Source: Anaerolineae bacterium
Lineage (GTDB): Bacteria; Chloroflexota; Anaerolineae; Promineifilales; Promineifilaceae
NCBI GenBank assembly: GCA_020848035.1
Contig: JADLAX010000003.1
Coordinates: 62,001-126,000 of the forward strand
DNA: 64,000 nt
Reading direction: 5' to 3'
Position 1 is the first letter of the stretch; the number at the start of each line of letters is the position of its first letter. Below, piece after piece: positions 1 to 64,000 of the stretch. Under the pieces are notes generated by a model that was given only the letters and a program-made list of their open reading frames with translations, had not been told where the DNA came from and ran no database searches. The translations under genes were made by a program, and so were the position numbers.

Positions 1-468
1 CTTATTTTCATTCTGGGCGCGCCATTCATGGTATTCTGGCACATCTTCGCCCACGGACCAAAAGAAGAAGTAAGCGCCCATCGGCCCCATAAATTTGAAC
101 TGCTTGCAAAACTGCTTCTCGCGTTTGGCATACGGCTGACCGTCCAGGGTGCGCAGGTAGTTGTGGAAGGAACCATGCTCAGCGATCAGCTCCTGGCAAA
201 TGCGGGCGTTGCTGATGGTGGCTTCGATTTTACGGCCGTTCCGCACAATGCCCTTGTCTTCTACCAATCGCTCCACGTCAACCGGCGTGAACGCGGCCAC
301 CCGGTCCACGTCAAAGTCGGCAAACGCCCGCTGGAAACCGGGCCACTTTTGGCGAATCACCTGCCAGCTAAAGCCAGCCTGGAACACCGCCTGGGTAATC
401 TTCTCCAAATAGCCAGCATCATTTTCCGGCACAACACGGGGTGGAATTTCATACGGCGGTTCAGACAC
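1..468 (-). CDS. tag: DNA-3-methyladenine glycosylase I family protein (runs to window edge)
   Basis: Base-excision repair glycosylase of the Tag family, expected to remove 3-methyladenine from alkylated DNA. The reading frame is open for 156 codons to base 1, so the C-terminus may lie outside the window. The translation carries the family core: FQAGFSWQVI near residue 30, the aromatic run RAFADFD, then DKGIVRNGRKIEATI and NARICQEL near residues 80-100, and a GPMGAYFFFWSVG segment near 130. The GTG start at 468 follows AAAGGAGAAACTC, a good ribosome binding site. The classical N-terminal zinc-binding Cys/His segment of Tag is absent; the protein begins directly with an acidic/proline-rich lead, so this is a divergent or zinc-less member. 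It is divergent from rsfS. Confidence 0.8.
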   Translation of the reverse strand, partial: MSEPPYEIPPRVVPENDAGYLEKITQAVFQAGFSWQVIRQKWPGFQRAFADFDVDRVAAFTPVDVERLVEDKGIVRNGRKIEATISNARICQELIAEHGSFHNYLRTLDGQPYAKREKQFCKQFKFMGPMGAYFFFWSVGEDVPEYHEWRAQNENK

Positions 469-601
469 GAGTTTCTCCTTTCTTGTAGCCGCGGATTCTT
501 TCCGCGCCGAGGGAGCGCAGTAAGAAACTGCGACTACGATCAAACCAATTAGAACATTCGCTCTAATTGTAAGGCGCACCGCAGTAAGTTGCAACCGCAG
601 C

Positions 602-631
602 TTGTCAGCGGTTCAGGCTCCATGCTACAAT
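602..631 (+). promoter_or_regulatory. Sigma70-type promoter of rsfS
   Basis: TTGTCA at 602-607 and TACAAT at 626-631 are separated by 18 bases. Transcription would start near 638, which excludes the upstream ATG at 622 as start codon and forces the rsfS start downstream, next to the GAGGAGGTG at 646-654. Confidence 0.6.
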
Positions 632-660
632 CGCCCCACTTCACAGAGGAGGTGAAAAAC

Positions 661-1008
661 CTGGAAAGTTTAGAGTTAGCGCATTTGTTGGTAGAGACCA
701 TCTTAGATAAAAAAGGCAGCGACATCACGCTGCTTGATTTGCGGGAGCAGGCAGTTTTTGCCGACTACTTCCTCATCTGCAATGGTGAAAATGAACGCCA
801 GCTGCGCGCCATGGCCAACGGCATCGCCCAGGACGCCAAAGAGAAAGCCAGAGCGCTGGCCAAAAGTGTGGAAGGATCACCTGAATCGGGCTGGGTATTG
901 GTGGACTTTGGCGATTTGCTGGTACACGTGTTTTCGCCAGAAACACGAGACTACTACGATCTGGAAGGGCTGTGGGACAGCGCCCACATCGTTATGCGAA
1001 TGGCGTGA
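661..1008 (+). CDS. rsfS: Ribosome silencing factor RsfS (YbeB/iojap family)
   Basis: RsfS binds ribosomal protein L14 and blocks joining of the 30S and 50S subunits when translation should be low. The protein has the family order: an N-terminal ILDKKGSDITLLDLRE segment, FADYFLICNGENERQLRA, the GSPESGWVLVDFGDLLVHVF segment and a DYYDLEGLW end. Length from base 661 is 115 residues, normal for the family. The start is proposed as CTG at 661 because AGGAGGTGA at 648-656 is a near-perfect Shine-Dalgarno sequence 4-6 bases upstream and the promoter lies at 602-631; a longer frame opening further upstream would start before the transcript. A GTG at 652 abutting the SD is less likely. Monocistronic, closed by a strong terminator. 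Confidence 0.9.
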   Translation: MESLELAHLLVETILDKKGSDITLLDLREQAVFADYFLICNGENERQLRAMANGIAQDAKEKARALAKSVEGSPESGWVLVDFGDLLVHVFSPETRDYYDLEGLWDSAHIVMRMA

Positions 1009-1010
1009 TC

Positions 1011-1051
1011 AAAAAAGCCTGGCTTCCGGTACCGGAAGCCAGGCTTTTTTT
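1011..1051. terminator. Bidirectional terminator between rsfS and ndk
   Basis: A perfect inverted repeat, AGCCTGGCTTCCGG with its complement around a GTAC centre, is flanked by A-runs on the left and T-runs on the right. It therefore ends both convergent genes. Confidence 0.92.
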
Positions 1052-1053
1052 AA

Positions 1054-1503
1054 TTACTCGCGAATCCAGCTCTCTGTGGCGCGGGTCCAGGTGACCAATT
1101 CTTCGGGTGTGAAGAAGAGGTTGGCTTCTTTGACGCCGTTTTCCGGGCTGTCGGAGCCGTGCACCAGGTTACGGCCGATTTCCATGCCAAAGTCGCCGCG
1201 AATGCTGCCAGGGGTGGCTTCGGCTGGCTTGGTGGCGCCAATGGTAAACCGGGCAGCGGCGATGGCGTCTTTGCCTTCCCACACCATAGCCAGCACCGGC
1301 CCAGACGTGATGTAAGAGACGAGATCGTTGAAGAACGGCCGTTCCTTATGCACCGCGTAATGTTGGTTCGCCAGTTCCTGGCTCATCTGGATAAATTTCA
1401 TCCCCAACAGTTTCAGCCCACGCCGCTCAAAGCGGGCCACAATCTCCCCCATCAGACCGCGCTGCACGCCGTCTGGTTTTACCAAAATCAGTGTACGTTC
1501 CAT
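1054..1503 (-). CDS. ndk: Nucleoside diphosphate kinase
   Basis: Transfers the gamma phosphate of ATP to nucleoside diphosphates through a phosphohistidine. The 149-residue protein starts [16 protein letters not shown], the typical N-terminus, and carries the active-site segment [12 protein letters not shown] with catalytic His115. The frame stays open upstream to 1599, but residues before MERTL do not belong to the family; ATG at 1503 is preceded by GGAG ten bases away. Convergent with rsfS, sharing its terminator. Nothing unusual. Confidence 0.96.
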
Positions 1504-1621
1504 AAAATATTGCTCCATTCTTTGAGTTTTGTAAGCGCCCAGCCCTATCGAGGTAAAAGGCAGCGCCTGGGGCGCGCAGCACCCTCGTGCGGATGCCAAC
1601 TGAACGATTACTTGATTTTTG

Positions 1622-1660
1622 ACATAAAAAGAGGCAGCTGGGATTGCTCCGCTGCCTCTT
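1622..1660 (-). terminator. Terminator of the giant TPR gene
   Basis: A ten-base stem AAGAGGCAGC/GCTGCCTCTT (1629-1638 with 1651-1660) is followed on the minus strand by a T-run. It lies about 85 bases after the stop codon of the TPR gene. Confidence 0.75.
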
Positions 1661-1744
1661 CAAATTGTAACTTTCGTCAGGATGGTGTGCTTATCCCAAC
1701 TGAACTTGTTTAATTGTCACCCAAATGCGCTGAACTCGCAAACG

Positions 1745-4700
1745 CTACATCTGGTCCAGCGCGGTGCGGTAAGACGCCAGCGCTTTTTGCAGCTGGCCGT
1801 TGCGCATGTAGGCATCACCCAGCACCTGCGACAACGCCGGGGTGCGTGGGTGCGCGTCGGTCGCCTGCTCTAGCTCAGCGATGATCGTCATCATACCCGT
1901 ACCTTCGGCGACGAGCTCTTTGAATTGGGTCAGGGCTTCGGCCAGACGGCCGTCATGCAAAGCGGCACGGGCCACAATGAGGCGGGCTTCGTCCACGCTG
2001 TACGCCCCAGTCGAAGGCTCCAGCACCGGCTCAAATAGATCATCGTCCAGCAGTTCGGGCGCGGGCGGCGGCGCAGGTGAGCGCAGCGGACCGGTGTCGG
2101 GTAGTTCGATCTCTTCTACCGGACCCACCAGGGTGGCCTCTTCTTCGGCCGCCAGCCAGGTTTCCATGTCCACATCGGGCAGGGCACGCAGCCAACCCGT
2201 CTCACTGATGATCGATTCATCAGTGCGCCGGTCGAGCCAGTCGGGCAGCTCGGCATCAATGTCATCGTCGCCAGGGCCGGGTTCGGTGGGTAGGTGGATG
2301 GGTACGGCCGTTTCCGTCGTCATCTCCTCCTGGGCCGGGTCATCTTCATCGGTCAGCGTCGCAAAATCTTGGGCCATCCAGTCCGGCATCTCCGGCTCGG
2401 CGTCCACATCTTGCACGGTGGGCAGCTCATCCAGCGCCGCCCCCTGGCGCGCCGCCAGCTGCTCCAGCCAGACCATCGACGCCTCATCATCTTCAGGCAT
2501 TTCGGAAATGATGTCCGGCTCGATAGGCAGCAGTTCGTCCGGCTCCGGCTCAGCCCACTCAGGTTCCGGCTCCGGCGCGGTTGTCCTGGCCGGGGCATGA
2601 TCGGTGACAAACATGGCGTCTTCGCTGGGCTTGATGGGCGGCGGTTCCATCTCAATGTCCATGTCGCCGCCATCATTCAGCAGCTGCTCTAACCACGCTT
2701 CGGGATCGTCCATCATATCGGCCAGACCAAACTGGTCTGATTCAGCCTCGGCGATGCTGCCCAGCTCTTCGTCCTCTTCGTCTTCGTCCCATTCATCGGC
2801 CAGTTCCGGCGTTACCAACAGCTCCGGTTCGGCTTCGGCTTCGGCTTCGGGTTCAGGTTCAACCACGGCGGCCCTGGCATCTCCGGTGACAAACATGGCG
2901 TCTTCGCTGGGTTTGATGGGCGGCGGCTCCATGTCGATGTCCAGCGTCATGTCGCCGCTGAGCATTTGCTCCAGCCACGCTTCGGGATCATCACCCATGT
3001 CAAAGTCCAGGCCAGCGTCCGCATCAAGCTCAGCAGAATCGGCCGTTTCAGCCTCGATAAGCAGCAGATCATCGAGGCCACTTTCGGCGTCAAGCGCGGT
3101 GGCATCGTCCAGCTCTTCCTCATCAACCATCTGGTAAATCCAGCCCACGGCCGCACCCGGATCTTCGGGAATATCATCCAGGTCCACGTCATCCAGCAGC
3201 GAGTCGAGCTGCTCGTCTGAGAATGCCTCAGTCGGCTCGTCTGGCAGCTCTAGTTCGGCCGTTTCGGCCACCAGCGCGGCATCGTCGGTGACAAACATGG
3301 CATCGTCGCTGGGTTTGATGGGCGGCGGTTCCATTTCAATGTCCATGTCGCCGTCGTCGCTGAGCAGCTGCTCCAGCCACGCTTCGGGATCATCAGCCAT
3401 TGCCTGAAGATCAACGTCTCCGGCAGCATCATCCAGCAGAAGGTCTGGTTCTTCATCGTCGTCGAACGCCTCGGCGTCCCACGTCTCCACCGCCGGTTCA
3501 GGGGTTACGGCCGTTGCCCACACCTCAGGTTCAGCTTCCGCCTCTTCAATCCAGTCGAGGGCGGCATTAAGCTCTTCAGTGGAGAGCGCGAGTGGGAAGA
3601 CGGCCGTTTCCGGCACCGCCACACCCTCTTGCCGCACCTGCTGCTCCAGGCGGTCCAGGGCCACCGCCAGCTCATCCTCTTCCGGCTCCACGATGATCGT
3701 TTCCGGTTCCTCGTCCACGTCGGGCCATGCGTCAAATAATTCGGGCTCCGGTTCGGGAACGGCCGTTGCCGCCGGCAAATTCACGCGTGTTGGCGGCGCT
3801 TCGTCTGGTACGAACAGCTCAGGTTCGTCATCCAGCTCATCGAGCCAGGCCATCGCTTCTTCCAGGTCGGCCTCAGCCTGGGTCAGACCACCAGTTTCCT
3901 TCAGCGCATCGGTCACACCGATAATCACCAGCTCTTCGTCGGGCATTCCAGGCTCGTCGGCTGCCTCGTCTTCAGCGGCCAGGTCCATCTCAGCTTCGGC
4001 AGTGAAGGCCAACTCCGCCGCTTCTTCTGGCATGTCGAGTTCTTCCAGTTCTGGCCATTCTTCGGCTTCGTCGGCTAATTCAGCGTCAGCAGCAGCGGTC
4101 TCGGGCCAGGTGAACTCATCGGCTTCTTCATCTGGTTCAGCCAGGACGGTATCGAGCCAGCTGAGTTCTTCGTCGTCGGGAACGGCCGTTTCAGCCACTG
4201 CCAACTCCTGTTCTGCCACCACCGGTTCACCAAAATCAGCGGCAAACAGGGCGTCGTCGGGCTGCTCATCTTCTGGCCATAAATCTTCCAGGTCTAACCC
4301 GGTAGCGGGCTCTTCCGGCCATGCTTCATCCGTCCAGGCCATCTCCGGCTCACGGGTCAGGCTGTCCATACCCACCGGTTCTTCTGGTTCGGCAACGACC
4401 GTTTCGGACTGTTCCAGCATGTCGGTGGCCAATTCGTCTAGCCAGGAAACCTCACCCGCGTCGCCAAAGAGGTCATCAAGGTTTTCCAGGTCAGCCAGAT
4501 CGTCAGGCTCCGTTTCGGCCATCGCCTGCGTTTGGGGCAGGTCCAGGCTGGTCTCTGCCTCGTCCAGCAGCTCGGCCGCCAGGGCATCGGCTTCGGTCTC
4601 GGCCAGCCAATCATCCAGGTCATCATCGGCGTCAATATCGCCGCCGGTCAGTTCGGCCAGCCAATCCGTGTCTCGGGACATGGGTGCGGTGGCGGCCATG

Positions 4701-7700
4701 AGCTGGTCGGCACTGTCCAGCTCCTCATCGAGCATCGTTTCGGCCACGCTGGGCAGTTCGCCCACCGGATCTTCCTGCTGCGCGGCCAGCTCTTCCAACC
4801 AGGCCATCGGATCATCCCAATCTTCCGGCGTGCTGTCTGGTTCCACCACCACATCACGTTGTTCCGCTTTGGGCACTTTGGGTTGTTCCGGCTGCACTGC
4901 TTCTGGCTCGTCGGGCAAGGTCAGCCAATCCAGGCCGGTCTCTTCGGCCATGTTAAAATCGTCATCATCAGCTTCCTGCAAAGCGCCGGTGTCGGCTTCC
5001 AGCTGGGCCAACCAGGTTGTGTCCTCGGCAGACACGGGCAGATCGCTGTCTTCGTCTTCATCTTCTGGCTCCACCTCAATTCCGGAGAGGATTTGGGTGA
5101 GGGAAGGTTCAACTGGCTCAATGTCAAAATCGCCTAAATTAAATTCAGAGGCAATGGCATCTTCTTCGTAATCAATGCCCGCCAGCAGTTCGGTGAGGCC
5201 CATTTCATCGGCCGATGCGGTGTCAAAGTCGGACGGGATGTCGGACGGTTCGGCTTCGGCCGTATCGTCTTCATCCCATAAACTGGCCAGCATACCGGTG
5301 AGGCCCATGCTTTTTTCGGCCGTTGGCGCTTCTTCTGGTTCTTCGGCTTCGGTGATGTCGACCAGGTCGGCCAGCCAATCGTCGTCGGAATCGGCCGTAT
5401 CAAACGCATCATCGGCTTCACCCTCGTCGTCCATGCCCGCCAGCAGCCCGGTGAGGCTGAAGTCTTCACCACCCAGGTCGGTTAGACCCAGGGTATCGCC
5501 AAAATCGGCCTCCCCCTCGTCGTCCTCAATCTCGTCCAAAAAGCCAGACATAAAATCGTCGTCCGTGCGGGCAGGTTCCGGCTCAGTCAGGGTGAGGTTA
5601 GAGAGCAAACCCGTCAGGCCAATTTCTTCTGGTTCTTCATCAGCGGGGGCGGGAACGGCCGTTTCTTCCGCCACAATTTCGTCCAGCCAATCATCAACCA
5701 AGCCTTCTGGCTCGTCGCCCCAATCGGTCAGCAGCAAATCCATCTGATCCATCGGCAAGGCGTCGTCGGCATCGGCGTCGCCCATCTCAGCCGCAGGCGA
5801 CACATCGATCTGCGACAGCAGCCCGGTCAGTCCCGGCCCATCGTCAGGCAGGTCCTGGTCTAACGCCTGATCATCCTCTTCCAAATCAGCCAAATTCACC
5901 GGCTCTTGCAGCCAGTCGGGAATATCGGCCGAGGCCGAGTCCCACTCATCAATGACTTCCAACCCAGGCGCAGCGGCGGCGGTGTTGAGCCAGCTGGGCA
6001 TCCCTTCGGTTTCGATGGGCGGCTCGGACAGCGGCGCTGAATCCGCCTTGTCCGATGTTAATTCATCCAGCCAGTTCAAGACATCTGCCGTCGGATCTTC
6101 TTCCGGCGCGGCTTCCATTTTCGGTTTTTCCGATTTTGGTGGCTGTTGGGGATCGTTTTCACTACTCACGGCGGCCTCCGATTCCTCTGACAGGTCATCT
6201 TCGCTATCAAGCCAATCTGGAATATTGGCAAAATCATCGTCATCTAATTCTGGAATGTCCAGATTTGGATAAATATCTTCAATCGCTTCGCTTTGCAAGA
6301 TGGCATCCAGATCGGCCTCGGCCGATTCGAGCCAATCATCCGAGTCACTCAGGGCGGCCAGCTCACTTGTGGTGGCGTCCAGCTCCAGACCGGCAAACGA
6401 GCTTTCCGGCTCGTCTGGTTCAATGGTTTCATCAATGGCGCCGCCGGTGAGGGCAGCCAACCAATCATCGGCCCCACCCAAAGCATCGGTGTCACTCACT
6501 TCCAGGGGAAAGTCAGGCACGACCAGTTCTGCTTCATCCAGTACGGCCGTTGGCCCAAATTCCGGTTCTTCCGGGGCTGCGTCCTCAGAAATCGGCAGCT
6601 CCACCTCGTCCAGAAAGGACAGATCGTCTTCTAACGGCGCTTCTTGGGCGGGTTCGCTGGCAAACTCATCAACCAGCGCTTCCGGCTCGATGGCGTCTTC
6701 CTCATCTTCATCGTCCATCATCCAGTCCAGCGCATCTTCAGGACTCAGCTGCACCGCTTCCAGCTCATCGTCGGGAATTTCAGAAAGCCAGAGCGGCGTG
6801 TTGGATTCTTTCACGATGTGGGGTTCGCTGTCAGCCCAATTCATCAGGCTGTCATCCATCAGGTTGGTGGCATCAATTTCAATGGCGGAATCGTCGCTGC
6901 CCAGCGAGTCTAGCCAGTTCGGCAGCCCTTCCGAATCAACCTGGGCCGGTTCAGCAGAAACGGCCGTATCCGCCCCAGCAGTTGGTTCATCGGTCGTACC
7001 AAACCAGTCTGAATCAACGGCCGTCAGATCGTCCGGCAGCTCATCAGTCATGCCTTCCAAATCTAGCGGCTGGAAGTCGGCTTCTTCTTCCGACTCACCG
7101 CGCAAATCGGCCAGCCAGTCGGCGTCTAGTTCGCTGGTCGAGAGTTTAAGCGACTCCTTAACTTTGCCCTGCGAGAACCAATCCGTCTCGCTGGGAACGT
7201 CGGCGGCAGCGGCCGTTTCTTCTGGCTCAGCTGCCTCGCTGTCGCCAATGTCGGCCAGCCAGTCGTAGCTGTGCATGCCACTTTCCGGCTCGATCACCAC
7301 CTCATCCAGGCCGGAATCACTGTCGCGCAAGTTGTCGAAGCTTACCTCGCCCACCCAATCGGCCGTTGGTTCGCCCCGTTTTTCGGGCATCACCGTGCCC
7401 GTGTGCAAAAACTCCAGCGAACTTTCTTTGGGCAGCGGGAATGCCCCTTCGGTGGCAAACGCACGGCCCACAATCGTCTCTTTATCCAGCGACTTTTCCG
7501 TCTTCCAGGTGAGACTATGCAGCCGGTGCAGGTATTTTTGCGCCTCGGGAATACGCCCCGTTTGCAGCCAGATTTCGGCCAAAATGGCGTTGGCCACAAT
7601 ACAGTTGGGCAGCGCGTCCAACACGTTCAGGCACACTTCCTCAGCATCAATTCGCTGATCATCGCGCCACAACGCTTCCGCCAGCAGCACTTGCAAATCC

Positions 7701-8191
7701 ATGCGCTCCGGCTCCTCGGCCAGAATGCGGCGCAGTTCCGTGATGGCCTGCTGGTACAGTTCGCCCTGCATGTACAGGCGCACCAGCGCCCCGCGCGTGA
7801 GGGGAATGATTCCCAGACGTTCGTCGGTTTGCGCGGCGTATAGCTGGCGCAGTTCGCCTTGAATGGCCACGTTGTAGGGTTGAATTTCGTAAGCTCGCTC
7901 CAGGTGCCAGAGCGCCTGGTCAAACTGACTTTCTTCTTTATAGATGATCGATAGGCCGACATGGCTGATAAAGTCGTTGGGATCGGCCCCTAAAATGCGC
8001 AGGAACAAATCGTTGGCTGCATCGTATTCCTGTTTTTCCAGCAAGGCCTTACCCATTACCCGGTAGGTGTCGATGTGGCGTGGGTAATGGTGCAAGACGT
8101 GCCGACAGTGCTCAATGGCTTCAACCAGGCGGTTGTCGTCGATGAGCTTGTCGATTTGCTCCACGTAGTCATGCAAAAGAATTGATGTCAC
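1745..8191 (-). CDS. Giant acidic TPR protein with repeated Trp-Leu motifs
   Basis: A 2,148-residue protein of unknown function. Residues 1-240 are tetratricopeptide-like helices (for example HYPRHIDTYRVMGKALLEK) and the last ~110 residues again form TPRs (LSQVLGDAYMRNGQLQKAL). Between them lie about 1,800 residues extremely rich in Asp, Glu, Ala and Pro, predicted disordered. This middle carries about 30 copies of a short motif of the form D/P-x-W-L-x-x-L/I (DWLADL, PDWLDS, SWLDEL, AWLEQL), several GLTGLLS-type motifs, and three near-identical ~38-residue units containing EPPPIKPSEDAMFVT. There is no signal peptide or membrane helix. Start is GTG at 8191 with weak GAGGCG upstream. The bait-like motif array suggests a cytoplasmic scaffold binding many copies of one partner; that is inference. 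Confidence 0.85.
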   Translation of the reverse strand: MTSILLHDYVEQIDKLIDDNRLVEAIEHCRHVLHHYPRHIDTYRVMGKALLEKQEYDAANDLFLRILGADPNDFISHVGLSIIYKEESQFDQALWHLERAYEIQPYNVAIQGELRQLYAAQTDERLGIIPLTRGALVRLYMQGELYQQAITELRRILAEEPERMDLQVLLAEALWRDDQRIDAEEVCLNVLDALPNCIVANAILAEIWLQTGRIPEAQKYLHRLHSLTWKTEKSLDKETIVGRAFATEGAFPLPKESSLEFLHTGTVMPEKRGEPTADWVGEVSFDNLRDSDSGLDEVVIEPESGMHSYDWLADIGDSEAAEPEETAAAADVPSETDWFSQGKVKESLKLSTSELDADWLADLRGESEEEADFQPLDLEGMTDELPDDLTAVDSDWFGTTDEPTAGADTAVSAEPAQVDSEGLPNWLDSLGSDDSAIEIDATNLMDDSLMNWADSEPHIVKESNTPLWLSEIPDDELEAVQLSPEDALDWMMDDEDEEDAIEPEALVDEFASEPAQEAPLEDDLSFLDEVELPISEDAAPEEPEFGPTAVLDEAELVVPDFPLEVSDTDALGGADDWLAALTGGAIDETIEPDEPESSFAGLELDATTSELAALSDSDDWLESAEADLDAILQSEAIEDIYPNLDIPELDDDDFANIPDWLDSEDDLSEESEAAVSSENDPQQPPKSEKPKMEAAPEEDPTADVLNWLDELTSDKADSAPLSEPPIETEGMPSWLNTAAAAPGLEVIDEWDSASADIPDWLQEPVNLADLEEDDQALDQDLPDDGPGLTGLLSQIDVSPAAEMGDADADDALPMDQMDLLLTDWGDEPEGLVDDWLDEIVAEETAVPAPADEEPEEIGLTGLLSNLTLTEPEPARTDDDFMSGFLDEIEDDEGEADFGDTLGLTDLGGEDFSLTGLLAGMDDEGEADDAFDTADSDDDWLADLVDITEAEEPEEAPTAEKSMGLTGMLASLWDEDDTAEAEPSDIPSDFDTASADEMGLTELLAGIDYEEDAIASEFNLGDFDIEPVEPSLTQILSGIEVEPEDEDEDSDLPVSAEDTTWLAQLEADTGALQEADDDDFNMAEETGLDWLTLPDEPEAVQPEQPKVPKAEQRDVVVEPDSTPEDWDDPMAWLEELAAQQEDPVGELPSVAETMLDEELDSADQLMAATAPMSRDTDWLAELTGGDIDADDDLDDWLAETEADALAAELLDEAETSLDLPQTQAMAETEPDDLADLENLDDLFGDAGEVSWLDELATDMLEQSETVVAEPEEPVGMDSLTREPEMAWTDEAWPEEPATGLDLEDLWPEDEQPDDALFAADFGEPVVAEQELAVAETAVPDDEELSWLDTVLAEPDEEADEFTWPETAAADAELADEAEEWPELEELDMPEEAAELAFTAEAEMDLAAEDEAADEPGMPDEELVIIGVTDALKETGGLTQAEADLEEAMAWLDELDDEPELFVPDEAPPTRVNLPAATAVPEPEPELFDAWPDVDEEPETIIVEPEEDELAVALDRLEQQVRQEGVAVPETAVFPLALSTEELNAALDWIEEAEAEPEVWATAVTPEPAVETWDAEAFDDDEEPDLLLDDAAGDVDLQAMADDPEAWLEQLLSDDGDMDIEMEPPPIKPSDDAMFVTDDAALVAETAELELPDEPTEAFSDEQLDSLLDDVDLDDIPEDPGAAVGWIYQMVDEEELDDATALDAESGLDDLLLIEAETADSAELDADAGLDFDMGDDPEAWLEQMLSGDMTLDIDMEPPPIKPSEDAMFVTGDARAAVVEPEPEAEAEAEPELLVTPELADEWDEDEEDEELGSIAEAESDQFGLADMMDDPEAWLEQLLNDGGDMDIEMEPPPIKPSEDAMFVTDHAPARTTAPEPEPEWAEPEPDELLPIEPDIISEMPEDDEASMVWLEQLAARQGAALDELPTVQDVDAEPEMPDWMAQDFATLTDEDDPAQEEMTTETAVPIHLPTEPGPGDDDIDAELPDWLDRRTDESIISETGWLRALPDVDMETWLAAEEEATLVGPVEEIELPDTGPLRSPAPPPAPELLDDDLFEPVLEPSTGAYSVDEARLIVARAALHDGRLAEALTQFKELVAEGTGMMTIIAELEQATDAHPRTPALSQVLGDAYMRNGQLQKALASYRTALDQM
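2603..3400 (-). repeat. Three ~115-bp direct repeats inside the TPR gene
   Basis: Copies at about 2603-2720, 2885-3000 and 3287-3400 are roughly 85-90% alike by eye. Each encodes DDPEAWLEQ-L, then D-I-x-M-EPPPIKPS-DAMFVT. They are spaced about 280 and 400 bases apart and keep the reading frame. Confidence 0.85.
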
Positions 8192-8368
8192 GATTTTCGC
8201 CTCTAAAAGTTTAACGAAGCGGGCTACTTCTGCTTCTTCCGGCTGAGTGGGAGAGTGCCTGGGTCAAGTGCCGCAGCTTGGGGTTCAGGAGGTTTGGGTA
8301 CGGCCGTATCCCACCAGTGAGATGTCTTGTTATTGTCAACCTAACATAAATATTATGCTGAGTTTCAC

Positions 8369-9406
8369 CTAATAAATCAAGTGATGACGTTTTAGTTGGC
8401 GCAAGAGCTGACTAATGTCCTGTTCTTCACGCGGCGAAGCGCCCAGCGGATCTTCGATTTTGTCTTGCCCCAGGAGGGCATAGAGGGTGTTGAGAATGCC
8501 ATAAGACAGCGCCTGGAGCTGGTAGCCGCCCTCCAACACAAAGAGAATACGGCCGTTTGTCAACTCATCCGCCAGCGCCACCAGTGCTTGCGACAACCGG
8601 GCATAACCGGTCAGGCTCAGCCCGGCCATGGCCAAGGGATCTTGCCAGTGGGCGTCGTACCCCACCGACACCAGCATCAGCTCGGGCTTAAACTGGCGGG
8701 CCATTGGTTCAATGAGTTCGCTGAGGATACGGCCGTAACCCACATCGCCCACGTTGGGCGTCAGCGGCACGTTGACGGTGTAGCCATGTCCGTAGCCGTG
8801 ACCCAACTCATGCACATCGCCAGTGCCGGGGTAAAACATGCGCGGCATAAAAAGATGGGTGGAAATAAACATCACCGACTCGTCGTCGTAAAAAATGTCC
8901 TGCGTACCGTTGCCGTGGTGCACATCAAAATCCAAAATGAGAATGCGCTTGACGCCGTGCACTGCCTGGGCCTGCCGCGCCGCTGCGGCAACGTTGTTAA
9001 ACAGACAAAAACCGCTGATACGGCCGTGTTCCGCATGGTGCCCTGGCGGCCGGACCAGGGCAAAACCGTTCTTTACCCGCCCGGTTAAGATCTGGTCCAC
9101 CAGGGCAATCGTCGAGCCAGCGGCCAACCGCGCCAGATCGTAGCTTTGCGCCGTGGCGTAGGTATCCCCGTGGTCCAGGATGCCGCCCCCCACCGCCGAC
9201 ACCTCGCGCACCCGTTCGATGAGCGGCGCGGCATGCACCCGGCGCAGCTGTTTTACCGTTGCCAGCACCGGTGCCAACAGGGGTACATCGGGCAAAACGC
9301 CCTCCTTTTCCAGGAAAGGGAGCAGGTGACCAATGCGCTTTTCATTTTCCGGGTGGCCAGGTTTGCTGTGGTGAATAGCGGGGACATACACTGCGGCAGT
9401 TGTCAT
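8369..9406 (-). CDS. Histone deacetylase-like (class II) zinc amidohydrolase
   Basis: A 345-residue member of the HDAC/acetoin-utilisation/acetylpolyamine amidohydrolase superfamily, which removes acyl groups from lysine or polyamines with a Zn ion. Diagnostic motifs are RPPGHHAE (His123-His124), GFCLFNN, DFDVHHGNGT (zinc ligands Asp161 and His163), ISTH, GYDAH (third ligand Asp251) and LEGGY with the transition-state Tyr. All catalytic residues are present, so it should be active. The substrate cannot be read from sequence; in bacteria lacking histones these enzymes usually act on small acetylated amines or acetyl-lysine proteins. It lies 177 bases from the TPR gene, in the same orientation; that gap contains one ACGGCCGT and no clear terminator. 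Confidence 0.9.
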   Translation of the reverse strand: MTTAAVYVPAIHHSKPGHPENEKRIGHLLPFLEKEGVLPDVPLLAPVLATVKQLRRVHAAPLIERVREVSAVGGGILDHGDTYATAQSYDLARLAAGSTIALVDQILTGRVKNGFALVRPPGHHAEHGRISGFCLFNNVAAAARQAQAVHGVKRILILDFDVHHGNGTQDIFYDDESVMFISTHLFMPRMFYPGTGDVHELGHGYGHGYTVNVPLTPNVGDVGYGRILSELIEPMARQFKPELMLVSVGYDAHWQDPLAMAGLSLTGYARLSQALVALADELTNGRILFVLEGGYQLQALSYGILNTLYALLGQDKIEDPLGASPREEQDISQLLRQLKRHHLIY

Positions 9407-9477
9407 TTCAGCTCCAGAGAGGATGGGTCAATTATTCGCAACTATTATACCCCGAACAGCACGTTTTGCGGGTAGAT

Positions 9478-9517
9478 GAAAAAAAGAGAGGGGACGGCCG
9501 TAAACGGCCGTCCCCTC
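9478..9517 (-). terminator. hppA terminator built from two ACGGCCGT octamers
   Basis: Stem GAGGGGACGGCCG (9488-9500) pairs with CGGCCGTCCCCTC (9505-9517) and is followed on the minus strand by a T-run. Each arm contains one copy of the genome-wide ACGGCCGT octamer. Confidence 0.88.
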
Positions 9518-9556
9518 CTCACGTTTGTCTAAACTGCTGGCGTGGCAGGTAAAAGA

Positions 9557-11863
9557 TTAGCCGCCAAACCACATGGCAATCAGGCCAGCCCCATTGCCAA
9601 AGAAGGTAATTAACCCGGCAAACACCACTGACGCCATCGACATCAGCTTGATCAAGATATTCAGAGACGGGCCAGAGGTATCCTTAAACGGATCACCCAC
9701 CGTATCCCCCACAACCGCACCTTTGTGCGCCGCAGAGCCTTTACCGCCGTAATGACCTTCTTCGATATATTTCTTGGCGTTGTCCCAGGCACCACCCGCG
9801 TTAGCCATCATGATGGCCAGGGCAAAACCAGCGGTAAGCGTTCCGCCCAGTAGGCCCAACACACCGGCCACACCAAACAACACACCCACCACCACGGGCA
9901 CAATCAGCGCCAGGATGGAAGGAGCGATCATTTCTCTTTGGGCCGCCGCCGTGCTAATTTCCACACAACGAGCGTAATCTGGCCGGTCGGTGCCCTGCAA
10001 AATGCCGGGGAATTCCCGGAATTGGCGGCGCACTTCTTCCACCATACCACCGGCGGCGCGGCCTACAGCCCGCATTGTCATGGCGGCGAAGAAGAAGGCG
10101 GTGGTTGCCCCAATAAAAACGCCAATCAACACGGCTGGATTCAGCATGGTGACGTTGTAAAACGTCATGAAGTCCTGCATCGTCCAGAATTCGACGGAAC
10201 GGCCGTTGACCATCAAATCCGCCCCACCACCATGCAGCGTCAAAGACAGGCGAATCTCTTCCAGGTATGCCGCCAGCAGCGCCAGCGCCGTGAGCGCCGC
10301 CGAACCAATGGCAAACCCCTTACCCATCGCCGCCGTCGTGTTACCTACAGCGTCTAGCTGGTCGGTCTTTTCGCGCACAGCTGGCTCCAGACCAGACATT
10401 TCGGCGTTACCACCGGCGTTGTCGGCAATGGGACCGTAAGCGTCGGTCGCCAGGGTAAAACCCAGCGTGGAGAGCATACCCACGGCGGCAATACCCACGC
10501 CGTAAAGACCCATGGAGATATTCTCGATACCGCCAATGGAGTAGAAGCTAACGGCAATACCGGTCACCACCGCCAGCACAGGGATACCGGTGGATTCCAT
10601 GCCCACGGCCAACCCTTCAATGAGCAGCGTCGCCGGACTGGTAATCGCCTGTTCAGCAATGTAGCGGGTCGGCTTGTAAGCGTGCGAAGTGTAATATTCC
10701 GTCGCTTTACCCACCAAAATACCCACAATCAAACCTACCAAAATGGAAACCCAAACCTGGTAAGCGTTGGGTAAATCCAGGATCAGCACCACCGGCAGAG
10801 ACAAAATGGCAATCCCAATGGAACTGACATACAACCCACGGCTCAGGGCATTGATCAGCTGCGCCTGGCTGGCACCGTCATTGGCACGCACCAGGTAGAC
10901 GCCTAAGATGGAAAGCGCCACACCAATCGCGGAAATCACGATGGGGGCGGCCATGTAGCGCAGCTGCAAATCCATTTGCTGCAAGGCAGTCGGTATTTGG
11001 CCATCAAACAGGGCTTCCCCACCCACCACAACCGCCGCCACACCGAGAGCGGCCGTTGCCAAAATTGATCCGGCATAGGATTCGTACAGGTCAGCACCCA
11101 TCCCAGCCACGTCGCCTACGTTGTCGCCCACGTTGTCGGCAATCGTTGCCGGGTTGCGCGGATCGTCTTCCGGGATACCAGCTTCTACTTTGCCTACCAG
11201 GTCAGCACCGACGTCGGCGGCCTTGGTGTAGATACCACCACCCACACGAGCAAACAGAGCCTGAGTCGAGGCGCCCATACCAAAAGAAAGCATCGTCGCC
11301 GTAATTTGCGGCAGCGGGTTGATGGCCTGGCTAATAAAATCAGCCGGAGGAATAAAGTAGAGGATGAGGAACCAGACGGTAATATCTAACAGCGCAAAAC
11401 CAACTACCACCAAACCCATCACCGCACCAGCGCGCAGCGCAATTTGCAGCGCACTATTCAGGCTGCTGCGGGCTGCATTGGCCGCACGAGCTGAGGCGTT
11501 GGTCGCCGTTTTCATACCAAAAAAGCCGCAAAGCCCAGAGAAAAAACCACCGGTGAGGAAGGCGACGGGTACAATGGGATTTTGCAGATCGAGAAAGGCT
11601 AAAATGACAAAGATAGCAAATAGCCCGGCAAACACCAGACCCACAGCCCGGTACTGCCGCTTGAGGTAAGCCATAGCGCCCTCGCGGACAGCCTGGGCAA
11701 TCTCAATCATTTTGGGCGTGCCTTCACTTTCTTTCATCACCTGGGTATAGAAGTACCAGGCATATCCCAGTGCCAAAACGGCCCCGATGGGGCCAAGCCA
11801 CCAGATTAGGGGCAGACTGGCGCGTTCAGGCGCTGCTTGTGCTAGAAAAAGTGCGTGTTGCAT
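9557..11863 (-). CDS. hppA: Membrane-bound ion-translocating pyrophosphatase
   Basis: Couples hydrolysis of pyrophosphate to pumping of H+ (or Na+) across the membrane. The 768-residue protein has about 16 hydrophobic segments and the conserved substrate loops: GGGIYTKAADVGADLVGK, the DPRNPATIADNVGDNVGD stretch, and the C-terminal HKGAVVGDTVGDPFKDT. The motif GNTTAAMGKGFAIGSAAL has Ala where K+-independent enzymes have Lys, placing it in the K+-dependent family; H+ versus Na+ cannot be settled by eye. ATG at 11863 follows CAGGAGGCAACAG, an SD about 12 bases upstream. It has its own promoter and an intrinsic-terminator-like hairpin inside a ~115-base leader. Transcribed alone. Confidence 0.96.
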   Translation of the reverse strand: MQHALFLAQAAPERASLPLIWWLGPIGAVLALGYAWYFYTQVMKESEGTPKMIEIAQAVREGAMAYLKRQYRAVGLVFAGLFAIFVILAFLDLQNPIVPVAFLTGGFFSGLCGFFGMKTATNASARAANAARSSLNSALQIALRAGAVMGLVVVGFALLDITVWFLILYFIPPADFISQAINPLPQITATMLSFGMGASTQALFARVGGGIYTKAADVGADLVGKVEAGIPEDDPRNPATIADNVGDNVGDVAGMGADLYESYAGSILATAALGVAAVVVGGEALFDGQIPTALQQMDLQLRYMAAPIVISAIGVALSILGVYLVRANDGASQAQLINALSRGLYVSSIGIAILSLPVVLILDLPNAYQVWVSILVGLIVGILVGKATEYYTSHAYKPTRYIAEQAITSPATLLIEGLAVGMESTGIPVLAVVTGIAVSFYSIGGIENISMGLYGVGIAAVGMLSTLGFTLATDAYGPIADNAGGNAEMSGLEPAVREKTDQLDAVGNTTAAMGKGFAIGSAALTALALLAAYLEEIRLSLTLHGGGADLMVNGRSVEFWTMQDFMTFYNVTMLNPAVLIGVFIGATTAFFFAAMTMRAVGRAAGGMVEEVRRQFREFPGILQGTDRPDYARCVEISTAAAQREMIAPSILALIVPVVVGVLFGVAGVLGLLGGTLTAGFALAIMMANAGGAWDNAKKYIEEGHYGGKGSAAHKGAVVGDTVGDPFKDTSGPSLNILIKLMSMASVVFAGLITFFGNGAGLIAMWFGG

Positions 11864-11904
11864 GTACTGTCTGTTGCCTCCTGTTGTTGCGAGATTTGTT
11901 TGGG

Positions 11905-11934
11905 CAAATAAAAAGCGGGTTAGGGCGACCCGCT
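11905..11934 (-). promoter_or_regulatory. Candidate attenuator hairpin in the hppA leader
   Basis: AGCGGGT pairs with ACCCGCT (11914-11920 with 11928-11934) and is followed on the minus strand by TTTTTATTT. It lies downstream of the hppA promoter (11985-12013) and about 40-70 bases before the ATG, so it would stop transcription inside the leader unless read through. No ligand-binding fold was recognised. Confidence 0.55.
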
Positions 11935-11984
11935 CTTATCTGTTGGAGTTAAGATGCCCTCAAGGTGGAGGGAGTAGAGGCACG

Positions 11985-12013
11985 ATTGTAACGAAAGGCA
12001 CAAACTCTGTCAA
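11985..12013 (-). promoter_or_regulatory. Sigma70-type promoter of hppA
   Basis: On the minus strand TTGACA (12008-12013) and TACAAT (11985-11990) are exactly 17 bases apart. The predicted start near 11978 gives a leader of about 115 bases. Confidence 0.75.
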
Positions 12014-12083
12014 AAACCATTACTTGGGTACTACTAAGGAAAAGTGGGGTCGCTCCAGTCTGGTAGCAACGCGCGGAGAGAAG

Positions 12084-12287
12084 TTATGTTAAGTTAATCA
12101 AGCGACTTATAACGGCCGTCTGGAAGTTGTTGTCCGCTTTCAGATCAGGGCAATCTTGTTGTGAACCAATATCGTTGCGGGGAACAAGGTGGTCAGGGCC
12201 AGGTCCCCAGAAGCATCCCGCCCGCTGGAAAACCAACCAGGCTTTGGCATGGGCCAGGTTTTGGGTGGCAAAATGGAGGATGAGCAC
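12084..12287 (-). other. Gap with a possible decayed HNH-like fragment
   Basis: The 477-base gap between hppA and the subtilase holds the hppA promoter and leader, the subtilase terminator, and this segment. One minus frame reads about 80 residues including CFWGPGPDHLVPRND, which loosely recalls an HNH nuclease DH-x-x-P core. There is no convincing start signal and no second Cys pair, so it is either a remnant or chance. Confidence 0.2.
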
Positions 12288-12331
12288 GGAAAAAATGTGG
12301 TGCACGAAACCATCATCGCGCACCACATTTT
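12288..12331 (-). terminator. Terminator of the subtilase gene
   Basis: AAAATGTGGTGC (12292-12303) pairs with GCACCACATTTT (12320-12331), followed on the minus strand by T residues; it begins ten bases after the stop codon. Confidence 0.85.
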
Positions 12332-12340
12332 ATAGGCGGA

Positions 12341-14374
12341 TTATGGCCGGTTGAGGACGGCTGCGCGATCCATGACGGCCGTAGGCGTGTCATTTGGCGC
12401 AGCAGGCGGCAGCACCGCGCTGGCGCTGGCCTGGAAGGAGACATCGTCGATAAACAGGTTGCTGTTCAAAGAATCATCCGTTTCTGCCCGAATCTGCAAG
12501 GTAACGGTTTGGCCCTTATAGGCGTTGAGATTCACCACGTGTTTGGCCCAGCCGCCTGTGCTGGTGGAGGTACATAAATTGTACTGATCCACCACCTGAT
12601 TGCCGTTAATCACCACCAGGCCGTAGTCAAACCCACAGCTGTCGGCTGAAGCAATCCAGTGCCAGTAAGCCAGGTAGGGCGTCGCCGTAGGCACGGTAAC
12701 GGACTGCTGCACATAAGAGATGTCATCATAATCTCCGCCCAGCCAGACCGCCCAACTACCGCCATGTGGTGTCACCCCGGTGGCCAAAGAGGTCGTAATG
12801 ATGTCCCAACCATGCGCCGAGTATTCTGTCCAGCCAGTTGAGCCACTTTCAAAGCCTGGGTTTACCAGGGGCGAGGGTGGAATTGGATAGTTATTCATCA
12901 AAAGCGGCAGGTAAACTTTGTTCGCCAAAGGTGCTGCATTTAAAGCATTGTAAGCGTCCACAATACCCGCGCCGCAGTTGCTGGTATTACAGGTGCTGCC
13001 GCTGGGAAACGGCCGTGCCGTTGCCTGCAAGTGGGTCAACAGCTGGCTGGGGGTCATGCCAGGGTTCTGGCCCAATACCAACGAGGCCAGGCCAGCCACA
13101 TGCGGCGCAGCCATGCTGGTCCCTTGATAGTACGCATAACTGTTATTATTTGCGGGTGTTGTCGTACCGCCATCCAGAGTTGAGAGAACCCCATCTGACA
13201 GAATTGTCGTATCACCACCAGGTGCAGTCACCTCAACAGTCGAGCCATAGTTGCTGTACCAGGCACGATCACCATATCGATCATTTGAGGCCACGGTGAT
13301 AACGCCGCTGCAGCTGGCGGGCGAGAAGTCGCCGGCGTTGGCATTTGAATTACCCGCGGCGACGACAACGGCCGTTCCCGCCGCCACGATGGCGTTGACG
13401 GCGTTTTGCTCCGTGGTGGAGCAAGCACCAGAGCCACCCAGGCTCATGTTGATCACGTCGGCCGGGTTGGCATTGGCTGAAACGCCAGACACAGAGAGGC
13501 CTGCGGCCCAGCGCATGCCATCCACAATATCGGAGGTGTAGCCGCCACATTTGCCCAGCACGCGCACGGGCAAAATCTTGGCATTCCAGTTCACCCCTGA
13601 CACGCCAACCCCGTTATTGGTCGCCGCGCCGATGGTGCCCGCGACGTGCGTGCCATGCCAGGAGCTGTCTTGCGCAGAATGAATGCCGCCGCATTCATTG
13701 GCTACAATCCAGTCGCCCGGATCGGCCGGGTTGTTGTCACGGCCGTTGCCGTCATTGGCCACAAAGGTATCGGCAATAAAGTCGTAGCCGGGCACGGTAC
13801 GCCCGGCCAGGTCGGTGTGGTTGAGAATGCCGGTATCAATGACGGCCACCACGGTGGTGCTCAAGCCGGTGGTGATGTCCCACGCGGGCGGCAGGTTGAG
13901 CCCTTCGGAACTGCCCGCGACATATTTGTAATGCCACTGGTTGGCGTACTGCGGATCGTTGGGCGTTAAGAGGGGAGCGGCCACGTGAATCGGCGTATCG
14001 CTGATAATCTGGCGCATGTAGTCCGGTTCAGCGTAAGCCACGCCGGGCTGGGCGGAGATCTCCGCCGCCAGCGCTTCGGCCTCAGCCACGGGCAGGGCGG
14101 CGGGCAGCTTAAGCACATGAGCCTCACCGGACATGGCGCGCACGTACTGCAAATCGGTGCCGGTTACCTGGCTGAGCTGCTGAATACGGCCGTCAAGCGC
14201 CGCTTCAGCCATCTTGTTCCCGGTAACCTCCTCCGTAAACTGCACAATCATCTGGCGCACCGGCAGACCAGCCGGGATTGGCTCATCGGTTTGGGCAATT
14301 AACCCACCCTGAACATTGATAACAAGTACCACAAAAGCAAAAAGCAGAATCCCAACTATGTTTCTCTTAAACAT
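12341..14374 (-). CDS. Secreted subtilisin-like (S8) serine protease with C-terminal beta-sandwich
   Basis: A 677-residue exported protease. Residues 1-27 are a signal peptide (VGILLFAFVVLVINVQGG core); an inhibitor-type propeptide follows to about 120 (RQMIVQFTEEV...GVAYAEPDY). The peptidase domain has the full triad: Asp180 in AVIDTGI, His240 in HGTHVAGT and Ser420 in GTSMAAPHVAG, plus oxyanion Asn342. After the catalytic domain comes KVYLPLLMNN, the same kind of tail motif that ends two other secreted proteins here. A ~150-residue carbohydrate-binding-like jelly roll follows (NPGFESGSTGWTEY). The start has AAGGAGAAAAA immediately upstream. Likely a scavenging exoprotease. Confidence 0.93.
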   Translation of the reverse strand: MFKRNIVGILLFAFVVLVINVQGGLIAQTDEPIPAGLPVRQMIVQFTEEVTGNKMAEAALDGRIQQLSQVTGTDLQYVRAMSGEAHVLKLPAALPVAEAEALAAEISAQPGVAYAEPDYMRQIISDTPIHVAAPLLTPNDPQYANQWHYKYVAGSSEGLNLPPAWDITTGLSTTVVAVIDTGILNHTDLAGRTVPGYDFIADTFVANDGNGRDNNPADPGDWIVANECGGIHSAQDSSWHGTHVAGTIGAATNNGVGVSGVNWNAKILPVRVLGKCGGYTSDIVDGMRWAAGLSVSGVSANANPADVINMSLGGSGACSTTEQNAVNAIVAAGTAVVVAAGNSNANAGDFSPASCSGVITVASNDRYGDRAWYSNYGSTVEVTAPGGDTTILSDGVLSTLDGGTTTPANNNSYAYYQGTSMAAPHVAGLASLVLGQNPGMTPSQLLTHLQATARPFPSGSTCNTSNCGAGIVDAYNALNAAPLANKVYLPLLMNNYPIPPSPLVNPGFESGSTGWTEYSAHGWDIITTSLATGVTPHGGSWAVWLGGDYDDISYVQQSVTVPTATPYLAYWHWIASADSCGFDYGLVVINGNQVVDQYNLCTSTSTGGWAKHVVNLNAYKGQTVTLQIRAETDDSLNSNLFIDDVSFQASASAVLPPAAPNDTPTAVMDRAAVLNRP

Positions 14375-14494
14375 TTTTTCTCCTTAAAAGTCTGAAACAA
14401 GAAACAGAATACTGCATCACTGCGCGCACTATAGCAGAATCGAACCCGGCAAACTATAGCCTATGACACAGACAATTACAGCATCCAACTGCGG

Positions 14495-14522
14495 TTGCTT
14501 CGCTATCGCTGACGGCTACAAT
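14495..14522 (+). promoter_or_regulatory. Promoter giving a leaderless queA transcript
   Basis: TTGCTT (14495-14500) and TACAAT (14517-14522) are 16 bases apart. Transcription would start at or within one or two bases of the queA ATG at 14529, and no Shine-Dalgarno sequence precedes that ATG. Confidence 0.55.
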
Positions 14523-14528
14523 AGGCTC

Positions 14529-15632
14529 ATGAACACTGCTGATTTTAACTACTTTTTACCGCCTGAGCTGATTGCGCAACGGCCGTTAACCCAACGTGAT
14601 GCCTCTCGCCTGATGGTGCTGGATCGAACCAGCCAATCCGTCAGCCAGCGCACCTTCACCGACCTCCTGGATTATTTCCAGCCGGGCGATATTTTGGTAG
14701 CCAACAACAGCCGCGTCATTCCGGCCCGGCTGTACGGCCGTAAACCCACCGGCGGCAAGGTTGAGCTGCTGCTGCTGAACGAACAAGATAACGGCCGTTG
14801 GCACGCCCTGGTTGGCGGCAAACGGCTGGACGAAGGCAGCCAGATTCATTTGCTGGACTATAACGAAAATGAGACGGAATTGGTGGTGACGGTAACGGCC
14901 GTACTCGACGGCGCGCAGCGTGAGCTCAGCTTCAACCAGCCGCTAGACGACTGGCTGGACAGCATCGGGCACACGCCGCTGCCGCCCTACATCCACGAAC
15001 ATCTGGACGATGCCGAGCGTTACCAGACCGTCTACAGCCGCCCGACCGGCTCGGCGGCGGCCCCCACCGCCGGGCTGCACTTCACCGGCGATCTGCTGCT
15101 GGCGCTGCGTGACAAGGGCGTCATTTTTGAGACGGTGACGCTGCATGTGGGGCTGGACACATTTAAGCCGATCGAAGCGGAGCGTGTTGAGGCGCACACC
15201 ATTCACAGCGAGTGGGCCAGCCTGTCGCCGGAAAGCGCCAAACGGATCAACGAGGCCAAGCTGGCCGGGGGACGGCTCATTGCCGTAGGCACCACCTCGG
15301 TGCGTACGCTGGAAACCGGGGCACTGCGTTCGGCCGGGATCACCGGCCCGCTGCAAACGATCAGCGCCCGCGACGCCAGCGGCGAGACAAGCGGCTTTTG
15401 CCCGTGGAAACCAGTCTCCGCCTTCACCGGCGCAACCGACCTGTTCATCTATCCCGGCTACAAATACCGCGCCGTAGACAGGATGATCACCAATTTTCAC
15501 CTGCCCCAATCGAGCCTGCTGCTGCTGGTGGCCGCCTTTGCCGGGCGTGATTTTATGCTGCGGGCGTATGAAACGGCCGTTGCCGAAAGGTACCGCTTTT
15601 TCTCGTTTGGCGATGCGATGCTGATTTTATAG
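14529..15632 (+). CDS. queA: S-adenosylmethionine:tRNA ribosyltransferase-isomerase
   Basis: Penultimate step of queuosine synthesis: moves the ribosyl part of SAM to preQ1 in tRNA and rearranges it to epoxyqueuosine. The 367-residue protein begins MNTADFNYFLPPELIAQRP, the standard N-terminus, and shows DILVANNSRVIPARLYGRK, PTAGLHFT, TTSVRTLE and the C-terminal FIYPGYKYRAVDRMITNFHL motif. An in-frame upstream ATG at 14463 is rejected because it precedes the promoter and adds non-family residues. The message appears leaderless. It is followed after 96 bases, filled by an iterated GGAGATT hairpin, by a PrsW-type protease gene. Confidence 0.95.
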   Translation: MNTADFNYFLPPELIAQRPLTQRDASRLMVLDRTSQSVSQRTFTDLLDYFQPGDILVANNSRVIPARLYGRKPTGGKVELLLLNEQDNGRWHALVGGKRLDEGSQIHLLDYNENETELVVTVTAVLDGAQRELSFNQPLDDWLDSIGHTPLPPYIHEHLDDAERYQTVYSRPTGSAAAPTAGLHFTGDLLLALRDKGVIFETVTLHVGLDTFKPIEAERVEAHTIHSEWASLSPESAKRINEAKLAGGRLIAVGTTSVRTLETGALRSAGITGPLQTISARDASGETSGFCPWKPVSAFTGATDLFIYPGYKYRAVDRMITNFHLPQSSLLLLVAAFAGRDFMLRAYETAVAERYRFFSFGDAMLIL

Positions 15633-15637
15633 AAGGG

Positions 15638-15714
15638 AGTGGAGATTAGGGATTGGAGATTGGAGATTGTTAATCCCTGATCTCCAATCTCTAATCTCCA
15701 CTTACCAATCTCCA
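15638..15714. repeat. Intergenic inverted repeat of the GGAGATT family
   Basis: Tandem GGAGATT words on the left are mirrored by AATCTCC words on the right, around a short centre. Other copies lie at 37931-38013 and 38456-38514, and a fragment lies inside a gene at 32241-32269. Confidence 0.85.
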
Positions 15715-15728
15715 TCAAGGAATTCTTT

Positions 15729-16721
15729 TTGTCAGAAACGGCCGTCCTCTTCCTCTCTATCTTTGCTGCCATCGTGCCCACGGTGCTGTATGTGGGTGTC
15801 ATTTACTGGGTGGACCGGTACGAGAAGGAGCCGTGGTGGCTGCTGGCGGCGGCCTTTTTTTGGGGTGCGGTGCCGGGCATCCTGATTGCCTTTTTTTTCA
15901 ATACCCTGCTCAGTGCCCCCCTGCTGCTCATTTTGGGCAACGAGCTCGGCATGGCAGCTGCCCCCTCGCTCATCGGGCCGCCGGTGGAGGAATCGATCAA
16001 GGGGCTGGCCCTGGTGGCGATCTTTATCTTCTGGCGCAGCGAGATAGACAGCCCGCTGGACGGCATCATTTATGGGGCAATTGTGGGCATGGGTTTTGCC
16101 ATGGTGGAGAATGTGTTTTATTTTGTGGACACCTACAGCCAGGGCGGAATCGAGGCATGGGGGGCCAACGTGGTGCTGCGGGCGGTGGTGTTTGGTCTAA
16201 ACCATGCCCTGTTTAGCAGCTTTGCCGGGCTGGGCATTGCCGCCGCACGCCTTACCACGAACCGAAATTTAAAGCTGGTGCTGCCGGTGTTGGGGTGGGC
16301 AACGGCCGTTTTCCTTCACTTTCTGCACAATTTCACCGTCACCCTGGGCGACTTTTTTATCTTTGTGGCGCTGCTGTTTGACTGGGGCGGCGTCTTCCTG
16401 GTGTTGGTGATTATTCTGGGCACGGTGCTGCAAGAGCGGCGCTGGCTGCGCCAATATTTAGCGGAAGAGGTCGCCCTGGGCACGCTCACCGCCAATCAAT
16501 TCCTGCGGGCCAGCTCGGGCCGCCAACGCACGGCCTACCTGATAAAAACTTTTGTGGAACACGGCTATCGCGCCAACCGGCAGGCGGCCAGGTTCTTTTT
16601 GCAGTGCAGCCATCTGGCCTACACCAAACACCACTGGAAGCTGTTCCAGGACGACAGGTCGGCACAGGTCATTGCCACCCTGCGCCAGGAAATCGCTGCC
16701 CTAGCGGCGCAACTGCGCTAA
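15729..16721 (+). CDS. PrsW-family intramembrane metalloprotease
   Basis: A 330-residue polytopic membrane protein of the PrsW/CPBP-related glutamic/metallo protease group, which cuts membrane-bound anti-sigma factors or anchors. It has about eight hydrophobic segments and the PrsW signature order: WVDRYEKEPWW, PPVEESIKG (the E-E-x-x-K motif), DGIIYGAIVGMGFAMVENV (the F-A-x-x-E-N motif), NHALFSSFAGLG and FLHFLHNF with conserved His. A soluble ~100-residue helical tail follows. Start is TTG at 15729 with AAGGAAT eight bases upstream. The target is unknown. A second PrsW homologue sits at 23366-24208. Confidence 0.85.
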   Translation: MSETAVLFLSIFAAIVPTVLYVGVIYWVDRYEKEPWWLLAAAFFWGAVPGILIAFFFNTLLSAPLLLILGNELGMAAAPSLIGPPVEESIKGLALVAIFIFWRSEIDSPLDGIIYGAIVGMGFAMVENVFYFVDTYSQGGIEAWGANVVLRAVVFGLNHALFSSFAGLGIAAARLTTNRNLKLVLPVLGWATAVFLHFLHNFTVTLGDFFIFVALLFDWGGVFLVLVIILGTVLQERRWLRQYLAEEVALGTLTANQFLRASSGRQRTAYLIKTFVEHGYRANRQAARFFLQCSHLAYTKHHWKLFQDDRSAQVIATLRQEIAALAAQLR

Positions 16722-16732
16722 CCCAAAAATTT

Positions 16733-16780
16733 GGCCGCGGATTTCGCGGATTCATAGGGTTAAGAATCCGCGAAATCCGT
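16733..16780. terminator. Hairpin between convergent genes (GCGGATT-type repeat)
   Basis: CCGCGGATTTCGCGGATTC on the left pairs with GAATCCGCGAAATCCGTGG on the right. It lacks a clear T-run but is the only structure between the convergent stops at 16721 and 16791. Confidence 0.55.
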
Positions 16781-16790
16781 GGCTGATTCT

Positions 16791-17156
16791 TTACTCGGTG
16801 GCGAGGGTGGGCTCGGCTTCTTTATCGGCGACGCGCTCAACGGTGATGGTGCAGTCGATCATCAGCGCACCCACAACGGCGACGGCCGCGATAAACGGTG
16901 CCCAGAGGATGCCCAGGGCGATGCCCGGCAGACCCACGGCCAGCGGCAGGGAGAGGTGAATGTTACGCGCCTCATTTTTGACCACGACACGGCGAACGGC
17001 CGTTTCGTGCATCAGCTTCTTGACCATATTCACCAGGTCCGCACCAGCCGCCACAAACTCTTCCGTCCACGATTCGCCTTTTTCGGCCACATCTTCCTCG
17101 TTAATGACCACTTCTTCACCCATTTCTGCTGCGTACATCTCATCATTCTTAGCCAT
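16791..17156 (-). CDS. DUF4342 domain protein
   Basis: A 121-residue protein. Residues 28-65 show the DUF4342 pattern (WTEEFVAAGADLVNMVKKL, then VRRVVVKNE), followed by a hydrophobic pair of segments around 75-105 and the ending CTITVERV. The domain's function is unknown; members are short and usually have one or two membrane segments after a soluble helix. AAGGAGTATTTTC precedes the ATG. It sits 60 bases downstream of the membrane-protein gene at 17217 in the same direction, so the two likely form an operon. Confidence 0.8.
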   Translation of the reverse strand: MAKNDEMYAAEMGEEVVINEEDVAEKGESWTEEFVAAGADLVNMVKKLMHETAVRRVVVKNEARNIHLSLPLAVGLPGIALGILWAPFIAAVAVVGALMIDCTITVERVADKEAEPTLATE

Positions 17157-17216
17157 GAAAATACTCCTTTATTGTTGCGCGGTAAAAAACCGCCGCTGCT
17201 AAATACCAAATACTGA

Positions 17217-17774
17217 TTACTGTTTACCGTCCCGCCGTTCTTTAACCAACAGGTAGACGCCAAAGGCGATCACCCCCAGCGGCAGCAGCGGGTTAAAGCT
17301 GCCAAACACAACGAGCTCAAAGAAAACCGCAAAACCCATCGCCAACAGCACCATCAGGCGCATGAAGTTATAGCCCGTATGGTGTACCCGATGCTGCGGC
17401 TCGAAGCGCTTCAGGTACATCAGCGCCCAGGCTACCGAACCCATTACCAACGGCCAGCTGTAGGCCCACGCCTCAAAGTGGTTGGTCAGGTTCATCACAA
17501 ACAGCAGAATACCGGTGATGACCATCATGGCACCAGGCACGGCCAAAAAGGACAGCGTCTTTGGCCGATCGGGGGCACTGCTGTAGGCAGGCCACAGCAG
17601 CAGCAGGCCAGGCACGATCACAAATCCCGGCCACAATACGTTGATCAGGTGAAAATTGAACAAATTACTCACCAGCAGGACAACACCCAGGGCAATAACA
17701 CCGTAGGCGGGCAGCGCCTGCTGCCGTTGCAGCTTGCCGGCTTCTTCGATTTTTAATACCACTTCGTCTGACAT
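17217..17774 (-). CDS. Four- to five-helix membrane protein of unknown function
   Basis: A 185-residue protein. After a soluble 22-residue start there are hydrophobic segments at about 24-42, 44-62, 75-95, 100-118, 138-155 and 157-175, in paired hairpins resembling the LiaI/LiaF transmembrane region; no catalytic motif is visible. GGAGAGTGAGAA precedes the ATG. It is first in the operon with the DUF4342 gene. A membrane-stress or envelope role is possible but not shown. Confidence 0.75.
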   Translation of the reverse strand: MSDEVVLKIEEAGKLQRQQALPAYGVIALGVVLLVSNLFNFHLINVLWPGFVIVPGLLLLWPAYSSAPDRPKTLSFLAVPGAMMVITGILLFVMNLTNHFEAWAYSWPLVMGSVAWALMYLKRFEPQHRVHHTGYNFMRLMVLLAMGFAVFFELVVFGSFNPLLPLGVIAFGVYLLVKERRDGKQ

Positions 17775-17890
17775 TTCTCACTCTCCTTGTCTTGAGCTTG
17801 ATATGCCCGCTTTACGCAGCCCTTCCCGGTGAGTTGCGCTGCCTCTCCCCTTTTGGGCCAGGATTTATGTGACCTACACATTCTCTACAC

Positions 17891-17930
17891 AAAAATAGCG
17901 GGCTCATCGGGGAGGATGAACCCGCTACTT
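17891..17930 (-). terminator. Terminator of the fasciclin gene
   Basis: TAGCGGGCTCATC (17896-17908) pairs with GATGAACCCGCTA (17915-17927) and is flanked by A-runs on the left, giving a T-run on the minus strand. Confidence 0.85.
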
Positions 17931-17990
17931 TTTATTTTTCAGAGTGGGCCGATCCTGAAGATTGGGCCACTCTCAACAAATTTTAGCCGG

Positions 17991-18986
17991 TTAGGGCATC
18001 AAGACGGTATCCACCGCGTGGATGACACCGTTTGAGGCGACAATGTTAAAGCTTTCCAGGGGTGTGCCGTTGAGCGAAACGTTGTTGCTGGCGTCGGTGG
18101 TGACGATTAACGGCCGTCCTTCCAGCGTCGGTATGTAGTCGTCATTGGCAATCTGGTTAATGCTCAGCGAGTCGCCAATCACGTGGTAGGCCAGGATCGT
18201 TTCCAGCGTCGCTGGCTCGTTCATCAACTGCTCCATCAGCTCTTCAGAGAGCTTGGCGAAGGCGTCATCGGTGGGGGCAAAGAGGGTGTAATCCTGTGCC
18301 GGGTTGTCCAGGTTCAGGCCAAGGTCGGCTGTTTCCAGCAGTGAGAGGAGGGTGGTAAAACGGCCGTCTTCCTCCAAAACCATCCACAGCGTATCATCAC
18401 GCGAGCCCTGGTTGGAAGTAAAGATGGAATTTTCCGGCGGCAGCAGCACCGTATCAATGATGTGCAGCGTGCCGTTGTCGGCCTGGATGTCGGTCGTCAC
18501 CAGGCCAGCGCTGTCGTTCAGACTCACGCTGCCCGCATTCACCGCGATGTCCACGTTCTCACCCATCAGAGTGGTCAGGGCGCTGCGGTTGGCTACCGTT
18601 TGGCCGTTGTAAGAGCCATTCACGATGTGGTAAAGCAGGATGTCGGTAACCGAAACATTGGTATTGGCGGCCACGGTTTCCAGGTTAGCCAGCGCCGCGT
18701 CGGTTGGGGCAAAGACGGTAAACGGACCATCGTTGTCCAGGTTATCGGCCAGGCCAGCAGCCTGCACCAGCGTCTCAAAGTCATTGAGCTGATCGTTGTT
18801 GCGAATCATCGCCATCAGCGACTGATTTTGCGTCGTTTGCGTTGGCGTTTCGGTTTCGGTGGTGGTATCGGTGTCGTCATCGGTATCGTCGGTCTGGGCC
18901 GCCACCGGGCTAAACGCGCCCGCAAAGGCCAGGCCAAAGGTGAGAACAGCGGCCAACAAGGTAAGCCATAATTTTCTTTTGTTCAT
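17991..18986 (-). CDS. Secreted protein with two fasciclin (FAS1) domains
   Basis: A 331-residue exported protein. Residues 1-31 are a signal peptide ending SPVAAQ, followed by an acidic Asp/Thr linker. Two FAS1 domains follow, about 48-190 and 195-331. Each has the family's first box (GPFTVFAPTDAAL; DYTLFAPTDDAF) and final box (GTLHIIDTVLLP; GVIHAVDTVLMP). FAS1 domains mediate cell-surface adhesion. The start is ATG at 18986, preceded by AAAGGAG; the frame opens further upstream but the SD decides this start. Transcribed alone. Confidence 0.93.
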   Translation of the reverse strand: MNKRKLWLTLLAAVLTFGLAFAGAFSPVAAQTDDTDDDTDTTTETETPTQTTQNQSLMAMIRNNDQLNDFETLVQAAGLADNLDNDGPFTVFAPTDAALANLETVAANTNVSVTDILLYHIVNGSYNGQTVANRSALTTLMGENVDIAVNAGSVSLNDSAGLVTTDIQADNGTLHIIDTVLLPPENSIFTSNQGSRDDTLWMVLEEDGRFTTLLSLLETADLGLNLDNPAQDYTLFAPTDDAFAKLSEELMEQLMNEPATLETILAYHVIGDSLSINQIANDDYIPTLEGRPLIVTTDASNNVSLNGTPLESFNIVASNGVIHAVDTVLMP

Positions 18987-19173
18987 ATCATACTCCTTTA
19001 CACAGTACAAAACTTTTCACTTCAAAGAGGCAGTCAGCAAACGGCCGTACCCAGCCGTAACAAACTGCCAACATTTCCATCATAACAGGCAGCTTTTCTA
19101 AAATTCTGTACCTGGATACAAAAATCGGGGTATGGATCGTTTATACCTGCCACCTGGCACAAAACCCGGCTGA

Positions 19174-19210
19174 AAACAAAAAGCGCCGGATGTTTTGGCA
19201 TCCGGCGCTT
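19174..19210 (-). terminator. Terminator of the arsA-like operon
   Basis: AAGCGCCGGATG (19181-19192) pairs with CATCCGGCGCTT (19199-19210), followed on the minus strand by TTTTTGTTTTC. Confidence 0.9.
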
Positions 19211-19238
19211 GTTACAGGGCTCTCTAATTCTAAAGCTG

Positions 19239-20426
19239 CTAAACCATTTCAGCTACCGGGTCTGGCGGCAGGAAGGTGATTTCCAACACGCCATTTTGCA
19301 GGCTGCCCCCACCAGCGCGCCGCTTGGCCAGAACGGTGGGCAGAATCATTTCGCGCTTGAAGTTGCCAATGGTGATGAACATTTCGTCACCCCGCTTGCG
19401 CAGCTTCACGTCGCCCCCGGTTACAAAAGGCATAGGCAGGCGCATGAGGTAACGGCCGTCTGCCTGCTCCACAATCTCCTGCAGCGCACCGCGGTAAAAA
19501 ACGTCGCCGGGGTCAGTCTGGCCAAAGCAGTCATGCGCCAGCTGCGCCAGCGGTTCAAGGCCGACAACCTCGTGTGGGTAATACGGCGCACGCCACAGCG
19601 GCAGCGGCTTAAAGTTGTTCTCGATCATCTCCAGATACTTTGCCTGGAGTTCGCGCCGCTGGGCATAAAACGGCCCCTCTTCGGCAGATTCGGGCAGGAT
19701 GCGGTTGATGATCACGCTGTCGACCGGGTAGTTGAACAGACTGAGGTAGCTGACGGCGCGTTCGGCTTCACGCACCACCATTTTTTCCGGCTGGAGCACC
19801 ACGCGGTAGCTGCTGATTTCAGGATTGCTGAGGGTTTCGCGCAGTTCACCGGTGGCAGCATCCAATTTTTCCAGCGCTTCCAGCACTTCGGCTGGTCCCT
19901 GGAGTAAGCGGCTGGCAAACGGCCGTAACGCATTCACCACCTTGCTCCGCCCCCGGCTCAGGTGCCCCGCATACCAGCGAAACGTGTCGGGCATCGTCAG
20001 CAGGCGAATCGTTTCGCCCGTGGGCGCGGCGTCGATGATGACCCGGTCGAAGTTGCGCTCTTTGGCCTGCTTGTTGATGTGCAGCAGGCTCACAATCTCG
20101 TCCATGCCGGGAAACGCCGACAGCTCATCGGCGACGACATTGTTGATCTTGTTGCCATCGCGCAGCATGCCAGAAACAAACTCTTGCAGCGTGCCCCAAT
20201 AGTTGTGAATGTCGGCCACGACGCTGATTTCCTGCGCCCACAGGTTGGGCGCCACCTCAACGGGGGTCGCGGCCAGGGGCACATTGAGCGAATCGGCCAG
20301 ACTGTGGGCGATGTCGGTGCTGGCCACCAGGGTTTTATAGCCCAACTCGGCGCTGCGAACGGCCGTAGCCGCCGCCACCGTCGTTTTACCCACACCACCT
20401 TTACCTAAATACAAAATGATTCGCAT
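19239..20426 (-). CDS. ArsA/Get3-family ATPase with C-terminal HSP20-like domain
   Basis: A 395-residue SIMIBI-class ATPase. The deviant Walker A motif GKGGVGKTT is at residues 8-16, the Switch I-like segment reads STDIAHSL near 40, and IIDAAPTGETIRLL near 150 is the Walker B / A-loop of the ArsA family. The last ~80 residues (GDVKLRKRGDEMFITIGNFK...) form the HSP20-like domain found in many bacterial ArsA homologues. The arsenite-binding cysteines of true ArsA are not seen and no arsB or arsR lies nearby, so a Get3-like chaperone or targeting role is as likely as arsenic efflux. AAGGATAAGGATAT precedes the ATG. It follows the hypothetical gene at 20439 by 12 bases. Confidence 0.88.
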   Translation of the reverse strand: MRIILYLGKGGVGKTTVAAATAVRSAELGYKTLVASTDIAHSLADSLNVPLAATPVEVAPNLWAQEISVVADIHNYWGTLQEFVSGMLRDGNKINNVVADELSAFPGMDEIVSLLHINKQAKERNFDRVIIDAAPTGETIRLLTMPDTFRWYAGHLSRGRSKVVNALRPFASRLLQGPAEVLEALEKLDAATGELRETLSNPEISSYRVVLQPEKMVVREAERAVSYLSLFNYPVDSVIINRILPESAEEGPFYAQRRELQAKYLEMIENNFKPLPLWRAPYYPHEVVGLEPLAQLAHDCFGQTDPGDVFYRGALQEIVEQADGRYLMRLPMPFVTGGDVKLRKRGDEMFITIGNFKREMILPTVLAKRRAGGGSLQNGVLEITFLPPDPVAEMV

Positions 20427-20438
20427 ATATCCTTATCC

Positions 20439-20993
20439 TTATTCAGCAATTGCAAGCTGATTCATCGTTTCTACAGCGGCTTCCCGCACTTCGAGTTCCT
20501 CATCATACATAGCAATTGTTTTAAGCAACTGTTGCATCTGTTCATCAATCTGTTGCAGATGGGTTAATGCTTTCACTGCCCAAATTCGCTCAAACTTAAA
20601 GGTGCTGGTAAGTCCATCAATTATTCTTTCTTTTTCTGATTTTGCGTTGTACGGTTCATCAATTTCCCGTCGCCCCAAACGCCGCAAGCGTTCTATTCGC
20701 TCTGGAGAAGCGGCGTACAAAAAAGTGGACTCTGTCCAGAAGAGAGCTGCATAATTTTCGATCAAACAGCGTGTTTGATACAGTTCATTTTGGGCATTTA
20801 CATACAACACATCGTAAGAACCACCTCTCGAACGAGATGTAAGTGGATTATTCGGATGCCAGGAAATATCCAACACCTCACAATTACGGCCCATCATGTA
20901 TTTTTGAATGCGCCGATGATCGTTTACCATTAACAAATACCGAAATGGCAAAATTGCAATGGGAAAAAGTGCAAAAAGAAAGAACTTGCTCAA
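20439..20993 (-). CDS. Hypothetical membrane-anchored protein with HEAT-like tail
   Basis: A 184-residue protein not assigned to a family. Residues 1-20 are a hydrophobic N-terminal anchor; the middle is mixed (YDVLYVNAQNELYQTRC), and the last 75 residues are helical and resemble a HEAT-type repeat pair (ERIWAVKALTHLQQID, LEVREAAVETMNQLA). The DNA is clearly more AT-rich than its neighbours and has no ACGGCCGT octamer, a hint of later arrival. It is immediately upstream of, and co-transcribed with, the ArsA-like gene. Confidence 0.65.
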   Translation of the reverse strand: MSKFFLFALFPIAILPFRYLLMVNDHRRIQKYMMGRNCEVLDISWHPNNPLTSRSRGGSYDVLYVNAQNELYQTRCLIENYAALFWTESTFLYAASPERIERLRRLGRREIDEPYNAKSEKERIIDGLTSTFKFERIWAVKALTHLQQIDEQMQQLLKTIAMYDEELEVREAAVETMNQLAIAE

Positions 20994-21075
20994 TGAAATT
21001 CCTTAATTTGTTGATATTCGCTCATTATACGCCGCAATTTGGATTCAGGTTGTAAAGCTGCATCAAGTTATAACA

Positions 21076-21107
21076 AAAAGCGCGGTACCAGATGGTGCCG
21101 CGCTTTC
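21076..21107 (-). terminator. Terminator of the S1C protease operon
   Basis: AAAGCGCGGTACCA pairs with TGGTGCCGCGCTTT; on the minus strand the stem is followed by TTTTTGTTA. Confidence 0.85.
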
Positions 21108-21128
21108 GTTTCAAAACTGTTTTGAAAG

Positions 21129-22790
21129 CTACTTGCTGAGCTCTAACGTCAGGTAAACGGAGTCGGGATCGTCGGCGGAGAATTCCAGGAAGCCTTCGTT
21201 GTTGTAGTATCCGGTCAGTCCGGCCACGCCAGGGTACTCCACGCCACGCGCCAGCGGCTCGGGCAGGAAGAAGTACCCTTTTTGGTCCGTCTCGGCGAAG
21301 GCGAAGATCTCGGCGTCGGTGGGGTTGTCCAGCCAGGCATCCAGGTCGGTGCCCGGCTGCAAAACAAAGACGACGGCACCGCTGAGCGGCTTGCCGCTGT
21401 CGGCGTCTAAAATTTCACCCTCGACAAACACGCCATCTTTGCTGTTGTTGGTTGTGGTCGTCGAGTTGGAACCGCCGCTGCCAACGGCCGTTTCTGCCGC
21501 ACCCACAAGCGCCAGATCACCCCCCGCATAAATTTCTACCGCGTAATTCCCATTGGCGATCGGATCGCCATAGTTGTGGAAATAAAACGCCGTGCAGTCA
21601 CCGGATGAGCCTTCATTCCACTCCAGCACCAGGCTGCTGAGCAGCTCATCCTCCAACCACCAGGCCACCAGCACCTGCTCCCCATCCACCATGCCGCTAA
21701 ATTCGAAGATAGCCACGGCCAGGGTGGTGTTGCTGGGGTAACTGTTGCGCGGCCCGATGGCACACTGGTCCGCGTCACTAAAGTCGTCGGCCCAGGTGAC
21801 GTGGACAAAGTTTTCCTGCCCGGTTCCGGCCACCACGTATGGGCTTTCGTAGGCGTTGTTGGCCGCGGCGGCTTCCAGCAGCGGCTGCGCGTAATTGATG
21901 GCCCGCAGCCGGTTAATCGCCCCGCCAATCGCCTCCTGACCAAACGAAGGCACGCCAATGATCTGGCCGGCGGCGTTGACGCCCAATCCGCCCGAGTTTC
22001 CGGGGGAAATGGTGGCATCTGTCTTGATCCAGGCGCGGTCACCGACGCGGTTCTGGCTCTCGAAGCCCGCCACGTTACCGCGCGTAAAGGTGATCGTTTC
22101 ACCACCGGCACCCGGGTAACCCAGGATGCGGATTTCATCGCCCAGCCGGATGGAGTTTGAGTCGCCAATTTCGACAAACGGCAGGTCGAGCGTGGCCGGG
22201 TCCAGCGGGTTGCCGTCGAGATCGGCCGTGATTTCAATCACGGCCAGGTCCAGGGAGCCATCGGCCGCGGCCAGTTCGGCAATGTACATCTCGGTGGGCG
22301 GCACATCGGCTGAAGCGCTGAGGGCCACCACCAGCTGGTCTGGCTCGTCACCAAAGAGCATCTCCGGGTCGTTGTACAGGGTGGCCAGGCCAGCTGAGAG
22401 CGGGGCGGCCACGTGGGCGTTGGTCAAAATAGTGCCATCGGGCGAGACAATCGTGCCCGAGCCGGTCCAAATGGTTTGCGGACGGCCGTTGATCACCTGC
22501 TTGGCAAAAATCTGCACCGTGGCCGCCTGGAGCTGCTCGATGGGTGCCGGTGCACCACTGGGCTCAACCTCGGGTTCCACGACTGGTTCGGCGGCCACGG
22601 GCGTGGCGACCACGGGTGTCGCTTCCGGTTCGTCGGTGGGTTCGGGTTCTTCCTCAGCCTCGTCATCACGCGCCCGGGGGGTGGGGGTCGTTTCCAGCGC
22701 CGTACCCAGCTGGCAGGCAAAAGAAGTGAAAGCAAACAACATCATCAGCAAAAAGAGCAGTTGCAGAGGGGAGTTGTGGATTCGTTTCAT
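21129..22790 (-). CDS. Lipoprotein-like trypsin-fold (S1C) serine protease
   Basis: A 553-residue exported protease. The N-terminal hydrophobic segment ends FTSFAC, with Cys26 a likely lipidated residue. A Pro/Glu/Thr linker runs to about 85. The protease domain has the triad His126 (LTNAHV), Asp181 (GSLDLAVIEI) and Ser266 (SPGNSGG), as in HtrA/DegP-type enzymes; no PDZ domain follows. After about residue 335 come a beta-rich domain (WADDFSDADQC..., similar to bacterial pre-peptidase folds) and a carboxypeptidase-regulatory-like domain (VEGEILDADSGKPLSGAVV). It is the last gene of a three-gene operon with a PrsW homologue, which suggests proteolytic envelope signalling. Confidence 0.9.
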   Translation of the reverse strand: MKRIHNSPLQLLFLLMMLFAFTSFACQLGTALETTPTPRARDDEAEEEPEPTDEPEATPVVATPVAAEPVVEPEVEPSGAPAPIEQLQAATVQIFAKQVINGRPQTIWTGSGTIVSPDGTILTNAHVAAPLSAGLATLYNDPEMLFGDEPDQLVVALSASADVPPTEMYIAELAAADGSLDLAVIEITADLDGNPLDPATLDLPFVEIGDSNSIRLGDEIRILGYPGAGGETITFTRGNVAGFESQNRVGDRAWIKTDATISPGNSGGLGVNAAGQIIGVPSFGQEAIGGAINRLRAINYAQPLLEAAAANNAYESPYVVAGTGQENFVHVTWADDFSDADQCAIGPRNSYPSNTTLAVAIFEFSGMVDGEQVLVAWWLEDELLSSLVLEWNEGSSGDCTAFYFHNYGDPIANGNYAVEIYAGGDLALVGAAETAVGSGGSNSTTTTNNSKDGVFVEGEILDADSGKPLSGAVVFVLQPGTDLDAWLDNPTDAEIFAFAETDQKGYFFLPEPLARGVEYPGVAGLTGYYNNEGFLEFSADDPDSVYLTLELSK

Positions 22791-22793
22791 GCC

Positions 22794-23366
22794 TTACTCT
22801 CCAGAATGGTAGGTAACAGATTGGGCAAATTGTTGAAAACCAGGCAGCGCGGCGGCAACGTGTTCGCTGTGCGCTTCCAGGGAGAGCACCATCACGCCAT
22901 CGGCCTGGACAAAGTAGTAATCCAGCCCTTCAACCACGTGCGGCACGCCGGGCGAATCGAGATCGACGCGGGCAAAGCTCACTTTGTAGCCGTCCTGCCC
23001 GGCAAACACAATGGGTTCGGCGGTGAGCACGCGGTAAGTGTCGTCTATTTGGGCGCGAGCCAGGTTGCGATTCTCGGCCACCACGTCCAGCTCGCCCGTG
23101 GCGGGGAGCAGGCTGACGCGATACAGCTCGTCCAGCGCCAGCGGATTACGCGCCAGGAAGACAAAATCACCCGCGCCTTCCTGCACCAGCCAACCGGCGG
23201 GAATTTCGGCGGTAAAGCCAGATTGCTCGATGGGGCGGGTAGCGTTTTGCACGGCCGTTTTCACCCCCCAGCCCAGCAGCAAAGCCACCAGCAGAAGAAG
23301 AATGGTTAAAACGGCCGAACGTCGTTCCTGCGTTAGCTGCGGCTGCGGTATGCTCACAGGCGTCAT
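22794..23366 (-). CDS. Single-pass membrane protein, hypothetical
   Basis: A 190-residue protein. A short cytoplasmic start is followed by one helix at about 20-36 (VLTILLLLVALLLGWGVK) and an extracytoplasmic domain starting FTAEIPAGWLVQEG and ending ALPGFQQFAQSV. That pattern, an amphipathic surface domain with the I-P-x-G-W lead, resembles PsbP/DcrB-like lipid-associated folds, but this is only a shape resemblance. Its ATG overlaps the stop of the PrsW gene (TGATG) and its stop lies three bases before the S1C protease start, so the three are translated together. Confidence 0.75.
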   Translation of the reverse strand: MTPVSIPQPQLTQERRSAVLTILLLLVALLLGWGVKTAVQNATRPIEQSGFTAEIPAGWLVQEGAGDFVFLARNPLALDELYRVSLLPATGELDVVAENRNLARAQIDDTYRVLTAEPIVFAGQDGYKVSFARVDLDSPGVPHVVEGLDYYFVQADGVMVLSLEAHSEHVAAALPGFQQFAQSVTYHSGE

Positions 23367-24208
23367 CAGTCACCTCCGTGCACGGCCAGATCGTGCTGAA
23401 TGGAGCGGGACAGGAACCAGGTGATGGCCCCGGCCAGCACGGCAGCCAGCAGCAGGCCCAACCAGGTGTTGACCGCCCCCAGGCTGCCCTGGTTTAAGTT
23501 GCCGCGCAGGAAGTAAAACAGGCTGTTGAGAGCGGCCGCCAGGGTTAACCCGAGGGGCATCCACCAGAGCGGCCGTTTTTCAAACTTCATGCGCCCCAAA
23601 AAGTAGCCCACCACCCCGGCAAAGCTGGCCTGGGCCAATGTGGTCAGCACCATGCGAATCGCCCCAGAGCCCAGCTGCACGCCGCCCGAACTGACCACAA
23701 AGTTGATATTGAGCACCAGGGCATAGCCGATGGCGACGGCCGTTGTGTAGATGATGCCGTCAATCGCTTCGTTAAAATCAGCGGCGTAATACACGGAAAA
23801 CCGAACGGCCGCATATTTCAGAAACTCCTGGGTCATGCCCACAATGAGAAAGCCGCCGAGCAGCTGCGCCCAGGCGGGGCTGCTGCTGAGCCAGCCCGGC
23901 ACGTCAAACAGGCCATCAACCAGCGGCACACCGATAGCGCTGGCCAACAGAGCGCCCAAAAGCACCATTTGCAGCACCAGGTGTTTGGGTTCCGGTTCTA
24001 ACCGATCGCGCCGGTAGAAGAAGGCCAGCCAGACGACGGCCGGTACCAGGGCCATCACAAGACCGGTTATGACTAAAGTTGTGGGGGTAAATTGGGGTTG
24101 AAGCGCTGCTTCCAGGCCAAAAATGGCCAGAACAAATAGGATCAGAAGCACAATGGAAGCCACATCTGCCTGCCAGAGGCCGCTGCGCTGTCGCCAGGGT
24201 CCATTCAT
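23366..24208 (-). CDS. PrsW-family membrane protease homologue
   Basis: A 280-residue protein with about eight membrane segments. It shows the family order: RRDRLEPEPKH after the second helix, the QEFLKY version of the E-E-x-x-K motif, DGIIYTTAVAIGYALVLNINFV, and QASFAGVVGYFLG. The first Glu of E-E-x-x-K is Gln, the usual second-box Glu is replaced by Leu-Asn, and the His of the third box is absent, so it may be catalytically weak or inactive. It is first in a tight operon with the hypothetical protein and the S1C protease. Confidence 0.75.
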   Translation of the reverse strand: MNGPWRQRSGLWQADVASIVLLILFVLAIFGLEAALQPQFTPTTLVITGLVMALVPAVVWLAFFYRRDRLEPEPKHLVLQMVLLGALLASAIGVPLVDGLFDVPGWLSSSPAWAQLLGGFLIVGMTQEFLKYAAVRFSVYYAADFNEAIDGIIYTTAVAIGYALVLNINFVVSSGGVQLGSGAIRMVLTTLAQASFAGVVGYFLGRMKFEKRPLWWMPLGLTLAAALNSLFYFLRGNLNQGSLGAVNTWLGLLLAAVLAGAITWFLSRSIQHDLAVHGGD

Positions 24209-24351
24209 AAAACCACCTCCTAAAAAGTGAGTTGTTGTCGCCTGCCATCATTGTCGTTGGAACGGCCGTTGGCGTCAACCACAGGTTTATTTTACGGGCT
24301 AAGCGATCACAAATCGATCCAGTCGCATGGTGAACGACTGACAAACGTCAA

Positions 24352-24379
24352 TTGTCTGACGCTAAATCGGTTTTATAAT
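24352..24379 (+). promoter_or_regulatory. Promoter of the secreted-protein gene at 24462
   Basis: TTGTCT (24352-24357) and TATAAT (24374-24379) are 16 bases apart, giving a leader of about 75 bases. A small dyad GACAA/TTGTC overlaps the -35 box. Confidence 0.6.
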
Positions 24380-24461
24380 TTCGCGTGTGTCCAGCGTTTC
24401 TAACCAGTTGCCTGGGAAACGGCTGTATTTTACCCATCTCTCTCACAAAAGGATGCCAGTC

Positions 24462-26423
24462 ATGAAGCGTATTTTCCTCCTGTTTTTAGGTTTCTCCGTC
24501 TCACTTTTCCTCATTTCTGTCTCTGGGCTTGGCCAGGCCACGGCGGGCGCAGCCAATCCACTCACCGTTGAGCTGCTTTCCCCACACAGTCAGACAACGG
24601 CAAACACCACGTTTAACAATTATGGCTACGGTTTGGTGGCCGGAGTTAATACCGCGCATGCGTATTGGCAAGAGAATGGCAACGGTGCAGAAGGGGCGGA
24701 CCTTTTTTACCGACAACTTCCTGACGGCAATACGGTTCGTCTGTCAGATCCGGCTCTGTCTGAAGGGAATGTGGACATAGTCTGGTTTGATACGGCCGTA
24801 GGCCAGGACAATACTTTCCACATGGCGTGGATGGAAACCGGATCTGCCTCTGAAGCCTACGATCTCTTCTATTGGAGTGCGGCTACCGGCACCCTGCTTC
24901 TAACCGACCGCACCCAAACCGAAGGCTACGTCCAACCTGCTTCTGGTACCCTTACCTTGCTATTGGATGCGGACGACATGGCCCACATCATCTGGTTTGA
25001 AGAAACCAATTCTGCCGAAGGCAGTGATCTTTTTTATTGGAGCCAGGCCACGGGGACAGTTTTAATATCCGACCACAGCCAAACCGAAGGGTCGGGTATA
25101 GGTCTTGGGCCAAACCGACTTATCATGGATGACAATGGCAACGCCCACGTCACCTGGGGTGAATACGGCACAGACGGTGTTACCGCCAGCTATTTCTACT
25201 GGAACCCCTCCCTATCATCGCCGGTAAATCTGCCTGCCATTCGCTCGTTTGTCGTCGCCAACAATGTGGCGCATATCATCTGGCAATCAGCGACCGAGGG
25301 GCCAATTGTTTATTGGAATTCCACTGGGCAAAGCGCCCAACCTATCCCTTCATCCGCAGACGCATCGGGCGGTATCATCAATACCGGCGGCCTGATTGAA
25401 GATTCAACCGGCGCGGTGCATATTTTCTGGGTAAAAGGTATTTCAGGCACCTGCCTGGCCCATTGGGATACTGCCAGCCAGACAACTGAAGATCTGGTGA
25501 CTGGCACTCAATGTTATCCTTTCTGGAACGTATTTCTGGACAGCTCAGACAATTTCCACACGATCGTGGTAGACCAACCCACGGCCACCCGCCGCTATCG
25601 TTATTGGAACGACACGCTTACCACGCCAGTTACAATTCCTATTGGAAGCTCAATCAGTCAAGGAAAGTTAATGGGCATCGAAGGCACCAACGAGGTTCAT
25701 GTTACCTGGATCGAAACCGTTGGCAGCGACGACAACTATTATCATTGGGACAACATAGCCCAAAATGCCACCAATCTCAGCACGTTAGCAGGCGCGGACA
25801 CGCATATTAGTACTACAGGAATTCAGGTACTACCGAGCAGCAATGGTGAACTGGTTATGCTCTGGTCTGAAGGGATAAACGGCACCGGGACATTTCACAA
25901 TCTTTACTGGAACTCGGCTACCAACACCACCGTTGATTTATTCACTGAGCTGGGAATTGGTTCTATAAACTCTGGTTTTGATCCTATGTCTGTTAATTTC
26001 TTACCAAATGGTGAGCCATACACGGTTTGGCCCGGCACGCCTATGAGTGGCCCCGCTGGGTTGTACATTTGGGACAGCAGCCAGGGTATGGTGCATCTGG
26101 CTGGGGAAAGTACGCCATGCAGCGAACTTAGCCGCTATTACAGCAGCGAAACTGATCAGCAAGGGAATATCTACCTGGCCTGGGAAGATGATGCCACAAA
26201 AACTAACTACCTCTGGAGCCAAACCAGTGGTCAGGTAGACCTGAGCCAAACCTTGGCAGCCGAAACCGAGTGTGATCCACCCCTGGTAACAATGAGCGAC
26301 AACGGCCGTATTTTTGCCATGTGGATCGAGGAAAGTGATGTGGCGGGCGAGGGTCTAGATGTGTATGGTGGCTGGCTGGATGCTCCTGGCTATAGCCTTT
26401 ACCTACCAATGATTACAAAATAA
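24462..26423 (+). CDS. Large secreted beta-propeller-like protein
   Basis: A 653-residue exported protein. Signal peptide residues 1-27 (IFLLFLGFSVSLFLISVSG). The rest consists of repeated ~45-60-residue beta units, best seen as DLFYRQL, DLFYWSAATGTLLL and DLFYWSQATGTVLIS, each followed by an acidic turn and H-x-x-W, as in bacterial propellers that survey extracellular ligands. No enzyme motif. It ends GYSLYLPMITK, the Y-L-P tail shared with other secreted proteins here. ATG at 24462 is preceded by AAAGGA eight bases away. The next gene, 47 bases on, is also a secreted repeat protein, so they are probably co-expressed. Confidence 0.8.
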   Translation: MKRIFLLFLGFSVSLFLISVSGLGQATAGAANPLTVELLSPHSQTTANTTFNNYGYGLVAGVNTAHAYWQENGNGAEGADLFYRQLPDGNTVRLSDPALSEGNVDIVWFDTAVGQDNTFHMAWMETGSASEAYDLFYWSAATGTLLLTDRTQTEGYVQPASGTLTLLLDADDMAHIIWFEETNSAEGSDLFYWSQATGTVLISDHSQTEGSGIGLGPNRLIMDDNGNAHVTWGEYGTDGVTASYFYWNPSLSSPVNLPAIRSFVVANNVAHIIWQSATEGPIVYWNSTGQSAQPIPSSADASGGIINTGGLIEDSTGAVHIFWVKGISGTCLAHWDTASQTTEDLVTGTQCYPFWNVFLDSSDNFHTIVVDQPTATRRYRYWNDTLTTPVTIPIGSSISQGKLMGIEGTNEVHVTWIETVGSDDNYYHWDNIAQNATNLSTLAGADTHISTTGIQVLPSSNGELVMLWSEGINGTGTFHNLYWNSATNTTVDLFTELGIGSINSGFDPMSVNFLPNGEPYTVWPGTPMSGPAGLYIWDSSQGMVHLAGESTPCSELSRYYSSETDQQGNIYLAWEDDATKTNYLWSQTSGQVDLSQTLAAETECDPPLVTMSDNGRIFAMWIEESDVAGEGLDVYGGWLDAPGYSLYLPMITK

Positions 26424-26469
26424 ACGGCAAGTTGCCGAATTTATCGTTGAAAAAACATAGGAGAGGATC

Positions 26470-28233
26470 ATGAAATTTTCGAATTTGTTCTTAGCCATTG
26501 CTTTTCCAGTTGCTCTACTTGGTTTGTTCATGGCTACCTTACAAACTAAGGCCAGCCCAAGCGCCACTTTCACCGTCAACAGTACGGTTGATGCGGTAGA
26601 TGCAAATCCGGGGAATGGGGTGTGCCAGACGGCCGTAGCAGGACAATGTACCTTACGAGCGGCCGTTATGGAAGCCAACGCATTTCCCGGTCCAGACACT
26701 ATCCAGGTAGCGGCAGGGAATTATCTTCTTACCATTTCAGGCGAGAACGACGATTTAAGTGCTACTGGTGATTTGGATATCACCGAGGAACTTACAGTCT
26801 CAGGTGCTGGACAGACAACCACTATAGTCGATGGCAATCAAGCCGATCGGATTTTTCATATACTCGGTGCCGCAGTCATGCTGTCTGATATGACAATCAC
26901 CAACGGTAGCGTGACCAACTCTTCATTCTATGGTGGTGGAGCGGTCCTCAATGATTTTGATGAGGATTATCATCTAGGAAAATTAACCTTAAACAGGATA
27001 ACTGTATCTAACAACAAAACAGTTGATTGGGCTCTCGGCGGCGGGGGTATCCTGAGTAGAGGCGGCCCTCTTACGGTTACAAATAGCCTCATCCAGAATA
27101 ACGAAGCAAATTTTGCCAGCGGCGGTGGCATCAGCGCCGAAACCACTGTATTCATTGAAAACACTACAGTTAGCAATAACGTCGCTTATAGTTCTGGAGG
27201 GGGGATTGCTGCAGTAAGGGTGCACATCTTTAACTCCATAGTTGATAATAACATTATCCGAAAAGATGAATCCAACAGCGGTGGAAAAGGCGGGGGTCTA
27301 TATATTTCTTCCCCTTCCACAATTGAAAACACGATTATCAGCAATAACTCATTACACGATGGGAAGGGTGGCGGCATTTATGTAGATTTAAATGCTAGCT
27401 TGCACGTAACTAACACAAAAATCATCAGCAACTCTGTAGAATCTGAATTTTTTAATACGGGAACTCAGGGAGGAGGCATATACAACCAGAGTAATCAACC
27501 CGTGACCATCGTAGATAGTATTGTTGCAGGAAATTTCTCCGGCTTCGATGGCGGAGGCATTTATCACAACTTAGATGCAGGCCAAATGACTTTAGATCGG
27601 GTAACCGTCAGCAACAATCAAGCTGAAGGAAATGGTGCAGGCATTCACAATGGCGGAACGCTCTCAATGGTAAACACAACCATTGCCCAAAATGTAAGTA
27701 ACGGCCTTGTAAATGGTGAAGGCGGTGGTATTTACCATAAGGTTGGTTCTTTAACGTTAACGAACAGTACAGTGGTTCAGAACGAAGCCGTATACGGGGG
27801 CGGCATTTTCCAATTTTCAGGCCCTACTACTGTAAAAAACACAATCCTAGCGGACAATTTCGCTTCAAGCACTGTAATCGCTGGACAACCCATCACTCAC
27901 AACTGTGCCGGCCTGGTCCAATCCGAGGGTTACAATTTGGAAGATGGAGAAAACTGCAATTTCTTGTCAGCAGGTGATATCTCTAGTCTAGACGCCTTGC
28001 TATTTCCGAGTTCAATTCCGTCTGGTGCAATCATTTACTTGCCACTCCCCACAAGTCCTACCATTGACGCCGGTTCAAATGCGGTATGCCCAGCAATAGA
28101 CCAGAGAGGCATCAGTAGGCCGGTAGATGGGAATAATGATAACACCAGCATATGCGATATCGGGGCGATCGAGTTTGAACCTGGAATGTCGCCGGTACAG
28201 CAACTTTTCTTGCCTTTCCTGGTAAAGCCCTAA
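26470..28233 (+). CDS. Secreted CSLREA / parallel beta-helix repeat protein
   Basis: A 587-residue exported protein. After a signal peptide (residues 1-29) comes the CSLREA-type start: TVNSTVDAVDANPGNGVC then CTLRAAVMEANAFPG. Residues 100-540 form a right-handed beta-helix with many GGGI/GGGG turns and VTVSNN-like strands, as in polymorphic outer-membrane and choice-of-anchor-Q proteins. The end contains CPAIDQRGISRPVDGN and DIGAIEFEP, then QQLFLPFLVKP, the putative tail signal. The gene is AT-rich for the window and from 26640 on lacks the ACGGCCGT octamer, suggesting later acquisition. Surface adhesion is the likely role. Confidence 0.87.
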   Translation: MKFSNLFLAIAFPVALLGLFMATLQTKASPSATFTVNSTVDAVDANPGNGVCQTAVAGQCTLRAAVMEANAFPGPDTIQVAAGNYLLTISGENDDLSATGDLDITEELTVSGAGQTTTIVDGNQADRIFHILGAAVMLSDMTITNGSVTNSSFYGGGAVLNDFDEDYHLGKLTLNRITVSNNKTVDWALGGGGILSRGGPLTVTNSLIQNNEANFASGGGISAETTVFIENTTVSNNVAYSSGGGIAAVRVHIFNSIVDNNIIRKDESNSGGKGGGLYISSPSTIENTIISNNSLHDGKGGGIYVDLNASLHVTNTKIISNSVESEFFNTGTQGGGIYNQSNQPVTIVDSIVAGNFSGFDGGGIYHNLDAGQMTLDRVTVSNNQAEGNGAGIHNGGTLSMVNTTIAQNVSNGLVNGEGGGIYHKVGSLTLTNSTVVQNEAVYGGGIFQFSGPTTVKNTILADNFASSTVIAGQPITHNCAGLVQSEGYNLEDGENCNFLSAGDISSLDALLFPSSIPSGAIIYLPLPTSPTIDAGSNAVCPAIDQRGISRPVDGNNDNTSICDIGAIEFEPGMSPVQQLFLPFLVKP

Positions 28234-28293
28234 CAAAAACGCGCTTAGCATTGGGTGCGCCATCGGTGCATTTAATCGTGGGGATGGAAAAGG

Positions 28294-28866
28294 TCACACG
28301 GCCGTTTCCATCCCCACATTCTCTTTCAGCCGGGTCAAATCAATCTCAATCTCTGACTCCGTGCCTTCAATCGTGCGTTTGATCGGATACGGCAGCTGGT
28401 CAAACAGATACCAGATTGGTTCGTTGTCGTTCTGAATCAGCCCCACTACCGATTCGGCCCCGGCAATTTGGGCCAACTCAAGCACCATTGCCAGCAGCCG
28501 CTTGCCAATGCCCTGCCCCTGCCGGTCATCACGCACCGACATGGCCACTTCCGCTACGCTGTCCGTCATCCAAACAATGCGAGCCACACCCACGGCCACC
28601 TCATCCGCTTCGCCCGGCACGGTGGAAAACGCAATTAGACCCAACTGCTCGTCGGGAACGGCCGTGGCAATTCGGCGTGCCTCTGCCCAAACCTGTGATG
28701 CAGGTACATTGTCAGTAGATCGGTGAAAACGGCGATAACGGCTCACCGGCCCCATGTGCTCAAACAGATCGACTAAATGCGGGGCGTCCTTCTGGCGCAG
28801 AATTCGTACCCACACCGACGTCCCGTCCTTTGTCAAAAACCGTTTGGCCAGTTGTTTTGCTCCCAT
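28294..28866 (-). CDS. GNAT-family N-acetyltransferase
   Basis: A 190-residue acetyltransferase. The acetyl-CoA loop RDDRQGQGIGKRLL lies near residues 112-125, preceded by the central strand VAEVAMSV and followed by ESVVGLIQNDNEPIW. The N-terminal VWVRILRQKDAPHLVDLFEHMG is like that of the acyltransferase half of protein-lysine acetyltransferases (Pat/AcuA type), but no nucleotide-binding domain is present, so the substrate is open. It is divergent from the ubiquitin-like operon. AGGTAATTTG precedes the ATG; a perfect dyad just upstream could be an operator. Confidence 0.85.
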   Translation of the reverse strand: MGAKQLAKRFLTKDGTSVWVRILRQKDAPHLVDLFEHMGPVSRYRRFHRSTDNVPASQVWAEARRIATAVPDEQLGLIAFSTVPGEADEVAVGVARIVWMTDSVAEVAMSVRDDRQGQGIGKRLLAMVLELAQIAGAESVVGLIQNDNEPIWYLFDQLPYPIKRTIEGTESEIEIDLTRLKENVGMETAV

Positions 28867-28884
28867 AAAAACAAATTACCTCCG

Positions 28885-28903
28885 TATAACGCAGCGCGTT
28901 ATA
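28885..28903. promoter_or_regulatory. Perfect dyad, possible operator
   Basis: TATAACGC and GCGTTATA are perfect 8-base arms separated by AGC, 19-37 bases upstream of the GNAT start. The size and symmetry fit a dimeric repressor site; no regulator is adjacent. Confidence 0.45.
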
Positions 28904-28926
28904 AAGAAGGTAGGTTAACATAGAAA

Positions 28927-29127
28927 TCAAGCAAAATCAATAAGCACATTGTAAGAAAACGGACGGCCGTCTTCGTGAATTCGGCCCAAAACCAGCAGTT
29001 TCAACCGATTTGGGAAACCCTGCAACCTTTCTAAACCCGCTGCGTAATAACCCATGTACCCCCACCTGCCGGGTGGCTGTTTACCTGTGGTACACCAACA
29101 AATGAACCAGGACGAACCCTTCGTCAT
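28927..29127 (-). other. Doubtful 66-codon frame in the divergent gap
   Basis: A minus-strand frame of 66 codons fills much of the gap between the GNAT gene and the ubiquitin-like operon. It has no Shine-Dalgarno sequence and no recognisable family; it is probably chance. Otherwise the gap should hold the operon promoter, which I could not place with confidence. Confidence 0.15.
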
Positions 29128-29158
29128 CTAAAATTTTGCAAGGAAGGTATACGCGACA

Positions 29159-31816
29159 ATGAGCCCGAAAAAGCAAACCGATAAATATCAGGACCTCAAA
29201 ACATCCCTGGAAACACTACCCCACATTAGTTCCGCCCAGGTCGAGCACTGGATTCACATGCAGCAAGTGATCGACCAGACACGCGACTATCTCATCCGTG
29301 CCGTGCCCCAGGCGCAGCAAAGCATTGATGAGGCCCAGAAAATTTTGGCCCAACGCACCTATACCCTCGTCTTTTTTGGCGGCACGGGCGTGGGCAAAAG
29401 CACCCTCATCAACGCTCTATTAGGGCGTAATTTGTTGCCAACTGGCGCGGTAACGGCCGTTACCGGCACCATCGTCTACATCGAACAAGCCCAGGAAGGC
29501 GAAGCCGAATCCCTCGTCCTCACCTACTGGACCCAGGCTGAATTTGCCCAGCGCGTCCGCCGCCTTTGTCAGCTAGGCGATCTTGACGCCTTCGACATCA
29601 TCAACGACGGCGAGCGGGAGCAGGCCCGTGAAACCATCCAAAAGATCATGGCCGATGGGGCCGACAACGCCAAAACCGAGCGTGATGAATACCTGGAAAT
29701 CCTCATCGACTGCATCGACTCCTACGAGCACAACAAGGCGCTCTACGCCGACGGCCCGCCTGCACCGCGCAGCCTGGCCCTGGACAACGCCGATTCCCTG
29801 CGCCACCTGCGCGAAGACGGCTTCAAAGGCAGCCAGCAGCGCCAGATCCGGCTCATTAAATCCGCCACCTTCAAGATTCAGCCGCGCGCCGGGCAAGAAA
29901 GCCTGCTGATGAACGGCTACCTGCGCATCGTCGATGTGCCCGGTTTGGGCGCAGGCATGAAGCTGCACGAAGCAATCACCCTCGAAGAAATGAAGCGCGA
30001 AGACGCCATGATCGTGCTCGTCACCGACGCTGGTCGCCAGCGTGTGGATGAGCTGAAATCGCTCTCGGCCGTCAACTGGATCAAGGAAAATCGCCTCTTC
30101 GGCCTGAGCGGCGGCGATTTGGACGAAGCCGCCAGCAAAATCTTCCTGGCCGTCAACGGCGGCAACGTGCGCCAGGCGTTTGACCGCCTGAACTCTGGCC
30201 TGCCGGAAGCCGAGCTGGAAGTGAAAGAAGTCACCCGCTACGTCGCCCCCAATTACTGGGAGCGGTACCGGGATCGGGGCCACAATCGGCCGTATTTCCT
30301 GGTGATGGCCCCGCCCGCCCTCTACGTGCAGGACCCGGACAACGCACCCGACGAATTCGCCAGCGAAACCGAGCGCATCCTGAAGGTATTCCGCGACCAG
30401 TTGGGTCAGGTGAATGCCAGCGATCCGCTCGATCCAGAAACGGCCGCTGCCCTCCTCAAGCTCAGCGAAATCCCGCTGCTGCGCGAAAAGCTGATCACTT
30501 TCATCAAAACTGAGCGTGTGCGCAGCCAGCTGCGGGAAGCGGCCACCCGCATCCGCAACAGCCTGCAAGCGCTGCGCTTCTACTATGAGAAGCAGTTGGC
30601 CCATCGCGGCGTCCACCCGCCTTTTGCCAACAGCTGGGAGCAGCTGCAAGAACGCCGCTTCGAGAACGTCATCATTCGCCAGCAAAAAGAGCTGCCGCGG
30701 GCCTTCCACAACGCACTGCTGGAGCTGAACAACCGGACGAACAGCGACGGCCGTTTCCGCAACATCCTCCGCCCCACCCTCAACGGCATCAAGGGCATGG
30801 TCCAGGACGCCGTGCAGCGTGAGGTAGAAACGCTGCTGGAAAATTACGGCACCGAATATTGGGACGACCGCGACGTGACCTACGACAACCTCATCTGGGG
30901 CACCAGCGGCATCGAAATTCCGATCAAGCGCATCCTGTTCCAGGTTGAGCTGATCCTGCAAGATTCCGTCGCCAAGTTCATGCCCGAAGCGGCCGAGGTG
31001 ATTACGGCCGAATTGGAACGTACCCTGGAAGCCCACGAAATCCTGAGCCGCCTGCGCCGCGCTGCCTACGAGCAGGAGTACAACTACGCCATTCCCGGCG
31101 AAACGGCCGATGGTCTGGCCCTGGACGAAGCATTTAACGTCCTGGTGGAGCGTGTCGAGCGCAACTTCCGCCACGTTTGCCAGCAAGCGACCATGTACGA
31201 GCTGATGAAACCGGAGCGCTCGGTGCATTCCCGGCTGGACGCGGGCGAACGTGAACTGTCGCTGAACACCAACGAGCGGCTGCTGGATGTGGCCCTGCAC
31301 GGCGTCGAATCGGTGCGCCGCGAGATGGCCGCCAGCATGCCGACCCCCAACAATACGCAGACTGCGGCTGCCGCGCCCGCCGTGGCCGCCGAGCCAGAAA
31401 TCAACATCTCCATTCTGGATGAGCCAGTTCAACCGGCCACGGACTTCCAAATTAGCTTCGTCGGCGAAAGCGAAGCCAAGATGCCGCAGACCGACCTGGA
31501 AACCAGCTACGCCGACAAATTGGACAACGTCGCCGTGAAGGTCAACCGTATCTTTGGTGAGATTCTCAACGACCTGTTCAACGACGACGACCTGCTGCCC
31601 CGGCTGCGCCGCCTCTTCTGGCTGGAAGCCACCAAGGCGGAGCGGGACTTCAACACCCACATCGTCAAGCCGATGCTGAAGCAGCACGACCGCAACCTGC
31701 AAAAGCCGGAACTGCGCGCCGCCATGGAAATGGACCTGGAAAACGTGTCCGACCTGGAAGAGCTGATGCGCGTCTGGGACGGGCTGCACAAGCTGGAAAA
31801 CAGCCTGGCGATATAA
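29159..31816 (+). CDS. Dynamin-like large GTPase, first gene of the Ub-like operon
   Basis: An 885-residue protein of the bacterial dynamin-like superfamily. G1 (P-loop) is GGTGVGKST at residues 74-82; the switch-I threonine lies in TGAVTAVTGT near 95-104; G3 is DVPGLGAG near 258. No clean N/T-K-x-D G4 motif is seen, and a ~110-residue insertion lies between G1 and G3. Beyond about 390 the protein is almost wholly helical with coiled-coil segments (LREAATRIRNSLQALRF), as in the stalk/BSE parts of dynamins, and no transmembrane segment. AAGGAAGG precedes the ATG. Placement 5' of ubiquitin-like conjugation genes in one direction suggests it is a partner or target in membrane remodelling; that link is inferred from order. 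Confidence 0.85.
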   Translation: MSPKKQTDKYQDLKTSLETLPHISSAQVEHWIHMQQVIDQTRDYLIRAVPQAQQSIDEAQKILAQRTYTLVFFGGTGVGKSTLINALLGRNLLPTGAVTAVTGTIVYIEQAQEGEAESLVLTYWTQAEFAQRVRRLCQLGDLDAFDIINDGEREQARETIQKIMADGADNAKTERDEYLEILIDCIDSYEHNKALYADGPPAPRSLALDNADSLRHLREDGFKGSQQRQIRLIKSATFKIQPRAGQESLLMNGYLRIVDVPGLGAGMKLHEAITLEEMKREDAMIVLVTDAGRQRVDELKSLSAVNWIKENRLFGLSGGDLDEAASKIFLAVNGGNVRQAFDRLNSGLPEAELEVKEVTRYVAPNYWERYRDRGHNRPYFLVMAPPALYVQDPDNAPDEFASETERILKVFRDQLGQVNASDPLDPETAAALLKLSEIPLLREKLITFIKTERVRSQLREAATRIRNSLQALRFYYEKQLAHRGVHPPFANSWEQLQERRFENVIIRQQKELPRAFHNALLELNNRTNSDGRFRNILRPTLNGIKGMVQDAVQREVETLLENYGTEYWDDRDVTYDNLIWGTSGIEIPIKRILFQVELILQDSVAKFMPEAAEVITAELERTLEAHEILSRLRRAAYEQEYNYAIPGETADGLALDEAFNVLVERVERNFRHVCQQATMYELMKPERSVHSRLDAGERELSLNTNERLLDVALHGVESVRREMAASMPTPNNTQTAAAAPAVAAEPEINISILDEPVQPATDFQISFVGESEAKMPQTDLETSYADKLDNVAVKVNRIFGEILNDLFNDDDLLPRLRRLFWLEATKAERDFNTHIVKPMLKQHDRNLQKPELRAAMEMDLENVSDLEELMRVWDGLHKLENSLAI

Positions 31817-31819
31817 AAC

Positions 31820-31896
31820 TCCCCCTCCCTAGCCCTCCCCCGACGGGGGAGAGAACCTGATCCCCCCTCCCTTTGGGAGGGGGCTAGGGGGAGGGT
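31820..31896. repeat. Intergenic inverted repeat, CCCTCCC type
   Basis: CCCCCTCCCTAGCCCTCCC on the left is mirrored by GGGAGGGGGCTAGGGGGAGG on the right, with a small CCCC-GACG-GGGG type hairpin between. It lies between the first two genes of the Ub-like operon. Confidence 0.8.
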
Positions 31897-31926
31897 AAAA
31901 ACCTGTAACTTCTGTAGGAACGTCTC

Positions 31927-33138
31927 ATGACAGACCTTGCAACACAACCTCTGCTAAAACAACTCGACGACGCCCACCTGCCGGTTTTCGCCGTGCGGCT
32001 GACGGAGTGGCTGATTGCCGACCTGAACAAAAGCGCGGAAAGCGTGCCCGACTTCACCGAATCGCGAGCCAAGGCGCTGCTGCGGGCAACGGCCGTAGTC
32101 GATGACCCCACCCTGCATGATTTTGCCCGGCTGGTGGAAGGCGGCGGTACGGCCGTTCGCCTTGCCCTCCACGACTTACTCCAGGAAACCGGTCTGGCTG
32201 AAGATGAGGAAGTCACCGCCCTGGCCACCGCCAGCGCCGCAATCTCCAGTCCCCAATCTCCAATCTCCTGGCTATCGCTCAGCATCGCCGCCCACGCCTG
32301 GAAAAGCGGCTACCCGCTCTACCAGCTCGATCCGGCCTCGCCACCAGGAGAGTACAGCCCGGCCGGGCAGCTCATCAAACGCGCCGCCACCTTTTTGCGG
32401 CAGCAAATCCAGCGCAGCGCCACCGAGCGCGACAAGCTGGGCAAAAAGCTAGCCTACAGCCCCGGCGACGGCACGCCCACGCTGGACACGCTGCCCAACA
32501 GCCAGCCCATTGCCCCGGTGCCACCTCACTTCCGCCCGCCCATTCCGGTGCGCTACCCGGAAGTGTCGCGGGAAACGCTGCACGTCAACGAAAACGAGCC
32601 GCCCCCTTCGGCAGGCTCAGGGAGCAATGTAACGCGCAACGCACCGCTCACCATCACCAACGACGATATCCAGCCGGCCAACCAGCGGCCGGTGCGCATG
32701 CCAGAAATTCGCATTCGCGCGGATCAGGTGCCACAGCGACGGCCGTCCCCATCCAGCCAACCCCGGCCGCAACCGAGCAGCAGCAGTGGAAGTGGGAATA
32801 ACTTGGGAACGGCCGTACGCCAGCGCTTCAGCCGCGACAAGGAGCCGCTGCGCAGCACCAAGCTTCGCGTCATTGTGCAGGATGTGCAGGATGGCCCCGG
32901 CCTGTACGGCATTCAGGTGCAGGTGCGCTGCAAAGGCATCAACGCCCACGTGGCGGGCACCACCAACCGCGACGGCGTCTTCCTCTGCGAGCTGCCCGTG
33001 CGCGTCCACTCTGGCCTCACCTACGATGTGGACATCACCTGGCCCCGCGACCTGGGCGGCGAAGTCGAGCGCAAATCGGTCACGCTAAACGTAGATCGTA
33101 CCGAATTTAAGCTGCCCTTTTTCCGGCGTCTATCCTAA
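31927..33138 (+). CDS. Operon protein: helical N-terminus, disordered linker, C-terminal beta-sandwich
   Basis: A 403-residue protein without a named family. Residues 1-175 are helical. About 175-310 is Pro/Ser/Arg-rich and disordered. Residues 310-403 form a beta-sandwich (LRVIVQDVQDGPGLYGIQVQ, then AGTTNRDGVFLCELPV), like carboxypeptidase-regulatory or transthyretin-type domains. Residues 238-252 read APLTITNDDIQPANQ, matching PSLTITNSDIQAANQ at the N-terminus of the RING protein at 38021; here no zinc cysteines follow, so this may be a RING remnant or a shared docking strand. Two pieces of intergenic-type repeat are read through in frame (near 32241 and 32603). Likely adaptor or substrate receptor; inference. 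Confidence 0.75.
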   Translation: MTDLATQPLLKQLDDAHLPVFAVRLTEWLIADLNKSAESVPDFTESRAKALLRATAVVDDPTLHDFARLVEGGGTAVRLALHDLLQETGLAEDEEVTALATASAAISSPQSPISWLSLSIAAHAWKSGYPLYQLDPASPPGEYSPAGQLIKRAATFLRQQIQRSATERDKLGKKLAYSPGDGTPTLDTLPNSQPIAPVPPHFRPPIPVRYPEVSRETLHVNENEPPPSAGSGSNVTRNAPLTITNDDIQPANQRPVRMPEIRIRADQVPQRRPSPSSQPRPQPSSSSGSGNNLGTAVRQRFSRDKEPLRSTKLRVIVQDVQDGPGLYGIQVQVRCKGINAHVAGTTNRDGVFLCELPVRVHSGLTYDVDITWPRDLGGEVERKSVTLNVDRTEFKLPFFRRLS

Positions 33139-33144
33139 AGCAAC

Positions 33145-33214
33145 TGGTTGCAAGTAAGAAGTTGCAAGTTGCAAGTGAAAACCACTTGCCACCTGCAACC
33201 TGCCACTTGCAACC
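33145..33214. repeat. Intergenic inverted repeat, TTGCAAGT type
   Basis: Iterated GTTGCAAGT words on the left are mirrored by ACTTGC and GCAACC words on the right, between the beta-sandwich protein gene and the E1-like gene. Confidence 0.75.
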
Positions 33215-33232
33215 CCAAAACGATTAAACAAC

Positions 33233-34423
33233 ATGACTGAAACACCCGAACCCATCATCATTACCGATCCCGACAGCGACCGGTACCACACCTTCGGCTA
33301 CATCAGCTGGTGGCGGCAGGAAGTGGTGCGCAACGCCACCATCCTGGTGGTCGGCGCGGGGGCACTCGGTAACGAGGTGCTCAAAAATCTGGCCCTGATG
33401 GGCATTGGCAACATCCTCATCGCCGACTTCGACACCATCGAAGACAGCAATCTCAGCCGCTCCGTGCTGTTCCGCGCTTCGGACCGGGGCCGCCGCAAAG
33501 TGGATGCCGCCGCCGAAGCTGTGAAGGCGCTCAACCCAGACGTCAACGTCAAAACGTGGCACGGCAACATCAACTTCGAGATGGGGCTGGGCGTGTTTCG
33601 CCACGTGGACGCCATCATCGGCTGCCTGGACAACCGCGAGGCGCGACTGTCTATCAATCGCTTTAGCTGGCAGGTCAATCGGCCGTGGGTCGATGGGGCG
33701 ATTCAGGAGCTGATGGGCATCGTGCGCGTTTTCTGGCCCGGCCAGGGCGCGTGTTACGAATGCACCCTCACAGACCTGGATTACCAGATCATCAACCTGC
33801 GCTACTCCTGCCCGCTGCTGGCCCGAGAAAACATCCTACAGGGCAAGGTACCCACCACGCCCACCAGCGCCTCGATTGTGGCCGCGATGCAAACGCAGGA
33901 AGCGCTCAAGCTGATCCACAACATGGAAGTTCAGCCGGGCAAGGCGGTGATGATCAACGGCCTGACCAACGACATCTACACCACGGAATATCCGGTGAAA
34001 CAGGGCTGCATGAGCCATTCGCGGCTGGAGCCGATTGTGGAAGTGGAAGGGGGTACGGCCGTTTCCACCACCCTCGCCGAACTTCTAGCCATCGCCCGCG
34101 AAAAGCTGGCCGATGACGCCGTGCTCGAATTCGACGGCGAAATTGTTACCACCATGCACTGCCTGGACTGCGGTGAGGAGTTCCCCATCTTCCGCAAGAT
34201 GGCCCGGCTGTACGAAAACGAATCTGTCTGCCCCAACTGTAGCGGCCGGCGCGAAATGCGCATGACCCACCGCATCGACGGCAGCGAGGATTTCCTGGAT
34301 CGCACCCTGTCAGAAATGGACGTGCCACCCCTGGGCATCATCCGCGCCCGCAGCGCCAGCCAGAAGCAAAGCATCTACCTGGAGCTGACAGGCGATAAAG
34401 AGACGTTTTTGCAGTTTGACTAG
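33233..34423 (+). CDS. E1-like ubiquitin-activating enzyme (ThiF/MoeB fold)
   Basis: A 396-residue adenylating enzyme expected to activate the C-terminal Gly of the Ubl encoded next. The Rossmann ATP loop is GAGALG at 41-46; Asp65/Asp67 and SNLSR at 73-77 form the usual ATP/Mg site. Candidate catalytic or metal cysteines: Cys174-x2-Cys177 (ACYECTL) and Cys193 (RYSCPLL), the last in the crossover-loop region used for the thioester in E1s. A 60-residue linker leads to a C-terminal zinc ribbon, Cys310-x2-Cys313 and Cys333-x2-Cys336, then a beta-rich tail. It is shorter than eukaryotic E1s and lacks a classical Ub-fold domain. No obvious SD. Order and content place it in a dedicated conjugation pathway rather than thiamine or molybdopterin synthesis. 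Confidence 0.92.
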   Translation: MTETPEPIIITDPDSDRYHTFGYISWWRQEVVRNATILVVGAGALGNEVLKNLALMGIGNILIADFDTIEDSNLSRSVLFRASDRGRRKVDAAAEAVKALNPDVNVKTWHGNINFEMGLGVFRHVDAIIGCLDNREARLSINRFSWQVNRPWVDGAIQELMGIVRVFWPGQGACYECTLTDLDYQIINLRYSCPLLARENILQGKVPTTPTSASIVAAMQTQEALKLIHNMEVQPGKAVMINGLTNDIYTTEYPVKQGCMSHSRLEPIVEVEGGTAVSTTLAELLAIAREKLADDAVLEFDGEIVTTMHCLDCGEEFPIFRKMARLYENESVCPNCSGRREMRMTHRIDGSEDFLDRTLSEMDVPPLGIIRARSASQKQSIYLELTGDKETFLQFD

Positions 34424-34431
34424 TGAAGGAG

Positions 34432-34464
34432 AGAAGTTGAACTTCTGGCAAAAGTTCAACTTCT
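34432..34464 (+). terminator. Hairpin between E1 and Ubl genes
   Basis: AGAAGTTGAACTT (34432-34444) pairs perfectly with AAGTTCAACTTCT (34452-34464), just after the E1 stop. No long T-run follows, so it may process or partly stop the transcript. A TATAAA near 34499 could serve a separate Ubl promoter, but its -35 is weak. Confidence 0.5.
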
Positions 34465-34600
34465 AACGCCGGGTGCAACCCGCTGCGGCAAACTGCGTAT
34501 ATAAAGTGAATTATCGAGTTGATTTGAAACAAACAGAGCACAGCCAAACAGCGCGTGACTCAAAGCACAATTCAACCAAGACGAATGGAGGCTTTTTTCA

Positions 34601-34867
34601 ATGGCAAGCATAAAAACAATCATCTACGACCCGACCGGTTCCAAGAAAACCCCGGTGGAACTCCCAGACGACGTACCGATGCGGCGTTTGATTCCCGCGC
34701 TGGTTAGCAAAATGGGTCTGCCCACCAGCCAGGGGGCTAATCCCATCACCTACCGGCTGGACCACCGCTCCTCGGGCAAGCGCCTGAGCGAAGACGAATC
34801 ATTGGCCGATGCTGGTGTGGTCGAAGACGATATCCTGAGCCTGTTCCCGGAAGTAACGGCCGGTTAA
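34601..34867 (+). CDS. Ubiquitin-like protein (YukD/EsaB-like beta-grasp) ending in Gly
   Basis: An 88-residue beta-grasp protein, the proposed modifier. It shows the fold order: strand IKTIIYDP, strand KTPVELPDD, helix MRRLIPALVSKMG, strand ITYRLDH, the short SGKRLSEDESLADAGV turn and final strand DILSLFPEV. This pattern is closest to YukD/EsaB-type ubiquitin-like proteins. It ends V-T-A-G at the stop codon, a single C-terminal Gly ready for adenylation without trimming. Lysines are few (residues 5, 15, 16, 37, 60), so chain building would be limited. TGGAGG precedes the ATG. It lies between the E1 and E2 genes with gaps of 177 and 112 bases. Confidence 0.9.
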   Translation: MASIKTIIYDPTGSKKTPVELPDDVPMRRLIPALVSKMGLPTSQGANPITYRLDHRSSGKRLSEDESLADAGVVEDDILSLFPEVTAG

Positions 34868-34979
34868 CGGTAAAACGGTGATCAGTTATCAGTTTGAGTG
34901 AAAAGTAAAAAGTGAGAAGCGAGAAGGGAAAGTCAGTTCTGGCTTCAACCTTCCGCTTTTTGTCTTTTTTGAGGAAACC

Positions 34980-35513
34980 ATGTCCTTTGATATTCGTGAA
35001 ACCAGATTGCGCAACGACCATGAACGGATTCGGGCGCTGGTGAATCGCAGTGAGTTCATCCACATTTTAACTACGGAAGGTGATCCGGTTGAGAAGTATT
35101 TGATCCGCTTCACCTGTAAAGGCGTTGAAAATATCAACTCGGCCGGGACGCCCCAGCTGCGCGAAGTGCATGAGGTAACCATTTACCTCCACGCCGAGTA
35201 CCCGCTAAAGCAGCCGCAGCTCAAATGGCACACGCCTATCTTCCACCCCAACATTCACGTGACCGGGGCGGTGTGCATTGGGGCATGGTGGCCTGCCAAA
35301 ACCCTGGACGAACTGCTGCTAACGCTGGGCGAGATGATCCAGTACAAGAATTACGATCCCAAGGACCCGATGAACTCGAAGGCAGCCGCCTGGGCGCTGC
35401 GACACAAGCACATCTTCCCGATCGACCGGCGCAGTCTGAAGGGACAGTCGCTGGAAGATATGATTGTGCTGGGGCAGGAGGAATCGGATGAACTCGGCAT
35501 CAACATTCTCTAA
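34980..35513 (+). CDS. E2 ubiquitin-conjugating enzyme (UBC fold)
   Basis: A 177-residue protein matching the classical UBC fold. The sheet reads EVTIYLHAEYPLKQPQLKW, then the HPN motif His89-Pro90-Asn91, and the active-site segment TGAVCIGAWW with catalytic Cys99 eight residues after Asn91, as in eukaryotic E2s. TLDELLLTLGEMIQY and DPKDPMNSKAAAW correspond to the helix and D/N-P-x-x-D-P-x-N segments after the active site. A ~25-residue tail follows. The Cys is expected to take the Ubl thioester from the neighbouring E1-like enzyme. GAGG precedes the ATG. Its 3' end overlaps the start of the JAB gene. Confidence 0.95.
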   Translation: MSFDIRETRLRNDHERIRALVNRSEFIHILTTEGDPVEKYLIRFTCKGVENINSAGTPQLREVHEVTIYLHAEYPLKQPQLKWHTPIFHPNIHVTGAVCIGAWWPAKTLDELLLTLGEMIQYKNYDPKDPMNSKAAAWALRHKHIFPIDRRSLKGQSLEDMIVLGQEESDELGINIL

Positions 35514-36690
35514 CGGCCGTTCCACGACCAGCGACAGTGAACCCATGATTGGCCAACCCGAGATCGACAGCTTGCCGGAACGGCCGTTAACCGACCTGAC
35601 CGCCACGGCCCACCTGCACGGCCAGCAGCCAGCTGCCAACCAGGTAGTTGTCAGCCATCGTCAGCAGGCGCTGAGCCAGGTTCGGGCGCACAGCATCAGC
35701 AATTTGCGCGCGGAATTGGGCGGGGTGCTGCTGGGCCACGCCTACCGCGACGGGGACCGGCTGTTGGTGGAAGTGATCGCTGCCCTGCCCGCCCGCAACG
35801 ACGACCACGGGCCAATCCACTTTACCTTCACCGCCGATGCCTGGAGCCAGATTCACCACGACCGCGCCGAAAAATATCCCAACCTGGAGATTGTCGGCTG
35901 GTTCCATACCCATCCGGGTCTGGGTGTTTTTTACTCCAGCGATGATGTGGTGGTGCATACGGCCGCTTTCACCTTACCGTGGCATGTGGGGCTGGTCGTC
36001 GATCCGTTGGGCAACCACGCCAGCTACTTTGGCTGGCGGGATGGCGTCTTGGCCCCCATCGTGGGCTATTACGAGCAGCTAGACAGCCAGCCGACGCCGG
36101 TAGCCCCGTGGCGCGTGACCAAAACCGAGGTGTGGCACAGCCGCGAAACCGAGGAATTTTACGCTTCCTACGAAGGGCGCAGCGAGGCGGCTGGCCCGGG
36201 TAGGCTGTCTTACGGCCTAAATCTACCGAACACCGTAACCCTGGGCGTTCTTGGCTTTGTTATGGGGTTTTTTTTGCTTATTGGCTGGGTCGTGGCGCTC
36301 AACCGGCAGGTCAACCACCTGGAAAGCGTGGTGGCCAGCCTGGCGGGTGAAACGTCGCTGAACGCGGTGAGCTGTGCCGATGCCCGGCTGCGCATTGTGA
36401 CCCCTGTGACGCAAAGCCAGCTCACTGCCGGAGCCGATGTGGCTATTTTTGGCACGGCCGTTCAGCCAGAAGCCGCCCGTTACCAGATTGAGTATCGCCC
36501 GGCGGAGAGCGAACTGTGGGAGCTGGTTGGCGTACAGCGCCGCCAAACCGACCTGGGGCTGCTCACCACCTGGGACACTGGCGAACTGCCCTTGGGCTGG
36601 TATGAACTGCGGCTAACGGCCGTTGACCGCCAAAACATTCCCCTGCCCGGCATGGCCAGCTGCCAGATTGCCGTGCAGTTAATACCTTAG
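35488..36690 (+). CDS. Membrane-anchored JAB/JAMM isopeptidase with external domain
   Basis: A 400-residue zinc isopeptidase, probably removing the Ubl from targets. The JAMM motif is complete: Glu77 (ELGGVLLG), His140-x-His142 in GWFHTHPGLG, Ser150 and Asp153. A membrane helix spans about 251-271 (LGVLGFVMGFFLLIGWVVAL), followed by a short coiled region and an Ig-like domain (LRIVTPVTQSQLTAGADV...), so the JAMM domain is inside and the beta domain outside the cell. ATG at 35488 is chosen because AGGAGG lies six bases upstream, inside the end of the E2 gene, which it overlaps by 26 bases; this implies coupled translation with the E2. Confidence 0.92.
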   Translation: MNSASTFSNGRSTTSDSEPMIGQPEIDSLPERPLTDLTATAHLHGQQPAANQVVVSHRQQALSQVRAHSISNLRAELGGVLLGHAYRDGDRLLVEVIAALPARNDDHGPIHFTFTADAWSQIHHDRAEKYPNLEIVGWFHTHPGLGVFYSSDDVVVHTAAFTLPWHVGLVVDPLGNHASYFGWRDGVLAPIVGYYEQLDSQPTPVAPWRVTKTEVWHSRETEEFYASYEGRSEAAGPGRLSYGLNLPNTVTLGVLGFVMGFFLLIGWVVALNRQVNHLESVVASLAGETSLNAVSCADARLRIVTPVTQSQLTAGADVAIFGTAVQPEAARYQIEYRPAESELWELVGVQRRQTDLGLLTTWDTGELPLGWYELRLTAVDRQNIPLPGMASCQIAVQLIP

Positions 36691-36761
36691 CGGCGGGTTG
36701 TTAGCGGCTCGAACAGGCCTCCTAGCAACTTGCCACCAGCCACTATTGACTGGATCTATTT

Positions 36762-37925
36762 ATGACTGAATCAACAACGACCCATTACGTGGCGATTATT
36801 CAAATTACGCTGCCGGGGCAGGCAACGGCCGTTTCCGCCAACATTCGCCTGACCCCGACCGAACTGGTGCCCGTGGCAGGCAGCTACAAAACGCTGCACG
36901 AATGCACCCTGGCCGAGCTGCAAACCTTTGCCGACCAGATGGAAGCCGATATCTGGCAGACCTACGGCGAAATTAAGCTGGCGGACCTGGCCAAAGACGG
37001 CACGGTCAAAATGGCAATGGACGTGGTAGACGCCGCAGGCGAACCGGTTGCGCCTTCGCGGGAGTGGTTGGCCAAGATGGTCGTAGAGACGGCCGCTGCT
37101 GCCACCACCGAAGAAGCGGCCGACGAAACTGCTGCCGAGCCAGAAACGGCCGTCCCTGCCCAAATCGACGCGACGCCCGAGGAACCAGCAGCTGAACCGG
37201 CTGAAAAGGAAGCGGAAACGGTTGTCGAAACGGCCGCTGCGCCAGAGCCGGAATCCACGCCAGAACCCGTCGCCGCCAAATCTGTGCCCGCCAACGACGT
37301 GGACCAAATTGTCGTGTCGGAGCCGGAGCCGGTGCATGAGGAGCGGGAAGCGCAGCCAGACGCCACCAGCGGCACGATCATTGCTCCCAGCCGGGCGCGG
37401 GTGCGCATCGCCGGGCGGCATCTGCCCATCGGCGATCCGACGCCGGCGGCGGTGGACATTACCATTGAAGAGCCAGCTTTGCGCGCTTCTCAGGCCCATG
37501 CGCTGAGCAGTTTAAATCGTGAGGTGGCCGGGGTGCTGGTTGGCCCCAGACCAGAGAAGCAGCCAGACGGCCGTTACCGCGTACACATCCTGGACACCAT
37601 CATCGCCAAGTACACGGTGATGCACGGGGCGAGTGTGACCTACACGCCCGAAAGCTGGCGCTACATGACCGATAAGCTGCGCGAACGGTACCCGGATGAA
37701 ACGGCCGTTATCGTTGGCTGGTACCACACCCATCCCGGCTTTGGCATCTTTTTGTCGGGAATGGATTTGTTTATTCACCAGAACTTCTTCACGCAAATCT
37801 GGCATGTCGCTTTTGTGCTGGACCCACGTGCCCAAACCAGCGGCTTTTTCAGCTGGGATCGGCAGAAAACGCAGGTCTCGCGGCACAATTTTCAGTGGCC
37901 AGACTGGGCCGCCGGGAGTTGGTGA
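36762..37925 (+). CDS. Second JAB/JAMM isopeptidase, soluble, with long linker
   Basis: A 387-residue protein. Residues 1-108 form a small alpha/beta domain (ATAVSANIRLTPTELVPV, LAELQTFADQMEADIWQ). Residues 109-205 are an Ala/Glu/Pro/Val-rich disordered linker. The JAB domain covers about 225-385 with all ligands: Glu254 (EVAGVLVG), His322-x-His324 (YHTHPGFG), Ser332 and Asp335. No membrane helix, unlike the JAB encoded just upstream; the two JAB domains are clearly paralogous. No good SD is visible. Because the Ubl already ends in Gly, both JABs are more likely deconjugases than maturation proteases. Confidence 0.9.
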   Translation: MTESTTTHYVAIIQITLPGQATAVSANIRLTPTELVPVAGSYKTLHECTLAELQTFADQMEADIWQTYGEIKLADLAKDGTVKMAMDVVDAAGEPVAPSREWLAKMVVETAAAATTEEAADETAAEPETAVPAQIDATPEEPAAEPAEKEAETVVETAAAPEPESTPEPVAAKSVPANDVDQIVVSEPEPVHEEREAQPDATSGTIIAPSRARVRIAGRHLPIGDPTPAAVDITIEEPALRASQAHALSSLNREVAGVLVGPRPEKQPDGRYRVHILDTIIAKYTVMHGASVTYTPESWRYMTDKLRERYPDETAVIVGWYHTHPGFGIFLSGMDLFIHQNFFTQIWHVAFVLDPRAQTSGFFSWDRQKTQVSRHNFQWPDWAAGSW

Positions 37926-37930
37926 TTTTT

Positions 37931-38013
37931 GGAGACCGGAGATTAGAGATTGGAGATTGGAGATTGGTGTATAATTAGCCAAGAAATCTCTAATCTCTAA
38001 TTCTCCAATCTCT
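37931..38013. repeat. Intergenic inverted repeat of the GGAGATT family
   Basis: GGAGATT/AGAGATT words (37931-37966) are mirrored by AATCTCT/AATCTC words (37984-38013). The RING gene starts eight bases after the right arm. Confidence 0.85.
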
Positions 38014-38020
38014 TAAGAAA

Positions 38021-38446
38021 ATGGACGAACAGGAAATGCCCTCCCTCACCATCACAAATAGCGACATCCAGGCCGCCAATCAGCTGAGCCTGCACTGCCC
38101 CATTTGCGCCAATCCAGTAGAAAAGTTTGTGGACGAGCGCGAACTGCTGCCGGTGGTGTGCGCCAAGTGCGGCACGCTGTACCACAAGGTGTGCTGGGAA
38201 CAGGGCGGCGGCAAATGTGCGGTGCTGGGCTGCGGCCACGACAAATTTAAGGTGTACGGCACACCGGCCAGCCCAGTGCTGAGCATCAAATACACCGATC
38301 TGCCACGGCCGTCGGCAAACGGCCGTTCCAGCCAGCAAACCAAGCGCCTCAAAGAAGAACAGCGCCGCGAGATCGAGCAACTGCGACGGCCGTCGCTGCT
38401 GCAGCGCCTCTTTAAGTGGCTGCTAGACCAGATCAAAATTGGCTAA
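38021..38446 (+). CDS. Prokaryotic RING-type zinc-finger protein, candidate E3
   Basis: A 141-residue protein. Zinc ligands are Cys26-x2-Cys29, Cys47-x2-Cys50, His55-x2-Cys58 and Cys66-x4-Cys71, the cross-brace pattern of prokaryotic RING fingers (CPIC, CAKCGTLYHKVCW). The N-terminal strand PSLTITNSDIQAANQ is shared with the operon protein at 31927. The tail (residues 95-141) is a basic amphipathic helix ending LLQRLFKWLLDQIKIG that may touch the membrane. No enzyme motif, so it would act as a RING E3-type adaptor between the E2 and substrate. No SD is seen; the start lies just after a repeat hairpin. Confidence 0.88.
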   Translation: MDEQEMPSLTITNSDIQAANQLSLHCPICANPVEKFVDERELLPVVCAKCGTLYHKVCWEQGGGKCAVLGCGHDKFKVYGTPASPVLSIKYTDLPRPSANGRSSQQTKRLKEEQRREIEQLRRPSLLQRLFKWLLDQIKIG

Positions 38447-38455
38447 ATAGAAATA

Positions 38456-38514
38456 GGAGATTGGAGATTGGAGATTTAATCTCCAATCTCTAATCTCTAA
38501 TCTCTAATCCCCAC
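38456..38514. repeat. Intergenic inverted repeat of the GGAGATT family
   Basis: GGAGATT words (38456-38476) are mirrored by a longer run of AATCTCC/TAATCTC words (38478-38510). It separates the two RING genes. Confidence 0.85.
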
Positions 38515-38521
38515 TCCCCCC

Positions 38522-39004
38522 ATGCTTCCCCCCCTCATCATCACCAAGCAGTCCCCATTTTTGGGCGAGGAATGCGCTCTTTGCAAAAATCCGCTGGCAC
38601 CGGGGGATGAGATAGTCATTTGCCCGGAAGACAGCACGCGCCACCACGCCCACTGCTGGCGAGCCAACGGCAACAAATGCGCCGCCTACGGCTGCCGGGG
38701 GCGGGGCGAAATTGCCGTGCCCGAATCCACCCCGCCCGAGCCAGCCCCGGCGCAGCCGCCACCAATTCCTGACCGCCAGCCACCAACCACGAGTGCAAAC
38801 GGCCGTATCCAACATACCGCCAACCGTTTTGGCTGCGGGCAGGGCTGCCTGCTGATAGCCATTGCCATCGCCATCATCTTCTTTTCGATTGGCTGCTTTG
38901 GCCTGTGGGCCATTGCCGATTACATCATGCTGGAAGTGCTGGGCTGGCAGTACCGCGTGCCGGAAGCCGGCATCATTCTGCCCCAACTTTTGCTGTTGAT
39001 TTAG
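38522..39004 (+). CDS. Membrane-anchored RING-like protein, second candidate E3
   Basis: A 160-residue protein. The N-terminal finger has Cys18-x2-Cys21, Cys34, His42-x2-Cys45 and Cys53-x4-Cys58, the same spacing as the previous protein (HAHCW versus HKVCW), but the fourth ligand position is Asp37 (CPED), so a neighbouring His may substitute. Its start PPLIITKQS repeats the P-L-x-I-T lead of the other operon proteins. A Pro-rich linker (67-95) precedes a hydrophobic helix at about 109-133 (CLLIAIAIAIIFFSIGCFG). The finger is predicted cytoplasmic, placing E3 activity at the membrane beside the JAB-TM protein. Last gene of the operon. Confidence 0.82.
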   Translation: MLPPLIITKQSPFLGEECALCKNPLAPGDEIVICPEDSTRHHAHCWRANGNKCAAYGCRGRGEIAVPESTPPEPAPAQPPPIPDRQPPTTSANGRIQHTANRFGCGQGCLLIAIAIAIIFFSIGCFGLWAIADYIMLEVLGWQYRVPEAGIILPQLLLLI

Positions 39005-39068
39005 AAGAAGAGGAACACAGAGGGGCACGGAGAAGGTGCGGAGTTACACAGAGAAAACCCACTCCGGC

Positions 39069-40478
39069 CTATTCCCGGGCAACTTTGTACGCGGCCAATG
39101 TCCGATCGCGCGCTTCATGGTGGTCGATGATGGGTTTGGGGTAGTCGCGGCCAATCTGGCAGTGGGCTGATTTTTGGACCAGGGGCGGCATGCGCCACGG
39201 TTCATAGATGTAATCGTGGGGAACCTCGGCCAGTTCGGGCAGCCAGCGGCGGATGAAGGTGCCATCGGGGTCAAACTTTTGTGCTTGTGCAGTGGGGTTG
39301 AAGATGCGGAAGTACGGCGCGGCGTCGGTGCCTGTGCCTGCCGTCCACTGCCAGCCGCCATTATTGGCCGCCGGATCGCCATCCACCAGCTGCTGCATAA
39401 AATATCGCTCGCCCCACTGCCAGTTGATGAGCAAATCTTTCACCAGGAAAGAGGCGACGATCATGCGGGCGCGGTTGTGCATCCAGCCAGTGCGGTTCAG
39501 CTGGCGCATAGCGGCATCAACGATGGGATAGCCGGTACGGCCGTTACACCACGCCACAAACTCCTCTTCCCGATTGCGCCACTTTATCTGGTCATATGCC
39601 GGACGAAAGCTGCCACGCAGCACGTGGGGAAAATGGGCCAAAATATGCACATAAAACTCGCGCCAGATGAGTTCACTCAACCAGGTTTCCGCTCCCTTGC
39701 GGGCGGCCTCCGTCTGGGCCAGGTGCATGGCGCTTACGGCCGTTACCACCATCTGCCGCGCCGAAATCATGCCAAAGCGCAGGTAAGGCGACAGCTGTGA
39801 AGTGCCGTCTACCGCCACCAAATCCCGCGCCTGGGCATATTGGCCAATGGCATCGGCCGCAAAGGCGCGCAAGCGGCGCTGGGCTTCAGCCTCGCCGGGT
39901 GGGAAGGGCACTTCTGGGGACAATTCCGGCGCGTCGGGGATGGCCTCAGACCTGAGGTTTACAGGAGTAGTCATCTTTTGTGGGACGGGCAAGAGGTCGG
40001 CGGTACGCGGCAACGGCCGTTGCTGCCAGCCATTTTTCTTAAACGGGGTAAACACGGTGTAAGGAGCGCCATCCGGCTTGAGCACCGTGCCGGGCGGGTG
40101 CACCACCACGCCCGGGGTGAGCGTTAGCGGCAGCGTCTGGCCAATCTGCCCGTCCCGACGGCGGGCGTAGCCGGTGAAATCTTCTTCGGCAAAGATGGCT
40201 TCAGCGCCACTTTCAGCCAGCACCGCCGCGAGCACGGTTTGGGGACGGCCGTAACGCACCACCAACCGGCTGCCGCGCTGGCGCAGGTCGGCGTCTAGCT
40301 GGCGCAAACCGGCCCACAAAAAGGCGCGGCGCATGTCACCCACAAAAGGCGAACTTTCGAAATGGGGATCGACAATAAAAAGAGGAATTACCTGGGGGGC
40401 GGCGTGCTGCGCAGCCGCAAGCGCCTGGTTATCGGTTAAGCGCAAATCCCGACGAATCCACCAAACGGCCGTTTCCAC
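39069..40478 (-). CDS. phrB: Class I deoxyribodipyrimidine photolyase
   Basis: Light-driven repair of cyclobutane pyrimidine dimers using FADH-. The 469-residue protein starts with the photolyase domain VWWIRRDLRLTDNQAL. The FAD domain has SELIWREFYVHIL, GYPIVDAAMRQLN, TGWMHNRARMIVASFLVKD, NWQWGERYFM and NNGGWQW, with the Trp residues of the electron chain; DPAANNGGW is typical of CPD class I enzymes. The GTG start at 40478 is preceded by AAGGTG; the stop of the CarH-like gene lies within the SD region, so translation is coupled. Co-transcription with a light-sensing repressor fits light-induced repair. Confidence 0.96.
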   Translation of the reverse strand: METAVWWIRRDLRLTDNQALAAAQHAAPQVIPLFIVDPHFESSPFVGDMRRAFLWAGLRQLDADLRQRGSRLVVRYGRPQTVLAAVLAESGAEAIFAEEDFTGYARRRDGQIGQTLPLTLTPGVVVHPPGTVLKPDGAPYTVFTPFKKNGWQQRPLPRTADLLPVPQKMTTPVNLRSEAIPDAPELSPEVPFPPGEAEAQRRLRAFAADAIGQYAQARDLVAVDGTSQLSPYLRFGMISARQMVVTAVSAMHLAQTEAARKGAETWLSELIWREFYVHILAHFPHVLRGSFRPAYDQIKWRNREEEFVAWCNGRTGYPIVDAAMRQLNRTGWMHNRARMIVASFLVKDLLINWQWGERYFMQQLVDGDPAANNGGWQWTAGTGTDAAPYFRIFNPTAQAQKFDPDGTFIRRWLPELAEVPHDYIYEPWRMPPLVQKSAHCQIGRDYPKPIIDHHEARDRTLAAYKVARE

Positions 40479-40486
40479 AGCGCACC

Positions 40487-41827
40487 TTAGGCAGTTTCGG
40501 CCAGTACCGGATTTTTTGCCACCTCAGACAGCCAATCCACCACCAGCTCAGCCGGACCATGCAGATGTTCTTGAGCGGCCGTATGGTACGCCAGCAAATA
40601 TTGGCGCATAACTTCCACCGGCATGCTGTAATTCAGCAGCAGCTTTTCGGCCCAGGCAATTTCGGCGCTCAAAAACTCGATGTCGCCAAAGGTGAGTGCG
40701 GCATAAATGTCACGCGAGAGGTGCAAATTGGCGTTGGTGTAATGTTCGTAAGACATGCCATCGGCGCGGAGCAGGCTCCAGGCGTGGCCTTCAATAAAGG
40801 ACTGTTGGTCACGGAAAATTTCCAGCGCCTTCAAATAAAAATCGGGGACACGCTTGATGGTGGGCGGGGCCATGCCAAATGAAAGCAGGCGATCCACCGT
40901 TTGGGTAGCTTCCTCCATCGATTCGCCCAAGAAGTAGCCGGGGATACGCTGACGCAGGCGGGGCACCGTGTTAAAAATACGGCCGCCGAAAGCCAGCATC
41001 ACGTTCTTTTCTGCGGCCACATTTTTGGCCACCTCAAACAGCTTGGCGGCGGTGTACAGCTGCTGGGCGGTTAAAATGATCAGGTTGGGTTTAACCGATT
41101 CCACCGTGGAGACAAAACGACCCAGGGGCACGTTGGCCCCCAGGTAAACAAGATCCCAGCCGCGATAGCGCAGCATGATGGTGAGAGTGAGCGGGGCAAA
41201 GGTGTGGTCCTCGTGCGGCGGGCAGCCAATGAGCACCCGGCCGGAGCGTGTGGGCGCGGGTGAGGCGGCCAGGAGCGTGTTCAGGCGGCGCATGGCCAGG
41301 GCTGAAGCAAAATGCTCCTGCTGCACCGTGACTTTATCCTGGAACCACATATCGCCAATTTCAGAGAGGGCACGCTGGAGCAGCCGGGTGAGCACAGTTT
41401 CGGGCTGGTAGAGGGCAAACGCCTGGGTCAAAATGCGCTCCGCCGAGGCTTCATCAAAGCGCAGGCAGGCGTTTATCCAGGCGGAACGGATATCGTCAAC
41501 TTGGGTGGTGCTGAAAACGGCCGTATCTACCACCGGCAGCGTCATTTCCTGGTACTCTGGCACAAACAAGGGGGATTCACCCTCGGCTTCCAGGCTTTGC
41601 CACAGCTTCACCGCGCGACTGATGCTGAGTCCTTCGTCTTGCCGGGCCATCAACCACTTGATAATGGCTATATCTTTTTCGGAATACAGCCGGTGACCGC
41701 CGCCAGTGCGGTTTGGGCTGGGCAGCCCATAACGACGCTCCCAGGCGCGCAGTGTGTCTGGCTTGATGCCCGTCTCGTTAACAACTACTTTCAGGTTATA
41801 GGTTGGGGATTCACTAAGTGAAGCCAT
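40487..41827 (-). CDS. CarH-like MerR regulator with B12-binding photosensor
   Basis: A 446-residue regulator. Residues 8-75 are the MerR helix-turn-helix (GIKPDTLRAWERRYGLPSPNR, TGGGHRLYSEKDIAIIKWL). Residues 110-195 are the four-helix cobalamin cap with Trp161-x9-Glu171-His172, the W-x9-EH signature of CarH-type photoreceptors that use adenosylcobalamin to sense light. The Rossmann B12 domain has Glu206-x-His208 (HEDHTFAP; His208 the likely cobalt ligand) and Gly281-Gly282. About 125 extra C-terminal residues are helical and not part of known short CarH proteins. ATG at 41827 has weak AAGGTAGAG. It is first in an operon with photolyase and should repress it in the dark. Confidence 0.92.
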   Translation of the reverse strand: MASLSESPTYNLKVVVNETGIKPDTLRAWERRYGLPSPNRTGGGHRLYSEKDIAIIKWLMARQDEGLSISRAVKLWQSLEAEGESPLFVPEYQEMTLPVVDTAVFSTTQVDDIRSAWINACLRFDEASAERILTQAFALYQPETVLTRLLQRALSEIGDMWFQDKVTVQQEHFASALAMRRLNTLLAASPAPTRSGRVLIGCPPHEDHTFAPLTLTIMLRYRGWDLVYLGANVPLGRFVSTVESVKPNLIILTAQQLYTAAKLFEVAKNVAAEKNVMLAFGGRIFNTVPRLRQRIPGYFLGESMEEATQTVDRLLSFGMAPPTIKRVPDFYLKALEIFRDQQSFIEGHAWSLLRADGMSYEHYTNANLHLSRDIYAALTFGDIEFLSAEIAWAEKLLLNYSMPVEVMRQYLLAYHTAAQEHLHGPAELVVDWLSEVAKNPVLAETA

Positions 41828-41957
41828 GTGTTTTTGCTCTACCTTGAAGATTTTCCGGATGTTGTTGTGTCTGTCTTTGTAATTGGTAAACAAGCAAAGC
41901 CCGCACCAATCGATCTTCTCGCGTGCCGGGCTGGTCAGGTGCCTGATTACAAGGCCA

Positions 41958-41986
41958 AGTATAAGAAAAAAGTTAGTTTTTGTCAA
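41958..41986 (-). promoter_or_regulatory. Consensus promoter of the carH-like/photolyase operon
   Basis: On the minus strand TTGACA (41981-41986) and TATACT (41958-41963) are exactly 17 bases apart. The -35 box is part of a CAAAA regulatory box. Confidence 0.85.
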
Positions 41987-42038
41987 TGTTTTGCACAAAA
42001 ATCGACGTACAGGAGAGGTTTTGTTCAGATTTTGACAA
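41976..42038 (-). promoter_or_regulatory. 11-bp-spaced CAAAA boxes, candidate CarH operator
   Basis: Read on the plus strand, TTTTGTCA (41978), TTTTGCACA (41989), TTTTGTTCA (42019) and TTTTGACA (42030) form two pairs, each spaced exactly 11 bases. The first overlaps the -35 of the carH-like promoter. CarH proteins are known to bind successive 11-bp direct repeats across the -35, so this is a good autoregulatory operator candidate. Confidence 0.65.
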
Positions 42039-42108
42039 CACATGAGGCTGTTTTGAAACAACGGCCGTTTTTCGTTAAACTTCCCACACATTCCCATAAA
42101 AGGACGGT

Positions 42109-43617
42109 ATGATGAGCACAAAATTCCAACAACTGCTTGAAAAAGTGTACGAAATTCACGACATCGAAAAGGCGATGGGCGTTTTAGGCTGGGACAAGGA
42201 GACCAATATGCCCCAGGCGGGCAACCTAGCCCGCATCCAACAGATGACCACCCTGCGCCGCATCAGCCATGAGCTGTTTACGGCCGATGAGATGGGTGAG
42301 CTGATTGAAACGGCCGCTGCCGAAATCGCCGACGCCGCCTATGAGAGCAACGAAGCCAGCCTGATCCGCTACCTGCGCCGCAGCTACGCCGAATCGCGCC
42401 AGCTGCCGCCCGCGTTTGTGCGCCGCGTCAGTGAGGTGAGCGGTAAGGCGCAGCCCGCCTGGGTGGAGGCACGCGCCAGCAACAACTTTGCCCACTTCCA
42501 ACCGCACCTGGAAGAAGTGGTAAAGCTGGTGCAGGAAATGGCCGAGCTGTACGGTTATGAGGATGAAAAATACGATCCGCTGCTGGACAAATTTGAGCAT
42601 GGCATGAAAACGGCCGAAGTTCGTGCCATCTTCAACGCTGTCAAGGCAGAGCTGATTCCCTTGCGCCAGGCCATTACCGAACGCGGTACGGCCGTTGATG
42701 ACAGCCTGGTGCACCAACCATTTCCCATTGATAAGCAGAAAGAGTTTGCCTACTACATCGCCGACGCCGCCGGTTATGACCTCAGCCGGGGCCACCTGGG
42801 CACGGTGGTGCATCCTTTTGCCACCAGCTTCAGCCGCGACGACGCACGCATTACCACGCGCTGGTATCCCAATTTCTTAAACCCGTCGCTGTTTGGCACG
42901 CTGCATGAATCGGGCCACGCCATGTACGAGCAGGGCACCCACCCCGACCTGGCCCGCACGCCGCTGGCCCGCGGCACCTCCAGCGGCATCCACGAATCCC
43001 AATCGCGCATGATTGAAAACATCGTCGGGCGCAGCCTGGGTTTCTGGCAGGCCCACTACCCCAGACTGCAAGCCATTTTCCCCGACCAGCTGGGCAGTCA
43101 TGGCGTTCAGGCATTTTACCGGGCAATCAACAAGGTGCAGCCGTCATTTATTCGCGTGGAGGCGGACGAGCTGACCTACAACTTCCACATCATTTTGCGC
43201 TTTGAGCTGGAGCAGGCGCTGCTCACCGGCGATCTGGCCGTGGCCGACCTACCCACTGCCTGGAACGACAAAATGAACGAGCTGCTGGGCGTGGTACCGC
43301 CCAGCGACAGCGACGGCTGTTTGCAAGATGTGCACTGGACGCGGCCTGGTTTTGGCTACTTCCCGACGTATGCGCTGGGCAATTTGTATGCGGCGCAGTT
43401 TTATGAAACGGCCGTAACCCAAAACCCCACCATCGCTGAGGAAATGGCCCAGGGCCAGACCGGTGCCCTGGTGGCGTGGCTGCGCCAGAACATTCACCAA
43501 CACGGCCGTAAATTCACCCCGGCCGAACTGGTGCAGCACATTACCGGCGGACCGCTGACGCACCAACCATTTATGCGCTACGTCACCCAAAAATTCAGCG
43601 AAATTTACGAACTGTAG
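42109..43617 (+). CDS. M32-family metallocarboxypeptidase
   Basis: A 502-residue zinc carboxypeptidase of the Taq/Pfu type, which trims C-terminal residues from peptides. Motifs: HPFATSFSRDDARITTRW near 245-260, the zinc motif HESGH at 266-270, the third-ligand segment SGIHESQSRMIEN near 298, the VEADELTYNFHIILRFELE segment and GYFPTYALGNL near the end. Length fits the family (about 500). Start ATG at 42109 or the adjacent 42112; AAAAGGACGG is upstream. Divergent from the carH-like gene, so the CAAAA boxes could affect it too, though no good promoter of its own was placed. Confidence 0.95.
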   Translation: MMSTKFQQLLEKVYEIHDIEKAMGVLGWDKETNMPQAGNLARIQQMTTLRRISHELFTADEMGELIETAAAEIADAAYESNEASLIRYLRRSYAESRQLPPAFVRRVSEVSGKAQPAWVEARASNNFAHFQPHLEEVVKLVQEMAELYGYEDEKYDPLLDKFEHGMKTAEVRAIFNAVKAELIPLRQAITERGTAVDDSLVHQPFPIDKQKEFAYYIADAAGYDLSRGHLGTVVHPFATSFSRDDARITTRWYPNFLNPSLFGTLHESGHAMYEQGTHPDLARTPLARGTSSGIHESQSRMIENIVGRSLGFWQAHYPRLQAIFPDQLGSHGVQAFYRAINKVQPSFIRVEADELTYNFHIILRFELEQALLTGDLAVADLPTAWNDKMNELLGVVPPSDSDGCLQDVHWTRPGFGYFPTYALGNLYAAQFYETAVTQNPTIAEEMAQGQTGALVAWLRQNIHQHGRKFTPAELVQHITGGPLTHQPFMRYVTQKFSEIYEL

Positions 43618-43664
43618 GGAAGAGTAAGAATTGACTGTATCGGAGAGCTTGGGGGAAACTGTTT

Positions 43665-43723
43665 GAAACGTGAAACGTGAAGCGTGAGAATTTGCCCATC
43701 ACGTTTCACGCTTCACGTTTCAC
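43665..43723. repeat. Intergenic inverted repeat of the GTGAAACGTGA family
   Basis: GAAACGTGAAACGTGAAGCGTGA is mirrored by TCACGTTTCACGCTTCACGTTTC. Other members lie at 48772-48823, 52675-52719, 58721-58784 and 62371-62415, with a degenerate one at 54428-54470. Confidence 0.9.
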
Positions 43724-43727
43724 TTTT

Positions 43728-44114
43728 CTAGAAGAAGCCGCCGCGAATGGCCTGAACGCCCACAAACACCAGCACCAGCACCACAATCACCAAAATCAGG
43801 TTGTTGCGGAATTTCTTGGCGCTGTCGGTTGATTTACGCCAGGCGGCGTTGCTGTGCGCCAGCAGCACCGCCAGAAACATTGTACCAGCATGTTCAAGGC
43901 GCTCACGAACTTGAAAACCGAGTGAAAAGAGCAAAATCAGCCCCAACAAAAAGTTGATGTCAATGAGGCCCACCAGGGCCGACATCAGGCCGCGATCCGC
44001 CGACTTGTACTCTGCTTTTTGGATCAGCCCCCAGGCAAACTTCACAATCACCACGACGGCCACAATGGCCACCAACCAGCGAAACTCCCCATGAATCGTG
44101 CGAACAATATCCAC
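43728..44114 (-). CDS. Small membrane protein, hypothetical
   Basis: A 128-residue protein with four hydrophobic segments at about 12-30, 43-63, 76-88 and 103-121. The start MDIVRTIHGEFRWLVAIVAV and the central RGLMSALVGLIDINFLLGLILLF suggest a cytochrome b561-like or DoxX-like four-helix bundle, but no metal-ligand pattern is convincing. GTG start at 44114 with AAAGGAGAG seven bases upstream. It follows the CNNM pair by 15 bases in the same direction, so it is probably the last gene of that operon. Confidence 0.7.
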   Translation of the reverse strand: MDIVRTIHGEFRWLVAIVAVVVIVKFAWGLIQKAEYKSADRGLMSALVGLIDINFLLGLILLFSLGFQVRERLEHAGTMFLAVLLAHSNAAWRKSTDSAKKFRNNLILVIVVLVLVFVGVQAIRGGFF

Positions 44115-44129
44115 AAAACTCTCCTTTTA

Positions 44130-45584
44130 CTATGTGTTGTCTTGAGGGGGAACGGCCGTATCCTCATCCGTCGTTCGGTTTGGGTCTGGAAATTCAACCA
44201 AAACTCGCGCCACCGCCCGCCCCTCAACCGCTAAAACCCGAATATGTATTTTATCATTATAAACAACTTCATCACCCACAACCGGCGGACGACCCAGCTT
44301 AGAAATCACCAGCCCTCCCACCGTCTCGACGTCTGGCAAATCATCCTCATTGCCCCAAAAGCCGTCGTCAAAATCATCGACCAAATACTCACCCTCGGCC
44401 TCAATCAGGCCAGGACCCAGCTCCACAAACGGCTCTTTTTCCAGATCAAACTCATCGCGCACTTCACCAACCACCTCTTCCACCAGATCTTCCAGCGTCA
44501 CAATGCCATCCATACCGCCAAACTCATCCAGCACAATGGCCATGTGCAGCTTCTGCCGCTTAAACGCCGCCAGCAGCGTCTCCACAGGCAAATCCTCTGG
44601 CACCGCCGGAGCCGAGCGCAAAATCAGCCGTAAATCAAAGCGGCTCTCGCTGCGTAACGTCTGTTTGATCAAATCCTTGAGGTGCAAAATACCAACGATA
44701 TGATCCCGATCGCCATCATAGACCGGGAAGCGGCTGTGGCGGCTTTCCGAAACGATTTTTAGGATTTCTTGCCGGGAAACATCAACTGGAATGGCCTGAA
44801 CCTTGGTGCGCGGCGTCATCACTTGCGAAACGGTCCGATCACTAAAATCGAAAATATTCAGGATCATTTCCTGCTCTTCCACGTTCAGCAGACCACCTTC
44901 GGTACTTTCCGTCACAATAAGCTCCAGCTCTTCGGCCGAAAGCACCCGCTCGTGCCCTTCAGCTGGCGGAATACGAAACAGCTTGAGCATCGAAACACCG
45001 ATGCGGTTGAGGATTTTCACCGGGTAGCTCAAAATCCAGCGCGCCACCGTCATGGGGGTTGTTAAGAGCAGCACCATTCGTGGCGCGTCGGACAAGGCCA
45101 GCGATTTGGGCACCATTTCCCCCACGACCACGTGCAAATAGGTGAGCAGCCCCAGCGCCACTACGTAACCAATGCTTTCAACCAGTTCAATTGACGGTTC
45201 AAACCAGAGACGTTCCAGGTAAGGTTCAATAAAGTGGGCAATTTGCGGTTCGCCGTACATGGCCAGACCCAACGAAGCAATGGTGATCCCCAGCTGGGCC
45301 GTGGCGATGTATTGGTCCTGCTTTTGGCGCGATTCAATGGTGGCCAACACCGGCGCAGCGCGGCTAACACCTTCCTCAACCATTTGCTCCAGCTGAGTCG
45401 GCCGTACGCCAATGATGGAAAACTCGGCCATCACAAACAGGCCGTTAATCAGCACCAGCACGATGATAACCACCAGGGCCACCAGCAGCGTGCTGAACGA
45501 CGAATGAGAGGCTTCCTGGGCAGCGGCCGTGGCCAACACACCCAAACCGGGTAAAGTAATCGCCAGCAGGAGGAACTTAGTCAT
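44130..45584 (-). CDS. CNNM/CorC-family membrane protein with CBS pair (second of two)
   Basis: A 484-residue protein of the HlyC/CorC-CNNM group, associated with Mg2+ or other divalent cation transport. The DUF21 membrane domain spans about 1-200 (NGLFVMAEFSIIGVR, VVVGEMVPKSLAL). A CBS pair follows (RTVSQVMTPRTKVQAI, HIVGILHLKDLI, HMAIVLDEFGGMDGIVTLEDLVEEVVGE), then the CorC_HlyC domain with GGLVISKLGRPPVVGDEV. ATG at 45584 is chosen over upstream in-frame codons because GGGAGGTGG lies just ahead. It overlaps the stop of the first CNNM gene by eight bases, so the two are translationally coupled and may form a heteromer. Confidence 0.93.
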   Translation of the reverse strand: MTKFLLLAITLPGLGVLATAAAQEASHSSFSTLLVALVVIIVLVLINGLFVMAEFSIIGVRPTQLEQMVEEGVSRAAPVLATIESRQKQDQYIATAQLGITIASLGLAMYGEPQIAHFIEPYLERLWFEPSIELVESIGYVVALGLLTYLHVVVGEMVPKSLALSDAPRMVLLLTTPMTVARWILSYPVKILNRIGVSMLKLFRIPPAEGHERVLSAEELELIVTESTEGGLLNVEEQEMILNIFDFSDRTVSQVMTPRTKVQAIPVDVSRQEILKIVSESRHSRFPVYDGDRDHIVGILHLKDLIKQTLRSESRFDLRLILRSAPAVPEDLPVETLLAAFKRQKLHMAIVLDEFGGMDGIVTLEDLVEEVVGEVRDEFDLEKEPFVELGPGLIEAEGEYLVDDFDDGFWGNEDDLPDVETVGGLVISKLGRPPVVGDEVVYNDKIHIRVLAVEGRAVARVLVEFPDPNRTTDEDTAVPPQDNT

Positions 45585-46986
45585 GATCAGCCACCTCCCA
45601 CTCAATAAACGGATCATCATCACTTTCGGTAGGCGGCAGCTTCAATGAAACTTCGGAGACGCCCGGATCAGACATCGCCTCCACGCGAATGGTGATATCG
45701 CCAAAAGCCACCGTGTCGCCCACCCTGGGCGGACGGCCGAGTTCGCTAAACACCAGCCCGCCCAACGTATCGGCATTTTCTTCCGGCAGCTCCAGCTCCA
45801 AGTATTCGTTCACATCGGCCACCAGCAAATCGGCTCGCAGGTAGATGCGCCCCTCTTTGTCCTTGGCAATCAGCGCCATTTCATTGTCAAATTCGTCTTG
45901 CAGCTCACCAAAAATCTCTTCAATGAGATCTTCAAAGGTAATCAGGCCCACCGTGCCGCCATACTCGTCGAATACAATCGCCAGATATTTGCGGCGGCTG
46001 TTGAGCCGCTTCCACAGGTCCGAAATCGGGATGGTTTCAGGCACAAAAACCACCTCGCGCAAAATCGACGCCACGTCCTCGCTCTGCTGGTTGTACAGAC
46101 CAAACAGATCCTTGATGTGTACAAACCCGATGATATCGTCGATGGTTTCTTTGTAGATGGGGATACGCGAGAGGCCTGCGTCCAGCGCCGTTTGCATCAC
46201 GTCGGCCACTTTGCTGTTCAGCGGGGCCGCGATGAGCCTGGTGCGATGCAGCATCACCTGCTTGGCGGTGAGGTCGCGCAGGCGAAAGGTGTTGCGCAGC
46301 AAACGCCGCTCCTCGTCGCTAAGCAGGTCCTGGTCATGGCTTTCGGTAACAAGCAGCTCAATTTCTTCGGGGGAGTAAGCGTGGCCATTTTTCTCTTTTA
46401 ACGGCCGTCCCAACGCCTTCAATATCAAGTTACCACTGCCGTTAAACAGGGCAATTAAGCCAGTGTAAGTAATGATCAATTGCGTAATGCGCATCGGCAC
46501 GGCAACGGCCAGCGCCACGCTCTCTGGATATTGAATCGCCACCGACTTGGGGAACAATTCCCCCATGATCACCTGCAAAATAGTAATGCCCGCCAAAACC
46601 AGGGTGATGGCAATCGACGTGGCTGCCGGTTCAGCCCAACTTGCGGTGGACTCCACCCCCAAAGAGGCCAGGGCCGGTGCCAAAGCAGTCAGCAACCGCG
46701 CTAACGGCGCTACCAGCAGTTGGGCAATCACACTCTGCCCATAAGCACCCACCACCAGCGACGAGATGGTAATGCCAATCTGGCAGGTGGCTATGTAGCG
46801 ATCCAGCTTGTGGCTGTCTTGCATGATAGGCAGCAGCAGCAGCGCCATGCGGTTGCCCTGGCCCGCCATCTGGCTAATGCGGGTGCGCCGGGCCGAAACC
46901 GTGGCAAATTCGGCCGCCACGTATAAAGCATTAAAAAAAATCATCAGGGCTACAACAGCCACAATCGTCAAAATCGTTAATAACAT
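45577..46986 (-). CDS. CNNM/CorC-family membrane protein with CBS pair (first of two)
   Basis: A 469-residue paralogue of the following gene, same domain order: DUF21 (NALYVAAEFATVSARRTR, VIMGELFPKSVAI), CBS pair (LTAKQVMLHRTRLIAAP, IIGFVHIKDLFGLY, YLAIVFDEYGGTVGLITFED), CorC_HlyC tail (GGLVFSELGRPPRVGD). The start is uncertain: ATG at 46986 fits the first membrane helix (MLLTILTIVAVVALM), with only weak AAAAAAGCTG upstream; a TTG 66 bases further out is possible. The 342-base leader region upstream has GC-rich stem-loops but no recognised riboswitch. Confidence 0.88.
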   Translation of the reverse strand: MLLTILTIVAVVALMIFFNALYVAAEFATVSARRTRISQMAGQGNRMALLLLPIMQDSHKLDRYIATCQIGITISSLVVGAYGQSVIAQLLVAPLARLLTALAPALASLGVESTASWAEPAATSIAITLVLAGITILQVIMGELFPKSVAIQYPESVALAVAVPMRITQLIITYTGLIALFNGSGNLILKALGRPLKEKNGHAYSPEEIELLVTESHDQDLLSDEERRLLRNTFRLRDLTAKQVMLHRTRLIAAPLNSKVADVMQTALDAGLSRIPIYKETIDDIIGFVHIKDLFGLYNQQSEDVASILREVVFVPETIPISDLWKRLNSRRKYLAIVFDEYGGTVGLITFEDLIEEIFGELQDEFDNEMALIAKDKEGRIYLRADLLVADVNEYLELELPEENADTLGGLVFSELGRPPRVGDTVAFGDITIRVEAMSDPGVSEVSLKLPPTESDDDPFIEWEVADHD

Positions 46987-47328
46987 CAGCTTTTTTATGG
47001 GATTAAACAATACCCAATACACAATAGGCCCACCGCTGGGGTAGGCTGCCAACCAATAATTTGCTCAGACACACCGGGGAGAGATGGGTGATAAGGGTCA
47101 GGCGCCTCAGGATTAGAATCGGTCAAGGCATCCCCCTCTTAAACACAGAGGCTGCAACCGTGCAAACAGAACCGGGGCGAAACTCCCCCAGGCAGTTCAA
47201 TCACTCGGCTAAGATGGCTGGGTGTGGCTTTGTCTACACAAATTGTTGGTTGCATTAAACTTTACTCAAAAAAGGCTAGTAAAAATTATAGAACAGGGGA
47301 TAACAATGGTCAAACCAGGAGCGGACAA
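46987..47328 (-). other. Leader or gap upstream of the CNNM pair
   Basis: 342 bases between the CNNM pair and the convergently unrelated DUF2905 end. Minus-strand sequence contains GC-rich potential stems (for example GGGG-AGTTTCG-CCCC near 47173-47188). I compared it mentally with Mg2+ (M-box), Mn2+ (yybP) and c-di-AMP riboswitch signatures and found none. It could be a structured 5' leader or plain spacer. Confidence 0.3.
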
Positions 47329-47556
47329 TCATCGGCGGAAAATGCGAATGACGATGTTGAGCAAAATCGTACCCAACACGCTTACCAAAATCATCGTGGC
47401 CAGGGGGAAGTAGATGCGGTAATTTTCCCCTTCGATTTCAAAATCACCGGGCAGGTTGCCCAACCAGGGGAAATATTTGGCAGCGACGAGTACCAGAATG
47501 CCCGCCAGGGCAATGGTTGCGCCAATGATCAGCAGCAAACGGCCGAATTCCACCAC
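47329..47556 (-). CDS. DUF2905 family small membrane protein
   Basis: A 75-residue protein with two membrane helices (LLLIIGATIALAGILVLVA; TMILVSVLGTILLNIVI) joined by the hallmark loop LGNLPGDFEIEGENYRIYFPLAT. DUF2905 genes often sit next to ruvB, as here, but their role is unknown. GTG start at 47556; the SD lies in the last codons of ruvB, six bases upstream, so expression follows ruvB. Confidence 0.9.
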   Translation of the reverse strand: MVEFGRLLLIIGATIALAGILVLVAAKYFPWLGNLPGDFEIEGENYRIYFPLATMILVSVLGTILLNIVIRIFRR

Positions 47557-47562
47557 CAGACC

Positions 47563-48657
47563 CTACTCCTCTACCCCGTCACTGTCGCCATCGCTGCCCG
47601 ATGCGTTAAACAGGCTGGGCTGGTTGGGCTTGCCCGCCAGCACATGCTGCGGCAGTGGCAGGTTCAGGTGACGATAGGCGTGGGGCGTAGCCACGCGTCC
47701 GCGTGCCGTGCGCTCCAAAAAGCCCAACTGGAGCAGGTACGGCTCCACCACGTCCATAATCGTGTCCGACTCTTCGCTGATGGAGGCACCAATTGTGTCC
47801 AGCCCCACCGGCCCGCCGCCAAACTTCTCGATGATGGAGCGCAGCACCCGGCGGTCCAGGTCATCCAGCCCAAGTTGGTCAATTTCCAGGAGGTCAAGGG
47901 CGGCAACGGCCGTTTCCCTCGTAATCTCCCCCTGTGCCCGCACCTCGGCAAAGTCACGTACCCGGCGCAGCAGGCGCAGCGCCACCCGGGGCGTGCCACG
48001 TGACCGACGGGCAATTTCCGTGGCCCCCGTTGGCTCGATGGGCACCTGCAAAATGCCCGCCCCGCGCATCACAATCGTCTCGATGGCCTCAAGTTCGTAA
48101 AAATCCATGCGGTAGAGTGCGCCAAAGCGCGCCCGCAGCGGGGCCGTCAGCAGCGCCAGCCGGGTGGTAGCGCCAATGACGGTAAATTTGGGCAGCTTCA
48201 GGCGCACGTTTTTGGCCCCTGGCCCCTTGCCCACCACGATGTCCAGCACAAAATCTTCCATCGCCGGGTACAAAATCTCTTCCACCGCCCGCCCCAACCG
48301 GTGCACTTCGTCAATGAACAGGATGTCGCCCGCCCGCATGTTGGTGAGGATGGCTGCCAGGTCGCCGGCCCGCTCAATGGCTGGCCCGGCGGTGATGCGG
48401 ATGTTGACGTTCATCTCGTTGGCCACCACGTGGGCCAGGGTGGTTTTGCCCAGCCCCGGCGGGCCGTGAAACAGCACGTGGTCCAGCGGTTCCTGCCGCC
48501 CCTTGGCCGCCTCGATGAGGATGGCCAGATTGGCCTTGAGGCGCTCCTGGCCGGTAAATTCGGCCAGCTGCTGCGGCCGCATCAGGCCATCTAAACGGCC
48601 GTCTTCCCGCTTTTTGCCCGGTGAAATATGTCGGTTGGTTGATGCCTTGTCATTCAT
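47563..48657 (-). CDS. ruvB: Holliday junction branch-migration ATPase RuvB
   Basis: Hexameric AAA+ motor that drives branch migration of Holliday junctions with RuvA. The 364-residue protein has [18 protein letters not shown], Walker [12 protein letters not shown], Walker [11 protein letters not shown], sensor 1 [19 protein letters not shown] with the arginine finger region, sensor 2 [19 protein letters not shown], and the winged-helix tail [20 protein letters not shown] ~25-residue acidic tail is extra. No ruvA or ruvC is adjacent. No strong SD is present ahead of the ATG. Confidence 0.98.
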
Positions 48658-48691
48658 AATTTTTCTGTTGCCAACAAACTAACTGCGTGGG

Positions 48692-48721
48692 ATTATACGA
48701 TAACTGCGCCTGAATGCGTAA
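48692..48721 (-). promoter_or_regulatory. Promoter of ruvB
   Basis: On the minus strand TATAAT (48692-48697) lies 18 bases after TTACGC (48716-48721). The leader would be about 30 bases. Confidence 0.5.
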
Positions 48722-48771
48722 CGGCCGTCACCGCAACGGCCGTAAACACGCACCAGGCACAAACGTTCATG

Positions 48772-48823
48772 GAAACGTGAAACGTGAAACGTGAACAAAC
48801 AGATTCGCGCTTCACGTTTCACG
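48772..48823. repeat. Intergenic inverted repeat of the GTGAAACGTGA family
   Basis: GAAACGTGAAACGTGAAACGTGA on the left, CGCTTCACGTTTCACG on the right. Further right, near 48893-48935, is a TCTGCG-iterated segment of another intergenic repeat family. Confidence 0.85.
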
Positions 48824-48955
48824 AATCATTCTGAGGAGACGACATCGGCTGTCGCTGCCACCATGAACGAAAATCAGCAGATTTCGCAGATTCAACAGAT
48901 TTTTTCTCTGCGACTCCGCGTCTCTGCGTTAAATTATTTTCGAAGGAGGAGAGGA

Positions 48956-49576
48956 ATGGTTTTTGAGTCTAAACATCCGCTGGTGAAACACAAGCTGTCG
49001 CTGATGCGCAGCGTGGAGACCAAGCCCAAGAAGTTCCGCGAGCTGATTCGCGAAGTGGCCATGCTGCTTTGCTACGAAGCCACCGCCGATTTAGTCACCC
49101 AGGAAATTGAAGTAAAAACGCCGATGGGAACGGCCGTAGGCCAGGACCTCAGCGAAAAAATTGGGCTTATTCCCATTTTACGCGCCGGGTTGGGCATGGT
49201 GGATGGCATTTGGGAAATGATGCCCAGCGCCGAAGTGTGGCACATCGGCCTCTACCGTGACGAAGAGACGCTCCAGCCGGTTTCCTACTACAACAAGCTG
49301 CCCACCTTCCCCACCGTGCAGGTGTGCCTGGTGCTGGACCCCATGCTGGCCACCGGCGGCTCAGCCATCGCCACCATCGACATTTTGAAGAAATGGGGTG
49401 CCCAGCGCATCAAATTTGTCGGCCTGCTGGCCGCCCCCGAAGGCATTGCCGCGCTGCACAACGCCCACCCGGATGTGCCCATTCACATTGCCCAAATTGA
49501 TTCCCACCTGAACAACATCGGCTTCATCGTGCCGGGGTTGGGCGATGCGGGGGATCGGCAGTTTGGGACGGGGTGA
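48956..49576 (+). CDS. upp: Uracil phosphoribosyltransferase
   Basis: Pyrimidine salvage: uracil plus PRPP gives UMP. The 206-residue protein has the expected N-terminus ([27 protein letters not shown]), [16 protein letters not shown], the PRPP loop [14 protein letters not shown] and the uracil-binding end [20 protein letters not shown] at 48956 follows AAGGAGGAGAGG; the frame stays open upstream through the intergenic repeats but that part is not family sequence. Confidence 0.98.
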
Positions 49577-49621
49577 GGGGGTGACAAGGTGAAGGGGTGA
49601 CAGGGTGAAGGGGTGAAGGGT
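49576..49621. repeat. Iterated GGTGACA/GGTGAAG word repeat
   Basis: A tandem run of GGGGTGA, GGTGACA and GGTGAAG words between upp and the next gene. A second copy of the same family lies at 58613-58665. Confidence 0.8.
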
Positions 49622-49652
49622 GTTGAGGAATGATTTTAGGGATGAGTGAAAT

Positions 49653-50762
49653 TTGATCTACTTGTTGGTTTTTGGGGTGGCGTTGGGGACGGCCGTTTTG
49701 TTTATGTCACCCGTCCGCCAGCTGGCATTTCGTTGGGGGATTGTGGCCAGGCCGGGGGGACGTCGCCAGCATGCGGGCATGGTGCCCAAGCTGGGCGGCG
49801 TGCCCATCATCCTGGGCTACCTGGTAGGCATTGCCCTGATTTACGTCTTGCTGCCCCCGGAAGCCGACAATGCGCTGCGGCTGCGCGGTGTCATTGTGGG
49901 CAGCGTCGTCATTTTTGTTGGCGCACTGCTGGATGACAAGCTGGATTTAGCACCGCGCTGGCAGCTTGCCTTCCAGATTGTGGCGGCGGTTATTGCCATC
50001 AGCCACACGGTCTTTATCGAGCGTTTCACCAACCCGCTGCCCACCCCCGACTTCTGGCAGAGCGGTTTTGCCTCGCTCTTTTTCTACCTGGACGCCGCCA
50101 ACCCCAACATTGTGGTGATACGGCCGTTTCTCGTCTACCTCATCTCGCTTTTCTGGGTCTTGGGCATGATCAACGCCGTTAACTTCCTGGATGGGCTGGA
50201 TGGCCTGGCCGCGGGCGTCAGCACCATCGCCGTGCTGATGTTTGCCCTGCACAGCTTCCGCCTGCTGGCCGATACGGGCCAAACGGCCGTAACCTTCTTC
50301 CCACTGGCCCTGGCCGGGGCGCTCATCGGCTTTTTACGCTTCAACTTTGCCCCGGCGACCATTTTTCTGGGCACCACCGGGGCGTGGCTGCTGGGCTACA
50401 ACCTGGCCACGCTCTCCATCCTGGCCCCGGCCAAGCTCTCTACGGCGCTGCTGGTGATGGCCGTGCCCATTTTAGACGTGGCCTGGCTGATTGTGGCCCG
50501 GCTGCGCCAGGGGCGGCATCCATTCCAGGGCGACCGGCGGCATTTACATTTTCGGCTGCTAGATCGGGGGCTGCCGGTGCGCGGCATTGTGTTGGGCTAT
50601 TACGCGGTGGCCATCGCCTTTGGCCTGGTGGCCATTTTTGTGGCCAGCCGCCTGCTAAAAATTGGGCTGTGGCTGCTGCTGGCAACGGCCGTACTCATCC
50701 TGCTTACCTGGCTCACCACCCGTACCAATCGCCCCTTCTCACCGACGGAAACCAATGATTAA
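49653..50762 (+). CDS. WecA/MraY-type undecaprenyl-phosphate sugar-1-phosphate transferase
   Basis: A 369-residue polytopic membrane enzyme that transfers a sugar-1-phosphate (probably GlcNAc-1-P) from a UDP-sugar to undecaprenyl phosphate, starting a surface polysaccharide. It has about ten helices and the family motifs: VPKLGGVPI, the Mg-binding LLDDKLDL, NAVNFLDGLDGLAAG, VPILDVAWLIVARLRQGRHPF and GDRRHLHFRLLDRG. The latter His motif fits WecA-like rather than MraY enzymes. TTG start at 49653; the SD is weak. It probably forms an operon with upp. Confidence 0.92.
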   Translation: MIYLLVFGVALGTAVLFMSPVRQLAFRWGIVARPGGRRQHAGMVPKLGGVPIILGYLVGIALIYVLLPPEADNALRLRGVIVGSVVIFVGALLDDKLDLAPRWQLAFQIVAAVIAISHTVFIERFTNPLPTPDFWQSGFASLFFYLDAANPNIVVIRPFLVYLISLFWVLGMINAVNFLDGLDGLAAGVSTIAVLMFALHSFRLLADTGQTAVTFFPLALAGALIGFLRFNFAPATIFLGTTGAWLLGYNLATLSILAPAKLSTALLVMAVPILDVAWLIVARLRQGRHPFQGDRRHLHFRLLDRGLPVRGIVLGYYAVAIAFGLVAIFVASRLLKIGLWLLLATAVLILLTWLTTRTNRPFSPTETND

Positions 50763-50891
50763 ATTGTAGTGAGTTTTACAGGGCTGCCGCGGGAACTATT
50801 ACAGTGTAACAGAAATTGTCAGGTAAACTGGGTATAGTTCCTCAGTACTAGTAAAGTTAATAAGTAGTGGAAGAAAAGGAAGTCGGTTCAG

Positions 50892-51077
50892 ATGAAAACA
50901 AATCGTATGATGAACGCAACCAACGGCAGTCACCAGAGTGGCATGAAAGCAGTACCGAATGCAGAAATGTTGTCCCGACAGATTGAAAGTTTGCGGGTTG
51001 TGGTCCGCCGCATGAAGGCGTATGAATCCTCTACCCTGAACTCCCTGATTAACCAGAAGCTAAAAGAGCTGAAGTAG
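50892..51077 (+). CDS. Small helical protein, hypothetical
   Basis: A 61-residue basic protein, MKTNRMMNATNGSHQSG then a helix of about 38 residues (LSRQIESLRVVVRRMKAYE, LINQKLKELK) with a coiled-coil heptad. AAGGAAG lies ten bases upstream of the ATG, and a strong terminator follows, so it appears to be a genuine single-gene unit. Function unknown; a nucleoid or regulatory partner is possible. Confidence 0.6.
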   Translation: MKTNRMMNATNGSHQSGMKAVPNAEMLSRQIESLRVVVRRMKAYESSTLNSLINQKLKELK

Positions 51078-51172
51078 CAAGTTCATTTCCGGTGTGACGC
51101 AGTTGTCACAGCGTAGCAAAGGCGAGAAAATTTGTGGCAGTGCGTCGCACTTTCCCCTAAATAAACAAAAGC

Positions 51173-51200
51173 AAAAAGCCAGGCAATGCCTGGCTTTTTT
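51173..51200. terminator. Bidirectional terminator
   Basis: AAAAAGCCAGGCA and TGCCTGGCTTTTTT form a perfect stem with A- and T-runs, between the small helical gene and the esterase gene on opposite strands. Confidence 0.92.
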
Positions 51201-51203
51201 GAT

Positions 51204-52178
51204 CTAACGGGTGCAGGGGGGATATGCCTCACGGTCAACCGGCCACGGTGCGGTGTACCAGGCCAGGTAGTCGGGCAGATGAGCCTGCCAGTAGGCTTCC
51301 TCGTGAAAGCCATCGTTGAGGACCCAGGTATGCGGGATGGGCGGTACGGCCGTTTCCATTGCCTCGTGCAGCTGCCGAATGTTGTGGATGACGTAATCGT
51401 TGGCCCCAATGTCGAGGTAAATGCGCAGCTCGCCCAAAGTCTGGCTAAGGCCGGTGTATTGGGGATTCACAGCAGGCCAGGCGTATGTATCCAGCAGCGC
51501 CGCGCTGTGCCCACCGACGCTGGCAAACTGCTCCGGAAAGCGAAAGGCAATCTCCAACGCCCAATAGCCCCCACGGGACAAACCGCCGATGGCCCGCCCG
51601 GCCGGTTCGGCCCAGGCGCAGTGCGTTTGCTCCACGTAGGGCATGAGGTCGTTCAGTATGACGCTTTCGTAGGAGCCGGGGCCGCCCGAGCTGTTGTTGG
51701 CAATCCAGCCGCCGTCGGCCATGACAATGAGGAACGGCGGCCAGCTGCCGGTGGTGATGCCCGCTTCGGCCGTTTCGTCGGCGCCCAGGGTGTCCCAGAT
51801 GGCGTCGGTGTGCACGCTGCCGGGCAGCAGGTAGAGTGTGGGGTAAGTACGGCCGTCCATGCCAAAACACGGCGGCAGGTAAACGCGGTAAGCCATCGGC
51901 CCGGCGGTGAGGCTGGGAAAGGTGCCGGTTTCGATGCGGCCCGGCGAGGCGCAAGGGGTAGCGGTTGGTGGTTGGGTGGCGGTTGGTGTGGGGGTGGCAA
52001 CGGCCGTTGCCATTTCTGGCGTAACCGTTGGCGGGGTCGTGGCGGGGATGGTCAGCACGAGGGAGAGGGGCGGAACGGCCGTGGGTAGGGGGCTTTCTGG
52101 TGAGGCGACCACGGCCTGACAGCCCAACAAGCCAACAAGCAGTACACACAACCCGATTGTTCGCGGGGGCAACCTCAT
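51204..52178 (-). CDS. Lipoprotein esterase, alpha/beta hydrolase (esterase D / Fes type)
   Basis: A 324-residue exported hydrolase. Signal peptide with lipobox LLGC (Cys20), then a Thr/Pro/Ala linker to about 78. The catalytic domain of the enterochelin-esterase/esterase D family runs from RVYLPPCFGMDGRTYPTLYLL; nucleophile Ser lies in IGGLSRGGYWALE near 208, acid Asp in LDIGANDYV near 267, and His in VLNDGFHEEAYW near 295. Substrate not readable. It follows the hypothetical gene at 52184 by five bases, in one operon. Confidence 0.88.
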   Translation of the reverse strand: MRLPPRTIGLCVLLVGLLGCQAVVASPESPLPTAVPPLSLVLTIPATTPPTVTPEMATAVATPTPTATQPPTATPCASPGRIETGTFPSLTAGPMAYRVYLPPCFGMDGRTYPTLYLLPGSVHTDAIWDTLGADETAEAGITTGSWPPFLIVMADGGWIANNSSGGPGSYESVILNDLMPYVEQTHCAWAEPAGRAIGGLSRGGYWALEIAFRFPEQFASVGGHSAALLDTYAWPAVNPQYTGLSQTLGELRIYLDIGANDYVIHNIRQLHEAMETAVPPIPHTWVLNDGFHEEAYWQAHLPDYLAWYTAPWPVDREAYPPCTR

Positions 52179-52183
52179 GTTTC

Positions 52184-52618
52184 TTACCAGGGATATTCGC
52201 GGGGGGGATCAGACAGTAATTTTTGCAGCGCACCGCGCCACAGCGAGGCGTCGCGGGTCATTGTTTTAATCTGGATGTCGGTGAAGTGCGGGTACAGTTC
52301 GGCCAGCAGTTCGGGCACCAGGTCCCAGGCGTCGTGGCGAATGACATCTTCCAGGTTGGCGGCAACTTCGGCCGTCCACTTCCAATCGCGAATGAAGCGT
52401 TCGGCCTTCATCCAGTAATCGCGCTTCTCCCACGCCTTAGCCGACTGCTCCACACCGTCGGTGATTTCCCAGAGCAGCAGGGTCATGGAAGCCGCCATGT
52501 CGCGGGCCTCGGCGTCCATCTTCGGCTTATGCATAATCTGACGCAGCATTTCAGCAATGCTGCGCATGTTGCGGTTCCGAATTTTGGTGGGGGTATCAAT
52601 CTGTACAATTCGACTCAT
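52184..52618 (-). CDS. Hypothetical helical protein
   Basis: A 144-residue soluble, largely helical protein (SIAEMLRQIMHKPKMDAEAR, DMAASMTLLLWEITDGVEQSA, AWEKRDYWMKAERFIRDWKW). No known family recognised. ATG at 52618 has AGGAAGAATT upstream and is preferred over an in-frame codon 24 bases earlier. It is first in a two-gene operon with the esterase lipoprotein. Confidence 0.75.
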   Translation of the reverse strand: MSRIVQIDTPTKIRNRNMRSIAEMLRQIMHKPKMDAEARDMAASMTLLLWEITDGVEQSAKAWEKRDYWMKAERFIRDWKWTAEVAANLEDVIRHDAWDLVPELLAELYPHFTDIQIKTMTRDASLWRGALQKLLSDPPREYPW

Positions 52619-52674
52619 AATTCTTCCTATGACTAACGACAAACTCTTACGAACTTAAGGTTTTTTGGGAGTCC

Positions 52675-52719
52675 GCGTGAAACGTGAAACGTGATTTTTT
52701 TACGTTTCACGTTTCACGC
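52675..52719. repeat. Intergenic inverted repeat of the GTGAAACGTGA family
   Basis: GCGTGAAACGTGAAACGTGA pairs with TACGTTTCACGTTTCACGC around a T6 loop, the most perfect copy. It sits in the only gap between the solute-binding protein gene and the hypothetical gene. Confidence 0.92.
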
Positions 52720-52739
52720 ATCAAAGGCTGTAACCACAA

Positions 52740-54419
52740 TCATCCACTTGTTTCTTCGGCCGGGCAGCTGATGGTGACATCGCGATACAGCAGGAACCAG
52801 CTGGCAAAGGTCTGGTAGCGATCGCGTGGTTCGTAGATGGGACCGATGTCGGCCTGGTTCACCTCGCGGCTGAGGGCGTAGGTGTAGACGTGCTGGTACA
52901 GGGTCACGGCGGGCTGCTGGTCGGCGTAGATGCTGAGGAAGGTGTTGTACGACGGCCGTCTTTCACCCAAACCCCACACCTGCCGCCCGGCTTCCAGCGC
53001 CTCGCTGGCCCGGCGGTTGTTCCAGCCCGCATAATTTTGCCCGCGAATAATCGCCTCCTGGCTCCAGAAGTCGTACAAATCAGGGTCGATGGACGGGGTA
53101 ATGTCCACCAATGCCACGTCAAAATCACGCGCCGCCAGTTTTGCCAGGAGATCGGGAACGGAAACGGCCGTTTCCACCACCACCGCCACACCCAACTCTG
53201 CCCACTGCGCCGCCACTTCCGCCGCCAGCCGTTGGTGAACGGCCGTATCCAACGCCAGCAGCCGCACGGTAAAGGTCTCGCCTTCAGCCTGGCGCACGGC
53301 GCTGCCTTCGGGCTGCGGCCACCCGGCATTGTTCAGCAGTTCGGCCGCGTTGGCCCCGCTGGCGGCAGCAAACATGGATTGATCATAGGCCCAGGAATCG
53401 GGCAGGTACGGCCCGGTCAGCGGCACGCCCTGGCCGTTCAGGGCGCGGTCAATCAACCGTTTGCGGTTCAGCCCGGCGGCTAGGGCGCGGCGCACTTCGG
53501 CCTGGCGCAGGGGGGCAAAGCCGGTATCGGTCTGGTTGAAGATGAGCTGGGTGTACTGCGGCGCTACGGTGGTGAAGAGACGGGTTTGGGCAACGGCCGT
53601 TACCTCTGGCAGCATCGCATCGGAAACGGAATTGATCGCCTGGATGTCACCGTTGGCGAAGGCCGCAAGCAGGCTGGCTTCGTCGGGGTAAAAGCGGAAT
53701 TCGAGAGCGGGAAGCTGCGTACCGCCGCGCCAGGAAAGCGGGTTGGGCGTCAGGCGCAGGCTGCGCGTACTGTTCCAATCCTGCCCTGGCGCCACCAGCC
53801 AGGGACCGCTGCCCACCGGCTGTTGGTTAAACGGATGGTTGGCCAGTTCGGCGGGCGGCACGTCTTGCAGCAGGTGGGCAGGCAAGATGCCGCGCAGGGT
53901 CGCTTCCATAAACGGGGCATATGGCTCGGTGAGCACAAATTCAATGGTGCGTTCGTCAATGACGTTGATGGTAACCGTCTGCCACAGCGCTTTGACGGCG
54001 GGAGCGGCAGGCACGGCCTCGTTTTGCAGCAGGCCGTAAGTAAACGCCACGTCAGCGGTGGTGATGGGTTGGCCATCGTGCCAGGTGAGGCCGCTGTGCA
54101 GGGTAAATTGGAGGGAACGGCCGTCTTCGCTCACGGTCCAGCTTTCGGCCAGGGCAGGAATAAACCGTCCGGCATGGTCATACTGCACCAGGCCGTCAAA
54201 CAGCAAATTCACAATTTCGCGGTCTACCGGGAAGCTGTCGCTTAACAGAGGATTAAGATGTTGGGGCACCCCCACCATGCCCTCGGCAAAAACGCCGCCG
54301 GAAGCAGGCACCCGGGTCGTGCACAGCCCAACTGACTGCACCTGGAAGGACAACAGTGCCAAAATCAGGCCAAAACCCACTACAGCCAATAAAAATTGCC
54401 AACGTAAATGCAGCTTCAT
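52740..54419 (-). CDS. ABC transporter solute-binding protein, family 5 (oligopeptide type)
   Basis: A 559-residue periplasmic/extracellular receptor of the DppA/OppA class. After an N-terminal hydrophobic helix (residues 7-25) come the family hallmarks: PQHLNPLLSDSFPVDREIVNLLFDGL, ESWTVSEDGRSLQFTL, LTWHDGQPITTADVAFTY, VGSGPW and, near the C-terminus, DFDVALVDITPSIDPDLYDFW. No permease or ATPase genes are adjacent. Ligand could be a peptide, sugar or nickel complex; not decidable. Upstream lies secG. Confidence 0.9.
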   Translation of the reverse strand: MKLHLRWQFLLAVVGFGLILALLSFQVQSVGLCTTRVPASGGVFAEGMVGVPQHLNPLLSDSFPVDREIVNLLFDGLVQYDHAGRFIPALAESWTVSEDGRSLQFTLHSGLTWHDGQPITTADVAFTYGLLQNEAVPAAPAVKALWQTVTINVIDERTIEFVLTEPYAPFMEATLRGILPAHLLQDVPPAELANHPFNQQPVGSGPWLVAPGQDWNSTRSLRLTPNPLSWRGGTQLPALEFRFYPDEASLLAAFANGDIQAINSVSDAMLPEVTAVAQTRLFTTVAPQYTQLIFNQTDTGFAPLRQAEVRRALAAGLNRKRLIDRALNGQGVPLTGPYLPDSWAYDQSMFAAASGANAAELLNNAGWPQPEGSAVRQAEGETFTVRLLALDTAVHQRLAAEVAAQWAELGVAVVVETAVSVPDLLAKLAARDFDVALVDITPSIDPDLYDFWSQEAIIRGQNYAGWNNRRASEALEAGRQVWGLGERRPSYNTFLSIYADQQPAVTLYQHVYTYALSREVNQADIGPIYEPRDRYQTFASWFLLYRDVTISCPAEETSG

Positions 54420-54480
54420 AAACGATAAAACGTGAATCGTAGGCCGTACCGGGCCAACGGTTCACGTTTCTAACCAGATG

Positions 54481-54560
54481 ATTGGGTAATTGGGTAATTA
54501 AGTAATCAGGCAATTGTAATCAAGTTCATCATTACCCAATTGCCAAATTACGCAATTACG
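54481..54560. repeat. Intergenic inverted repeat, ATTGGGTAATT type
   Basis: ATTGGGTAATTGGGTAATT (54481-54506 region) is mirrored by ATTACCCAATTGCCAAATTAC (54531-54560). It directly follows the secG stop on the minus strand and may serve as its terminator. Confidence 0.8.
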
Positions 54561-54562
54561 TT

Positions 54563-54817
54563 CTAAGCTGACTGACCCCAGGCCAGGAACGACAAGATGG
54601 TGACCACAAAAAAGGCGACCGCACAGGCGATGGTGACGCGGTGCATGGTGGCTTCCACACCGCGGCGGGTGCGGAAACTGCCACTTTCACCGCCGCCGCC
54701 GCCAAAAAAGCCGCCCAAATCGGAGCCTTTGGTTTGCAGCAGCACCAGAATCGTTAAAGCGATAGCCAGGATAATTTCAGCAATGCCCAGATAAGGGGCC
54801 AAGGGTTGCATATTCAT
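54563..54817 (-). CDS. secG: Preprotein translocase subunit SecG
   Basis: An 84-residue subunit of the SecYEG channel. Two membrane helices (IAEIILAIALTILVLLQ; VTIACAVAFFVVTILSFLA) flank the conserved cytoplasmic loop with KGSDLGGFFGGGG and RTRRGVE. GAGGAAG precedes the ATG. Length and layout are normal. Confidence 0.95.
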   Translation of the reverse strand: MNMQPLAPYLGIAEIILAIALTILVLLQTKGSDLGGFFGGGGGESGSFRTRRGVEATMHRVTIACAVAFFVVTILSFLAWGQSA

Positions 54818-55059
54818 CTAAATTCTTCCTCTATGTTTCATTTTGCGGCTCGGTTAAGCCAGGAATGAATTATAACAGCCACCGGGAGGGGCGTCGAATT
54901 GCCGGAAGCGGGTCTCAGCAAATCCAAATACGGCCGTTGCGGCACTCTGGATGAAAAGTTGCCTAATAAACGCCTGCTGCCCTGCGAGCCAATTTTGCAA
55001 CCAGCCAATTTTGGATATGATTCAGCCGAATTTTCGAGCCCAAGTAGACGAGCGTGACC

Positions 55060-56049
55060 ATGAACGAATCAGACACTCCCTTTATGATTGAAGCCGACAG
55101 TTTAACCAAGCAGTATGGGGGGAATACGGCCGTTTCCAACCTCACTTTCGCCTGTGAACCGGGGGAAATTGTGGGCTTTTTGGGGCCAAACGGCGCGGGC
55201 AAAACCACCACCATGCGCATCCTCACCGGCTACATGCCGCCCACTTCTGGCGATGCCTACATCGCCGGGTTCCACACCGTGAATGAAAGTATGCAGGCGC
55301 GGCAAAAGCTGGGCTACCTGCCAGAAACGGTGCCACTTTACCCGGAGATGACCGTGGAGGGGTACCTCCACTTCATTGGCCAGGTGCGGCGATTGGAAAA
55401 TGTGTGGGACCGTGTGGACGATGTGCTGGAAGCGGTCGATTTGCTGGACCGGGCCGAAAGCTTCATCGGCAGTTTGTCCAAGGGGATGCGTCAGCGGGTG
55501 GGCATTGCCCAGGCGCTGCTGCACGACCCCGACGTGCTCATCCTGGACGAGCCGACGATTGGCCTGGACCCGGCGCAAATTGTGGAAATCCGCCAGATCA
55601 TTGCCGACGTGGGCCGCCAGCGCACCGTGCTGCTGAGTACCCACATTCTGGCCGAAGTGGAGCAGATTTGCAGCCGGGTGATTATGATTATGAACGGCCG
55701 TATCTACGCCGATTTGCCCATGAGCCAGATTAAACAGGGTGGCAACCAGCTCACGTTGCAGCTGGCCCAGCCTGGGGAACAAACCAGCGAGCTTTTGCAG
55801 GCGGTGGCGGGGGTAACGGCCGTAACCCTCACCAGCCCCAACCAATTCTTACTTTCTGTAGATGGACGGGATGAAACGAGGATGGCGGTGGCGGAAACGG
55901 CCGTTAGCCAGGGCTGGGGCTTGCTCGAACTGAGCACCCACCGGCTCAGCCTGGAAACGCTCTTCCTGGAAAAGCTCAAAGAAGCCCAATCCATCGCCCT
56001 CGAACCGGAAGAATCCAAAACAGGCGAACCATTGGAGAAAGTACAGTGA
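55060..56049 (+). CDS. ABC transporter ATPase (GldA-like)
   Basis: A 329-residue ATP-binding subunit of an ABC-2 exporter. Walker A GPNGAGKTTT, Q-loop LGYLPETVPLY, signature LSKGMRQRVG, Walker B VLILDEPTIGLDP and switch His in LSTHILAEVEQIC. The ~110-residue C-terminal extension is typical of gliding-motility GldA-type ATPases. The start is uncertain: GTG 55054, ATG 55060 or ATG 55084; none has a strong SD. First gene of a three-gene operon with the permease and a GldG-like protein. Confidence 0.92.
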   Translation: MNESDTPFMIEADSLTKQYGGNTAVSNLTFACEPGEIVGFLGPNGAGKTTTMRILTGYMPPTSGDAYIAGFHTVNESMQARQKLGYLPETVPLYPEMTVEGYLHFIGQVRRLENVWDRVDDVLEAVDLLDRAESFIGSLSKGMRQRVGIAQALLHDPDVLILDEPTIGLDPAQIVEIRQIIADVGRQRTVLLSTHILAEVEQICSRVIMIMNGRIYADLPMSQIKQGGNQLTLQLAQPGEQTSELLQAVAGVTAVTLTSPNQFLLSVDGRDETRMAVAETAVSQGWGLLELSTHRLSLETLFLEKLKEAQSIALEPEESKTGEPLEKVQ

Positions 56050-56108
56050 TGCAGAAATTACGGTTACAAAAGCCATCTTCAGCGGTACCTGAACCCCTTC
56101 AATTCACT

Positions 56109-56175
56109 TGTCATGCCCGCGCAGGCGGGCATCCACTGGCGATCCAGAAGATGGATTCCCGCCTGCGCGGGAATA
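56109..56175. repeat. CGCGCAGGCGGG-type dispersed repeat inside the ABC operon
   Basis: ATGCCCGCGCAGGCGGGCAT and GATTCCCGCCTGCGCGGGAA are two palindromes around GATCCAGAAGATG. Read as protein this gives the H-A-R-A-G-G-H-P ... D-S-R-L-R-G-N pattern of a repeat common in bacterial intergenic regions. A related degraded copy lies at 58940-59020. At 56185-56222 it is followed by a TTTGCG-iterated word repeat. Confidence 0.8.
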
Positions 56176-56238
56176 ACACCCCTACGCGCCCTCCGCGTCT
56201 TTGCGCCTTTGCGTTAAAACTCCCCCGCGAGGTGGCCC

Positions 56239-56973
56239 ATGCATAACGTCTGGCAGGTGGCCCGCCGCGAACTGGGCGCGATTTTTGTACAGCCGTTGGC
56301 CTACATCTTCGGCGTGGTGATTGTGGCCCTCACCGGCTACATTTTTGCCTCCGAGCTGTTTTTCCAGGCCAGCCAGCCCGGCGCTTTGCCGCTCGACGTG
56401 CAGAGCGTGATGGGCCTTTACACCTTCCTCTACCTCTTTGCCATGCCCGCCCTGACGATGCGCCTGCTGTCTGAAGAGCAGCGCAGTGGCACGATGGAGC
56501 TGCTGATGACCCTGCCCATCCGCGACGGCGAGGTGGTGCTGGGCAAATTCCTGGCGGGTTTTATCTTTTACCTGGTCACCACGGCGCTGACCCTGGTCTT
56601 TCCCATCATCTTGTTTGCCTTTGGCAACCCGGACCCCGGACCGATCTGGACCGCCTACCTGGGCGCGATTTTGTACGGCGCAGCGCTGCTGGGCATTGGC
56701 ATCCTGGCCTCGGCCCTGTCGGAGAACCAGATGGTGGCCTTCATCCTGGCGCTGGGGATGACGTTGGTGCTGTATTTGCTCACCATTCCGGCGCAGTCGT
56801 TTGCGTTGGGCGATACGGCCGTTACCATCCTCAACGAACTCTCCCTGGCCAACCATCAAGACAACTTTTTCCGCGGCCTGATCGTGGCCAAAGACGTGGT
56901 CTATTTTGTGGCGGTAACGGCCGTTTCCCTCTTCACCGCCACCCGCGTCCTGGAAAGCCGCCGCTGGAGATAG
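56239..56973 (+). CDS. ABC-2 type permease (GldF-like)
   Basis: A 244-residue membrane subunit with six helices. It begins VWQVARRELGAIFVQPLAYIFG, a typical GldF-like N-terminus, and has MRLLSEEQRSGTMELLMTLP, the coupling segment to the ATPase. Its gene is 189 bases after the ATPase gene, the gap being filled by dispersed repeats, and 77 bases before the GldG-like gene. Likely exports a peptide or lipid-linked substrate, or acts with GldG; not known. Confidence 0.9.
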   Translation: MHNVWQVARRELGAIFVQPLAYIFGVVIVALTGYIFASELFFQASQPGALPLDVQSVMGLYTFLYLFAMPALTMRLLSEEQRSGTMELLMTLPIRDGEVVLGKFLAGFIFYLVTTALTLVFPIILFAFGNPDPGPIWTAYLGAILYGAALLGIGILASALSENQMVAFILALGMTLVLYLLTIPAQSFALGDTAVTILNELSLANHQDNFFRGLIVAKDVVYFVAVTAVSLFTATRVLESRRWR

Positions 56974-56984
56974 TTTTTAACCGC

Positions 56985-57048
56985 AAAGCACGCGGAGAAC
57001 GCAAAGGATAACAAGAAAAACTTTGCGTCCTTTGCGGTGAGTAGATTT
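56985..57048. repeat. Intergenic inverted repeat, CGCAAAG type
   Basis: ACCGCAAAGCACGCGGAGAACGCAAAGGA-like words on the left are mirrored by CTTTGCGTCCTTTGCGGT on the right, between permease and GldG-like genes. Confidence 0.8.
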
Positions 57049-57050
57049 CT

Positions 57051-58616
57051 ATGAAGCAAAAACTGGATAGAATTGCCCCTGTTTTTCCAATTTTAGCCAT
57101 CCTCCTGCTGCTTGGCGGGGGGGCGGTTTATTTTGTCACCCGCCGCTGGGATTGGCTGCCCAATTTGCTGGTCGCCAGCAGCGGCCTGCTGCTGGTGATC
57201 TTTGCCGTGGTCTGGCCCGATGTGGTGCGCGCCCGGCTGAGCAACCGCGGCGGGCGGTACGGTGGCGCTTTTTTGATTAGCTTGTTTTTTACGGCCGTTT
57301 TCGTCCTCATCTACTATCTCACCTACCAAAACACAGACTGGCGCTACGACGCCACGGCCAACAACGCCTTCACCCCGCTGCCCGAAACGGTCGAGCTGCT
57401 GGAATCGCTCGACCAGCCCATTCATGTCCTGGGCTTTTACACCACGGACACCGCCTTCCAGCGCACCCAGGCCGAAACTGCCCTGCAAACGATGCAGGCG
57501 TACACCAACCAGCTCAGCTACGAATTTGTCGATCCCAACGAAAATCCGCTGCTGGCCGAGGAGTACGACCTCTCTTTTGCCGGGACGCTGGTTTTCACCC
57601 GCGACGATGGCACCTTTGCCAAAGCCTCCACCCTCACCGACCGAGATTTACACACGGCGTTGGTGCGCACGCTGAATCCCACCGTTAAAACCGCCTACTT
57701 TTTAACCGGCCACGGCGAGCGCGATTGGCAAGATGCGGGCGTGGATGGGCTGGGAACGGCCGTTACCCTCCTCCAAGAATCTGGCTTTACCGTGCAGTCG
57801 CTCAACCTGTTCACCAGCGGCGAGGTGCCCGCCGACGCCAGCGCCGTCTTTCTGATTGACCAGCAGGCACCCCTGGCCGAAGAAGAAGTGGCGGCGCTGA
57901 GCCGCTACGTCGAGGCAGGCGGGGCGATCTTCATCGCTCGCGACGCCATCGACACCGAAGGCCGGGCCGCCGCCGAAGCCGACGGCCTGCTGCCCTGGCT
58001 GCAAGAAACATGGGGCATCACCCTGCGCAACGACCTGATCATCGATGCCTCGCTGGCCCAGGCGGGTCAAACGATTGGCCTGACGTTTGTCGGCGCAGCT
58101 TACGGCAGCAGCCCCATCACCGAGGGGCTGGAGCAGTTTGGCACCATTTTTAACGTGGCCCGCTCGATTGATGCCGAAGTGCCTGCGGGGGTAACGGCCG
58201 TAAACCTCATCACCACCAGTGACCAGGCCTGGGGCGAAACCGACTTCACCCGCATGATGACCGAAGGTGTCGTCAATCCCGACGAGGGCCAGGACGCCAC
58301 CGGCAGCCTCGCCGTGGCCCTCAGCGCCCTGAACACGGCCAACGGGGCGCGCCTGGTCGTTTTTGGCGACACCGACTTCCTGACCAACAGCTACATCCAG
58401 CAGGGCGGCAACAGCTTCCTCTTCGAAAATGCGGCCAACTGGCTGGTCGATGACGTGGTCTCGATTGAGCTGTCCGCCCGTGAATCGGTCCCGCGCCAGG
58501 TGACCATCACCCAGAGCCAGCTCAGCCTGCTGCAGCTAACCAGCGTTTGTTTTGCACCCGGTTTGCTGGCGGCGGTGGGGATTGCAGTGTGGTATTCGCG
58601 GCGGAAGCGGGGGTGA
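57051..58616 (+). CDS. GldG-like ABC-associated membrane protein
   Basis: A 521-residue protein. Three N-terminal helices (about 11-30, 36-55, 70-92) are followed by a long extracytoplasmic domain of the GldG/ABC-type uncharacterised transport family: PETVELLESLDQPIHVLGFY, KTAYFLTGHGERDW, VFLIDQQAPLAEEEVAAL, GGAIFIARD and RLVVFGDTDFLTN. One helix closes the C-terminus (LLQLTSVCFAPGLLAAVGIAVWY) with a basic RRKRG end. The thioredoxin-like/GATase-like fold is thought to sense or bind an unknown extracellular partner. Third gene of the exporter operon. Confidence 0.9.
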   Translation: MKQKLDRIAPVFPILAILLLLGGGAVYFVTRRWDWLPNLLVASSGLLLVIFAVVWPDVVRARLSNRGGRYGGAFLISLFFTAVFVLIYYLTYQNTDWRYDATANNAFTPLPETVELLESLDQPIHVLGFYTTDTAFQRTQAETALQTMQAYTNQLSYEFVDPNENPLLAEEYDLSFAGTLVFTRDDGTFAKASTLTDRDLHTALVRTLNPTVKTAYFLTGHGERDWQDAGVDGLGTAVTLLQESGFTVQSLNLFTSGEVPADASAVFLIDQQAPLAEEEVAALSRYVEAGGAIFIARDAIDTEGRAAAEADGLLPWLQETWGITLRNDLIIDASLAQAGQTIGLTFVGAAYGSSPITEGLEQFGTIFNVARSIDAEVPAGVTAVNLITTSDQAWGETDFTRMMTEGVVNPDEGQDATGSLAVALSALNTANGARLVVFGDTDFLTNSYIQQGGNSFLFENAANWLVDDVVSIELSARESVPRQVTITQSQLSLLQLTSVCFAPGLLAAVGIAVWYSRRKRG

Positions 58617-59206
58617 CAGGGTGACAGGGTGACAAGGTGAAAGGGTGAAGGGGTGAAGGGGTGGCAGACAGACCGGATTGCCGTTAATATTCAGGGGTCT
58701 TCAGGATTTCGTGGGGTCTGGCGTGAAACGTGAAGCGTGAAACGTGATAGCCCTCTGGTCACGTTTCACGTTTCACGCTTCACGGACTGTAAACCCCCTG
58801 AGTTCCTAAAGAGCCATATTCAGCTACGGCGTTACTTGGGCCGGGCCACCTGCTGGCCTGCTCCACCCACCGCTGCGGATCAGGCTTCCCTGGCCCAACT
58901 CAGCTTCTTTCCAGACTAAATGTGGACTTTCCACCCATCATACCCGCCCCACGCCTTCGCGGGGCAGGCTGCGGGAATCTATCTTGCCTGCGCCGGGATA
59001 CCCGCCTGCGCGGGAAAGACATTTAGAGAGATTCTAATTCTCTGTGTAACTCTGTGCATTCTCTGCGAAACTCTGTGTTCCGCTGTTCTTACGAAGGAAA
59101 CGACACCAACTATCGTTGACCACCATGAATCAAAAGGACACAGATTTTTAGAGATTTAATCCGCGTTAATCCGCGCAATCCGCGGCCTATTTTCTGAGGA
59201 GACAAC
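58617..59206. repeat. 590-base gap packed with at least four repeat families
   Basis: In order: GGTGACA words (58613-58665), a GTGAAACGTGA inverted repeat (58721-58784), a degraded CGCGCAGGCGGG repeat (58940-59020), CTCTGTG/CTCTGCG words (59036-59090) and AATCCGCG words (59155-59185). No gene is supported here; short open frames are made of repeat. Confidence 0.85.
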
Positions 59207-60109
59207 GTGAAACAGATACCATTTCTTGGCTGGCAAAACTGCGTCCAGCTTAGCAACCCACAAGTTGAACTCGTCGTCACGGCCGATGTTGGCCCCCGCA
59301 TCATCCATTTTGGCTTTGTGAACGACGAAAACGTCTTTGCTACCTTCCCCAGCCAGCTGGGGCGCACCGGCGACACCGAATGGCAAAATTACGGCGGCCA
59401 CCGCTTCTGGCTGGCCCCGGAAGAGATGCCGCGCACCTACTACCCGGACAACAACCCGGTCACTGTGGCAGATCACGGCCGTTTCGTCCGCTTCATCGCC
59501 CCGGTAGAAACCACCACCCGCATGCAAAAAACGCTCGACGTGGCCCTCGACCTCAACGCGGCCAAAGTGACGGTAACCCACACCGTGCAAAACCTCAATC
59601 CGTGGACCGTGGAACTGGCTCCCTGGGCACTTTCAGTGATGGCACCGGGCGGTACGGCCGTATTCCCCCTCCCCCCACGCGGCAGCCACCAGGGCAACCT
59701 GCTGCCTACCGGCCACCTCATCACCTGGGCTTACACCAACCTGGCCGATCCGCGCTGGAGCTGGGGCGAGCAGCACATCCTGCTGCGTCAGGACCCCCAC
59801 GCCACCACGCCGCAAAAAATCGGCGGCAACAGCGCGGCGGGCTGGTTAGGCTATGTGCGCGACGGCCGTTTCTTCCGCAAAACCTTCGCGCCGCACAATC
59901 CAAATGCCACCTACCCGGATCGCAACAGTTCCGCCGAACTGTACACCGACGCCAACATCCTGGAGCTGGAAAGCCTGGCCCCGCTGGTCCAGCTACAGCC
60001 CAACGCCAGCGCCAGCCACACCGAAACCTGGCAGCTCTTCAACCACGTGCCCACCCCGCACAACGATGCGGATGTGGTGGCGCACTTATTACCGAAAATT
60101 CAGGAGTGA
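59207..60109 (+). CDS. Galactose mutarotase-like fold protein, hypothetical
   Basis: A 300-residue protein with the beta-sandwich pattern of aldose-1-epimerase-like domains: NPQVELVVTADVGPRIIHFGF, GGHRFWLAPEEMPRTYYPDN, DLNAAKVTVTHTVQNLNPW, and LYTDANILELESLAPLVQLQPNASASHTETWQLF. The two catalytic His of true mutarotases are not clearly placed, so it may bind rather than convert sugars. GTG at 59207 is preceded by GAGGAGACAAC. It is upstream of tex, separated by a repeat hairpin. Confidence 0.75.
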   Translation: MKQIPFLGWQNCVQLSNPQVELVVTADVGPRIIHFGFVNDENVFATFPSQLGRTGDTEWQNYGGHRFWLAPEEMPRTYYPDNNPVTVADHGRFVRFIAPVETTTRMQKTLDVALDLNAAKVTVTHTVQNLNPWTVELAPWALSVMAPGGTAVFPLPPRGSHQGNLLPTGHLITWAYTNLADPRWSWGEQHILLRQDPHATTPQKIGGNSAAGWLGYVRDGRFFRKTFAPHNPNATYPDRNSSAELYTDANILELESLAPLVQLQPNASASHTETWQLFNHVPTPHNDADVVAHLLPKIQE

Positions 60110-60113
60110 GACG

Positions 60114-60180
60114 TGATAAGTAAAAAGTGAAAAGTAAAAAGTGGGTCTCACTTTTCACTTTTCACTTTTTACTTTTTACT
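60114..60180. repeat. Intergenic inverted repeat, AGTAAAAAGTGA type
   Basis: AAGTAAAAAGTGAAAAGTAA is mirrored by TTTTCACTTTTTACTTTTTACT. The right arm ends nine bases before the tex ATG. Single-arm copies lie at 34898-34935 and 63869-63900. Confidence 0.85.
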
Positions 60181-60189
60181 CAAACCAAA

Positions 60190-62319
60190 ATGACCTACGC
60201 CCAAACCATCGCCTCTACCCTCAACGTAAAGTCCGGCCAGGTAACGGCCGTTATCACCCTGCTCGACGACGGCAACACCATCCCGTTCATCGCCCGCTAC
60301 CGCAAGGAAGCCACCGGCAGCCTGGACGAGGAGCAAATTCGCCAGATCAATGACCAGGTTAGCAAGCTGCGCGCCCTCGACGAGCGGCGCAGCACCATCC
60401 TCGAATCGATCGCCAGCCAGGAAAAGCTGACGCCCGAGCTGGAAAAAGCGATCAACGCCGCCACCAGCCTGACCGAGCTGGAAGATTTGTACCTGCCCTA
60501 CAAACCCAAGCGCCGCACCCGCGCCATGATCGCCCGCGAGAAGGGATTGGAACCGCTGGCGGAGTTCATTTTGGGTCAGCTGGTAACCCGGCAAACGGCC
60601 GTTCAAATCGCCGCCCCCTTCCTCAACGAAGAAGTCCCCACCCCCGACGACGCCCTGGCTGGCGCACGTGACATCGTGGCCGAAACGATTAGCGATACGC
60701 CGCAGGTGCGCCAATCCCTACGCGAAAAAGCGCTCCAGTTTGGCCTGCTGCGCAGCGAAAAAGTGAAAGATGCCGAGGATGAACGCGCCGTCTACAAGCT
60801 GTACTACGACTTTGAGCAGCGCATCGACCGGTTACGGCCGCATCAAATCCTGGCCATCAACCGGGGTGAAGCGGAGAAAATCCTGCGCGTCAGCGTGGAC
60901 ATTGCCGAGCGGGATTGGATTCTGGCCATGCGCACCGGCTTTCGCACCGACCGCCGCTCACCGCTGGCCGAACAGCTCCAGCTGGCCATGGACGATGCCG
61001 CCAAGCGGCTGCTGGTGCCCGCGATCGAGCGCGACGTGCGCCGCAGCCTCAGTGAGCAGGCCGAAGCCCACGCCATCCAGGTGTTTGCCGACAACATGCG
61101 CGGCTTGCTCACCCAGCCGCCGCTGGCCGGGCACACCGTCATGGGCATCGACCCGGCGTTCCGCACCGGCTGTAAGGTGGCGGTGGTGGATGCGACCGGC
61201 AAGCTGCTGGAGACAACGGCCGTTTACCCCCATCAACCGCAAAACAAACGCGCCGAAGCGCTGAAAACGCTGGCCGCCCTGGTGCAAAAGCACAACATCA
61301 GCCTCATCACCATCGGCAACGGCACCGCCTCGCGTGAGACGGAGCAGCTGGTGGCCGAGCTGACGCGGCAGATGGATGAGGTGCATTACCTCATCGTCAA
61401 CGAGGCGGGGGCCAGCGTCTACAGCGCCAGCCCGCTGGCCAAAACCGAGCTGCCGGAGCTGGACGTGACCCTGCGCGGCGCGGTTTCCATCGCCCGCCGC
61501 GCCCAAGATCCGCTGGCCGAGCTGGTGAAAATCGACCCCAAGTCGATTGGCGTGGGGCTGTACCAGCACGACGTGAACCAGAAACAGCTCTCTGAATCGC
61601 TGGACGGCGTGGTGGAGTCGGTGGTGAACCAGGTGGGGGTGGACGTGAACACCGCCTCCCCGGCGCTGCTGACGCACGTAGCGGGCATTGGCCCCAAGCT
61701 GGCGGCCAATATTGTGGCGTATCGAGAGGCGAACGGCCGTTTCCCCAACCGCAGCACTCTCAAAAAAGTGTCTGGTCTGGGGGCCAAAGCGTTTGAGCAG
61801 TCAGCGGGCTTCCTGCGCGTGCGCGACGGTGACAATCCGCTGGACGCCAGCGCCATTCATCCCGAGAGTTATGGGGTGGCAACGGCCGTTCTCAAACAAG
61901 CCAGGCTTAGCCCCACCACCCCACCCACCGAACGCGCCCCGGTACTCAACCAGCTGCCGCCCGTGGCCCAACTGGCCAGCCAGCTCAACACCGGCGTGCC
62001 CACCCTCACCGACATCCTGGAGCAGCTGGTGCGCCCCGGCCGCGATCCGCGCGAAGATTTGCCCCGCCCCATCCTGCGCAGCGATGTGCTCTCCCTTAGT
62101 GACCTCAAGCCAGGCATGGTTCTCAAGGGCACCGTGCGCAACGTGGTCGATTTTGGCGCGTTTATCGACATTGGCGTGAAGCAGGATGGCCTGCTGCACC
62201 GCAGCCAGATCCCGCGCAGCGCCACCCTCAACGTGGGCGATATTCTCACCGTGAGCATCCAGGCCATCGATGCCGACCGAGACCGCATCAGCCTGGGCTG
62301 GGCCACGCCAGAAAGTTAG
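60190..62319 (+). CDS. tex: Tex-family S1 RNA-binding transcription accessory protein
   Basis: A 709-residue protein like Pseudomonas Tex/eukaryotic Spt6 core. Order: N-terminal helical region (TIPFIARYRKEATGSLDEEQIRQI), the YqgF/RuvC-like domain (VMGIDPAFRTGCKVAVVD, then ISLITIGNGTASRETEQLV), the helix-hairpin-helix part (VNTASPALLTHVAGIGPKLAANIV, VSGLGAKAFEQSAGFLRV) and the S1 domain (LKPGMVLKGTVRNVVDFGAFIDIGVKQDGLLH). The frame opens upstream into repeat DNA, but ATG at 60190 begins the family N-terminus. No SD is visible; a repeat hairpin ends just upstream. Confidence 0.95.
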   Translation: MTYAQTIASTLNVKSGQVTAVITLLDDGNTIPFIARYRKEATGSLDEEQIRQINDQVSKLRALDERRSTILESIASQEKLTPELEKAINAATSLTELEDLYLPYKPKRRTRAMIAREKGLEPLAEFILGQLVTRQTAVQIAAPFLNEEVPTPDDALAGARDIVAETISDTPQVRQSLREKALQFGLLRSEKVKDAEDERAVYKLYYDFEQRIDRLRPHQILAINRGEAEKILRVSVDIAERDWILAMRTGFRTDRRSPLAEQLQLAMDDAAKRLLVPAIERDVRRSLSEQAEAHAIQVFADNMRGLLTQPPLAGHTVMGIDPAFRTGCKVAVVDATGKLLETTAVYPHQPQNKRAEALKTLAALVQKHNISLITIGNGTASRETEQLVAELTRQMDEVHYLIVNEAGASVYSASPLAKTELPELDVTLRGAVSIARRAQDPLAELVKIDPKSIGVGLYQHDVNQKQLSESLDGVVESVVNQVGVDVNTASPALLTHVAGIGPKLAANIVAYREANGRFPNRSTLKKVSGLGAKAFEQSAGFLRVRDGDNPLDASAIHPESYGVATAVLKQARLSPTTPPTERAPVLNQLPPVAQLASQLNTGVPTLTDILEQLVRPGRDPREDLPRPILRSDVLSLSDLKPGMVLKGTVRNVVDFGAFIDIGVKQDGLLHRSQIPRSATLNVGDILTVSIQAIDADRDRISLGWATPES

Positions 62320-62370
62320 CCCCGCCCGCTGGCCGATACAGCCATCTTGGACTAGTTTGATTTTGAGGCT

Positions 62371-62415
62371 GGCGTGAAACGTGAAACGTGACCGGAAGGT
62401 CTTCACGTTTCACGC
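62371..62415. repeat. Intergenic inverted repeat of the GTGAAACGTGA family
   Basis: GGCGTGAAACGTGAAACGTGA on the left, TTCACGTTTCACGCC on the right. It follows tex and may act as its terminator. Confidence 0.85.
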
Positions 62416-62500
62416 CAAACCTGATGGAAGATCAACCCAAAGTTAACCAACCTCCTGTTGCTCAAATCTGCGCCCCAGCTACTTCAAAAACATTAATCTC

Positions 62501-62603
62501 TTTACAAAACCTGTTCAAAAGGACATTTTGTACACATTTTTACGCTATATCCGCCAAAAATAGAGTGATTTTGTCAAAAAATCTCAACAATATCTTGACA
62601 AAA
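62501..62603 (+). promoter_or_regulatory. CAAAA boxes upstream of crtB, candidate CarH operator
   Basis: TTACAAAA (62502) and TTCAAAA (core CAAAA at 62505 and 62516) are spaced 11 bases; further CAAAA cores occur at 62555, 62575 and 62599, the last being TTGACAAAA overlapping the -35. ACAAAACCT also occurs in the carH-like promoter region. The spacings of the three downstream boxes are 20 and 24, not strict 11-bp phasing. Confidence 0.5.
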
Positions 62604-62623
62604 TTCGGATGGTCAGCTAACAT
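62595..62623 (+). promoter_or_regulatory. Promoter of crtB
   Basis: TTGACA (62595-62600) and TAACAT (62618-62623) are 17 bases apart. The leader would be about 97 bases. The surrounding 407-base gap holds the operator boxes and one repeat. Confidence 0.65.
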
Positions 62624-62726
62624 TCATACTGACTTCTAGTTACCAAATCATCACATTATTATTACATTTCGAGCCTGAGGTATGGCGGTTTTTTTAACTG
62701 ATGATGCAATTTTTGGAGGAGGAAAC

Positions 62727-63785
62727 ATGGCGCTAGAATCGTTTGAACCGGCCGTTTGGGAAGCCCGCCTGCTGCGCCTGGCCCATCACGCACTTGATCA
62801 CGACACGGTCAACGAGCCGATCCACGATGGCCGTGAACATTTGTCACAGGCGTATGAACATTGCGCCGCCATTACGCGGCAGCACAGCCGCACCTTTTAC
62901 CTGGCATCTAGCCTCTTGCCCAACAAGCAGCGTCAGGCGGCTCGTGCCCTGTATGCTTTTTGTCGGGTCAGCGATGATTTGGTTGATAAGGAGACAGAGA
63001 ACCGGCACCAGCGCATTTTGCAATGGCGGCAGGAAAGCCTGGCCAACCACCCACCCATTTACAACCTGGTAGCGCTGGCCTGGGCTGACACCCGGGCCAA
63101 CTTCAAAATCCCGCGCCGCTACGCCGAGCAGCTGCTCGATGGCGTGACGTCTGACCTGGTACACACGCGCTACGAGACGTTTGGCGAGCTGGCGCAGTAC
63201 TGCTACGGGGTGGCCTCTACCGTGGGGCTGATGGCGATGCACATTGTGGGCTACTCGGGCAACAAGGCCATTCCCTATGCCATCAAGCTGGGCGTGGCGC
63301 TGCAACTAACCAACATTTTGCGTGATGTGCAGGAAGATTGGAAAAACGGCCGTCTCTATCTCCCACTAGAAGAATTACGGATGTTCAACCTGAGCGAGGC
63401 AGACATTGCGGCGGGCACCATTGACCATCGCTGGCGTGCGTTTATGCGCTTCCAAATTCGCCGGGCGCGGCAGCTGTATGCCGAAGCGCTGCCCGGTGTG
63501 GCAATGTTGGGGCGGAACGGCCGTTTTGCCATTGCCGCCGCCGCCGAACTGTACCGCGCCATCCTGGACGACATCGAAGAGCACGATTACGACGTCTTCA
63601 GCCGCCGGGCCCACACAACTAAACAAGAAAAACTGCGTCACCTGCCGGGCATCTGGTGGCGCGCCAAAACCAACGAGTATGTCCATCTGGTGAACAAACC
63701 GGTGCACACCCAGCCCGCGCTGGTGGCCTGTGCCCATGAAACACCCATCGAAGCCGAGAGTTTTTACGCGGTACCGCAAGGTTAA
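62727..63785 (+). CDS. crtB: Phytoene synthase (squalene/phytoene synthase family)
   Basis: Condenses two geranylgeranyl diphosphates to phytoene, the first step of carotenoid synthesis. The 352-residue protein has the two Asp-rich Mg motifs: DDLVD at 83-87 and RDVQED with Asp200/Asp204; HSRTFYLASSLLP, ARALYAFCR and NGRLYLPLEEL are also characteristic. ATG at 62727 follows GGAGGAGGAAAC; the frame starts 45 bases earlier but without SD. A ~40-residue N-terminal lead and a ~45-residue tail are extra. It could make squalene instead, but the YAFCRVSDDLVD context favours phytoene. Other carotenoid genes are not in the window. Confidence 0.92.
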   Translation: MALESFEPAVWEARLLRLAHHALDHDTVNEPIHDGREHLSQAYEHCAAITRQHSRTFYLASSLLPNKQRQAARALYAFCRVSDDLVDKETENRHQRILQWRQESLANHPPIYNLVALAWADTRANFKIPRRYAEQLLDGVTSDLVHTRYETFGELAQYCYGVASTVGLMAMHIVGYSGNKAIPYAIKLGVALQLTNILRDVQEDWKNGRLYLPLEELRMFNLSEADIAAGTIDHRWRAFMRFQIRRARQLYAEALPGVAMLGRNGRFAIAAAAELYRAILDDIEEHDYDVFSRRAHTTKQEKLRHLPGIWWRAKTNEYVHLVNKPVHTQPALVACAHETPIEAESFYAVPQG

Positions 63786-63804
63786 AACCAACCATACCGT
63801 AGCG

Positions 63805-63868
63805 TAGGGGCGAGGCAGTTGCACCCCAAAAATGCCTGCAAGGTAACAATCACCCAACTGCCTCGCCC
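63805..63868. terminator. Long-stem inverted repeat after crtB
   Basis: GGGCGAGGCAGTTG pairs with CAACTGCCTCGCCC around a ~33-base loop. No T-run follows. The rest of 63786-64000 shows an AAGTAAAAAGTGAG word segment and no gene. Confidence 0.5.
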
Positions 63869-64000
63869 AAGTAAAAAGTAAAAAGTGAGAAGAAGTAGGA
63901 AGAGGGTCGGAGCCATCGCTTTTTTCCTGCTGTAAAATCAAAAATTGATGATCGGGTCAGCCCTCCTGAGGTTTCGCTGGAGTTTTTGGCCTATACTTTG

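Follow-up and report, generated by a model that had tools for sequence, protein, structure and literature searches.

Why would a bacterium keep the genes of a ubiquitin-like (Ubl) conjugation pathway in one operon with a dynamin-like GTPase? The question is raised by a 64,000-nucleotide stretch of an Anaerolineae genome (the window), in which a preliminary description had recognized nine same-strand genes encoding a dynamin-like GTPase (DYN), an adaptor-like protein (ADP), an E1, a Ubl (UBL), an E2, two JAMM proteins (JAB1 and JAB2) and two RING-like proteins (RNG1 and RNG2). All nine are present in the window's ORF list, and Pfam bears out these identities, with ADP falling into no family and the start of JAB1 moved to ATG 35545, which is more likely than TTG 35464. 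On balance, we favor a reading in which the nine genes form a Ubl conjugation and deconjugation system, kept as a core trait of one family, that probably controls a dynamin-like GTPase complex at the inner membrane by reversible, non-degradative tagging. The genes and their key residues are as follows.

29159..31816, plus strand: DYN, dynamin-like GTPase of 885 residues (Pfam Dynamin_N, 8e-13)
29378-29404, plus strand: P-loop motif GGTGVGKST of DYN, residues 74-82
29933-29950, plus strand: DVPGLG motif of DYN, residues 259-264
31927..33138, plus strand: ADP, adaptor-like protein of unknown family, 403 residues, kept adjoining DYN in relatives
33233..34423, plus strand: E1 of 396 residues with a single adenylation domain (Pfam ThiF, 1.5e-53)
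33809-33811, plus strand: putative thioester residue Cys193 of E1, from conservation
34601..34867, plus strand: UBL, YukD-type ubiquitin-like protein of 88 residues (YukD, its best Pfam family, 2.7e-12)
34859-34864, plus strand: C-terminal Ala87-Gly88 of UBL, from conservation
34980..35513, plus strand: E2 of 177 residues (Pfam UQ_con, 2.2e-14)
35244-35252, plus strand: HPN motif of E2, His89-Pro90-Asn91 (invariant in 45/45 family rows)
35274-35276, plus strand: predicted catalytic Cys99 of E2 (invariant in 45/45 family rows)
35545..36690, plus strand: JAB1, JAMM protein (Pfam JAB, 4.9e-9; Prok-JAB, 1.4e-9)
35905-35946, plus strand: HxHP...SxxD of JAB1 (JAMM motif in 44/44 rows)
36241-36297, plus strand: the one transmembrane-like segment of JAB1 (35/35 rows of at least 300 residues)
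36762..37925, plus strand: JAB2, soluble JAMM protein (Pfam JAB, 3.3e-9; Prok-JAB, 1.2e-5)
37725-37766, plus strand: HxHP...SxxD of JAB2, after an acidic Ala/Glu/Pro-rich region
38021..38446, plus strand: RNG1, small soluble RING-like protein (Prok-RING_1, 2.8e-7, over the cut-off)
38096-38233, plus strand: RNG1 ligands C26, C29, C47, C50, H55, C58, C66 and C71 (all eight invariant, 32/32)
38522..39004, plus strand: RNG2, RING-like protein (Prok-RING_1, 1.8e-10, over the cut-off)
38849-38905, plus strand: transmembrane-like segment of RNG2 (22/22 rows of at least 120 residues)

Judged by Pfam and by conserved residues, this Chloroflexota bacterium has the full gene set for writing and erasing a tag, as had been proposed. 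The best PDB matches of E1 are UBA7, UBA1 and UBA2, ahead of MoeB. Its Cys193 is invariant in the 39 family rows with a letter at that position (40 rows in total) and in 27 of 27 rows across phyla. A C-terminal zinc ribbon was considered as a key feature of E1 and rejected, since the cysteines of its CxxC pairs are not invariant. The UBL profile weakly matches (E = 0.012) chains named 'Ubiquitin-like protein', which we take to be those of Caldiarchaeum. The Ubl end is Ala-Gly rather than Gly-Gly, and this pair is present in all 45 family rows, three of which carry an extra tail of 2-5 residues, as well as in 14 of 14 rows across phyla, where tails range from 0 to 9 residues and are present in six; the window's UBL has no tail past Gly88. 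The 'HPN plus Cys99' of the preliminary description is found in E2 exactly as worded. The E2 profile matches Ubc13 (4e-12) and also UbcH5-type E2s, and alignment with Ubc13 reveals that Tyr-Pro before the active site, HPN, and Trp-x-Pro-Ala after it are all retained. The Tyr-Pro/Trp-x-Pro-Ala region is where E3s bind to E2s. In the mechanism that we propose, E1 would adenylate Ubl at Gly88 and then load it on Cys193, from where it would pass to Cys99 of E2.

The remaining enzymes would attach and remove the tag. JAB1 contains, besides its JAMM motif, two conserved cysteines in the C-terminal region (36/36 and 35/35 rows). Because the JAB2 rows include partial ones, which blur its alignment conservation, we counted motifs instead; the JAMM motif is present in 33 of 38 rows, and the other five lie at contig ends or are partial. 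Eight RNG2 positions (C18, C21, C34, H41, H42, C45, C53 and C58) are invariant in 23 of 23 rows, and position 37, the usual place of the fourth zinc ligand, a cysteine, is Asp in 22 and Cys in one. The transmembrane-like segment of RNG2 agrees with the membrane-anchored RING described previously. Soluble RNG1 and membrane-anchored RNG2 could thus serve as E3s, while membrane-anchored JAB1, its JAMM side presumably inside, and JAB2 would strip the tag and may also trim the short tails found on some Ubls.

The preliminary description had let its reading depend on gene order in relatives, and this order is conserved. UBL is followed by E2 in all 44 family loci (L028-L071) and E2 by JAB1 in 43, the exception (L063) being a contig that ends inside E2. 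All nine genes occur in identical order in 14 of the 44; each of the remaining 30 is truncated at a contig end, has no detected second RING gene, or lacks the GTPase and adaptor beside E1. Given these counts, the nine-gene arrangement is not due to chance. A gene further upstream (24387-26423) gave a candidate match to the ubiquitin-binding Pru domain, at 22.7 bits against a Pfam cut-off of 25 and with no stretch passing alone. Its translation reads as a secreted, repeat-rich protein, the gene has no counterpart in the 55 loci searched, and the match was dropped as chance.

UBL is found in 49 of the 52 genomes of one Anaerolineae family (missing from G064, G017 and G072) and DYN, at E below 1e-30, in 48, near full length in 42 and in pieces in six. 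In G010 (96% complete) and G073-G075 (77-82% complete), DYN is missing or reduced to a weak P-loop match. Both genes occur together in 45 of the 52 and, in the cleanest genomes, each is present in 17 of 17. The system is single-copy in nearly all family genomes, and dN/dS of UBL is 0.005-0.009, which indicates very strong purifying selection. The flanking genes, GNAT upstream and photolyase downstream, both lie on the opposite strand and, like the neighboring MerR/B12-type regulator and M32 peptidase, are of the housekeeping kind. A search of the window's genome covering 20S proteasome and HslV gave no match (10 of 14 controls match). From the distribution, selection, neighbors and lack of a proteasome match, we conclude that the operon belongs to the conserved core of one Chloroflexota family and is not a patchy defense system.

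DYN has the large GTPase domain with G1 and G3 motifs that characterizes the dynamin family, and both the P-loop and DVPGLG are invariant (14 rows) except for V78, which is nearly so. Reading of the DYN sequence revealed no canonical N/TKxD motif, and hydropathy no strongly hydrophobic or transmembrane-like segment. The DYN family profile matches Slr0869 (8.6e-10), presumably SynDLP, as well as mitofusin-2 (5e-4) and BDLP (1.1e-3), with the best match spanning only ~200 residues. ADP has no Pfam family above the cut-off, and even a profile search of the PDB at E<=10 gave no hit. Among 249 genomes of the class (at most three candidates scored per genome), full-length DYN is present in the 14 family members and in no others, and no DYN match was found in the nine non-family genomes with a strong UBL match. 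DYN is also retained where it is located elsewhere in the genome. At least six genomes, from four genera, have DYN away from UBL, either ~10-20 kb distant on one contig (G059, G062, G031 and G016) or on a different contig (G024 and G033). The DYN-ADP module can therefore be separate from the conjugation genes. As several genera have a divided operon, the module may have a partly independent role.

Besides the conserved Ala-Gly end of the Ubl and the membrane anchor of JAB1, one more feature goes beyond the preliminary description, a linear motif shared between ADP and RNG1.

32647..32670, plus strand: LTITNDDI, ADP residues 241-248, in a linker of low row conservation
38045..38068, plus strand: LTITNSDI, RNG1 residues 9-16, at the N terminus ([LI].I[ST]..D[IV] in 32/32 rows)

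At the ADP site, 39 of 42 rows have letters, and in these position 1 is L, I or V (39/39), position 3 is I, L, V or M (39/39), position 4 is T or S (35/39) and an acid occurs at positions 5-7 (39/39). The strict expression, which was composed after inspecting the sequences, also matches 19 of 25 ADP rows (failing in six) and 11 of 13 rows (failing in two) of a CAP-domain protein, X, that is inserted in sister genera and contains up to three copies. X matches nothing in the window's genome, and an unrelated ORF between ADP and E1 in locus L029 was excluded from it. The motif is absent from DYN (0/21), E1 (0/40), UBL (0/45), E2 (0/45), JAB1 (0/44) and RNG2 (0/23), occurs once in JAB2 (1/38), and has a background of four copies in 129,514 residues (361 non-operon ORFs), so that it is enriched in three components. 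A DNA-pattern search of the window's genome gave nine sites versus none for the reversed pattern; one is that of ADP. The remaining sites look like chance and were dismissed: by reading, six lie inside longer proteins of other kinds, a seventh belongs to an ORF of 21 codons and the last is at the tip of what is probably a secreted protein. SUMO-interacting motifs (SIMs) consist of a hydrophobic strand followed by acidic residues, and the motif in RNG1, ADP and X fits this pattern. Its sequence suggests a likely docking signal to one common partner. By analogy with SIMs binding SUMO, this partner is perhaps, as the simplest option, the Ubl.

The split loci favor the view that the Ubl system is complete but that DYN and ADP serve independently in membrane maintenance and merely share its operon. 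We consider this possible but doubtful, as the 249-genome sample shows full-length DYN in no other family than the one that has this version of the system, both DYN and UBL are near-universal there, and the ADP linker island common to RNG1 is kept at split loci too. In G016, moreover, E1 itself sits with X-ADP-DYN, away from UBL.

The other alternatives concern the tag itself. An anti-phage system that tags phage proteins in the manner of BIL, which also uses E1, E2, Ubl and JAB (PMC11354881, in the part available), would account for several PADLOC matches: those of E1 to E1-E2 models, the strongest at 1.1e-19 and 69 bits, and to one BilD model among the best 25 of the 33 models matched, of JAB1 to JAB models (9e-8) and of DYN to Leo models (2.6e-11). 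UBL and E2, however, match no PADLOC model, and the 'defense' of the preliminary description does not survive the near-universal, mostly single-copy distribution, the strength of selection on the Ubl and the housekeeping neighbors; we reject it as improbable. Ubiquitin, Pup and UBact are precedents for degradation tagging. That the tag here marks proteins for an ATP-dependent protease is likewise improbable: we discarded proteasomal degradation on the missing proteasome match in the window's genome, and Pfam detects no unfoldase family among the nine operon genes. Least probable of all, the YukD-like protein could be non-covalent or a secretion part as in type VII secretion, with E1 and E2 acting elsewhere. 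Its Pfam family would fit, and YukD of B. subtilis does not become attached to other proteins according to the available portion of PMC1779556, but the invariant Ala-Gly end with variable tails, the fixed neighborhood with E1 and E2, and Ubl-E2 fusion in sister families argue for conjugation. No FtsK/SpoIIIE ATPase or WXG100 gene was found by Pfam among the nine genes and six flanking genes.

We therefore return to reversible tagging, which likely acts on proteins at the cell membrane as housekeeping control rather than antiviral defense. In this system, DYN and ADP would be the effector or substrate module, and the motif of RNG1, ADP and X would dock them to their common partner. A more tentative extension, by analogy with ubiquitin and mitofusins, is that the Ubl might be written on a membrane dynamin machine by the membrane-bound RING and read by repeated SIM-like motifs in the RING, adaptor and CAP proteins, so controlling membrane fission or fusion. 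The bacterial Ubl systems studied experimentally, such as BIL and Bub, act mainly in phage defense or stress response (PMC11354881 and PMC13373217 in part). Because an entire family keeps a RING-containing version by vertical descent as part of its core, a role of Ubl tagging outside defense becomes testable. If correct, the GTPase link and SIM-like motif would give the tagging a target in bacterial physiology and perhaps reveal a first bacterial code of Ubl readers, with implications for whether the eukaryotic ubiquitin-dynamin partnership has parallels in bacteria.

Among known systems, the Caldiarchaeum operon encodes E1, E2, two RING-type E3s and a Ubl whose tail is cut by a JAMM protease (Rpn11), and its ubiquitylation cascade was reconstituted in vitro (PMC5654768, PMC6043591, each in part). 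E1, E2, small RING and JAMM components are all in our operon, though Caldiarchaeum is an archaeon whose CsUb ends in Gly-Gly instead of Ala-Gly. A Ubl tail is absent in the window and occurs in 3 of 45 family rows and 6 of 14 rows across phyla. The available parts of these sources mention neither a dynamin nor an adaptor, nor any RING or JAB anchored in the membrane. BilABCD shares Ubl, E1, E2 and JAB with the operon. BIL is a patchy defense system located in defense islands. BilB has a CEHH motif and the BIL operon comprises four genes without a RING (PMC11354881, in part), whereas here E2 has HPN, two Prok-RING_1 proteins are encoded and the BilD match reaches only 26 bits, so the earlier separation from BIL stands. 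Ubl-E2 fusions occur in FtsH ternary systems, coupled to vWA/FtsH and caspase-like effectors (Kaur et al. 2020, PMC7159879, in part), and systems with such fusions share E1, RING and JAB with the operon. In six loci of other Anaerolineae families, E1 is accompanied by a Ubl-E2 fusion, a free-standing Ubl and either a single JAB or two, and a RING protein was detected at three of them; DYN, ADP, X and the motif were not found in these six. The E1 of the one locus run against Pfam has an N-terminal GntR-type HTH. Of the features thought distinctive, the GTPase-adaptor module remains so, with the full-length GTPase seen only in the family among the 249 class genomes, but doubled JABs do not, as 4 of 11 distant loci and 3 of the 6 other-family loci also have two.

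The GTPase domain matched by the DYN profile is that of Slr0869, BDLP and mitofusins, none of which, to our knowledge, has been linked to a bacterial Ubl system. In eukaryotes, mitofusin is ubiquitylated (PMC6925385, in part). A close precedent is prokaryotic: in 2011, Burroughs, Iyer and Aravind reportedly described (in Mol BioSyst) neighborhoods of E1, E2, RING, JAB and a YukD-like Ubl that was predicted to be conjugated. Since the same five component types occur here in one operon, with a RING of Prok-RING_1, the operon is not categorically new. It differs from that type in its free Ubl, two small RING proteins, one of them membrane-bound, and a dynamin-ADP(-CAP) module that shares a linear motif. 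What is new is a near-universal core Ubl system in one family, a full-length GTPase restricted to that family in the 249-genome sample and a shared strand-plus-acidic motif.

The preliminary description of a complete ubiquitin-like conjugation operon holds as an observation; all nine ORFs are present and were found on one strand as claimed:

29159..39004, forward strand: dynamin-like GTPase (DYN), adaptor-like protein (ADP), E1, ubiquitin-like protein (UBL), E2, two JAMM proteins (JAB1, JAB2) and two Prok-RING_1 proteins (RNG1, RNG2)

Pfam backs eight of its nine assignments, whereas ADP has no family above the cut-off; a PDB search with the ADP family profile, extended to E 10, likewise matched nothing. 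For JAB1, the ATG at 35545 is the likelier start, 31 bases past the E2 stop. The operon sits in a 7.65-Mb assembly of 104 contigs, flanked upstream by a GNAT gene directed away from it and downstream by a photolyase gene directed towards it.

A protein search with E2 yielded 55 loci in named genomes, 44 of them titled as Chloroflexota, at 63-98% identity, and 11 distant, whose titles name Armatimonadota, Desantisbacteria, Ignavibacteria, one Chloroflexi and others. One of the distant loci, from Armatimonadota (L072), has a different order: E2, UBL, E1, JAB, a second E2-like gene and two RING proteins. Two JABs occur in 4 of the 11 distant loci. Within the family of the window's genome, E2 is present in 32/35 genomes, and UBL in 49/52, covering all 22 genera and all 17 of the cleanest genomes. 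DYN also gave matches in 49/52, but that in one genome (G010) is a weak P-loop only, leaving 48, of which 42 are near full length and six in pieces. UBL and DYN occur together in 45/52 genomes, seven being without one or the other. Median identities to the window, taken outside its genus and with rows of <70% coverage dropped, are 91% for UBL (41 rows), 78% for E2 (41) and E1 (35), 76% for DYN (15), 62% for RNG1 (29), 54% for JAB2 (31), 53% for ADP (18), 51% for RNG2 (20) and 48% for JAB1 (33). Within the genus, dN/dS (two comparisons per gene) is 0.005-0.009 for UBL, 0.046-0.065 for E1, E2 and DYN, and 0.19 for RNG2. Distribution, identity and dN/dS together give the profile of a core system.

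Since DYN-ADP lies apart from UBL in several genera, operon linkage is not absolute, although retention is nearly so. The pair is on another contig in G024 and G033, and ~10-20 kb from UBL in G059, G062, G031 and G016; at such split loci DYN-ADP stays one module, joined by gene X (described below) where present, and in G016 the E1 accompanies this module, away from UBL. At the DYN-bearing locus of G031 (L119, contig C453), DYN is broken by one in-frame stop in the assembly.

The E1 is a 396-residue protein with one adenylation domain. In both single-sequence and profile searches, the eukaryotic UBA7, UBA1 and UBA2 rank ahead of MoeB, and the match to UBA5 spans a longer stretch (28-232). Cys193 is likely the thioester cysteine, as it is invariant (39/40 family rows, all those with a letter there, and 27/27 cross-phylum rows) and sits beyond the UBA1-aligned part. 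The E2 profile matches Ubc13 and UbcH5-type E2s, and the HPN and Cys99 previously noted in E2 are both kept in 45/45 family rows and in 13/13 cross-phylum rows.

UBL is YukD-like. Its profile matches multi-ubiquitin chains, with scores summed over repeats none of which passes singly, and gives a weak match (E 0.012) to chains named 'Ubiquitin-like protein', which we take to be those of Caldiarchaeum. Ala87-Gly88 is present in 45/45 family rows, with a tail of 2-5 residues in three; across several phyla, Ala-Gly is found in 14/14 rows, with a tail in six. Two near-identical Ubls (L074 and L075) differ in that one has a tail and the other does not. Because Ala-Gly is constant and the tails are variable, Ala-Gly is taken to be the end of the mature protein.

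All 44 JAB1 rows have the JAMM motif, as do 33/38 JAB2 rows; the five JAB2 rows without it are partial. All 35 JAB1 relatives of at least 300 residues have a TM-like segment, beyond which lie two conserved cysteines (36/36 and 35/35); this arrangement suggests that the JAMM domain lies on the inner side of the membrane and that a disulfide forms on the outer side. In RNG1 the eight ligands are invariant (32/32). The RING part of RNG2 also has eight invariant Cys/His residues (23/23); at the position of RNG1's fourth cysteine, 22 rows have Asp and one has Cys. All 22 RNG2 rows of at least 120 residues carry a TM-like segment.

The window's ADP and RNG1 have in common the motif LTITN(D/S)DI. When a matrix derived only from RNG1 was scanned over 9,649 further ORFs from the family loci (at least 35 codons, both strands), nine reached a score of 10 or more, and gene X accounts for five of the nine. 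The same score was reached by 12/25 ADP and 1/37 JAB2 rows.

Gene X, between ADP and E1: L041, L043-L048, L052, L053, L055, L059, L060, L071 (family loci)

The product of X has a CAP domain (PF00188; 2e-10 to 2e-12 in the three tested), and its N-terminus bears up to three motif copies. X was detected at E <=1e-56 in 21/52 family genomes and had no match in the window's genome. By reading, X has no apparent signal peptide; its CAP/SCP-like domain follows the motifs, which are SIM-like.

A fixed motif expression occurs in RNG1 (32/32), ADP (19/25), X (11/13) and JAB2 (1/38), and in none of the DYN, E1, E2, UBL, JAB1 or RNG2 rows. There are 37 copies in RNG1, 21 in ADP and 21 in X, against shuffled means of 0.06, 0.2 and 0.08. 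Background ORFs of at least 200 codons contain it in 3/361 cases (four copies in 129,514 residues). These counts are descriptive, since the expression was composed after the sequences were seen and the rows are mutually related; even so, they stand far above background. Within ADP the motif forms a conserved island in a variable linker, at split loci too. SUMO-interacting motifs consist of a hydrophobic strand followed by acids, and the motif of ADP, RNG1 and X follows the same pattern. UBL is the obvious candidate for its partner. A Lys-Lys pair ahead of the second strand of UBL (residues 15-16; 34643-34648), found in 45/45 family rows, might offer the acidic motif a basic patch; it is missing from the sister-family Ubls that were inspected, whose loci are without motif-bearing partners. 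The Ala/Pro-rich linker of DYN (residues 745-770; ~31391-31468) contains two conserved short strands, INISILDEP and DFQISFVGE, which resemble hydrophobic-plus-acidic docking segments and fall outside the shared expression.

In a class-wide sample of 249 Anaerolineae genomes, the UBL profile matched 31: 14 family members, nine strong matches in four other families and eight weaker ones. DYN, for which at most three candidates per genome were scored, matched 37 genomes. Near-full-length matches are confined to the family, in all 14 of its members; a distant GTPase (29-30% identity) occurs in two genomes of another family, both with no UBL match, and the other 21 matches are short. Six loci represent other families:

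L133, L147-L151: E1 ORFs of 555-617 codons, Ubl-E2 fusion, free Ubl ending TAG

Three of these have one JAB and three have two, and the profiles of this analysis detected a RING protein in three. The six showed no sign of DYN, ADP or X. In other phyla the search for DYN covered the sequence flanking the 11 distant loci and detected none. Given full-length DYN in the family only, the dynamin module would be either the family's own addition or lost elsewhere. The E1 of L151 (5997-7661), the one tested, has an N-terminal GntR-type HTH (Pfam 5.7e-20), which hints that it might also regulate transcription; judged by length, the E1s of L133 and L147-L150 perhaps carry the same domain.

One E3-like and one protease-like component have predicted membrane anchors. 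Together with the dynamin-like partner, a motif that would join the E3 to the adaptor and the lack of any proteasome match in the window's genome, these anchors point to reversible, non-degradative tagging at the membrane.

Among known systems, PMC1779556 describes E1/E2/Ubl/JAB neighbourhoods and states that B. subtilis YukD is not conjugated, and PMC7159879 places RING-containing Ubl systems within FtsH ternary systems. PMC5654768 presents the Caldiarchaeum cascade and mentions complete operons for some bacteria; PMC6043591 treats Caldiarchaeum ubiquitylation, and PMC11354881 and PMC13373217 treat Bub/Bil. Literature searches, with subscription journals mostly outside their scope, returned no paper on a dynamin-Ubl operon in bacteria and none combining Promineifil- with ubiquitin, a silence that is weak evidence of novelty. 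In kind, the operon's core is already known; what appears to be new is the dynamin-linked variant kept across the family, with its shared, putative docking motif.
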